From NCBI GenBank assembly GCA_019240755.1, contig JAFAXS010000034.1, forward strand, positions 1-35,594: a stretch of DNA of 35,594 nucleotides. The letters run 5' to 3'. This DNA comes from Vulcanimicrobiota bacterium. Lineage in GTDB: Bacteria > Vulcanimicrobiota > Vulcanimicrobiia > Vulcanimicrobiales > Vulcanimicrobiaceae. The notes below the pieces were generated by a model. That model was given only the letters and a program-made list of their open reading frames with translations, was not told where the DNA came from and did no database searches. A program made the translations under genes and the position numbers. Position 1 is the stretch's first letter; each line of letters opens with the position of its first letter. Below are positions 1-35,594 of this stretch, one piece after another.

Positions 1-818
1 AGTACATCATTTCGGCGCAGGCGGAATCGGCGGTGAACTATCCGTTCAGCGCGTGGGGCTGCCCCGGCGGCTCGGGCGATCAGATCGCGACCGTTGGGCC
101 CCAGCGTCAGATTCCGCAGGGCTACGAAGTCGTCTGCTGGGATCCGACCACGCTGGGAGACGAGTTGGACGGCCGCAGCATCCCCTGGGCGTTCTACGCG
201 ACGTCCTACTCGGGCAGCTCGCCGGGAATTTGGAGCGCCTACCAAGCCATCAAACACATCTACTACGGGGCGGACTGGAAGAACGACGTCATCAGTCAGC
301 CCAGCCAGATACTCACCGACATCTCCAACGGAAAGCTCCGCACCGTCAGCTGGGTCACGCCGACGTGGCCCAACTCCGATCACGCCGGCAGCGGCTACAA
401 CACCGGGCCGTCGTGGGTGTCGTCGGTGGTCAACGCGATCGGCGAGTCACAGTACTGGAACTCATCGGCCATCTTCGCTTTCTGGGACGATTACGGCGGC
501 TGGTACGATTCGCAGCCCCCCGCCTACGCCGACTACGATGGGCTCGGATTCCGCCTTCCACTGCTGATCATGTCGCCCTACGCGAAGAAGAACTACATCT
601 CTCACGTGCACTACGAGCACGGCAGCATCTTGAAGTTCGTCGAAGACATCTTCGACTTGGGGCGCCTCGCCGCCGCCGACGCGCGCGCGAACTCGCCGGC
701 TGCCGACGCCTTCGACTTCAAACAGAATCCACGGAAGTTCGTTCCGATCTCCGCTCCGCATGGTAAAGACTACTTCCTACATCAACCGACCGACTTGCAC
801 GTACCGGATGCAGAGTAG
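1..818 (+). CDS. Phosphoesterase family protein, copy 1 (5' end outside window)
   Basis: This is the C-terminal part of a PF04185 phosphoesterase (acid phosphatase/phospholipase C family), which hydrolyses phosphate esters outside the cytoplasm. The reading frame is open from base 3, so the gene starts upstream of the window and the first in-frame ATG at 33 is not the real start. The fragment begins inside the segment that follows the active-site serine in the intact paralog. It keeps the metal-binding motif WDDYGGWYD and the late YEHGSILKF motif. The signal peptide and the ENRS motif are off the window. The product is very similar to the next gene, which starts 15 bases later, so the two look like a recent tandem duplication read as one unit. 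Substrate unknown. Confidence 0.9.
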   Translation, partial: YIISAQAESAVNYPFSAWGCPGGSGDQIATVGPQRQIPQGYEVVCWDPTTLGDELDGRSIPWAFYATSYSGSSPGIWSAYQAIKHIYYGADWKNDVISQPSQILTDISNGKLRTVSWVTPTWPNSDHAGSGYNTGPSWVSSVVNAIGESQYWNSSAIFAFWDDYGGWYDSQPPAYADYDGLGFRLPLLIMSPYAKKNYISHVHYEHGSILKFVEDIFDLGRLAAADARANSPAADAFDFKQNPRKFVPISAPHGKDYFLHQPTDLHVPDAE

Positions 819-833
819 AAAGGAGCAGAACTG

Positions 834-2234
834 ATGCATCGTCACATCGTACGTCAGATCTCTGTGGCGGCCGTCGCCGCCGTGGCGCTAGCCGGCTGCA
901 GCGCGAACAACGCGCTGACCGCCTCCCCGGGACTGCCCACCGTACAAACCGCGACGCATGCGGCGCCGCCGGTGCAGTCCATGCGCCGGAGGCGGTTCAC
1001 GAGCAAGATCCAGCACGTCGTCATCGTGGTCCAGGAGAACCGGAGCTTCAACAACCTATTTCTAGGCTACAAGGGTGCGACCACGATCGCGTACGGCTAC
1101 GACACCCACGGGAACAAGATCGCGCTGCAGCCGGTCGGCCTTGAGACGAAATGGGACATCGCGCACGACTCTTCGGATTTCTTCACTGCCTGCAACGGAA
1201 CGGGCAGCATTCCCGGCACGAACTGTCAAATGAACGGCTTCGACAACGAGTACTGGCAGTGCGGAAAGAGTAGCTTCCCTCCGTGTCCCAACAACAATCC
1301 GCCCTATAGCTACGTTCCGCACAGCGAGACCAAGCCGTACTTCGCGATGGGACGGCAGTACGTTCTCGCCGACCAGATGTACGCGTCGAACTTCGACGCG
1401 AGCAGCTTCGTCTCGCACCAGTACATCATCTCCGGCCAAGCCGAATCCGCGGTAGACTATCCGTACAACGCTTGGGGCTGTCCGGGAGGCAACAGCGATA
1501 TGATCGGGGAGGTCGGCCCGCAGCGTCAGATCCCCTATAATTACGAGGTCGTCTGCTGGGACCCCACGACGCTCGGCGACGAGCTGGATAACGCGGGCGT
1601 CTCGTGGGCCTTCTACGCCGGTCAGGTAGGCGGGAACGGCGGAATCTGGAGCGCCTATCAGGCGATCAAGCATATTTACACCGGACCCGACTGGACGAAG
1701 GACGTGATCAATCCGCCCGGCCAGTTTCTCACCGATATCGGCAACGGCGAGTTGCGCGGCGTCACCTGGATCACGCCGACGTGGCCCAACTCCGATCACG
1801 CCGGCAGCGGATCCAATACGGGGCCGTCGTGGGTCACGTCGGTCGTGAACGCGATCGGGCAGTCGAAGTTTTGGAGCTCCACGGCGATCTTCATCATGTG
1901 GGACGACTACGGCGGGTGGTACGATAATCAGCCGCCGGCATACGCCGATTACGACGGGTTGGGATTCCGTCTTCCGATGCTCGTCATCTCGCCGTACGCG
2001 AAGAAGAACCACGTGTCGCACGTTCATTACGAGCACGGCAGCATCTTGAGGTTCGTCGAAGACGTCTTTGGGTTGGCACGGTTAGCCGCAAGCGATAATC
2101 GCGCGACGTCGCCCGCGAAGGACTGCTTCAACTTCAAACAGGCGCCTCGCACCTTCACGCCGTTTACGGCGCCGTACGACAGGAACTACTTCCTCCATCA
2201 GCCGCCGGACAATCACATTCCTGACTGGGAATAG
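834..2234 (+). CDS. Phosphoesterase family lipoprotein, copy 2 (complete)
   Basis: The 466-residue product opens with a lipoprotein signal ending in the lipobox LAGC (Cys22), so it is probably membrane-anchored on the periplasmic or outer side. The PF04185 core is intact: QENRSFNNLF with Glu68 and Asn69, SSFVSHQY with a serine near 191, and WDDYGGWYD with Asp357 and Asp358. In the structurally known Francisella AcpA, the equivalent Glu-Asn, Ser and Asp-Asp residues form the metal and nucleophile site, so catalysis is likely retained. The start is well supported: ATG at 834 follows AAAGGAG (819-825) directly after the stop of copy 1. The likely role is releasing phosphate or cleaving phospholipid head groups; the exact substrate cannot be read from sequence. 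Confidence 0.93.
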   Translation: MHRHIVRQISVAAVAAVALAGCSANNALTASPGLPTVQTATHAAPPVQSMRRRRFTSKIQHVVIVVQENRSFNNLFLGYKGATTIAYGYDTHGNKIALQPVGLETKWDIAHDSSDFFTACNGTGSIPGTNCQMNGFDNEYWQCGKSSFPPCPNNNPPYSYVPHSETKPYFAMGRQYVLADQMYASNFDASSFVSHQYIISGQAESAVDYPYNAWGCPGGNSDMIGEVGPQRQIPYNYEVVCWDPTTLGDELDNAGVSWAFYAGQVGGNGGIWSAYQAIKHIYTGPDWTKDVINPPGQFLTDIGNGELRGVTWITPTWPNSDHAGSGSNTGPSWVTSVVNAIGQSKFWSSTAIFIMWDDYGGWYDNQPPAYADYDGLGFRLPMLVISPYAKKNHVSHVHYEHGSILRFVEDVFGLARLAASDNRATSPAKDCFNFKQAPRTFTPFTAPYDRNYFLHQPPDNHIPDWE

Positions 2235-2259
2235 CCGCGCTCCATTCGTTCTCGCCGCG

Positions 2260-3585
2260 TTGGCGCTCGCCGCCGGGTGCAGCGCCAGCGCCGGCGCCGG
2301 CGTGGGCGCGCCGCCCCGCGTGCCCGATGCTGCGTCCACCGCGGCGCACCGCAAGATACAGCACGTCGTGATCATCGTTCAGGAGAACCGCAGCTTCAAC
2401 AACCTGTTCTACGGATTCCGCGGCGCCAAGACGGCGAAGTTCGGCTATGACAGCCGTAATCGCAAGATCGCCTTGCAGCCGGTCGGCCTCGAGACGTTCT
2501 GGGACATCGATCACAATTCGGCGTCGTTCTTTGTCGCTTGCAACGGCACGGGCAGCATTCCCGGCACGAACTGCCGGATGAACGGCTTCGACAAGGAGTT
2601 CGCAGGGTGCGGCCATCCGGGGCAGCCGAAGTGTCCCATCGCGCATCCGCAATACGGTTACGTCCCTCACTCGGAGACGAAGCCATACTTCGATATGGGC
2701 AAGCAGTATGTCGTCGCCGATCAGATGTATGCCTCGAATTTCGACGGCAGCAGCTTCGTCTCACACCAATACCTGATCGCCGGACAGGCGGAATCGTCGG
2801 TGAACTATCCGCTCTCCGGACTGTGGGGATGTCCCGGAGGCCCCAGCGACACGATCTCGACCGTCGGACCGCAGCGGCAGATTCCGTACGGTTCCGAGGT
2901 CGTCTGCTGGAATCCGAGCACGCTGGGCGACGAGCTCGACGGGGCGCACCTGCCCTGGGCCTATTACACGTCGTCAATCTACGCCGACGGTAACCTCTGG
3001 GATGCCTATCAGGCGATCGAGCACATCTACAACGGCCCCGATTGGAAGAGCGACGTCATCACCCCGCAGACGAAGTTCTTCGATGACGTCGCGGACGGCA
3101 AGCTACGCGCCGTCTCGTGGATCACGCCGACGTGGAAAAACTCCGATCACGCCGGCAGCGGTTCCAACGCCGGACCGTCGTGGGTCGCGTCGCTCGTCAA
3201 TGCCGTGGGAGAATCGAAATTTTGGGATACGACGGCCATCTTCATTTTATGGGACGACTACGGCGGCTGGTACGACCCGCAGCCGCCGGCGTACGCCGAC
3301 TACGATGGCCTCGGGTTTCGCCTCCCGTTGCTGGTCGTCTCTCCGTATGCGAAACAATACTACGTGTCGCACGTTCCGTACGAGCACGGCAGCATTTTAC
3401 GGTTTATCGAGGATGCGTTCGGGCTGCCGCGCCTCGCCGCCAGCGACAGTCGAGCGAACTCACCCGCGCAAGACTGTTTCGACTTCGGCCAGCCGCCGCG
3501 CGCGTTCGTGCCGATCCAGAGTCTCTACCCCGCCGGCTACTTCAAGCGCCAACCGTTCGATGCGCATCCTCCGGACTCGGAGTAG
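2260..3585 (+). CDS. Phosphoesterase family lipoprotein, copy 3 (uncertain start)
   Basis: Third tandem PF04185 paralog, with QENRSFNNLF, SSFVSHQY and WDDYGGWYD all present, so the catalytic core looks intact. The only standard start codon near the N-terminus is TTG at 2260. It would give MALAAGC, far too short for a lipoprotein signal. Reading further upstream in frame gives a proper hydrophobic stretch (APFVLAALALAAGC) that reaches back across the stop of copy 2 at 2234. No ATG, GTG or TTG was found in that extension as far as base 2161; a CTG at 2221 is the most plausible non-standard start. No Shine-Dalgarno is evident. Either translation reinitiates after copy 2 at an unusual codon, or a deletion removed the original start. 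Function as for copy 2 if expressed. Confidence 0.85.
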   Translation: MALAAGCSASAGAGVGAPPRVPDAASTAAHRKIQHVVIIVQENRSFNNLFYGFRGAKTAKFGYDSRNRKIALQPVGLETFWDIDHNSASFFVACNGTGSIPGTNCRMNGFDKEFAGCGHPGQPKCPIAHPQYGYVPHSETKPYFDMGKQYVVADQMYASNFDGSSFVSHQYLIAGQAESSVNYPLSGLWGCPGGPSDTISTVGPQRQIPYGSEVVCWNPSTLGDELDGAHLPWAYYTSSIYADGNLWDAYQAIEHIYNGPDWKSDVITPQTKFFDDVADGKLRAVSWITPTWKNSDHAGSGSNAGPSWVASLVNAVGESKFWDTTAIFILWDDYGGWYDPQPPAYADYDGLGFRLPLLVVSPYAKQYYVSHVPYEHGSILRFIEDAFGLPRLAASDSRANSPAQDCFDFGQPPRAFVPIQSLYPAGYFKRQPFDAHPPDSE

Positions 3586-3593
3586 CGCGAGGC

Positions 3594-4613
3594 TTACTTC
3601 TTTCCGGGCGTCCCCATGAAGCCGTGCGTGATGCCCTCGGCGTCCACGTAGTACCCAACGACGCGATGGTGGTTCTCAATGCCGGCGATGAACGTCGTTC
3701 CGGCGGCGAGCGGATTGTCGACGCTCAGCCACTGCTGCGAGCTGAGCGGATTGGTTAAGACGAAGCCGTGCGTCACGCCGGCGTGGTCCACGTACGATCC
3801 TGAAATCTGATCCTGCCAGTTCACCGCAGTTAGCTTCGTTTCTACGGCTCCCGGATAGCTCAGAAACGTGTAGAGGCCGCCCTTGAGCAGATATCCAATC
3901 GTGGCGCCCCCGACGCTCGCCCATCCGACGATGTCGCCTTTCCCGTTGATTCCGCTCGCCACGGCGCTCGTGGCGCCGGGCGGGAAGATTCCATGAAACT
4001 CACCGCTCGCCGGATTTAGCTCGAACGGGTAATCGTTCTTCGAGTCGTTCTCGTAAAATCCGACGGCGAGGTCGGCGTCGCTGATGCCGAGCAGCTCGGT
4101 GATGTTGATCTTCGATCGTAGCAGCTTCGGATCTTGATAGCTGCTCCAGATGCCGTTCTGATAGATGCATCCGAAGATCCGCCCTCGCTGCACCGAGTAG
4201 TATCCCGCGATAACCTTCATGTTGTTGAGCGACGTTATCACGGTGTTGACTGCTGTCGGATAGGGCTCTTCGGAGAAGTTCTGCGGGCCATACGGCGGAC
4301 GAACGACGTAGCCGATGCTAGGATCGGCCTTTGAGCCGCTGCCTTCAAAGCCGGTGAGTTTTGCGAGGTTGTTGATACCGGTCAGCTGATTGTATTTGAG
4401 GTCGTCCGGGTTATCCACGGTGACGAACTTGTATCCGCCGCTGTGATGGCGATACGCGGCGACCGCGTGCGAACCGGAGCTGCCCACCCCGGCCTGGGGG
4501 CTCAGGGGTGCAGCAGTGCTGCAGGCGGCGACGAATAGAGTGCTAAGAAGAATGGCCGTTCGAGGGGGAACGAACGATTGGCGACCGATGGAGTAAAAAC
4601 TTAATAACTGCAT
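3594..4613 (-). CDS. HAF-repeat lipoprotein, function unknown
   Basis: The 339-residue product has an N-terminal hydrophobic segment ending in FVAAC (Cys31), a lipobox, so it is predicted to be exported and lipidated. The rest carries about five degenerate repeats of the form G-Y/W-x-x-x-G-x-x-x-G-F/Y, seen for example as IAGYY, IVGWAS, THGFVLTN and VVGYYVDAEGITHGF. These match the HAF extracellular repeat (named for its conserved His-Ala-Phe), which is usually found in surface or secreted proteins of unknown function. ATG at 4613 gives the signal peptide; the ribosome-binding site is weak. It is convergent with phosphoesterase copy 3 (8 bases between ends) and divergent from the small lipoprotein at 4718. 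Confidence 0.8.
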   Translation of the reverse strand: MQLLSFYSIGRQSFVPPRTAILLSTLFVAACSTAAPLSPQAGVGSSGSHAVAAYRHHSGGYKFVTVDNPDDLKYNQLTGINNLAKLTGFEGSGSKADPSIGYVVRPPYGPQNFSEEPYPTAVNTVITSLNNMKVIAGYYSVQRGRIFGCIYQNGIWSSYQDPKLLRSKINITELLGISDADLAVGFYENDSKNDYPFELNPASGEFHGIFPPGATSAVASGINGKGDIVGWASVGGATIGYLLKGGLYTFLSYPGAVETKLTAVNWQDQISGSYVDHAGVTHGFVLTNPLSSQQWLSVDNPLAAGTTFIAGIENHHRVVGYYVDAEGITHGFMGTPGKK

Positions 4614-4717
4614 GGTTTACCAAATATCCCTACCCTAAAAACTGGGTTAGTAATAGTATCTTGGTACCACTTTCGCGATCCGCCCTGGCGCTTCATGCGC
4701 TGAAAGGCAGAACAAAG
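4614..4717. promoter_or_regulatory. Divergent intergenic region, probable back-to-back promoters
   Basis: This 104-base gap lies between two divergently transcribed lipoprotein genes. Bases 4615-4665 are clearly AT-richer than the surroundings, with TAGTAT-like hexamers that could act as -10 elements. For the rightward gene a Shine-Dalgarno GAAAGG lies shortly before ATG 4718. No operator palindrome is evident. Promoter assignment is inference from position and composition only. Confidence 0.4.
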
Positions 4718-4984
4718 ATGCGTCTGACGTTATTGCTAACGTGCGTGGCGGGAAGCTTCGCGCTTTCCGCCTGTAGCGCGGCGGCCCCCGGCGGAAGCTC
4801 TCTGCTCCCGCCCGCTTCTCGGGTTCATCTCATGTCGGCGGGAGGAGACGCCGATTCGGTGGGCGGCGGCCTGCCCGGGCCAGACCCCGGACCAAACGCA
4901 CGTGCCCATCGCCACCGTACGATTGTCCGCGCTACGGGCGATCCCGTAGACTCCGTAGGCGGCGGGCTCCCTCACAAAAAGTAA
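4718..4984 (+). CDS. Small repeat lipoprotein (two DSVGGGLP motifs)
   Basis: An 88-residue product. ATG 4718 is preferred over an upstream GTG at 4661 because GAAAGG precedes it at good spacing and it begins a clean lipoprotein signal (MRLTLLLTCVAG, lipobox LSAC, Cys19). The mature part is only about 70 residues, rich in Gly and Pro. It contains the octapeptide DSVGGGLP twice, once mid-protein and once six residues (HKK plus flanks) from the C-terminus. The octapeptide is identical in both places although six of eight codons differ, which suggests selection on the peptide. No catalytic domain is visible and I do not recognise the family. It lies 53 bases upstream of a LuxR-type regulator in the same direction. 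It could be a structural lipoprotein, a binding decoy or a peptide precursor; none is proven. Confidence 0.75.
   Translation: MRLTLLLTCVAGSFALSACSAAAPGGSSLLPPASRVHLMSAGGDADSVGGGLPGPDPGPNARAHRHRTIVRATGDPVDSVGGGLPHKK
4853..4876 (+). repeat. DSVGGGLP-coding repeat, copy 1
   Basis: In-frame codons read D-S-V-G-G-G-L-P within the small lipoprotein. They are followed by Gly-Pro. The peptide is identical to the second copy but codons for D, S, V, the third G, L and P differ synonymously. Confidence 0.85.
4949..4972 (+). repeat. DSVGGGLP-coding repeat, copy 2
   Basis: Second in-frame copy of the octapeptide, followed only by His-Lys-Lys and the stop codon. Six of eight codons differ from copy 1 with no amino-acid change. 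Confidence 0.85.
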
Positions 4985-5023
4985 CAACCGCGGACAGAGG
5001 CTAGTATCTCCGTACTATAGAAA

Positions 5024-5036
5024 GGCGGCCTCCGCC
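5024..5036 (+). promoter_or_regulatory. Hairpin covering the ribosome-binding site of the LuxR-type gene
   Basis: GGCGG (5024-5028), loop CCT, CCGCC (5032-5036) form a perfect 5-bp GC stem. It includes part of the Shine-Dalgarno sequence AAAGG (5021-5025) and ends two bases before ATG 5038. It could limit translation initiation; this is structural inference. Confidence 0.4.
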
Positions 5037-5037
5037 C

Positions 5038-6561
5038 ATGCTGACGACCACGAGCGGCCACGACCGCGACAATTCGGATTGGAATGACTTCGATCGGGCG
5101 CTCAAGTCCGCCGACTTCCAATTCTGTCATCAGGTCGTTGATGGTGACGAGACGCCAGAGGGAAGGGTTCGAGCGGCGCGCCTGGCCTTGCGAGAGCGGC
5201 GATTCCTCGACGCGATCGGTCTGCTCTCCGACTTTCCAAACGAACCACGCTGGGCGCGCTTCGCTCGAGACATCATCCTCGGCGCGGCGCTCGGCTCGAC
5301 GCGCGATTACACGGCGGGCCGCCGGCTGATCGATCGCGGCCTCGCCGATCTCGCGCCGGGCGACGAGCTCTACGAAGAAGCCTACTACTATAAGAGCGCC
5401 ATCGCCTGGATGCAACACGAGCATCGCGAGGCGCAAGAATCCGCGAGCGTGCTGCTCGCCTCGGCCGACCCCAACAATCGCGCCCGAGCGCGGATCGTGC
5501 TCTCCTGGATCGCGCTGCGACGCGGCGACGTTCTGCATCAGGTTGACGAGTTGCAGCGAGCGATGAACGAGCTCGACGCAGCGCCCACGCCCGACCAATA
5601 TATTCGCGCGAACGCGCTCTTTACGCTGGCGCTCCTTTGCCGAGAGCTGCCGATGCCTGAGATGTCGAAACGAGTGCGGGAAAGCTTTGAGAGCTTGCCG
5701 TGGACTCCCGGGCTGCAGCTCGAGCGTTTTCAGGTAACGCGCTTCCTCGCGACGATCAACGAGCTGGAAGGAAACGAGCTCGCGGCCTTTGCCGGATTCA
5801 AAGCCGCAACGCGGCTCGCGCCGTCGGAATACTGGAACGTCCTCTGTCTGCTCGACCGCGCCGCGCTCGCGAAGAATACGGGCGAGACCGCGTTTTCGGC
5901 CGAGCAGCTCAACGACGCGCACGAGATCGCCCGCGTGCTCTCGTGGAACGACGTGGCCGGAGAGGAACGCTCTGCACTGCTCGTCCTCGCGGAGCTCTTT
6001 GCCGATGAGAACGTCGCCGTCGCCGAGCAATACTTGGCCCTCTTCCGTTCGTTGGGCGAATCGGTGATTCCGCAACTGTCGTACGGCAGCGACCCGCGCG
6101 TCCGAGGCTTCGCCGCGTACTCGCAAGGCCTCACGTGGCTGCGCCTCGGCGACGTCGAGCAAGGGAAGATCACTCTTGCCCAGGCATGGGAGATCTTCGA
6201 CGACTTTAACTACGCGTGGCGGGCGGCGCTCTGCGCGCTGCGGCTGTACGAAGCCACGCAGGATCGCCGCTGGATCGTGCGCGCGACGCACAAGATCGAG
6301 CCGTGGCCGCGCAGTTGGATCGCGCGGCAGATTCGAGACGCGACGACCATGCCGAGCGTGCCCCTGCAGCAAATTCCGCCGGCCAAGCGCAAGGTGCTCG
6401 AGCTGGTTCGCGCAGGGCGACGGAACTCGGAGATCGCGCACATCCTGGGCCGTAGCCCGAACACGATTCGAAATCAAGTCGCCGAGTTGTTCGCCACCTT
6501 CAACGTTCGCAGCCGAGCCGAGCTCGTCGCGGTCCTCTCGAAGCAGCGCACTGCACAGTAG
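5038..6561 (+). CDS. LuxR-family transcriptional regulator with helical-repeat N-terminus
   Basis: A 507-residue cytoplasmic protein. Residues about 1-430 are alpha-helical and leucine/alanine-rich with a TPR-like character, suited to protein or ligand binding. The last 60 residues or so form a LuxR/GerE-type helix-turn-helix: PPAKRKVLELVRAG, then NSEIAHILGRSPNTIRNQV, then FATFNVRSRAELVAVL, matching the usual four-helix order. There is no receiver domain, no autoinducer-binding domain and no visible Walker A ATPase motif, so it is not a classical response regulator, LuxR quorum sensor or MalT/LAL protein. ATG 5038 is supported by AAAGGCGG just upstream. A possible promoter is CGGACA (4991-4996) with TACTAT (5013-5018). 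The neighbouring repeat lipoprotein may be its partner or target; this is speculation. Confidence 0.85.
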   Translation: MLTTTSGHDRDNSDWNDFDRALKSADFQFCHQVVDGDETPEGRVRAARLALRERRFLDAIGLLSDFPNEPRWARFARDIILGAALGSTRDYTAGRRLIDRGLADLAPGDELYEEAYYYKSAIAWMQHEHREAQESASVLLASADPNNRARARIVLSWIALRRGDVLHQVDELQRAMNELDAAPTPDQYIRANALFTLALLCRELPMPEMSKRVRESFESLPWTPGLQLERFQVTRFLATINELEGNELAAFAGFKAATRLAPSEYWNVLCLLDRAALAKNTGETAFSAEQLNDAHEIARVLSWNDVAGEERSALLVLAELFADENVAVAEQYLALFRSLGESVIPQLSYGSDPRVRGFAAYSQGLTWLRLGDVEQGKITLAQAWEIFDDFNYAWRAALCALRLYEATQDRRWIVRATHKIEPWPRSWIARQIRDATTMPSVPLQQIPPAKRKVLELVRAGRRNSEIAHILGRSPNTIRNQVAELFATFNVRSRAELVAVLSKQRTAQ

Positions 6562-6609
6562 TCTCGCTCGCCGGCGTTTGAGCGGCGGCGGCGTGGGAAT
6601 CAGCGTACC

Positions 6610-7179
6610 ATGCCACATCCGCATCCGCTCCACGGCGTCCGCGTCGCGATCTTGGTCACCGACGGCTTCGAGCAGGTCGAATTAACGGGACCGCGCGACG
6701 CGTTGCGCGACGCCGGCGCGACCACGGCGATCGTCTCGCCGCAAGGCCCGACCGTGCAGGGCTGGAACCACGACGAGAAGGCCGACGCGTTCAAAGTCGA
6801 CTTCTCCGTTGCCGATGCGACGCCGTCGAACTTCGATGCGCTGCTCCTTCCGGGAGGCGCCAAGAACGCCGACCGTCTGCGAATCGACAACAAGTCCGTG
6901 CTTTTCGTCCATGCGGTCCAAATCGCCAAGAAACCGATCGCCGCGATCTGCCACGCGCCCTGGATCCTGATCGAAACGGACTACGTGCGCGGACGCAAGC
7001 TCACGTCATGGCCGTCATTGCGGACCGATATCGTCAACGCCGGAGGAGAGTGGCTCGATCAGGCTGTTGTCGCCGACGACCTCCTCGTGACGAGCCGCAA
7101 GCCGGACGACATTCCACAGTTCAACGATGCGGTGATCGAGCTCTTCGCACGGGAGGCGACGGCGGCGAATACGCGCTAA
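6610..7179 (+). CDS. DJ-1/PfpI family protein
   Basis: A 189-residue cytoplasmic protein of the DJ-1/PfpI superfamily (class I glutamine-amidotransferase-like fold). The nucleophile elbow is visible as AAICHAPW with Cys114 followed by His115, and the conserved early acidic residue occurs in DGFEQVEL (Glu21). The order and length match the YhbO/PfpI subgroup. Members have been reported as stress-protective glyoxalases, deglycases or peptidases, and the sequence does not decide between these. The start ATG 6610 gives the expected N-terminal strand VRVAILVTDGF; the ribosome-binding site is weak. It is 48 bases after the LuxR-type regulator, so it may be cotranscribed with it. Confidence 0.88.
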   Translation: MPHPHPLHGVRVAILVTDGFEQVELTGPRDALRDAGATTAIVSPQGPTVQGWNHDEKADAFKVDFSVADATPSNFDALLLPGGAKNADRLRIDNKSVLFVHAVQIAKKPIAAICHAPWILIETDYVRGRKLTSWPSLRTDIVNAGGEWLDQAVVADDLLVTSRKPDDIPQFNDAVIELFAREATAANTR

Positions 7180-7279
7180 TCGGGAGCGCTTGCCTTACCG
7201 ATAACCTGAAGGACCGCGGCGAGGAGGTCCGCAAGAAGCCGTCATTGCGCCGCTTTTCAGCTCCGTAAGGAAGAACCCG

Positions 7280-10200
7280 TTGAAAACTTCGCCGTTGTAT
7301 CGCCTGTGCGCGCTCGTTCTCTTGGGCGTGCTTTTTACCAGTTACAAGGCGCCCGCGGGCACGACCGGATCGCTCACCGGAACGGTTCTCGACGCCGCTA
7401 AGAAGTCGCCCATTGCGGGTGCCACCGTCACCGCGGCGAGCCCGTCGCAAGTGGCGCGCGTCAGGACCGATAGCGCCGGCCGCTTCACGTTTCTTTCTCT
7501 AGCGCCCGACACGTACACGGTGTCCGCGCAGCGCGAGGGTTACGAATCCCTATCGATCGCCGGCATCTCGGTGTTGGCGGATCAGTCCCAAGTGATTCCG
7601 ATCGCCCTCCAGCCGAGCCTCAAGACGATCGCGCGGGTCGCGTCGCGATCCTCGCTCAGCCCGGTCCGTCCGGGAACGGGCACCGACGTGTACTCGGTAA
7701 ATCCAGCGCTGACGTCGGCGGCCGCGACCCTGGGCGGCGGCGGCGGTCTGAACAATGCGTACTCGGCGATCGCGGCGATGCCGGGGGCGTACGTCCCGCC
7801 GAATCAGGTCGGCGTCAACCAGACCGTCTACATCCGGGGCGGCTACTACGATCAGATCGGCTACGAGTACGACGGCGTTCCGATCAACCGCTCGTTCGAC
7901 AACTATCCGGGCAACTCGGAGACGACGCTGGGACAGCAGGAACTGCAGATCTATACGGGCGGCGGAGAGGCGGACGCCAACGCAACGGGCTTGGGCGGCT
8001 TCATCAACCAAGTGATCAAAACCGGTACGTTTCCGGGGTACGCAATCGCCGGCGGCACGGTGGGCACGCCGGTGTTCTACCACAATCTCAACATCGAGGC
8101 GGGCGGATCGACGCCCGACCGCATGTTTTCGTACTACGTCGGCATCGGCGGAACGAACCAGGATTTTCGCTACTTCGATCAGTTCAACGGCGCGAGCCTG
8201 ACCGATACGATTCCCTACGGCTATTGGCCGGCCCACGTAACGAGCGCAACCTGCTGCTTCTACCCGGCCGTCTATGCGGCGTGCTCGAATAACTTTACAT
8301 ACCATAACCCTCTCGCGCCGCCGTCCAGCACGCCGCCACCCGGCTATCTCACCAGCGATCCCGGGTGTTTCGGCTCGTACACGTCGAGCTACGGACAGCC
8401 CTCGAACATCACGCAGCGCGACGTTGTCGCGAACTTTCACATTGGGCTTCCGCATCGTCAGGACGTCGGCCGCGACGACGTTCAGCTCCTCTATATGTCG
8501 TCGGCCAACTTTCAACAGGACTACTCGAGCGTCAACGACGCGGGACCGCTCGCGCTCGGCATCATCAACGCGGGATTTCAGAACAACTGGCCCGACGCCT
8601 ACACTTTCCCGGGCAACACCAAATGGCTGGCGCCGGCCTCCACGCGGCCGGTCGCGTACTACTATCCCGGCTCGCCGACTGACCGCTGCGCAAACCTCAA
8701 TGCGACGACGTTCGGCTCCGACGATCCAGTGCTGCCGAACTCGTGCCCAAACAACGCGCTCGCGCTGATCCCCAACGACTATCGCGATGGGCGCTGGGAC
8801 ACGGCCAGCATCGGCAAGGTCCAATACCAAAAGAACCTGGGATCCACGGCTTACGTGCGCCTCTTCGGCTACATTTTCTACTCGAATACCAACCGCGCGA
8901 CGGGGAACGGCTACGGCAACAACGTCACGTTGGGGATCACCAACTACCAGTACTCGATCGACTCGCACACGAGCGGGCTCGAGATGCAGTTCGCCGACCA
9001 ACTCTCGAACGCGCATCTCCTTTCGGGAATGGTCTCGTACATCGGCGCCAACACGTTACGATACTTCAACCACAACTACAACAACACGGGAAACCAGCAG
9101 GTCAGCAACTTCACCAACGGCAAGGAGTGCTTTTCGACCAGCACCGGATCGGGCTCCGGGTCGGGATCGTTCGTTCTAGGGAATCCCGCGCCGTGCAACG
9201 CGGTGGTGGCGCAAGGCACCTTTGAATCGCCGTACGGTTCGTTTACGAGCCAGGATCCATGCCACGCCGGTCAGCTGCCGGCGAACACGCCCGCCTGTCG
9301 CGCGGGTGCATCCATGGTCTTGACGTACCTGGGCAATAGCGCCGACGTCAACACGGTGGCCCCGCGAATCACGAGCGGCTCGCTGAGCGACCAATGGCGC
9401 CCGAGCGACCGCTGGAACGTCAACGGCAGCGTGCGCTTCGAGAACGACACGTACGACCTGGCGAACACGAACGATCCCGCGAAGAATTTCTGGTTTGCCG
9501 CCGCGCAGCGAGAGTTTTGCGTCAATCCCGTGACGCGACAGCCCATCTTCATCCCGCAGCCTCCCCAGAGCATTTATGTCTTCACACCGCTCGTCGCGTT
9601 CAACTGCCCGATCGATCGCTCCACGGGGAAGCCGATACAGACCGTTCATCCCAACGGAACCGCCGGAATTCTCTTGACCAACGTCTATCCGTCGTCATAC
9701 ACCGTCGCCTATGGCGAGCCGCGTCTTTCCGCGACGTACACCGTCAATCCCGATACGGTCCTGCGCTTTTCGGCGGGCCGCTACGCGCAGCAGCCGCAAA
9801 ATTACGAGATTCAGTACAATACGGCGGAGCCCAACCTCGCGTCCAGCCTGCTCGGATTCATTCCCTTCGGGTACGATTCGCCGCTCCATCAAGCGCTGCC
9901 GCAGTTTTCCGACAACTATGATTTCTCGGTCGAGCACCGCTTCAGCGGAACCGACGTGGCGATCAAGGTGACCCCCTATTACCGATGGGGCACGAATCAG
10001 CTCTACGAGACGGTGAACCTGCCGAGCCTCAACGTCTCGCCGTCGTTTAACGCGGGAACGCTGCGCGTGGACGGCGTCGAGCTCGAGCTGACCAAGGGCG
10101 ATTTCACGAAGAACGGCTTCTCCGGAATTCTGTCCTACACGTATACGAATGCGGCGGAGAAGTGGGGCAACTATCCCAACAGCACCGTCGGGCCGCTCGA

Positions 10201-11035
10201 CCAGTACATCCAAGACATTCAAGAGTTCAACGCGCTGACGAGGGCGGGCGGCGGAGCGCGCTGCTACACGAATCAGGCGAACGGCACGCCCGATCCGAAG
10301 TGCGGGCCGACGTCGATCCTCAACCCGTACTACACATTGTCTTCGCAGCCGCTGCTGGGACGCGATGGCTGGTACGCGCCGGGCCTCGAAGTGCCGTACA
10401 TATCGCCGAACACGCTCGCGCTTGTCCTGAACTACCGCTACCGGAAGTTCGCCGTTACGCCGGCGATCTCGCTGTTCGAAGGAACGACGTATGGCGCGCC
10501 GTCCGACGTCCTAGGGCTCGACCCGCGCGCGTGCTCGAACAACCTGCGAAGCCGGCGGCTTCCCGGCAATCCGCTCGGCGCCGATTACACGTCGTGCAGC
10601 TTCGCGCTCACCGCCGACGGCACGACGCCCGGTAACCTCTACATTCCGAATCCTCAGACGGGAACTTTCGACACCTTCGGTCAGTTTCGCCAGCCGTGGC
10701 AGTTGAACGTCGGCGCGCAGCTCTCGTACGACTTCACGCCGCGCATCGCGGGCCGGCTGATGGTGACGAACCTCTTGAACCGCTGTTTCGGCGGATCGAA
10801 CGAGCCGTGGTCCCAAGCCTATCCGCCGAACGACGTGATCTGCGGCTACGTCTCGAACACGTTTTACAATGGGGGCCATTTCTACAACGGCACCAGCCCC
10901 AACGATAAGCGCGCCAACGGCGTGCCGGAGATTCCATACTTCGCGCAATCCTTTGCGCCCGCGTACGGCGATGCGTTCTCGGCCAACTATCCGCTGGCGT
11001 TGAACTTCTACTTCTCGCTGCAGGTAAAGATGTAG
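7280..11035 (+). CDS. TonB-dependent-receptor-like outer membrane protein with N-terminal carboxypeptidase regulatory-like domain
   Basis: A 1251-residue protein. It starts with a signal peptide (about residues 1-26), then a carboxypeptidase-regulatory-like (CarboxypepD_reg) beta-sandwich at about 28-115 (TGSLTGTVLDAAKKSPIAGA), then a plug-like region including VYIRGGYYDQIGYEYDGVPI, then a long Tyr/Asn/Gly-rich beta-barrel to the C-terminus. This is the layout of Oar-like receptors of Acidobacteria and related phyla. These import or bind large substrates at the outer membrane, powered by TonB. No TonB box is obvious and no SusD partner is adjacent. The start is TTG 7280, supported by AAGGAAG seven bases upstream. 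It is the first gene of a same-strand run with a secreted protein, glycosylasparaginase and GH125 mannosidase, so glycopeptide uptake is a reasonable hypothesis. Confidence 0.88.
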   Translation: MKTSPLYRLCALVLLGVLFTSYKAPAGTTGSLTGTVLDAAKKSPIAGATVTAASPSQVARVRTDSAGRFTFLSLAPDTYTVSAQREGYESLSIAGISVLADQSQVIPIALQPSLKTIARVASRSSLSPVRPGTGTDVYSVNPALTSAAATLGGGGGLNNAYSAIAAMPGAYVPPNQVGVNQTVYIRGGYYDQIGYEYDGVPINRSFDNYPGNSETTLGQQELQIYTGGGEADANATGLGGFINQVIKTGTFPGYAIAGGTVGTPVFYHNLNIEAGGSTPDRMFSYYVGIGGTNQDFRYFDQFNGASLTDTIPYGYWPAHVTSATCCFYPAVYAACSNNFTYHNPLAPPSSTPPPGYLTSDPGCFGSYTSSYGQPSNITQRDVVANFHIGLPHRQDVGRDDVQLLYMSSANFQQDYSSVNDAGPLALGIINAGFQNNWPDAYTFPGNTKWLAPASTRPVAYYYPGSPTDRCANLNATTFGSDDPVLPNSCPNNALALIPNDYRDGRWDTASIGKVQYQKNLGSTAYVRLFGYIFYSNTNRATGNGYGNNVTLGITNYQYSIDSHTSGLEMQFADQLSNAHLLSGMVSYIGANTLRYFNHNYNNTGNQQVSNFTNGKECFSTSTGSGSGSGSFVLGNPAPCNAVVAQGTFESPYGSFTSQDPCHAGQLPANTPACRAGASMVLTYLGNSADVNTVAPRITSGSLSDQWRPSDRWNVNGSVRFENDTYDLANTNDPAKNFWFAAAQREFCVNPVTRQPIFIPQPPQSIYVFTPLVAFNCPIDRSTGKPIQTVHPNGTAGILLTNVYPSSYTVAYGEPRLSATYTVNPDTVLRFSAGRYAQQPQNYEIQYNTAEPNLASSLLGFIPFGYDSPLHQALPQFSDNYDFSVEHRFSGTDVAIKVTPYYRWGTNQLYETVNLPSLNVSPSFNAGTLRVDGVELELTKGDFTKNGFSGILSYTYTNAAEKWGNYPNSTVGPLDQYIQDIQEFNALTRAGGGARCYTNQANGTPDPKCGPTSILNPYYTLSSQPLLGRDGWYAPGLEVPYISPNTLALVLNYRYRKFAVTPAISLFEGTTYGAPSDVLGLDPRACSNNLRSRRLPGNPLGADYTSCSFALTADGTTPGNLYIPNPQTGTFDTFGQFRQPWQLNVGAQLSYDFTPRIAGRLMVTNLLNRCFGGSNEPWSQAYPPNDVICGYVSNTFYNGGHFYNGTSPNDKRANGVPEIPYFAQSFAPAYGDAFSANYPLALNFYFSLQVKM

Positions 11036-11082
11036 CCTCGGCGCAAACCTTCGCAATCGTTGCTTTTTAGCGGAGGTAGAAG

Positions 11083-11589
11083 ATGCGAGCTCTCATCGCC
11101 GGTTTGGCGGTTCTCTTTGTAGCGGCCCCGATGGCCGTCGCGCGCGCACAAGAAACGACGCCGGCCGCGTTGACCGGCAAGATGCAGCCGTTTAGCTATC
11201 TGCTCGGCAATCCGTGGAACTGTACGACGAACGTTCCGGCGATGGGCAACATGCCGGCGCACACGGATCAAGGTTCCGGAACGTTTCAGGTGGCTCCGGG
11301 CAACGTCGTCCACGGTCACGTCGCCACGCCGATGTTTATGGGCGACTTCTATTACGGCTACGACGCCCGGTCGAACATGTACTGGCAAACCAGCGCGGAC
11401 AACCTGGCCGGCCACGCTTTCATGACGTCGAGCGACGGACGGACGTATACCGGAACGACCGCCATGGGACCGATGAGCGCGCAAGACACCGTGACGTACG
11501 CCAGAACGGGCGATAATAAAATCACGGTTCACGACGTGATGTCGGCCGCGGGTCAGCAATCGGTCACCGATTCGGTCTGCACGAGGTAG
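11083..11589 (+). CDS. Small secreted protein of unknown function
   Basis: A 168-residue product with a clear Sec signal peptide (MRALIAGLAVLFVAAPMAVARAQ). The mature part has LLGNPWNC near its start and many Thr/Gly/Tyr-rich strands. This is reminiscent of small lipocalin-like DUF1579-type proteins, whose first strand also reads L-G-x-W-x-C, but I cannot assign a family. Two mature cysteines, in WNC and in the C-terminal VCTR, could form a disulfide. ATG 11083 follows a strong GGAGG (11072-11076). Its stop codon TAG shares a base with the GTG start of the next gene (TAGTG), which implies translational coupling to the glycosylasparaginase. Confidence 0.75.
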   Translation: MRALIAGLAVLFVAAPMAVARAQETTPAALTGKMQPFSYLLGNPWNCTTNVPAMGNMPAHTDQGSGTFQVAPGNVVHGHVATPMFMGDFYYGYDARSNMYWQTSADNLAGHAFMTSSDGRTYTGTTAMGPMSAQDTVTYARTGDNKITVHDVMSAAGQQSVTDSVCTR

Positions 11590-12563
11590 TGGAAGCCCTC
11601 GACCGCAGAAGCTTCTTGATTACGACGGGCGCGGTCGCCGCGGCGGCGGCATCGGCGCCCTCGTCCGTTGCGGCGCAGGCGCCCGCCGCCGTCTTTCTCT
11701 CGACGTGGGAATGGGGCGTAGCGGCGAACCGCCGCGCCGCCGAAGTGGTCGCCGGCGGCGGTTCGCTGCTCGACGCGATCGAGAAGGGTATCAACGTCGT
11801 CGAGGACGACCCGAACGTGACGAGTGTCGGATACGGCGGGCTCCCCAACGCGCAGGGAGAGGTCGAACTGGACGCGGGAATCATGGACGGAGCGACGCAC
11901 CGCGCCGGCTCCGTCTGTAATCTGCACAAGATCAAGAATCCGATCTCGGTGGCACGTCTCGTGATGGAGAAGACGCGCCACACGACGTTGGCCGGCGACG
12001 GCGCGCTGCAGTTCGCGATCGCAATGGGTTTCACCCCGATGCAGCTGTTGACGCCGAAGAGCCTCGAGGCGTGGTTGAAGTGGAGGAGCTCGCCGAACCG
12101 CGAGAGTTTCTGGATCGATCGCGAGCATCACGATACGATCGGAATGGTGGGCGTTGACGGGCGCGGTCAGGTAGTTGCGGGTTGTTCCACGAGCGGACTG
12201 GCGTGGAAGATTCCCGGGCGCGTCGCCGATTCGCCGTTGGTCGGTTGCGGGTACTACGCCGACGCAGCGGCCGGCGCCGCGTCTGCCACCGGTAACGGCG
12301 ACGTGATGAGCAACTACTGCACCTCGATGCGTATCGTGACGCGGATGGGTCAGGGGCTACATCCGCAGGAAGCGTGCGACGAGGTGATGGGCGTGATGGC
12401 CAAGACGGCGCCGAACGTCCGCAGCGACATGTACTGCGTGATCGCGATCGACCCGCGCGGTGAGATCGGTGCCGCCTCGATGAACGTCGCGCAGCCGCTG
12501 CAGTACGCCCTCTGGAAGAACGGCCAGGGCGCGCTGCACACGGCCGCGCCATTCTTGCACTGA
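11589..12563 (+). CDS. Glycosylasparaginase (N4-(beta-N-acetylglucosaminyl)-L-asparaginase), Ntn hydrolase
   Basis: A 324-residue exported member of the glycosylasparaginase/isoaspartyl peptidase family. It hydrolyses the bond between N-acetylglucosamine and asparagine in fully deproteinised glycoasparagine. The autocleavage site is clear: HHDTIGMV, with Thr183 becoming the N-terminal nucleophile of the beta subunit. Substrate-binding segments GRVADSPLVGCG (about 210-221) and TGNGD (about 234-238) follow in the right order. The N-terminus LDRRSFLITTGAVAAAAA resembles a Tat signal although it has RRSF with Asp before the arginines, so export via Tat is likely. The GTG start at 11589 overlaps the preceding stop. 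The GH125 mannosidase starts 24 bases downstream, which fits N-glycan degradation. An isoaspartyl peptidase activity is the main alternative. Confidence 0.9.
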   Translation: MEALDRRSFLITTGAVAAAAASAPSSVAAQAPAAVFLSTWEWGVAANRRAAEVVAGGGSLLDAIEKGINVVEDDPNVTSVGYGGLPNAQGEVELDAGIMDGATHRAGSVCNLHKIKNPISVARLVMEKTRHTTLAGDGALQFAIAMGFTPMQLLTPKSLEAWLKWRSSPNRESFWIDREHHDTIGMVGVDGRGQVVAGCSTSGLAWKIPGRVADSPLVGCGYYADAAAGAASATGNGDVMSNYCTSMRIVTRMGQGLHPQEACDEVMGVMAKTAPNVRSDMYCVIAIDPRGEIGAASMNVAQPLQYALWKNGQGALHTAAPFLH

Positions 12564-12586
12564 TTGTCGTACCTCCGCGCCTGACG

Positions 12587-13978
12587 GTGCGTTGGCGGCG
12601 CACGGCGACTGCGCTCGTCGCTATCGCCGCGATCGCCGTGCTGCCGCGCTATGCCGGCGCGCAGACCCTGAGCATCCCGATGAAAGGCCATTCACGGCCG
12701 ATTCACGCGGAGACGCTCTTTCATTCGCTGGTTTCGAACTTCTTTTCGGAGCGCGACGGCACGACGTACGTGCAAACCGGCGACATTCCGGCGATGTGGC
12801 TGCGCGACTCCGCCGCGCAGACCATCCCATACATCCGCTTCGTCACGACGTATCCCAAGCTGCACAATATCTTTTTCGGCGTCATCCAGCGCGACGCGAA
12901 GAACATCTTGGTGGATCCGTATGCCGAGGCGTTCAGCGCCAACTATCACGTTTGGGAGCGCAAGTGGGAGATCGATTCGCTTGCCTGGCCCGTGCTGCTG
13001 GTCTTCGCCTACTATGCGAATACGAGGGATCGCAGCATCTTTACGCCACAGCTGCATTCGGCGCTGCGGAAGATCGTGGACACGCTGCAGTGCGAGCAGC
13101 ACCACGCGACGTGCAGCAAATACCGCTGGCCGCACGCCGTAGCGACGCACGACGAGTACAACCGCACGACGGGCCTGATTTGGGGCGCGTTCCGTCCGTC
13201 GGACGAGCCGGTGGCGTACCGTTACAACATCCCGCAGAACGCGATGGCCGCCGTCGCCTTGCGCTTGGTCACGACCTTCGCGCGCGATGCCTTCAAGGAC
13301 GACCGTCTCGCCGACCGCGCCACGGCGCTGGGCGATCAGGTCGAACAGGGCATCGACGCGTACGGCCGCATCTTCAGCCCGCGGCGCGGCGGGTGGATGT
13401 ATGCGTACGAGACCGACGGATACGGCAACTCGGCGATCATGGACGACGCGAACATCCCAAACCTAACGGCGTTGCCGTATCTGGGTTGGTGCTCGAGCGA
13501 CGATCCGGTCTATCTCAACACCCGCCGGTTCACGTTGAGTTCGAGCAATCCGTACTACTACCGCGGCACGTATGCCCAGGGCTTGGGGAGCTCGCACACG
13601 GCTCGCGGGTGGGTCTGGCCCTTGGGGATTATCGCCGAGGCCCTCACGGCGCGAACGCCGCAGAGCGTTTCGAATTTGATCGCGATGCTAAACCGCAGCG
13701 GCACGCTGGATGGACTCATGCATGAATCGTTCAATCCGAACAATCCGCGGCAGTTCACGCGCCCGGAGTTCGGCTGGGCCAACGCGTTTTGGGCCGATCT
13801 GATCTTTCGAACCGTCGCGGGCTATCCCGCGACGCCCTTAGGGCTGTTGGAGAGCGCGACGCCCGGCGAGCGCCAGAGCGAGATTCCCACGATCACTCCC
13901 GTGTGGGCTCAAGTGATCAACCGCACGAAGCTCGTCGCGGTGCTGGGGCGTCTGCTGGCGAAGGATAAGAATCTCTAA
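12587..13978 (+). CDS. Glycoside hydrolase family 125, exo-alpha-1,6-mannosidase (metal-independent)
   Basis: A 463-residue protein with a signal peptide (MRWRRTATALVAIAAIAVLPRYAGAQ). GH125 enzymes remove non-reducing alpha-1,6-linked mannose by inversion, typically from N-glycan cores. Family motifs present are QTGDIPAMWLRDSAAQTIPY (about 63-82), DEYNRTTGLIWGAFRPSD (about 189-206), NIPQNAMAAVAL, HTARGWVWPLGI and HESFNP followed by RPEFGWANAFWADLI, covering the (alpha/alpha)6 barrel end to end. The length matches the family. The start is GTG 12587, which gives the complete signal peptide; no ATG is available. It directly follows the glycosylasparaginase gene, so both probably act in the periplasm on the same glycopeptide substrates. 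The gene ends seven bases before the convergent phosphoesterase. Confidence 0.92.
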   Translation: MRWRRTATALVAIAAIAVLPRYAGAQTLSIPMKGHSRPIHAETLFHSLVSNFFSERDGTTYVQTGDIPAMWLRDSAAQTIPYIRFVTTYPKLHNIFFGVIQRDAKNILVDPYAEAFSANYHVWERKWEIDSLAWPVLLVFAYYANTRDRSIFTPQLHSALRKIVDTLQCEQHHATCSKYRWPHAVATHDEYNRTTGLIWGAFRPSDEPVAYRYNIPQNAMAAVALRLVTTFARDAFKDDRLADRATALGDQVEQGIDAYGRIFSPRRGGWMYAYETDGYGNSAIMDDANIPNLTALPYLGWCSSDDPVYLNTRRFTLSSSNPYYYRGTYAQGLGSSHTARGWVWPLGIIAEALTARTPQSVSNLIAMLNRSGTLDGLMHESFNPNNPRQFTRPEFGWANAFWADLIFRTVAGYPATPLGLLESATPGERQSEIPTITPVWAQVINRTKLVAVLGRLLAKDKNL

Positions 13979-13984
13979 GGGAAC

Positions 13985-15391
13985 CTAAAGATCGTCGTCC
14001 GGGACTTCTCGCGAATCACGTTGGCTCGAGAAGTAACTCGGGCCGAGCGTCGTCGGAATCGCCGCGAAATGCCGCGGTGCTTGACCGAAGTTGAAGCAAT
14101 CGGCGAGGTCGTCGGCGCGCACGTCCGTCGTTCCGAGGCTGCCGAGGTTGAACATCTCCTCGGTGAACTTCAAGATGCTGCCGAACTCGTGCTGCTTGTG
14201 CGACACGTACCTCGTGTTCGCATACGGGGAGATGACGATCAGCGGCACCCGCATGCCGAGCTCGTAGGAGTTGTACTGCGGCGGCTTGACGTGGTCGTAC
14301 CAGCCGCCCCAGTCATCCCAGGTCACGAAGATCGCCGTCGTGTTCCAGTACGGGCTCTTGCCGATCGCGTTGACGAGCGACGCGACCCAGGCCGGCCCCG
14401 TGCCGTTGTTTTTCATGGCGTGGTCGGATGCGGCGGCAGTCGGCGTGATGAAGGTAAGGTTCGCGAAGTCTCCTTTGGCCAAATCCTTGAAGAACTGCTT
14501 CGACGGCGAGATGACGTTCGTGCGGAACTCGGGCTTCTGCCAAATCTGCTTGATCGCGTCTACGGCGTTCCAGAGTCCGGCGCCGTTATACGCTTCGTAG
14601 TACTTCCAGCTCGCGCCCGCGGCGTCCATGAGGTCCATGATGGACGCGCGATCGTAGCACGGAAATGGACCCCTCCGCTCGTGTCCGGCGGCATCAATGA
14701 TGTCGGCCCTGGCCGTCGTGGCGGAGTCGCAGCCGCCCTCGTCGGGCTGGTGCTGCTTGTTGGTCGGATTCTCGGACGCGCGGTATTGGGAGTTGCCTGC
14801 GATGGTGGACGTTCCGCTGATGAGGTACTGATGCGCGGGGAAGCTCGGGCCCTCGTTGGTCTGAAACGTGTTGTCGGCCAGAACGTACTGCTGGGCCATC
14901 TGCCAATACGGCGCGACCTCCTTGTGATTGATGAACGCGTATGCCGCCGTGCTCTTGTCGGGACAATGGCGCCGGCAGATCACGCCTTCCAAGTTGAAGC
15001 CGTCCATCTTTCCGAAGGCGTACTCGACTAAGAAAGCGCCGTGCTTGTGTGACAGGTCGAAGCGCGTTTGCAAACGTTCCTGACGGAGAAGAATCGTCTG
15101 ACCGAAGGAGTTTTTCCCGTACGGCACGGTATTGGCGCCGGGAAAGCCGTTGAAAAGGTTGTCGACCGATCGGTTCTCCTGAACGATCACGACGACGTGC
15201 TGAATTTTCTTCTTGCGCGCGAAAGCCAGGGCCCGGTCGATTGTTTCGCCGGTGCCGGGCAAAGTTTGCGACGGAGATGCGAGCAGTGGCGATACCGAAG
15301 CGCCGGACGGCCCTCGTGCGCAGCCTCCCAGCGCGATGCCCACGCACAGCGATAGTACGATCGGTCTCTGAATCAACGAGCAGACTCCCAT
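13985..15391 (-). CDS. Phosphoesterase family lipoprotein, copy 4 (subfamily B)
   Basis: A PF04185 phosphoesterase of about 468 residues. ATG 15391 gives a compact lipoprotein signal ([20 protein letters not shown], lipobox LGGC, Cys24). A GTG at 15448 would add 19 residues before the signal and is less likely. Catalytic motifs are [23 protein letters not shown] and [10 protein letters not shown]. The GPSFPAHQ form and the Trp in WDDWGG, together with [12 protein letters not shown] near the end, set this copy and the one at 17087 apart from the tandem copies 1-3. It is divergent from the operon starting at 15486 and convergent with the GH125 gene. Expected role is extracytoplasmic phosphomonoester or phosphodiester hydrolysis. 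Confidence 0.92.
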
Positions 15392-15448
15392 GGGTGAGGT
15401 GAGTCGGCACTTTACGGCCGGACCCGCGCCCTCCTGTGGCAAGCGCAC

Positions 15449-15485
15449 TTGCGCCCAGCCATCACTTTGTGCTACAAAGTTAAGG
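15449..15485 (+). promoter_or_regulatory. Probable promoter with 17-bp operator palindrome
   Basis: ACTTTGT (15464-15470), GCT, ACAAAGT (15474-15480) is a perfect 7-bp inverted repeat with a three-base spacer. It overlaps an extended -10-like element TGCTACAAA (TACAAA at 15473-15478). A possible -35 TTGCGC lies at 15449-15454, giving an 18-base spacer. The start codon at 15486 is eight bases after the -10, so transcription would begin at or next to the ATG and the mRNA would be leaderless, in line with the lack of a normally spaced Shine-Dalgarno. The second gene of the operon encodes a winged-helix DNA-binding protein, the obvious candidate to bind here. Binding is inference. Confidence 0.6.
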
Positions 15486-16085
15486 ATGGAGCTGCATCAG
15501 GCACTCTCGGATCTCGCGGAAGTACGCGAACGTCTGGCGCACCTGCAACGATTCGAGGGTTATTCGGCTCCTGCGGCCGCCGCGTCAGGCTTCGCGGCGA
15601 TCATCGCGGCCCTCGCTCAACTGCGTGCGGCGCCGCTGCCGCGGACGCCGCCGGAGTTGCACGCGTACCTCGCAATCTGGCTCAGCTGCTTGGCCGCAGG
15701 GCTGCTGCTGAACTACGGTGCCGCGGCCCTGTGGCTGCTGAACCATCGCGCGCCCGGCGATCGAAGCCGCTTTCGCACGGCGGCCGTTTCAATTCTGCCG
15801 AGCGTCGTTCTGGGCGGCGCGCTCAGCGTGGCACTGATCGACCGCGGCGTCTTCGGCGCGTTACCGGGTGCATGGTTTGCGTTTTACGCGATGGGACTCT
15901 TTGCATCGCGCGGCGCGCTTCCCAGCTCCACGACGCCGGTGACCGTCGGCTTCGCGGGGCTGGCGTTGCTCTTCTTGATCACCCCGCTCAGCACGCTATC
16001 GCTCGCGTGGTGGGTGATGCCCGTGGGCTTCGGGTTGGGGCAGTTGCTGATCGGCTACTTTATTTGGCGCGATCGGTCGGCATGA
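15486..16085 (+). CDS. Multi-spanning membrane protein, first gene of regulator operon
   Basis: A 199-residue protein with a short amphipathic cytoplasmic start ([20 protein letters not shown]) followed by about six hydrophobic segments, among them [79 protein letters not shown] and [19 protein letters not shown]. No enzymatic or transporter signature is recognised. ATG 15486 is chosen because the helix begins there and the promoter element lies directly upstream; the frame is open further back but crosses the operator. Its stop overlaps the next start as ATGA (16082-16085), so it is translationally coupled to the winged-helix regulator. Such membrane protein plus winged-helix pairs are common in Acidobacteria-like genomes, which suggests a sensing or regulated partner role. 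Confidence 0.8.
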
Positions 16086-16447
16086 CGAACGCGAACTCGG
16101 CGCCGTTCGCATACCCGGGCCTCGAGCGTATCTTCCACGAGCGCGGTCGCCTCGCGATTTGCACGTGCTTGATCGCGCACCCCGACGGTCTGAGCTTCAC
16201 GGAACTGCAAGGCGCCTGCGATTTGACGGACGGCAACCTCAATCGCCATCTGCACGCGCTCGCCGAGGTCGGCGTGGTGCGAATCGAAAAACAGCGCGGC
16301 ACCGGCCGTCCGTCGACCGTCTATCAGATTACCAAACGCGGCCGGCAGCGCTTCTTGGCCTACGTGGACGAGCTGGAATCGGTCATCCGCGACGTGCACG
16401 AAGGCGTTCCGCGCGATGCCCGTCGCCCGAAGCTTGCAACGACGTGA
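16082..16447 (+). CDS. Winged-helix transcriptional regulator (MarR/ArsR-like, HTH_34 type)
   Basis: A 121-residue DNA-binding protein. The winged helix spans about residues 10-90: ERIFHERGRLAICTCLIAHP, then LSFTELQGACDLTDGNLNRH as the helix-turn-helix with recognition helix DGNLNRHLHALAEVGVV, then the wing IEKQRGTGRPSTVYQITKRG, and a C-terminal dimerisation helix YVDELESVIRDVHEG. This matches the small one-domain regulators that sit next to a membrane protein gene. It overlaps the upstream gene by four bases (ATGA) and the downstream cis-prenyltransferase by four bases (GTGA). The 17-bp palindrome at 15464-15480 is its likely operator, implying autoregulation of the whole operon. The ligand or signal is unknown; there is no metal-binding Cys cluster. 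Confidence 0.87.
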   Translation: MTNANSAPFAYPGLERIFHERGRLAICTCLIAHPDGLSFTELQGACDLTDGNLNRHLHALAEVGVVRIEKQRGTGRPSTVYQITKRGRQRFLAYVDELESVIRDVHEGVPRDARRPKLATT

Positions 16448-17136
16448 CGCCGCACCACGTCGCCGTCATCATGGACGGCAATCGCCGCTGGGCGCGCGAG
16501 CGCAATCTGCCGATCGCCGAGGGATATCAGCGCGGCATCACGGCGCTGCGGCGAACGCTGCGGGCCGCACGCGCCGCCGGCATCCCCGTCGTCACCGCCT
16601 TCGCCTTCTCCGACGAGAATTGGAGCCGCCCCGCCGTTGAGGTGTCGTTGATCATGGCGCTCTGCCTGCAGGCGGCGCGCGGCGAGTTGCGCGCCTTGGC
16701 GGGCGAAGGCGTCCGCGTGAGACTATGCGGACGCACCGATCGGCTCCCAACTCCCACGCGCCATGCGCTCGACGAGCTGGTCGCGCGGACCACGGCCAAT
16801 CGCGCGATAACTTTGAACTTGGCGGTGGACTACGGCGCCCGCCGAGAGATCCGCGACGCCGTTCGCGCGCTCGTGCGCGAGGTAAAAGCCGGCGTGCGCG
16901 ACGTCGAATCCATTGACGACGGCGCGATTGCGAGCCGGCTGTACACTGCGGGTCTCCCGGATCCCGACCTGATCATTCGCACCGGCGGCGAGCTGCGGCT
17001 CTCGAACTTCCTGCTCTTTCAAGCGGCGTACGCGGAGTTCTGGGCGACCAAGACGTATTGGCCGGACTTTGGCGAACTCGAGCTCGATGCCGCGCTTCGG
17101 GATTTTTCCGTTCGACAGCGGCGCTACGGCACCTAA
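16444..17136 (+). CDS. uppS: Isoprenyl transferase (cis-prenyltransferase, UppS family)
   Basis: A 230-residue cytoplasmic enzyme of the UppS family, which condenses isopentenyl diphosphate onto an allylic primer to make polyprenyl diphosphate, the precursor of the glycan carrier lipid. Motifs occur in order: HVAVIMDGNRRWA (catalytic Asp11), FAFSDENWSRP, LNLAVDYGARREI, then PDLIIRTGGELRLSNFLLFQ and a final WPDF. Several positions deviate from the usual consensus (RTSGE to RTGGE, YGGR to YGAR, WQ to FQ), so this may be a specialised paralog making another chain length. The GTG start at 16444 overlaps the regulator stop (GTGA) and begins the family immediately at HVAVIMDG. It lies in a regulated operon, not beside cdsA/dxr/frr where housekeeping uppS is usually found. 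The gene symbol denotes family, not proven product. Confidence 0.88.
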   Translation: MTPHHVAVIMDGNRRWARERNLPIAEGYQRGITALRRTLRAARAAGIPVVTAFAFSDENWSRPAVEVSLIMALCLQAARGELRALAGEGVRVRLCGRTDRLPTPTRHALDELVARTTANRAITLNLAVDYGARREIRDAVRALVREVKAGVRDVESIDDGAIASRLYTAGLPDPDLIIRTGGELRLSNFLLFQAAYAEFWATKTYWPDFGELELDAALRDFSVRQRRYGT

Positions 17137-18478
17137 CCGGCTCGAACGTACGCTCCGCGCGGTTGTTCTGGCGGCCGCGCTCGGGGGATGCGCGCAAAAC
17201 TCGGTCGCAGTCGCTCCGGCCGTGCAACGCGCGCTCTCGCCCCCCGCCGCGTCAAAAATAGCACACGTCGTCATAATCTTTCAGGAAAACCGAACGCCCG
17301 ATAATCTCTTCAACGACCTGCCGGGCGCCGACACCGTCTCCTACGGCGTCAACTCGAAGGGACAGCGCGTCAAGCTTGCGCCGGAGAGCCTGACGGTGCC
17401 GTACGACGTCGGACATTCTCACGTATCGTTCCGGATCGAGAAGGCCGGCGGCGAGTGGAACGGATTCGATCGCGTTGACTCGCGCTGCTTCGGATTGAAC
17501 TGGTGTCTGCCGCGCCGCCTGCGCGCGTTCGGTTACGTGCCGCATCGCGAGGTTCGGCCCTACTTCGACCTGGCCGAGCAGTACGCGTTCGCCGACCGCA
17601 TGTTCCAGACGAATCAAGGCCCGAGTTTCCCCGCGCATCAGTACATCGTCAGCGCAACGTCGAGTGTCGTCAACGGCTCCCCGTATTTGGCCGCGGAGAA
17701 TCCTTCGAGTCCGCTCACCCAACCGTCGGGAGGATGCGACTCTCCGCCCGAGTCGCTGGTGCTGCTCATCGGGCCGGCCGGTGAGGAACGCAAAAACGTC
17801 TATCCCTGCTTCGATCGCATCTCGCTGATGGACCTGATCGCCGCGAAGCATTTGAGCTGGCGCTACTATCAGGCGTACCTCGGGCCGGGGATTTGGAACG
17901 GACCGGATGCGATCGAGCGAATTAGAGATGACCCTGCGCAGTACGCCAACGTGATCGCCCCGCCGGCGCAAGTTCTCACCGACGTCGCGCACGGAAAGCT
18001 CGCGAGCGTCACGTGGGTGACTCCTACGCCTTTCGCCTCGGACCATTCGGCCGTGACCGACGGCTCCGGCCCCTCGTGGGTCGCCGCCGTGGTGAACGCG
18101 GTGGGCAAGAGTCCGTTTTGGAACTCGACGGCAATCTTCATTACCTGGGACGATTGGGGCGGCTGGTACGATCACGTCGTTCCGCCGCAATACAATCCCT
18201 ACGAGTTGAGCTTCAGGGTCCCCCTGATCGTGGTCTCGCCGTTCGCGAAGCGTCACTACGTCTCGCACAAGCAGCACGAGTTCGGTTCCATCTTGAAGTT
18301 TAGCGAGAAGATCTTCGGCTTGGGTTCGATGCACGCCACGGACGAGCGCTCCGACGATCTCTTCGACTGCTTCGATTTCACGCAGCCTCCCGCGAAGTTT
18401 CACCCGATCGCGGCGCCTCTGCCGCCGAGCTATTTCCTGCGGCAACCGATCTCGCGCGATGTGCCGGATAGCGATTAG
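17087..18478 (+). CDS. Phosphoesterase family lipoprotein, copy 5 (subfamily B)
   Basis: A 463-residue PF04185 protein. ATG 17087 lies 50 bases inside the end of the uppS-type gene; a TTG at 17069 is a weaker alternative. Both give a long basic n-region, then RAVVLAAALGGC with lipobox Cys35. Active-site motifs are [23 protein letters not shown] and [10 protein letters not shown], so the metal and nucleophile residues look complete. It is closest to copy 4, as shown by [14 protein letters not shown] and [13 protein letters not shown]. Because it is embedded in the same overlapping operon as a cis-prenyltransferase, a lipid-linked phosphate substrate is conceivable in addition to generic acid phosphatase or phospholipase C activity; that is inference from context. 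Confidence 0.9.
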   Translation: MPRFGIFPFDSGATAPNRLERTLRAVVLAAALGGCAQNSVAVAPAVQRALSPPAASKIAHVVIIFQENRTPDNLFNDLPGADTVSYGVNSKGQRVKLAPESLTVPYDVGHSHVSFRIEKAGGEWNGFDRVDSRCFGLNWCLPRRLRAFGYVPHREVRPYFDLAEQYAFADRMFQTNQGPSFPAHQYIVSATSSVVNGSPYLAAENPSSPLTQPSGGCDSPPESLVLLIGPAGEERKNVYPCFDRISLMDLIAAKHLSWRYYQAYLGPGIWNGPDAIERIRDDPAQYANVIAPPAQVLTDVAHGKLASVTWVTPTPFASDHSAVTDGSGPSWVAAVVNAVGKSPFWNSTAIFITWDDWGGWYDHVVPPQYNPYELSFRVPLIVVSPFAKRHYVSHKQHEFGSILKFSEKIFGLGSMHATDERSDDLFDCFDFTQPPAKFHPIAAPLPPSYFLRQPISRDVPDSD

Positions 18479-19736
18479 CGCCGCGGCGCTGTGCCTCGGC
18501 GTGGCCGCGTGCGCGCAACGCGGCGGCGCGTCGTTCGAGCCGCAGGGGCCGCCTGCGGCGTTCGAGCGGCTCGGAGCGTCGTCGTATCGCGTGCTCTACA
18601 GTTTCGGCGAACGGGAGAAGTCGGACGACGGAGTTCGCCCGCTGGCCGCCCTTCATGCGATCGCCGGAACGTTCTACGGCACCACGCAACAGGGCGGAGT
18701 GCGGGCGAATCGCTGCTCGTTCGGCTGCGGAACGGTGTTTCGGATTTCGCCCGCGGGCGTCGAGTCGATCGTCTACCGTTTCAAAGGCGGCATCGACGGA
18801 GTCGCGCCGGCGGCACGACTAGTGACGCTCGGCGCTGCGCTGGCCGGCACGACGACCGCCGGCGGCGCGGGAACGGCCTGCATCGGCGGCTGCGGCACGA
18901 TCTTTCGCGTCAATACCGACGGAACGAAGGCGAATGTGCTCTATGCGTTTACGGGCGGGCACGACGGCGCCGCGCCGCTCGGCGGCCTGACGGTGTCGGG
19001 AACGCTCCTCTACGGAACGACCGAGTACGGCGGCAAACGCGGCGACGGCTGTCTGGATGGCTGCGGCACCGTGTATTCGCTGCACTCCGACGGTAGCAAC
19101 GAGCGCATTCTGCACCGCTTCGCGGGCGGAAGCGACGGCGCCAATCCGCTCGATACGCTGCTCGACGTCAACGGCAGTCTCTACGGGACGACGATGTACG
19201 GCGGAAACGAGACGGCCCTCTGTTCGCACGGGTGCGGTACGGTCTTTCGCGTGGACGCCGACGGCAGCGAGAAAATCCTCTATCGCTTTCGGTATGCGCT
19301 GAAGCTCGCTGACGCGGCCTATCCGGCGGCGGGCCTGCTGTTCCGCCACGGTCTGCTGTACGGCACAACGCTGGCCGGCGGCACGGCCGGTCTAGGAACC
19401 GTGTTCGTCGTAGACCCGTCGTCCGGAAAAGAGCGCGTGCTGCACAGCTTCATCTGCTGCGGCAAGGCGTCCAAGGACGGCGCGTACCCGGTCGCCTCAT
19501 TGGTCGAAACGGGCGGCGTATTCTACGGCACGACGCGCGGCGGCGGAGCGGATGGCCGTGGAACGGTCTTCAGAATCGCTCGCAGCGGCAAAGAAGGCGT
19601 CGTGCACAGCTTCGCCGCGCGGCCCGACGGAAATCAGCCCGATGCGAGCCTCCTGCTCAGCGGCACGGAGCTCTTCGGCACGACGGCCTGGGGCGGCCGC
19701 ATCAGCGAGGGCAGCGTCTTTCGAGTGACGCCGTAG
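18459..19736 (+). CDS. GloVer-repeat lipoprotein
   Basis: A 425-residue protein with a lipoprotein signal (MCRIAISAAALCLGVAAC, Cys18). The mature part consists of about seven blade-like repeats, each carrying a version of LYGTT-x-x-GG followed by GTVF-x-V/I and a V-L-Y/H-S-F ending; the first-line motifs are FYGTTQQGG, LAGTTTAGG, LYGTTEYGG, LYGTTMYGG, LYGTTLAGG, FYGTTRGGG and LFGTTAWGG. This is the tandem GloVer-type repeat found in surface proteins of soil bacteria and predicted to form a beta-propeller. Paired cysteines in several repeats (CSFGCG, CIGGCG, CLDGCG, CSHGCG) may form disulfides. ATG 18459 overlaps the phosphoesterase end by 20 bases, so it is the last gene of the operon. Function unknown; no catalytic residues recognised. 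Confidence 0.85.
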   Translation: MCRIAISAAALCLGVAACAQRGGASFEPQGPPAAFERLGASSYRVLYSFGEREKSDDGVRPLAALHAIAGTFYGTTQQGGVRANRCSFGCGTVFRISPAGVESIVYRFKGGIDGVAPAARLVTLGAALAGTTTAGGAGTACIGGCGTIFRVNTDGTKANVLYAFTGGHDGAAPLGGLTVSGTLLYGTTEYGGKRGDGCLDGCGTVYSLHSDGSNERILHRFAGGSDGANPLDTLLDVNGSLYGTTMYGGNETALCSHGCGTVFRVDADGSEKILYRFRYALKLADAAYPAAGLLFRHGLLYGTTLAGGTAGLGTVFVVDPSSGKERVLHSFICCGKASKDGAYPVASLVETGGVFYGTTRGGGADGRGTVFRIARSGKEGVVHSFAARPDGNQPDASLLLSGTELFGTTAWGGRISEGSVFRVTP

Positions 19737-19742
19737 CGTTCC

Positions 19743-20708
19743 TCAGCGCGCGACGCTCAGCGTCGCGCCGACCGGCATATCCAGGCCTGCCACGCTCTTG
19801 CTGGGGTGTCCCCCTTTGGGAAAGGGCCAGACTGCAACGCCGCTCTTTCCGCCACGCCCGCACTGCGCCGTGTTGCCGCCGATCAGTTGCGCCGGCTCGA
19901 CGACGGCCTGGGCGATCGCGCATGCGCCTTTAAGGTGCGTGACGCCCGTTATACGGACCGTCGCACCCGCGACCGCCCCGCGATAAAAACACGAGAGCTT
20001 CCGGTTGCCGCAGAGTTGGTCGCCGAGCACGATCGTCGAACCGAGCCACGCGACGGTCCCGGGAAAGTACAACGTCGCGCCTTTGATCGCGACGCTCGAC
20101 AGCTTATGCGTTCCCTTCGTCAGCAGCGCGAGCGAATAGGCCGCCTTTACCGTCTGTCCGCTCGTAAAGAGATTGCCGCTCGAGTCGTACGCCGCGAAAA
20201 AATAGTAGTACTGTTTCGCACTCTGATAGACCGCCGGAACTCCACCGCCGTGCCGATAGATCAACACGGCGCCAGCGCCGCTGAAGCCCGTGAGGTTCGT
20301 TACCGCGAGATCGTTCGTCGCCGGATCGACGGCGCAGCCCGCTGGATAACCGGCAGGATCTCCAAGCACTTTGATCGGCGTTCTTCCGCCGTGCGCGAAC
20401 TCCAGAATCTGCAGCCCCTGGGTGCTGGTGATCCAGACGTTGCCGTCGGCGTCGCTGCACTCACCCTGCGGCCGATTGATGCCGGTGATCTTCCCGGCGA
20501 GCTTCAATGCCGGAAAGGTGTAGACATCAACGATGAACTTTCCGGCGTCGGCGATGTAGAGCAGCGCGCTCTTCGCGGCAGCCGGCCTCAGCGATGCAAC
20601 CGCCAGTCGCGGTTGGGCCGGCGTCGCAACGATGGACGAGCGGCCGCCGCACGCCGCGGATGCGAACAGCGCCGCCGCAGCCATGAGCCTCCACGCGGAC
20701 GTCGTCAT
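19743..20708 (-). CDS. Beta-propeller (NHL-like) lipoprotein
   Basis: A 321-residue product. ATG 20708 gives the signal MTTSAWRLMAAAALFASAAC (lipobox Cys20); the frame is open 29 codons further upstream but with no signal character. The mature part shows repeated strands of the NHL/SMP-30-like propeller type, such as LLYIADAGKFIVDVYTF, GECSDADGNVWITSTQGLQI, GCAVDPATNDLAVTNLTG and YDSSGNLFTSGQ. Several similar lipoproteins lie elsewhere in the window (27022, 28068, 29161). It ends six bases from the convergent GloVer gene, leaving no room for a separate terminator. Role unknown; likely protein or ligand binding outside the cytoplasm. Confidence 0.78.
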   Translation of the reverse strand: MTTSAWRLMAAAALFASAACGGRSSIVATPAQPRLAVASLRPAAAKSALLYIADAGKFIVDVYTFPALKLAGKITGINRPQGECSDADGNVWITSTQGLQILEFAHGGRTPIKVLGDPAGYPAGCAVDPATNDLAVTNLTGFSGAGAVLIYRHGGGVPAVYQSAKQYYYFFAAYDSSGNLFTSGQTVKAAYSLALLTKGTHKLSSVAIKGATLYFPGTVAWLGSTIVLGDQLCGNRKLSCFYRGAVAGATVRITGVTHLKGACAIAQAVVEPAQLIGGNTAQCGRGGKSGVAVWPFPKGGHPSKSVAGLDMPVGATLSVAR

Positions 20709-20739
20709 GCGGTCGAGAGTTGGACTTTTGGCGACGGCG

Positions 20740-22272
20740 CTACTGCTTCGCGCGTGCCGGCCGCGCGAGCGCTTCGCAGAGCGCGCCCGCGGCAACGATT
20801 GCCGCCATGATCAGCAGCGTCACCCAACCATAGTTGAACACCGCCCGTCCACTCGCGAGCGAGCTCGGCCACACGATATTGAGCAGCATGAGCCCCAAGT
20901 AGGTCGCGGCGCCGGCCGTGACGGGAAGGCCCCACTTACCCAGCGTGAAGACTCCGCCTGGGCGCCGTCCGCCCATGCGGGCGATGAGCGCTCCCGCAAC
21001 GGTCAGCAGAAACGCCAAATAGATTCCCGACGTCGCAAACGAGACGAGCGCGTAGAGCGCGTTGACGTTGGCGGGATAGTCGAACCAGAGCACGTGCACG
21101 GATCGCGGCGGGTTGATCAAGACCAAGAGCAGGAACAGAAACGGAATCACGGTGCCGACGAGAATCGCGTTGACGGGCGTGCGATGGCGGGCGGAAACGC
21201 TCCGGAGCCGCGCGCTCGCGGGCAGCGCGCCGTCCCGCGCCAGGGCGAAAACGACGCGCGCACCGGCGCCCTGCACCGCCGTGCCGCAGCTGAAGAACGC
21301 GACGACGACCATCACCAAGAAGAAGTCTTGCAGCCACGGCGGCAGTGTCGCGAGGATTGCGTTGATGCCGCCGCTGACCACCGCGCCGATTCCGGCGGCG
21401 GGCGTCGCCAGCAGCAGGCCGAGCACGAGCACGAACGACGCGATGCCGCCGTAGAGCAGTGCGTTGCGCATGGCGCGCGGCACCTGCCGTTGCGCGTCGA
21501 CAGTCTCCTCGGAGATGTCTCCGGCCGATTCGAAGCCGTAAAAAATGTAGACGTTGGCGAGGATCGCGACGAGGGCCGCGCCGGTCCACCAACTTCCGTG
21601 AAAATCGAGGTGCAGAGGATTGCTGCGCAGATGCTCGACGCTCTGGGAAGAGAAGATGAAGGAGAGCCGTTGGTGGAACCCCACGGCGGCCAGCGCGAGA
21701 AATACGCCGAACGTGCCGATCGTCTCGACATAAACGCCGAAGCGCGCCACGTGCCCCATGATCTTCGCGCCTATCGAGTTGAGGATCGCGGAGAGCACGA
21801 TGATTCCGCCGGCGACCACGAAGATGACGACGTGGCTGCCGGGATCGAGGTGTGCGCCGAACCAGACGTTCGCGAGCGCCGTAACGTAGCCGACGGCACC
21901 GGAATCCACCGATGCGACCGTCGCGAGCAGCGCAAAACCGTAGATCCAGCCGATGAACCAGCCGTAGCGAATGCCGACGCTGTACTTACCGTATTGATAA
22001 AGCGCGCCCGAGAGCGGATATTCGCTTGCGAGCTCGCCGAAGACCAGCGCGACGAGCATCATTCCGCCGACGACGACCGGAATCGTCCAAATGTACCGCG
22101 GGCCGCCGGTGCCCAACCCCAGTGCGTAGAGCGAGTAGATGCCCACCATGGGGCTCAGGTAGCTGAAGGCTACCGAAAAGTTATCGAAGAGGGAGAGTAC
22201 GCGCGAGAGTTCTTGACGGTACCCGAACGACTCTAGTGTCCGGCCGCCCACGCCCACGCCGTGATCCGCCAC
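20740..22272 (-). CDS. APC-superfamily amino acid permease
   Basis: A 510-residue integral membrane transporter with about 12 hydrophobic segments. The family start LSLFDNFSVAFSYLSPMVGI is present with the Gly-rich break of helix 1, and later segments such as GELASEYPLSGALYQYGKY and GFESAGDISEETVDAQRQVP match the amino acid-polyamine-organocation superfamily. It probably imports an amino acid or amine using the proton or sodium gradient; substrate not readable. The start is uncertain: only GTG codons (22272, 22257, 22251) are available. All lie inside the remains of an NTF2-like pseudogene, so the upstream signal may have been reshaped by that decay. It lies downstream of the S9 peptidase on the same strand, consistent with uptake of released amino acids. 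Confidence 0.88.
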   Translation of the reverse strand: MADHGVGVGGRTLESFGYRQELSRVLSLFDNFSVAFSYLSPMVGIYSLYALGLGTGGPRYIWTIPVVVGGMMLVALVFGELASEYPLSGALYQYGKYSVGIRYGWFIGWIYGFALLATVASVDSGAVGYVTALANVWFGAHLDPGSHVVIFVVAGGIIVLSAILNSIGAKIMGHVARFGVYVETIGTFGVFLALAAVGFHQRLSFIFSSQSVEHLRSNPLHLDFHGSWWTGAALVAILANVYIFYGFESAGDISEETVDAQRQVPRAMRNALLYGGIASFVLVLGLLLATPAAGIGAVVSGGINAILATLPPWLQDFFLVMVVVAFFSCGTAVQGAGARVVFALARDGALPASARLRSVSARHRTPVNAILVGTVIPFLFLLLVLINPPRSVHVLWFDYPANVNALYALVSFATSGIYLAFLLTVAGALIARMGGRRPGGVFTLGKWGLPVTAGAATYLGLMLLNIVWPSSLASGRAVFNYGWVTLLIMAAIVAAGALCEALARPARAKQ

Positions 22273-22416
22273 CCGACAGATTCCGTCATCCGCTTGCCGC
22301 GCTGCGTGAAAGTCTCGGATGCGGGGACCACGACGTACGCGCGGCTGCCTTCGACCTCAACGTGCCCGGCCCGCTCCACCGGTGGGCGCGAACTCGTCGC
22401 CCGCGTACCTTGTCAT
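22233..22416 (-). pseudogene. Remnant of an NTF2-like/SnoaL-type protein gene
   Basis: Reading the minus strand from about 22379 to the stop at 22233 gives a 48-residue tail containing HVEVEGSRAYVVVPASETFT, then GKRMTES and GWRITAWAWAAGH. This is the characteristic C-terminal end of small SnoaL/DUF4440 NTF2-like proteins. Between TES and GWRI the family normally has a further strand, here missing. Upstream, an ATG at 22416 with a strong AAAGGA Shine-Dalgarno is in a different frame and stops after 19 codons. So the original start and the C-terminal third survive, while the middle is deleted and frameshifted. It sits 14 bases after the S9 peptidase stop. The assignment rests on pattern recognition of a short segment. 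Confidence 0.6.
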
Positions 22417-22430
22417 AGTGGTTCCTTTCG

Positions 22431-24431
22431 TCAACTAAAATGCTCGGCGATGAAGTCGATCCAGTAGTGAAATACGTCAACGGTGCGCACGGGGTCGCCC
22501 GGAAAGTGGCCCTGCACGGGCCAGACGCGCAGCGTCGCAGCCTTATGATTGTCGCGCAGCGCGCGCCAGTACATGGACGACGTGGCGAACGGGTCGCGAT
22601 TGTCGCCGATGTCGGACAGGATCAGCACGGGCGTCGTGACGTCGCGGGCGTACTCGATCGCCGAGGCGCGGCGCCATTCCTCGGCGTTTCCGCGCAGGAA
22701 CGGCGATCCGTGAAAGAGCGCGGCATCGGCGTCGCTGTCATCCGCGGAGCCGTAGTCCGCGATCCAGTCGTTCACGGAGGCGCCGGAGACCGCGGCCTTC
22801 CAGACGTGATACCTTGAGATCATCCACGCGGTCATGATGCCCCCGTACGACCAGCCCGACACGGCAATGCGCGAACGATCGACGATACCGCGCGCCTCGA
22901 CGGAGCCCAGTGCCGCCATGATGTCTCTTCCGGGGCCGGCTTCGACGTCGTAGAGGATCGCTCGTTGATACTTCAATCCGAGGTTCGGACTGCCGCGGTA
23001 GTTCGGCCGCAGCACGAGCCATCCACGCGCCGCCATCACCTGCGCCCAAAAGTCAAACTCGATCATGGACGGATCGGTCGGGCCGCCGTGGACGAAGACG
23101 ACGAGCGGATAGCGCTTTCCGGTCTGAAATTCCGGTGGATAGTAGAGAACGCCGTCGGCCGCCACGCCGGCGTCGCTGCGAAACGTGATCCGTTCGGCCT
23201 TCCCCCACGCGTACTGCGCGAGCGCGGCGTTGAAGCCGGTCGCTTTTTGAGTTCCACCGCTCGCGCCGTACGTGAAGAGCTCGGGCGGCTGCGCCGCCGC
23301 CGTGCCGATGAACGCGAGCGTTCCGTCCTTCGCCAGCGCGTTTTCGAGCGCGGGAGCGTTCGCGCCGCCGGTCGTCGTCAACGGGACGCCGGGCGTAACG
23401 TCTCTCACATCCAAGCGTTGCGCGCTTCCATCGAGCGAAAGGCGGTAGAGCGCGTTGGTCGTCCGGTCGGGCGCCGTTATGATGAGGCTTCGGCTATCCG
23501 GCGACCAGACCGCGTCGCCGACGTCGCGATCGAGCGCCGCGGAGAGCCGCGTTCCGGCTCCGCCGGAGGGCGTCGTAACGTAGAGCTCCGTCAAGTTCAC
23601 TTGCCCGTCGCCCGTGCTGTACGTGTAGGCGACGTGCGCGCCGTCGGGCGAGAAGAGCGGATTCGATTCCCACATCGAGCGACCCGTAAGCGCGTGAAAA
23701 CGCCGGCCGGCAACGTCGAGTAGCACAATGCGCGAGTAGTCCTGATCGTTGTAGATGGCGTCGCGGCAGAGCGCATACGCGAGCGTCGTACCGCTGGGCG
23801 ACCACGATAACGTCGACCCGTCGCAGAGACTCTCCGCGCCGAACGTCAGCTGCGTTGCCGGCGAGCCGTCCAGCGGGAGTAGAAAGAGATGGACGGGCGC
23901 GTCGGCCCTGCGCGCCACGATCGGCTCGGTGGTGAAGATGAAGCTGTCCCGAAAGCGATCGGCGCCGGTCCGTTGCGGCGTTTCGTCCTCGGCGGCGTAG
24001 ACGATGGCCTTGCCGTCGGGCCGCCACGCGAAGCGGTCGACGCCCGACTTCACGTGCGTTAGCTGCTGTGCGGCGCCCCCCTCGCCGGGCATGACAAATA
24101 ACTCCGTCGCCGAGTCATCCCCGATCTTGGCATCCGCCAAGAACGCCAGTCGCGCGCCGTCCGGTGAGAACGCCGGATCGGCGAGCCCCTTGCGATCGGC
24201 GAGCAGCGTCTGCGTTTGATGCGTCGCCGGATCGACGAGCACGAGGTCGTTCGCGTAGCGATCCTCGTCCCAGACGACGCGTGAGACGACGACGACGGCA
24301 CGCTTGGCATCGGGCGAGATCGCGGGTCCGTGCAGCGCGACCAGGCTGCGATACGCGTCCTCCGTGACGGCACGCGGCGCAGCCATCGCTCCGAGCGCCG
24401 TTGCAAGCAGAACGGCCGCTGCGACCATCAT
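22431..24431 (-). CDS. S9 family peptidase (prolyl oligopeptidase/acylaminoacyl peptidase type), exported
   Basis: A 666-residue serine peptidase. The N-terminus MMVAAAVLLATALGAMA is a signal peptide, so it is likely periplasmic. Residues about 30-400 form a beta-propeller with TolB/WD40-like blades (LADPAFSPDGARLAFL, SNPLFSPDGAHVAYTY). The C-terminal alpha/beta-hydrolase has the catalytic triad in GWSYGG (Ser528), SDIGDNRDP (Asp610) and VQGHFPGD (His642), plus the oxyanion segment VVFVHGGP. The frame stays open far upstream, but the real start is ATG 24431 (or 24428), which overlaps the stop of the preceding glycosidase gene as ATGATG and gives the signal peptide. It cleaves short peptides, often after Pro or from acylated N-termini. 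It is coupled to the glycosidase and upstream of an amino acid permease. Confidence 0.92.
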   Translation of the reverse strand: MMVAAAVLLATALGAMAAPRAVTEDAYRSLVALHGPAISPDAKRAVVVVSRVVWDEDRYANDLVLVDPATHQTQTLLADRKGLADPAFSPDGARLAFLADAKIGDDSATELFVMPGEGGAAQQLTHVKSGVDRFAWRPDGKAIVYAAEDETPQRTGADRFRDSFIFTTEPIVARRADAPVHLFLLPLDGSPATQLTFGAESLCDGSTLSWSPSGTTLAYALCRDAIYNDQDYSRIVLLDVAGRRFHALTGRSMWESNPLFSPDGAHVAYTYSTGDGQVNLTELYVTTPSGGAGTRLSAALDRDVGDAVWSPDSRSLIITAPDRTTNALYRLSLDGSAQRLDVRDVTPGVPLTTTGGANAPALENALAKDGTLAFIGTAAAQPPELFTYGASGGTQKATGFNAALAQYAWGKAERITFRSDAGVAADGVLYYPPEFQTGKRYPLVVFVHGGPTDPSMIEFDFWAQVMAARGWLVLRPNYRGSPNLGLKYQRAILYDVEAGPGRDIMAALGSVEARGIVDRSRIAVSGWSYGGIMTAWMISRYHVWKAAVSGASVNDWIADYGSADDSDADAALFHGSPFLRGNAEEWRRASAIEYARDVTTPVLILSDIGDNRDPFATSSMYWRALRDNHKAATLRVWPVQGHFPGDPVRTVDVFHYWIDFIAEHFS

Positions 24432-26974
24432 GCGGCCGTCGGCGGCTCCGCGGCGGCATCGCTCAACCCGCGAAACAGCATCACGCGATAGCCTTTGCTC
24501 TCGATGCCGATGGACGTCACGCAGATCTCCTCGCGCGCGTAGACGGATTCCACTTCCCAATCGTCGCGTTCGCTGTTGTACACCCGCGTATGGTAGCGCA
24601 TGCCTTGCTCGAGCAGCTGCGAAAGATCGAGCGGCACGTTGGTCGTGGCGTCGCTGACGTTGCCCACGAGCACGGCGACCTCTCGATCGCGTTGCAGCGC
24701 CACGACGCGAGCGATGCGCGAAAAGATCGGCAGCTTGTCGGAGACGTCGCGTTCGTACAGCGAGTGGGCGGAGTCGGTGTTGATCTCGCACGTGGTGAAG
24801 ATGGTCAAGACGGCTTTCGTGCGCACGGCGAAGTACGAGATCTCCCGGCCGTGGAAGGGCAGCCGCCGCAACGCGACCCACTTCCAGTTTGGGGGCACGA
24901 GCGGGTTGATCTGCGGCCGGTCGCCCGTGAGGGTGAGCCCGCAGACGCCCTCGATCGCGGCCCACAAAAACCGCGGCGGTTCCCAGGGGCTCAGCCGCAT
25001 GCCCCGATTGACCAATGAGTCGCCGTCGAACCACTCGCTGAACTGGCCCGGCACGGTGTTGTGCCGGCGTGGATCGCGGGCGTAGTGTTGGAACGATGCG
25101 CGCAAGGCGTTGACCATGAAATCGGGATGGTATCGGGCGGCCGCAAACGCGTACCACCACGTTAGGCCGGGCCAAACTCCGCCGAGGAGTCCCGAGAACG
25201 CCGCGGGATCGTAGCGCGGATCCAGCGCCGAGGCGGTGCGCAATCCGGCCTCGGTCCAAAAGTCCGGCGAGTTCAAGCGCGAAATGACGCGGAATCCGGT
25301 CTCGTCATCGCAGGCGTTGAACATGACCGGAAACACTTCGTCGCCGGTGACGTCGGTGTGCGGATTGCCCCGGGTGTCAACGTTCAAGTAGAAGAGGCCG
25401 TTCTTCGAGTTGATCAAGTGACGCCCCATCGCCACCTGAATCTTCGCGGCGGCGTCTGCAAAGTTTCGGATGTCGGCGTCGTTTTCGTCCATTCGTTCGG
25501 CGAGATGGGTCAGCGCCCGCAGCGCCGCGGCACACTCGGCGTTGATCTCGGTGACCGCGCCGTTGATCGAGTAGTTTGGAATGATGTTGCGCCAGCTGGC
25601 GATCGCCCAGACGTTCCCACGCGGATCGTCGGCCGTGCAGACGACGAGGTCGCGTTGATCCATTTGCGATACGATGTACCGCCCGGCGCGCTGCAGGGCC
25701 GGGAAGATTCGGCGCAGCCAGTCTTCGTCGTTGGTGCAGCGGAAGTGATGGTTGGCGGCCATGATGAAGAGCGGCGTGTCGTCGTTGATGTTCAGTCCGT
25801 CGTCTTCCACTTTTCCGGTGAGCGCGTTGACGAACTCGGGAAGCTTACCGTTGGGATACTGCAAGCGTGCCGCCGTGTCGAGCAGCGAACGAGAAAACTC
25901 GGGCGCGAAGTAGTCGCAGCCCATGACGAACCATGCCGAGTCGCGAATGACCACGTTCGACGTGACGCCGGGATCGTTGGTGAAGAGCCAGCCGATCGGA
26001 TAGCGCGCCATCACGCGCCGCATGTTGACCTTGCTCCAGAGCGCGCCGTCGTTGATGACGTCATCCGGCGTAATGACCTCGCCGCGATGCAGTTCGTCGT
26101 CCAGCGCGGTGAGTGTATGCTCGAGCGATTCCAAGCCCGAAACGCCGGCGAAGTGCTTGAGCCCCTGCTGATCCGATTGTTCGTAAATGCCGGTCTTGAA
26201 TGCGAACCGCTCGGACTTTCCTGGGCCGATGACGACGTCGAGCTGAAGGCTGCCGAGAATGTCGCCGTGAGCGTCCGTGGCGTTGCTCAGCGGCGCCGTC
26301 CGCGACATGCTGTACACGTTGCCGAAGTCGAAGCTGGTTTCGTACGCGGCGGGTTCGCGCGTCAGGCCGAAGACGCGAACCGGGCTGTCGGCGCTCGCGG
26401 TACGCGCCACGAGCGCGAAGCTGCCGGGATCGTATGCGGCCGTCACGTCGTCGCTGGTGTCCCCCCGCAGCCGCGCGAAGCCGTTGATGCGAAGCTCTTG
26501 TTCGTGGGCGCCGCGGTTCTCGAGCTGCACCATTTGGTAGAGCACCGGCGGATCGGACTGCTTCGAATCGTGCACCGAGCTCAGCGGCAGGAACGTGGTT
26601 TCCGTGATGTAGATCGATCCGCCGACGTCGAATCGCCGGCGTAGAAAGGCGGGATGAATCTCAACCGCCACTTCCTCGAGGTCGAGCAGCAGCGGCGTGT
26701 AGACCTTCATCGCCTCCGTCATCGCGAACGAGCCGGCGTCGCGCAGCGGGCGTCCGGCGATCGAGAAGCGGATCGCGATGGATCCGATCACGGTCTGCCC
26801 GCGCGCAATGCAAAACACGCGCTCCACGTCGCCGGTATTTTTCGTGTTGACCCACAGCTCGGTGTTGCCGAAGCTCGGCCCCATGCCCAGCCGGCCCGCC
26901 GTCGTGCGATAGCTCGGCAAAGCGAGCGCGGGATCGATGTGATACGTCGAGGATTTCTCGGCGGCCGTGCTCAT
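24428..26974 (-). CDS. Six-hairpin (alpha/alpha)6 glycosidase-like protein, family unassigned
   Basis: An 848-residue protein with no signal peptide, so probably cytoplasmic. The N-terminal third is beta-rich (TTAGRLGMGPSFGNTELWVN). The rest looks like an (alpha/alpha)6 barrel: NDPGVTSNVVIRDSAWFVMG, INDDTPLFIMAANHHF, GLLGGVWPGLTWWYAFAAAR, PGQFSEWFDGDSLVNRGMRL followed by SPWEPPRFLWAAIEGV, then a small C-terminal beta domain. The PGQ-x-x-E-W-F-D-G and final P-x-FLWA pattern resembles amylo-alpha-1,6-glucosidase, GH94/GH116-type or related six-hairpin enzymes. The acidic residues in RDSAW, NINDDTP and EWFDGDS are candidate catalytic positions. ATG 26974 is preceded by a hairpin with GAGG in its loop. 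The stop overlaps the S9 peptidase start, so the two are translationally coupled. Substrate unknown. Confidence 0.75.
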   Translation of the reverse strand: MSTAAEKSSTYHIDPALALPSYRTTAGRLGMGPSFGNTELWVNTKNTGDVERVFCIARGQTVIGSIAIRFSIAGRPLRDAGSFAMTEAMKVYTPLLLDLEEVAVEIHPAFLRRRFDVGGSIYITETTFLPLSSVHDSKQSDPPVLYQMVQLENRGAHEQELRINGFARLRGDTSDDVTAAYDPGSFALVARTASADSPVRVFGLTREPAAYETSFDFGNVYSMSRTAPLSNATDAHGDILGSLQLDVVIGPGKSERFAFKTGIYEQSDQQGLKHFAGVSGLESLEHTLTALDDELHRGEVITPDDVINDGALWSKVNMRRVMARYPIGWLFTNDPGVTSNVVIRDSAWFVMGCDYFAPEFSRSLLDTAARLQYPNGKLPEFVNALTGKVEDDGLNINDDTPLFIMAANHHFRCTNDEDWLRRIFPALQRAGRYIVSQMDQRDLVVCTADDPRGNVWAIASWRNIIPNYSINGAVTEINAECAAALRALTHLAERMDENDADIRNFADAAAKIQVAMGRHLINSKNGLFYLNVDTRGNPHTDVTGDEVFPVMFNACDDETGFRVISRLNSPDFWTEAGLRTASALDPRYDPAAFSGLLGGVWPGLTWWYAFAAARYHPDFMVNALRASFQHYARDPRRHNTVPGQFSEWFDGDSLVNRGMRLSPWEPPRFLWAAIEGVCGLTLTGDRPQINPLVPPNWKWVALRRLPFHGREISYFAVRTKAVLTIFTTCEINTDSAHSLYERDVSDKLPIFSRIARVVALQRDREVAVLVGNVSDATTNVPLDLSQLLEQGMRYHTRVYNSERDDWEVESVYAREEICVTSIGIESKGYRVMLFRGLSDAAAEPPTAA

Positions 26975-26976
26975 CC

Positions 26977-26997
26977 GGGGCTGTTAGCCTCAGCCCC
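26977..26997 (-). promoter_or_regulatory. Stem-loop at the start of the glycosidase gene
   Basis: GGGGCT (26977-26982) and AGCCCC (26992-26997) form a 6-bp stem with a nine-base loop. On the minus strand the loop carries GAGG, a possible Shine-Dalgarno, and the stem ends two bases before ATG 26974. It could modulate translation or attenuate read-through from the NHL lipoprotein gene at 27022. There is no following U-tract, so a simple intrinsic terminator is unlikely. Confidence 0.35.
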
Positions 26998-27021
26998 TGT
27001 CACTCTCCCGCCGAGAGCCGG

Positions 27022-27966
27022 TTATTCCGGCGGCGGCCACACGGCGATGCCGTCGGTCCAGGCGCTCTTGTTCCACTCGGGCGCATGGATCGTTCCGACC
27101 ATCTTTCCCGCGGGATAGGTGAATATCTCGACGTCGAAGTTGTAGAAGTTCGTCACGTAGAGCAGACCGTAGTCGGCGTTGAACGCCATGCGATAGGCGG
27201 TGCCGGGTACGGTGATGGTTCCGAGCGACGCACCCTTTTGCGAGTAGATGTGGATCGGACCGTTGCCGTCGGCGACCAGAAGATTACCGGATCCGTCTTC
27301 CGCCATCCCCCAGGGCGAGCCGAACGTTACGCCAAGGTCGTGGGGTTGTCCGCGACCCCGGCGGAAACGCGCGATGTGGCCGTTCCCAGAGTTGTCTGAG
27401 TACGAAACGAACACGTCTTTGCTCGACGGATCGCGGACGAGACTCAGCGCTTGAAACGAGTTGCTGATCGTGGTGGTGCGCAGCGGTGAGCTGCCTGTGG
27501 ACCCATACCACGACAGCGAGCCAGGTCCGAACTGGCCGTCGGGACCGAAGTTCGAAGCATAGAGGTGTTGACCGTTTTTGACGGCGATGACGTCGGAGAC
27601 GTTGTATCCGGGGACGATGAAGCGTGACGGCTGCGAGGCGCCCTTCGGATACACCGCGATATCGCCGACGCCCGGTCCTTCGGTCCCAATTCCTTGATCC
27701 GCGACGTACAGGTTCGCCAATGCGTCGGTATGCAAGCCCTCGGGTCCGTTGGAGTCCGCAAGTTGTCCGGTCTGCTGGTACTGACCCTTCACCAGCGTGA
27801 ACGTGTCGATCGTGCCGCCGACCGATCCGACGTAGACGAGCGCTGCCGCATGCCGCGGCGGTGCGCTTTGGGGGCGAACGATTGCGGCGCGTTGCGGCAA
27901 CGCGGAATTCATCGGGGCACTACAGCCCGCTAGCATAACGGCGATCGCGAACGGTGTAAAGCGCAA
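27022..27966 (-). CDS. NHL-like beta-propeller lipoprotein
   Basis: A 314-residue lipoprotein with signal MRFTPFAIAVMLAGC (Cys15). It starts at TTG 27966, supported by a strong AAAGGAG seven bases upstream. The mature part has repeated blade segments such as LYVADQGIGT, GSGNLLVADGNGPIHIYSQKG and YGLLYVTNFYNFDVEIFTYP, typical of NHL/SMP-30-type propellers. These usually serve as binding scaffolds; no catalytic site is recognised. It is divergent from the related lipoprotein gene at 28068, and the short space between them must carry both promoters. Confidence 0.8.
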   Translation of the reverse strand: MRFTPFAIAVMLAGCSAPMNSALPQRAAIVRPQSAPPRHAAALVYVGSVGGTIDTFTLVKGQYQQTGQLADSNGPEGLHTDALANLYVADQGIGTEGPGVGDIAVYPKGASQPSRFIVPGYNVSDVIAVKNGQHLYASNFGPDGQFGPGSLSWYGSTGSSPLRTTTISNSFQALSLVRDPSSKDVFVSYSDNSGNGHIARFRRGRGQPHDLGVTFGSPWGMAEDGSGNLLVADGNGPIHIYSQKGASLGTITVPGTAYRMAFNADYGLLYVTNFYNFDVEIFTYPAGKMVGTIHAPEWNKSAWTDGIAVWPPPE

Positions 27967-28067
27967 CGGTGGCTCCTTTCCGACGGGTTTTCATGTTCGC
28001 CGGCAAACGTGAAAAAACTCTGAAATCGCCGCATGACTTGTCGCCGCCGTTCCGAAAGCGTTCGGCC

Positions 28068-29054
28068 ATGCAGCCGATCTATCGCCGTTGCAGGATGCTT
28101 CTGGCGTGCCTGTTGGCTTCGTGCACGGGTCACTGGACGCAGCCGCAGGTGATGCCGGCAACGCGCGTGGCGGCGCCGTCGTTGGCCAAGCATAGGCGCG
28201 CAGCACCATTGACCGAGCTGGCAAATTTAGACTACAGCAGTGGAACCATCACGGTCTTTACGATCCAAAATAACAAGGCGACCGTGAAAGCGCAGTTTAC
28301 TCCCGGTGGGGGCTACGCGCAAGGTATCGCGATGGATCGGCACGGGCTGATCTATACGACGATTTCCGCTCCGGGCTCGAATCCATGCGCGGCCTGCGTC
28401 GCGGTCTTTACGGACTCGGGAAAACCGGTGGCCCAGCTCCCCGCGCCGATCTTGCCGGGCGCGCCAGGTGCGCCTTCGCTGACCGACGTCTCGGTCGACG
28501 CCCAACACAACGTCTACGTGAGCGACTACGGGCAGCAGGCCGTGTACTTTTATTCCGGCCTCGAAAGAACCGGCGCCGCGCCGACGGTGATCGTCCAACA
28601 GTCGCAAAACGCCGCTTCGGTCTTGGCCACGCCGAGCGGCGCCAATGTTTTGGTCTCGGGCGGCTGTGGGTTTGCCAGCGTTCGGCCGTACACGCGCGTG
28701 ACCCGCGGTCACTATCAGCAAGGCTCCTGCTTCGGCATCGGAACGATCGCGTTGATAGGAGGCGCAGTGGACGAGGCGCTCGAGACGTTTACGCCGGTTG
28801 ATGGGGTATTCGGCGCCGTTTCGGTGAGCTCGCCCAAGGGAGGGACAATCTTTTACACTCCCGATCTACCATATGCGTCCATCAGCGGCGTCGCATTGAA
28901 CCACGACGCTTCGGTGGCCTATGTGGCTAACGCTCACAAACAATGCGTCTATGCGTTCGCCCGTCCCGCGAAGGGGTGGCTGCTGGGCGGCGAGCCGATG
29001 GTAGTAGCGACGTATAAAGGTTTCAAGAACTTAGACATTATCGCCGCGCCATGA
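28068..29054 (+). CDS. NHL-like beta-propeller lipoprotein
   Basis: A product of about 328 residues. ATG 28068 begins MQPIYRRCRMLLACLLASC, a lipoprotein-like signal with Cys19; an ATG at 28095 would shorten it, and an upstream in-frame start at 27969 would add 33 residues without signal character. The mature part contains propeller-like segments (YAQGIAMDRHGLIYTTI, SVDAQHNVYVSDYGQQAVYF, GVALNHDASVAYVANAHKQ). It is a distant relative of the neighbouring lipoproteins at 27022 and 29161. Function unknown. The ribosome-binding site is poor (GAAAGCG). Confidence 0.75.
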   Translation: MQPIYRRCRMLLACLLASCTGHWTQPQVMPATRVAAPSLAKHRRAAPLTELANLDYSSGTITVFTIQNNKATVKAQFTPGGGYAQGIAMDRHGLIYTTISAPGSNPCAACVAVFTDSGKPVAQLPAPILPGAPGAPSLTDVSVDAQHNVYVSDYGQQAVYFYSGLERTGAAPTVIVQQSQNAASVLATPSGANVLVSGGCGFASVRPYTRVTRGHYQQGSCFGIGTIALIGGAVDEALETFTPVDGVFGAVSVSSPKGGTIFYTPDLPYASISGVALNHDASVAYVANAHKQCVYAFARPAKGWLLGGEPMVVATYKGFKNLDIIAAP

Positions 29055-29093
29055 AAGCGCAGTATCTCGCTTATGCGGGAGCCGGTTAGAAAT

Positions 29094-29113
29094 CTGAAGC
29101 TTCAGGCTTTTTT
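29094..29113 (+). terminator. Weak terminator-like palindrome with T-run
   Basis: CTGAAGCTTCAG (29094-29105) is a perfect 12-base palindrome, followed by GC and six T residues (29108-29113). It lies 40 bases after the lipoprotein stop at 29054. With a realistic four-base loop the stem is only about 4 bp, so termination strength would be low. Confidence 0.3.
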
Positions 29114-29160
29114 CACTTCCCGTCTGTATCGTGGGCCAAACTCTCGTTTCGGAGGCTTCA

Positions 29161-30120
29161 ATGCTCGCAAAACACACGCATATTCAAACCGCCCTAGTGG
29201 CGGTGGTCGCCCTATTGGCCGGTTGTTCCGGCTCTGCCGGCTCGCCGGGTATGGCGGGAATGTCTTCCTTCTCGCCCGGGCTCACCCCGGCGGTTCTCTC
29301 GCCGCGCGTCAGTCCGGCGGGAAGCCACCTGAAGAACACGCTCTTCGTCGTGGATCTCAACGCGGCGGTGACGCTCTTCCCGGGGAACATCAATCAGAAG
29401 AACCCCTCGCCACTCGGTCAGATCACGCAAGGCGTGACGCGCGGCGTCGGCGTGACGATCGATCGCAATGGCACGCTCTACGTTTCAAGCAGCGGCGGTA
29501 AAGTGACGAACGTCGCAGAGTACAAGCGTGGAAGCTCGTCACCGTTCTTCAACATCTTCAAGGGTCTATACGTTCCGGGACTCCTCGCCGTCGATTCGTC
29601 GGGCAACCTGTTCGTCACGGACACCGGTCCATCGCTTTTGGTTTATCCGCCGGGCGCGTCGTCGCCGAGCGAGACAATCAAGGTCCCGTTCGTTGGGCGT
29701 ACGCCCGCTGTCGCCGGCTTAGCGTTCGATGCGAAAGGCGATCTCTTGATCGGCACGTTTGAAGTGGAACATCAGCTCTCCAACGTGTATAGTCTGCCTC
29801 CGGGATCGACGCAGCCGGTCAACTTGAACCTCCAATCGCTTCCCGGCGGCGCCGTCGGCGCCGACAAGCTCGGTAACATCTACGTCGGCGGTTCGGGCGG
29901 ATTCATCAACGTTTATCCCTCGGGCAGCACGACGCCGTCGCGCACCATCAACGCGGGCAGCGCGGGATTCTATAGCGAGCTGACCGTAGCGCCGAACGGA
30001 ACGATCTACTGGCCGAACTACGACTCGGGCGAAATGTTCGAGTTCGCGCCCGGCGCCTCGGCGCCGACCAACGTGTTCCTCGGCGGCGGCGGCGTAGATG
30101 CGGCCGTGGGCCGCTTTTAG
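29161..30120 (+). CDS. NHL-like beta-propeller lipoprotein
   Basis: A 319-residue lipoprotein. ATG 29161 is supported by GGAGG at 29151-29155 and begins the signal MLAKHTHIQTALVAVVALLA with lipobox Cys22. An in-frame start at 29131 is less likely. The mature part has NHL-like strands: GVTIDRNGTLYVSSSGGK, LAVDSSGNLFVTDTGPSLLV, LAFDAKGDLLIGTFE and GADKLGNIYVGGSGGFINVY. It is likely a rigid extracytoplasmic binding scaffold. It ends just before a strong hairpin terminator. Confidence 0.82.
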   Translation: MLAKHTHIQTALVAVVALLAGCSGSAGSPGMAGMSSFSPGLTPAVLSPRVSPAGSHLKNTLFVVDLNAAVTLFPGNINQKNPSPLGQITQGVTRGVGVTIDRNGTLYVSSSGGKVTNVAEYKRGSSSPFFNIFKGLYVPGLLAVDSSGNLFVTDTGPSLLVYPPGASSPSETIKVPFVGRTPAVAGLAFDAKGDLLIGTFEVEHQLSNVYSLPPGSTQPVNLNLQSLPGGAVGADKLGNIYVGGSGGFINVYPSGSTTPSRTINAGSAGFYSELTVAPNGTIYWPNYDSGEMFEFAPGASAPTNVFLGGGGVDAAVGRF

Positions 30121-30135
30121 CCTCGGCGACGCGCG

Positions 30136-30175
30136 AAGGGTCCAGGCGGAACGCCACCTGGACCCTTGTGCAATT
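30136..30175 (+). terminator. Intrinsic terminator after the 29161 lipoprotein gene
   Basis: AAGGGTCCAGG (30136-30146) pairs perfectly with CCTGGACCCTT (30157-30167) around a ten-base loop, followed by GTGCAATTTT. It is a strong 11-bp stem placed 16 bases after the lipoprotein stop. It lies between convergent genes, so it may also block transcription from the minus strand. Confidence 0.8.
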
Positions 30176-30715
30176 TTACTTGCCGACGTTGATTCCGATG
30201 TAGTAGGTCACGCAACTAGCCGAACAGATGCTGACCTGTTGCTTGTAGACGTACAGCTTCGTGGGTTTCGGCGGTTTCTTACCTTTCGTGATCGTATCCA
30301 GCTCGTAGTAGCCCTTGCTTTGGCACGTCTTGGGCACTTTGCACTTATACGGTCCGCTCCAGGTGGCCCTCAGCGGCTCGATCGCATCGCAATCTTTGGC
30401 CTTGGTCGAACAGACGTCGCCGCTCCACGTGTAGTCCTGCGTGGTGCTGCACTGATCGCTCGAGGGGCCGTAGCACCATGAGATCCTCAGGCCCTTCGAC
30501 AGCGAGAACGTAAAGCAACCCGCAGTAAATTTCTTGGGACAAGCGGCGTCGCTTCGCGCACCGAACGCCGTGAGGCCGTCGCCGGCCCGCTGCGACGCGG
30601 ACGGAATCTCGTTCCCGGGCCCACCTGGGACCGTGGAGCCACCGGTACACGCCGATAAGAGAAACGCCGCCGATACTGTTATCGCCGGCACGGACCATCG
30701 CGAGATAACGCGCAT
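30176..30715 (-). CDS. Cysteine-rich small lipoprotein, function unknown
   Basis: A 179-residue product with a lipoprotein signal (MRVISRWSVPAITVSAAFLLSAC, Cys23). ATG 30715 follows GGAGG. The mature part contains ten or more cysteines arranged in pairs (ACPKKFTAGC, WCYGPSSDQC, VCSTKAKDC, YKCKVPKTC, ICSASC). They probably form several disulfides in a compact extracytoplasmic domain. No known family is recognised and the sequence has no catalytic signature. The gene is convergent with the NHL lipoprotein and divergent from the TPR protein at 30847. Confidence 0.75.
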   Translation of the reverse strand: MRVISRWSVPAITVSAAFLLSACTGGSTVPGGPGNEIPSASQRAGDGLTAFGARSDAACPKKFTAGCFTFSLSKGLRISWCYGPSSDQCSTTQDYTWSGDVCSTKAKDCDAIEPLRATWSGPYKCKVPKTCQSKGYYELDTITKGKKPPKPTKLYVYKQQVSICSASCVTYYIGINVGK

Positions 30716-30825
30716 GATGGATTTGCCTCCATTGTGACTTCGAGATGTTCGCTTGGGGTGGGCGGCATTACCGAAAACCTCGGACGGTTCCTGGAAAAGT
30801 AATGGGTGGGCTTGCCCAAGAAAGA

Positions 30826-30843
30826 GACGGCCGAAAGGCGGTC
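30826..30843 (+). promoter_or_regulatory. GAAA-tetraloop hairpin containing the ribosome-binding site
   Basis: GACGGCC (30826-30832), GAAA, GGCGGTC (30837-30843) form a 7-bp stem with one G-G mismatch and a GNRA-type tetraloop. The Shine-Dalgarno AAAGG lies in the loop and stem, three bases before ATG 30847 at the hairpin end. It may keep translation low. A second small hairpin, TGGGC TT GCCCA, lies just upstream at about 30807-30818. Confidence 0.4.
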
Positions 30844-30846
30844 CGC

Positions 30847-32319
30847 ATGAAGACCCTCGCCGTTACTGTCGTTTCGATCTTCGCGCTGCTTCCGGCTGCC
30901 GTTTTCGCGACGGGCGGCTTAGAACGGCCAACCGCCGTCGCGTGGATCCACCATCCGGTTTCACCCGTCGCCGCGGCGCAGGCAGCATTCGACCGGGGCC
31001 TTATGGAGTATTACGCCTATAACCCCGAGGCGGCGGAGCATAACTTCTACGCGGCTGCGGATCTGGACCGCCACTGCGCTATGGCATACTGGGGCATCGC
31101 GGTGAGCAACGCGCCGAATCTCAACGTGGACGCGACCGACGATCGCTCGGAGCAGGCCCGCGAGGCGATCCAGCAGGCGAAGTCGCTCGAAAAGTATGCG
31201 TCGGCGGAAGATCGCGCGTTCATCGACGCTGCGTCGGCGCGCTTCGACGACCAAACCAAGGCGTCGGCGCCGGTACTGCTCGCAGCCTACCGCGATGCGC
31301 TGCAAAAAATCGCGGCGGCGTACCCGAGCGATCCGGACGCCGCAGGCCTCTACGCAGAGTCGGCGCTCTACGTCGCCGTGGGCGACCAGAGCAACGGCTC
31401 GCCGGCCGAACGCGCGGCACGTAAGACGCGGGTCGCGGCGCTGCTGCCGCTCTTTGCGAGCAGTCTGGCGCGTTTCCCGAACCACGTGGGCCTCTTGCAT
31501 TTCTACATTCATACCGCGCAGCTCGCCGCGAAATCCGCTCTTGCAGTAGACGCCGCAATGCGACTCGCGTCGTACGCCCTTCCTGCGGAAGACTCGCATC
31601 TGACCCACATGCCGGGGCATGTTTTCTTCGACGTCGGTCTGTACGCGCCGGCGGTGGACGTCGGACGCCGCTCGGTGGCGATGGACTTCGCCGACTTTGC
31701 GTGCTGCCACCCGGGCTACTATAGCGGCCCGCGGTACTATCACGCGCACAACGTCAGCTTTCTGCTCTATGCGCTCACCGAGACGGGCCGCCTTTCGGAA
31801 GCGTTAGCCGCGGCGCGACGTGAGGACGATCCGTACTTCCTGGCGATCCAGCTCGTTGCGGCGCGGGATTGGCGCGGCGTGCTTGCCGTTCCTTATACGA
31901 AGGGCAAGTTGCGCACGCTGCCGTTTGCGCGCGGCCTGGCGTTCGCCAAACTGGGCAACGCGGCGATGGCGGCGCAGGCGCGCGGCGAGATCGCAAGCGC
32001 CGACGCGAGTTCCGCATACGACGTCGCCGTTGTAGCGGCGATGCGGGCAACGCTTTCGGGCGAGATCGCAATGCTTGCGCACGACGACGCAAAGGCGCTG
32101 CAATCGCTGACCGAGGCGTCCGCGCAGGCCGCCAAGGCCGACGCGATCGGCGCGGAGTTTCCGGACCTCTACTACTATTCACCGCACATGGCGCTGGCCG
32201 CGCTGGCAATGCGACTTGGAAGGACCGACGTCGCGAAGGCCGCCCTGCAGGCGGAGCTCAACGCGAGCCCGCGGTCGCCAATAGCAGAGAAAGCGCTAAC
32301 GGAACTGGCGTCGCACTAA
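30847..32319 (+). CDS. Exported tetratricopeptide-repeat protein with conserved histidines
   Basis: A product of about 490 residues. ATG 30847 gives the signal peptide MKTLAVTVVSIFALLPAAVFA and has AAAGGCGG just upstream; the frame is open a further 34 codons but without signal character. The mature part is helical with TPR-type pairs: RGLMEYYAYNPEAAEHNFYA, DRHCAMAYWGIAVSNAPNLN, then FYIHTAQLA, DSHLTHMPGHVFFDVGLY and HAHNVSFLLYAL. The HMPGH and HAHN histidines are typical of a conserved family of exported TPR proteins in diverse environmental bacteria and may bind a cofactor or metal. No enzyme activity is assigned. The gene ends 21 bases before a convergent lipoprotein. Confidence 0.8.
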   Translation: MKTLAVTVVSIFALLPAAVFATGGLERPTAVAWIHHPVSPVAAAQAAFDRGLMEYYAYNPEAAEHNFYAAADLDRHCAMAYWGIAVSNAPNLNVDATDDRSEQAREAIQQAKSLEKYASAEDRAFIDAASARFDDQTKASAPVLLAAYRDALQKIAAAYPSDPDAAGLYAESALYVAVGDQSNGSPAERAARKTRVAALLPLFASSLARFPNHVGLLHFYIHTAQLAAKSALAVDAAMRLASYALPAEDSHLTHMPGHVFFDVGLYAPAVDVGRRSVAMDFADFACCHPGYYSGPRYYHAHNVSFLLYALTETGRLSEALAAARREDDPYFLAIQLVAARDWRGVLAVPYTKGKLRTLPFARGLAFAKLGNAAMAAQARGEIASADASSAYDVAVVAAMRATLSGEIAMLAHDDAKALQSLTEASAQAAKADAIGAEFPDLYYYSPHMALAALAMRLGRTDVAKAALQAELNASPRSPIAEKALTELASH

Positions 32320-32340
32320 GCGGATCGCGGCGCGGCGCCA

Positions 32341-32952
32341 TTAGAACTGCATCCCTAGGATGTGAAGGTGCGCATCGATGTTTGCGCTCGGTCGCGCGCG
32401 CGCCGATTCGAGATACATGAAGTGACGATCGTCTCTGCCGATCCCGTTGAACTCCCATTCCGTCACGCGCGCGTCGGGGTAACCCGATTTTGCGATCGCA
32501 GTGCGTGCGGTCTTCGTAAGGTTCGTAAACGCAATCGCGTTGGGATCGAAGGCGTGCGCGTCAACCTTTGCGGCCGTGATCGGTCCGCCGTCGAGCGACA
32601 TGAGTTTCACCGGCGCCGGGCCGGAGAGCGCGCCGTCCGGAGCGACAATATAGCGATCGACGTTGATGCGATGGGCAGGTTCCTGAACTTCAACCGTTAG
32701 GCCGCTGACGCGATCGGCCGAGATGGACGTGACGCGCAGCGGGCGCCCGGAGCGCTGGGCAATGGCGTCGAGTGCTTGGAGCACTGCGTGCCCGTCCGTC
32801 AGGAACGGATCGATCGGGCCGCCGCCGACGTTTGCCGCCGCGAGGGCCGGATCGCCGGAACCGTAGGAGCCGTGCGCCGACGAGGCGCCGGAGCAGCCGC
32901 ACACCAAGCAGCCCACGGCAAAGCTCAACGTGGCGATAATCAAACGCAACAT
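32341..32952 (-). CDS. Small lipoprotein of unknown function
   Basis: A 203-residue product with signal MLRLIIATLSFAVGCLVCGC (lipobox Cys20, with a second Cys at 18). The mature part includes LTDGHAVLQALDAIAQRSGR and VEVQEPAHRINVDRYIVAPD, and looks like a mixed alpha/beta domain. It contains the sequence KSGYPDARVTEWEFNGIGRD near the end. I do not recognise a family. It is divergent from the DUF2277 gene, with 41 bases between starts. Confidence 0.72.
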   Translation of the reverse strand: MLRLIIATLSFAVGCLVCGCSGASSAHGSYGSGDPALAAANVGGGPIDPFLTDGHAVLQALDAIAQRSGRPLRVTSISADRVSGLTVEVQEPAHRINVDRYIVAPDGALSGPAPVKLMSLDGGPITAAKVDAHAFDPNAIAFTNLTKTARTAIAKSGYPDARVTEWEFNGIGRDDRHFMYLESARARPSANIDAHLHILGMQF

Positions 32953-32993
32953 CGTGCGAGGAGTTCCCGCTCCACCGTTGCAAACCTACAAAC

Positions 32994-33266
32994 ATGTGCC
33001 GCAACATCAGAACGCTTCATAACTTCGCGCCGGCCGCCACCGATGAGGAGATTCGCGCGTCGGCGATTCAATTCGTGCGCAAGGTGAGCGGCTTTAACCG
33101 CCCGTCGAAGTTAAATGAAGCGGCGTTCGAGCTCGCGATCGAACGGGTCAGCAGCGCGACGCACGACTTATTGCACGCGCTTGTGACGCACGCGCCGCCG
33201 CGCGATCGCGGCGTCGAAGCCGCGAAGGCGCGCCGGCGCAGCGAGCTGCGCTTTGCGCGCAACTAA
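32994..33266 (+). CDS. DUF2277 family protein
   Basis: A 90-residue protein matching the DUF2277 family along its whole length. It starts with the hallmark MCRNIRTLHNF and continues ATDEEIRASAIQFVRKVSGF, then NEAAFELAIERVSSAT and EAAKARRRSELRFARN. Members are small, helical and cytoplasmic, widespread in Actinobacteria, Chloroflexi and Proteobacteria, and of unknown function. Both the ATG 32994 and the length are as expected for the family. Its TAA stop overlaps the convergent stop of the cyclodeaminase-family gene. Confidence 0.93.
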   Translation: MCRNIRTLHNFAPAATDEEIRASAIQFVRKVSGFNRPSKLNEAAFELAIERVSSATHDLLHALVTHAPPRDRGVEAAKARRRSELRFARN

Positions 33267-34174
33267 TCCGGCGTCGGTTTCGCGCGCGCCTTTTCTACGA
33301 CGAGCCGAGCCGCGGCGATGTCTTCCACCGCGAGCCCCAACGATTTGAAGATCGTCGTCTCTTCCGGCGTGGCGGCCTTGCACCCAGCAAAGATCTCCCC
33401 CGCTTCGGCGTAGATCTGCGCGCCGGCTATGAGAACGTCGCCGGCCTCCTTTGCCGCAGCCTCGCGCGAATCGACGACGACCACGTTTGCCATCGCGTCG
33501 TCGTCGAGCTCGCGCCAATCGGGGCGCGAGGAGCCTACGGCGTTCACGTGAGCGCCGGTCTTCAGCCACTCGCCGCGCAGGCTCGGCTCGTGCGCCGCCG
33601 TGGCCGTGACGCTCACGTCGGCGTCGCGGACCGCGGCCTCGGCTGAGGCAACCGCCTCAACGCCGTGTTCGCGTGCGAAGCGCTCGGCATGTGCACGGTT
33701 ACGGCTCCAAACTCGCGTCTCGGAAAACGAACGGACGTGCGACAATGCGGCGAGATGCGCGCCCGCTTGAACGCCGCTTCCCAGCAGCGCCAGCACGCGA
33801 GCATTCGGTGCAGCCAGATGTCGCGTGACCGCTGCGGAAACCGCGGCCGTGCGCATCTCGGTGATCAGCCGGCCGTCCATCGCAGCCAGCGGGCGGCCGG
33901 AATCGGTGTCGTAGAGCACGATCGTCGCCTGATGCGTGGGGAGATCGCGCTCGGCGTTAACGGGATAGAAGGTAACGAACTTTGCGCCCATGACGTCGCC
34001 CGCAACCGCGGGCATGATGCCGAGATACCTGCGGCGTTCCTCGACGGTGAGAATAGTGCGCACCGGATGAATCACGCTGCCCGCCGAGAACTCGATCAGC
34101 GCGCGCTCCATGGCGGCGATGAGCTCGGGCCACGTCAGGAACGGGCGAAGAGCGTCCTCGTCAAGGTGCAGCAC
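33263..34174 (-). CDS. Ornithine cyclodeaminase/mu-crystallin family protein
   Basis: A 303-residue cytoplasmic NAD(P)-dependent enzyme of the ornithine cyclodeaminase/mu-crystallin family. The N-terminal half carries AAMERALIEFSAG and the substrate segment DGRLITEMRTAAVSAAVTRH, with the conserved Arg. The nucleotide-binding motif LALLGSGVQAGAHLAAL follows at about residues 129-145, and the later NAVGSSRPDWRELD segment is typical. Members include ornithine cyclodeaminase, alanine dehydrogenase and ketimine or iminoacid reductases, and sequence does not decide between them. The GTG start at 34174 overlaps the multicopper oxidase end by 14 bases; this suggests coupled translation although the proteins act in different compartments. 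The C-terminus meets the convergent DUF2277 stop. Confidence 0.9.
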   Translation of the reverse strand: MLHLDEDALRPFLTWPELIAAMERALIEFSAGSVIHPVRTILTVEERRRYLGIMPAVAGDVMGAKFVTFYPVNAERDLPTHQATIVLYDTDSGRPLAAMDGRLITEMRTAAVSAAVTRHLAAPNARVLALLGSGVQAGAHLAALSHVRSFSETRVWSRNRAHAERFAREHGVEAVASAEAAVRDADVSVTATAAHEPSLRGEWLKTGAHVNAVGSSRPDWRELDDDAMANVVVVDSREAAAKEAGDVLIAGAQIYAEAGEIFAGCKAATPEETTIFKSLGLAVEDIAAARLVVEKARAKPTPD

Positions 34175-35318
34175 GCGGCAATACTTCGTAGAACGCCGTC
34201 ATTCCGGCGTCCATGTGGTCGGCGACGTGGCAATGGAAGAGCCAGAGTCCGGGATCGTCGGGGACCATGTCCACGGTCAGCATCTGCGCCGGCATCAACG
34301 CAAGAACGTCGGTTCGTTGCTTGTTCCAGAGCACCGTGTTGCCGTGCCAGTGCGGCGTGTGGAAGTCGAAGCCGTTGCCGATCGCAATCACGTACCATCG
34401 GACGCGCTGACCCTGCGTCATCACCATGCGCGGCCCGTTCCCGTACATGTAGCCGTTGATCGAGAACTTGAAGTTGCCGTCGGCGAAGCCGCTGCCGTTC
34501 AGGGTGATGGCGTTGTTCTCGTCGACCGGGATTGCCTCGGCGCGCTGCGCCCGCTTGAGCTTCGGCGTGTACGCGGCAACGTTCTGATTGAAGTACCAGC
34601 TCTGGTTTTCGTTGACGATGTGAAAGACGGCGACGACCTCGCGGTCCACGTCTTTCGGGGTGCCGTCAGGGTTGGCCATTCCGCGCGCCGTAACGACGAT
34701 GGCGCCCACCAAGCCCGTGTCAATGTCCTTTTGCTCGTCCACGTGCGAGTGGTACAGCCAGACGATGGAGCTCGGGTCGTTCGGTCCCGGTCCGGCGCGC
34801 TCGGGCACTTCCCAGGTGTACGTGTACGTTTGGCCCGGCGGAACCGCGCCGCTCATCTTGTCGGCCTGCGAGCTTCCGTCGTTGTAAGCCATCCCTTCGG
34901 AGTTCTTCGCGTAAAACACGCCATGTGGATGGACGCTGTACGGACGAGAGGCGTTGTTGCGAAACACTACGCGGATCGTATCGCCGACCTCGGCGTGAAT
35001 GATCGGGCCGATGAAGCCGAGATACTGATCGCCCGGCGCGCGGGGCTTGAGCGTGCGAAACGTGGCGTCCGTGTACTCCCGGTAGATCGCCTTGCGGTAA
35101 GCGCTTCCGATGTGATGCGCGTCCTGGACTGCATAGGGCCGTTCCATGGCATCGAACGGTTTGCCGGTCACCTGGTCGACGCCGGTGGGCGCGTAGTTCC
35201 AGGTCACCTCGTCGGCGGCGATATAGTAGGTGCGGACCTGTCCGTCGGCCTTGGCGGCGGCTGTGGCCGCCCCGAAGGCGGCGACAAAAAGAAAAACGCT
35301 AAGGCTCAAAAAGCGCAT
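34161..35318 (-). CDS. Two-domain multicopper oxidase (type B copper layout)
   Basis: A 385-residue secreted oxidase. Signal peptide MRFLSLSVFLFVAAFGAATA, start ATG 35318 with GGGAGG upstream. Domain 1 carries HPHG (130-133) and HSH (190-192), supplying ligands to the trinuclear cluster. It has no cysteine at the blue-copper position. Domain 2 has HTPHWHG (320-326) and HCHVADHMDAGM (362-373), giving type 1 ligands His320, Cys363, His368 and Met373. That places blue copper in domain 2 only, the arrangement called type B among two-domain oxidases such as small laccase. Likely activity is oxidation of phenols, metal ions or similar reductants with reduction of O2 to water. It is the first gene of a pair with the cyclodeaminase-family gene. 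Confidence 0.92.
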   Translation of the reverse strand: MRFLSLSVFLFVAAFGAATAAAKADGQVRTYYIAADEVTWNYAPTGVDQVTGKPFDAMERPYAVQDAHHIGSAYRKAIYREYTDATFRTLKPRAPGDQYLGFIGPIIHAEVGDTIRVVFRNNASRPYSVHPHGVFYAKNSEGMAYNDGSSQADKMSGAVPPGQTYTYTWEVPERAGPGPNDPSSIVWLYHSHVDEQKDIDTGLVGAIVVTARGMANPDGTPKDVDREVVAVFHIVNENQSWYFNQNVAAYTPKLKRAQRAEAIPVDENNAITLNGSGFADGNFKFSINGYMYGNGPRMVMTQGQRVRWYVIAIGNGFDFHTPHWHGNTVLWNKQRTDVLALMPAQMLTVDMVPDDPGLWLFHCHVADHMDAGMTAFYEVLPRAAP

Positions 35319-35529
35319 GCAGTGGCCCTCCCAAGCGTATGTCTGCGCAGGCCGTCTGCATGCTTCCTTCCTTATAAACTACAGCGTTTGGATGGGCGTG
35401 GGGTTTCGTACCCCTCTTAGGCTCGCTGCGCGCCTTCATCGGCCTCTCACTCCGGCTTAATCGTAGGCTAATCGCTTTACGATACTTCGGGGGCCCGAGT
35501 AAGCTTCAATAAAGCCTGGGGGTACGGCA
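35319..35529. promoter_or_regulatory. Divergent intergenic region with several hairpins
   Basis: This 211-base gap lies between divergent genes. It contains a GGGGT-ACCCC hairpin (35400-35414), an inverted repeat ATCGTA (35460-35465)/TACGAT (35478-35483), a GC-rich bulged hairpin near 35484-35502 and a TTATAA element near 35372 that could serve as a -10 for the oxidase. Two GTCTGC direct repeats occur at 35341 and 35354. Promoters for both genes are expected here. No known operator or riboswitch was recognised. Confidence 0.35.
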
Positions 35530-35594
35530 ATGACAAGCAAGTCGGTTATCAGCGTGATTTCCGCGGTGGTTCTCGTGGGCGTAATACTCGCGAC
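35530..35594 (+). CDS. Start of a gene with an N-terminal signal or membrane segment (cut by window end)
   Basis: ATG 35530 is preceded by a G-rich tract (GGGGG about ten bases upstream) and begins MTSKSVISVISAVVLVGVIL, a basic n-region and hydrophobic core typical of a signal peptide or signal anchor. The frame is open to the window end. Only 21 complete codons are visible, so the function cannot be stated. Confidence 0.5.
   Translation, partial: MTSKSVISVISAVVLVGVILA

Follow-up and report, generated by a model that had tools for sequence, protein, structure and literature searches.

The gene for a small lipoprotein with a repeated octapeptide and the gene for a TPR-LuxR regulator that follows it, found in the 35,594-nucleotide stretch analysed here (the window), form a real, widespread and conserved module, and the best-supported reading of the repeats is that they are the peptide ligand of the TPR-LuxR protein. 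The module combines conserved pairing of the two genes, export signals at the level of sequence, repeats in which only the motif is under purifying selection, a conserved DNA dyad and a regulator with TPR-plus-HTH architecture (Table 1). It probably constitutes a peptide-signalling module, made up of an exported multi-copy precursor and a cytoplasmic TPR-LuxR receptor, that would operate with an RRNPP-like logic.

Table 1. Features of the precursor/TPR-LuxR locus (positions in the window).
Feature	Position	Strand	Remarks
Dyad element, TAGTATCTTGGTACCA, 16-bp	4654..4669	+	Candidate operator/promoter element before precursor gene; form TAGTATMTYSGTACYA across the genus
Precursor lipoprotein, 88 aa	4718..4984	+	Proposed multi-copy signal-peptide precursor; lipobox LSA followed by C19; repeat-bearing homologs
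Repeat copy 1, DSVGGGLP	4853..4876	+	Residues 46-53 of the lipoprotein
Repeat copy 2, DSVGGGLP	4949..4972	+	Residues 78-85; 6/8 codons differ from copy 1
Dyad copy 2, TAGTATCTCCGTACTA	5002..5017	+	20 bases before luxR start codon
TPR-LuxR regulator, 507 aa	5038..6561	+	Proposed cytoplasmic peptide receptor and transcription factor; PF00196, AF2, ortholog group
TPR superhelix	5074..6348	+	Residues 13-437; AF2 helices, Foldseek matches to TPR superhelices
C-terminal GerE/LuxR helix-turn-helix	6379..6543	+	Residues 448-502; Pfam scan, AF2

The original prediction described an 88-residue lipoprotein with two copies of DSVGGGLP, the second lying three residues from the C-terminus, encoded 53 bases ahead of the regulator, and the two open reading frames agree with this description. 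The translation is MRLTLLLTCVAGSFALSAC followed by SAAAPGGSSLLPPASRVHLMSAGGDADSVGGGLPGPDPGPNARAHRHRTIVRATGDPVDSVGGGLPHKK (19 + 69 residues), and HKK are the sole residues after the second copy. A comparison of codons gives the predicted six differences in eight; since these are almost only synonymous, a fresh DNA duplication is ruled out as the origin of the repeat, as had been argued. A degenerate octapeptide pattern has two matches in the 2.6-Mb genome, both inside this protein, and within the genus just three genomes have exact copies of it, solely at the TPR-LuxR locus, a restriction that suits a specific signal. No family could be assigned to the precursor from Pfam, NCBIfam or PHROGs, and an Rfam scan of positions 4500-5100 gave no match. 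Used as a homology query, the protein returned chiefly weak matches to lipoprotein leaders and was useful for three loci only (L002, L003 and L007).

Orthologs of the regulator (60-71% identity) are present in 13 other genomes of the genus, 14 with that of the window, and a fragment is also found in G012. Every ortholog whose upstream DNA is available is preceded by a repeat-bearing lipoprotein, with 2 to ~13 copies of a motif that is homogeneous in each genome and different between genomes. DSVGGGLP occurs twice in the window and three times in G004, DSVGGG[IL]P three times in G013, DSVGGGPP four times in G007, seven in G006 and two in G010, and DSVGGGPVP five times in G008; the remaining arrays consist of SVGGSIP (G002, four copies), SVGGGPP (G005, 13 copies), VVGGGPTP (G001, nine copies) and VVGGGPSP (G011, three copies). 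MAGs may understate how long the arrays are, since assemblies are broken in or near the array: this is the case in G014 (C101), G016 (C11) and G009 (C12), where the start of the precursor lies on another contig end. Mapped on the receptor tree, six repeat types can be accounted for by five changes, the fewest possible, a fit that vertical descent alone would also give. The search of related genomes that had been proposed thus found the repeat architecture and its linkage to TPR-LuxR conserved, with the exact octapeptide in the three genomes mentioned, and this supports the suggestion that the lipoprotein provides a processed signal, or bears a surface motif, linked with the regulator. Absence of homologs, homologs lacking the repeat and homologs never near a LuxR-type gene were each looked for, and none of these outcomes occurred.

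The neighbourhood of the pair that is conserved across the genus comprises PF04185 phosphoesterase genes in tandem and the gene of a divergent lipoprotein; DJ-1/PfpI is frequently encoded there too, and some genomes add a guanylate cyclase/NB-ARC/TPR protein. In the window the tandem PF04185 phosphoesterase genes occupy positions 834-3585, with similar arrays by the orthologous loci, and a TonB-dependent receptor-like protein with an N-terminal CarboxypepD_reg domain is encoded at 7280-11035.

The original prediction also held that selection or conservation of the peptide was the likely cause of the identity between copies, and the comparison of repeat copies in ten arrays upholds it. In motif columns pN is 0.005 and pS 0.40, the former biased downward because repeat units were chosen by motif patterns, whereas in spacer columns the values are 0.32 and 0.37, respectively. 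Few decayed copies are seen, and several arrays show considerable divergence at synonymous sites. What selection preserves is the peptide motif, and neither the DNA nor the spacer.

The regulator was expected to be a helical-repeat protein with a LuxR/GerE end, and it is: a Pfam scan places the PF00196 GerE match at residues 451-499, and the AF2 model (mean pLDDT 88.6) is an all-helical TPR solenoid with a C-terminal HTH. The statement that it has no recognisable ligand domain did not stand, given that known pheromone receptors bind their peptides through just such a TPR solenoid. Foldseek searches with the TPR fold retrieve TPR superhelices, including pheromone-bound Rap (8rst/8rsv) among the best 50 matches. 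As far as the model goes, this likeness should be taken as a fold resemblance common to many TPR proteins and not as evidence of descent. A natural read-through fusion of precursor tail and receptor in G010 (L037) was modelled as one chain with AF2, and its peptide is disordered (pLDDT ~30), so that the predicted structure neither supports nor excludes peptide binding. Five SBP_bac_5 oligopeptide-binding proteins are encoded in the genome of the window; a search for plasmid relatives of TPR-LuxR found none.

The dyad is a 16-bp element with ends TAGTA/TACTA that, in the form common to the genus, lies ~45-53 bases ahead of the precursor start at orthologous loci. A search of 18 genomes that tolerated one mismatch places almost every match at precursor/TPR-LuxR loci, and four one-mismatch sites elsewhere (in G014, G000, G012 and G001) have no precursor downstream. 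The window contains only the two matches given in Table 1, where shuffled sequences lead one to expect none, and at one locus of G008 (L289, C111:6687-6716) the element is in tandem duplicate before the precursor. Judged from sequence, the dyad agrees with autoregulation through a LuxR-type HTH acting as a dimer, or it may be a shared promoter element. The 5' leader of the window precursor (4670-4717) has, just ahead of the ribosome-binding site, a short GC-rich inverted repeat, GCGC-TTCAT-GCGC, and the leaders of its relatives have AGCGCC-TTCC-GGCGCT.

Beyond the orthologous loci, a search with a profile of 22 TPR-LuxRs (A1) detected relatives of the regulator in 68 of 99 genomes of the family, with up to 14 per genome; the loci with record names all belong to Ca. 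Eremiobacterota MAGs, except one titled only 'bacterium' (L099). The genome of Vulcanimicrobium alpinum (G025) has no full-length relative of the receptor. Many of these paralogs follow short exported ORFs with D..GG or another repeated motif. The motifs comprise DTPGGPI (one to three copies), NDSGG[IG]MTGD, DGGGSMP, STHGGAVD (seven), DS[IV]GGP[LP]T (five), DTIGGGF and EGSHPPY (three each), and DGTLPPY, DTLSTSGPPG and GSGGPDH (two each), and many of the precursors have a plain signal sequence, no lipobox and little besides the motif (for example, MALFFAFLVALSSGGFFHAAQGAGIVQPLDSTGGMDGD). An IMG/VR relative found via the receptor alone, L300 (IMGVR_UViG_3300025949_001129), has an upstream exported ORF with two DAPGGLPIG copies, as FDAPGGLPIG and LDAPGGLPIG; its contig is classed as viral and may be a provirus or a misclassified host contig. 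At L125 (G032:C208) the upstream ORF has IASWGAIIVG twice with diverged codons, an unrelated hydrophobic motif.

The association was measured with a rule that counts exported ORFs of 30-190 aa, with a hydrophobic N-terminus, a hydrophilic end and a stop close upstream on the same strand; export was judged by the hydrophobic N-terminus and a lipobox rule, standing in for a trained signal-peptide predictor. Of 58 TPR-LuxR genes, 38 have a small exported ORF before them, versus 2 of 40 other GerE genes drawn from these and related genomes (Fisher 3e-10), and a D..GG motif or internal repeat is present in 34 of 58 versus 0 of 40 (Fisher 9e-11). Taken separately, the motif gives 28 of 58 and an internal 6-mer repeat 18 of 58, both versus 0 of 40. 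The D..GG motif was picked after seeing the first loci, so the weight rests on this comparison with controls and not on the motif count alone. As orthologs inflate the 58-versus-40 comparison, the set was collapsed at 50% identity, after which an exported ORF precedes 28 of 61 receptors, versus 8 in antisense and 3.3 expected in dinucleotide shuffles. The corresponding sense, antisense and shuffled counts are 20, 1 and 0.1 for D..GG and 9, 0 and 0 for repeats. Against GerE controls collapsed in the same way, of which only 12 remain, the separation is less marked, with p = 0.007 for either feature. Residue shuffling of the exported ORFs gives an expectation of 7.5 with D..GG, versus 20 of 29 observed.

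About half of the receptors in the collapsed set have no small precursor under this rule. Many TPR-LuxRs of this kind follow a ~330-aa lipoprotein with the same motif in a linker (QPFDTSGGI and PLDVLGGAP are examples), and the three such proteins that were scanned all have DUF4382 and CarboxypepD_reg domains. A D/E/N..GG rule matches 21 of 22 inspected proteins within 75 residues of the lipidated cysteine, and in 20 of the 22 the match is in the linker; that of L245 falls inside a domain. A linker D..GG upstream of TPR-LuxR was found at L232, L233, L234, L236, L238, L242, L248, L252, L255 and L259, among others. In this branch the larger lipoprotein may release a peptide, or else the motif may work outside the cytoplasm; the ~330-aa protein is less like a classical pheromone precursor, and this counts against a signalling reading.

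For the pair as a signalling module, we infer the processing, import and binding of the peptide, as well as the direction of regulation and the target genes. The small lipoprotein would be exported by Sec and then lipidated, its tail presenting several copies of a species-specific short peptide, DSVGGGLP in the window, that extracytoplasmic proteolysis would set free. The peptide would be re-imported, for instance via an oligopeptide permease, and would dock on the concave face of the TPR superhelix in the neighbouring TPR-LuxR. Binding would alter how the C-terminal LuxR DNA-binding domain acts on the 16-bp dyad before the precursor, which in the window also stands before luxR, and the outcome would be an autoregulated switch, either density-dependent or self-sensing. 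The Eremiobacterota phylum is diderm (PMC6664022; PMC9758169), and the peptide would have to cross the outer membrane, which counts against this mechanism.

Another way of looking at the repeat lipoprotein is to consider it a structural or binding protein of the surface or periplasm (an adhesin, spacer or envelope component) that is merely regulated by TPR-LuxR, its motif binding an extracytoplasmic partner without being released. Lipidation, which holds the protein at the membrane, a copy number of 2 to ~13 like that of variable surface proteins, and the D..GG in the linker of DUF4382 lipoproteins before other TPR-LuxRs are all in keeping with this explanation. It is nevertheless unlikely, given that many precursors consist of a plain signal sequence without lipobox and little but the motif, that the spacers between repeats are unconstrained, and that the precursors are constantly paired with a TPR regulator of the cytoplasm whose fold is of a peptide-binding kind. 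The same anatomy as that of a signalling pair could also belong to a reporter of secretion or envelope state, in which the small protein or fragments of it would bind TPR-LuxR only when export or processing changes, a cell-autonomous device free of cell-cell signalling. Although an outer membrane that hinders uptake and a linker motif suited to monitored cargo speak for such a reporter, by itself it leaves unexplained why the peptides are species-specific, homogeneous and multi-copy, and why purifying selection is limited to the motif between unconstrained spacers; we regard it as improbable.

Multi-core RiPP precursors consist of a leader plus repeated short cores. The general layout of the precursors is similar, and the repeats could in principle be core peptides of such a RiPP, or of another peptide natural product with its own regulator, that is modified and exported. 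However, the leaders are of the Sec/lipoprotein type and not of the RiPP type, the precursors are tied to TPR-LuxR genes across the family, and no modification enzyme or dedicated exporter was seen in the conserved neighbourhood (modification enzymes were sought with Pfam among the neighbours in the window and in one conserved downstream gene of two related loci, and among other neighbours in four loci by sequence similarity), all of which makes this origin very improbable indeed.

The peptide-signalling reading can be placed among several known systems. Searches of the open-licence literature turned up no account of a peptide system built on TPR-LuxR, or of such quorum sensing in Eremiobacterota, which is weak evidence of absence. 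With LuxR/LuxI and the LuxR solos the regulator shares a C-terminal GerE HTH; instead of the PF03472 autoinducer-binding domain it has a TPR superhelix (Pfam reports GerE/HTH-type families only), and no LuxI neighbour was seen in the inspected loci. Like the MalT/LAL regulators it joins helical repeats to a C-terminal LuxR HTH, but it has ~500 aa versus ~900 and no NB-ARC/AAA ATPase match in Pfam.

The closest parallels in logic are the RRNPPA systems (Rap/Phr, NprR, PlcR, PrgX, Rgg, AimR), whose known receptors come from Firmicutes, all but one genus in Bacilli, and begin with an HTH or three-helix bundle at the N-terminus, and whose propeptides are exported through Sec/SPI or SPII, some with several pheromone copies (PMC9765709). 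As in RRNPPA, the gene of an exported propeptide adjoins that of a cytoplasmic receptor with a TPR superhelix (AF2, Foldseek), here with the precursor upstream in all pairs found. Two defining features differ, the HTH, which is of GerE type and C-terminal, and the host, which is a diderm phylum and not Firmicutes, and the pair is therefore not filed as an RRNPPA member. The Rap-Phr propeptides of phages phi3T and phi105 reportedly contain up to 8 same or near-same mature peptides, cut out by extracellular proteases (PMC11343458), and the arrays described here likewise hold multiple copies of one peptide; unlike them, they reach ~13 copies of a D..GG-type motif, sequences and host are unrelated, and Rap is devoid of a DNA-binding domain. 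On balance, we lean slightly towards a large Eremiobacterota signalling family independent of RRNPPA, with D..GG peptides, cytoplasmic TPR-LuxRs in up to 14 paralogs per genome and a DUF4382-linker branch. Candidate signal sequences are now at hand for dozens of receptors, which makes the idea testable with synthetic peptides. In the literature compared, two-gene cytoplasmic peptide-pheromone receptors are described for Firmicutes and their mobile elements; if the signalling reading is true, peptide communication extends to a new bacterial branch, a diderm and mostly uncultured soil phylum, with a LuxR DNA-binding domain.
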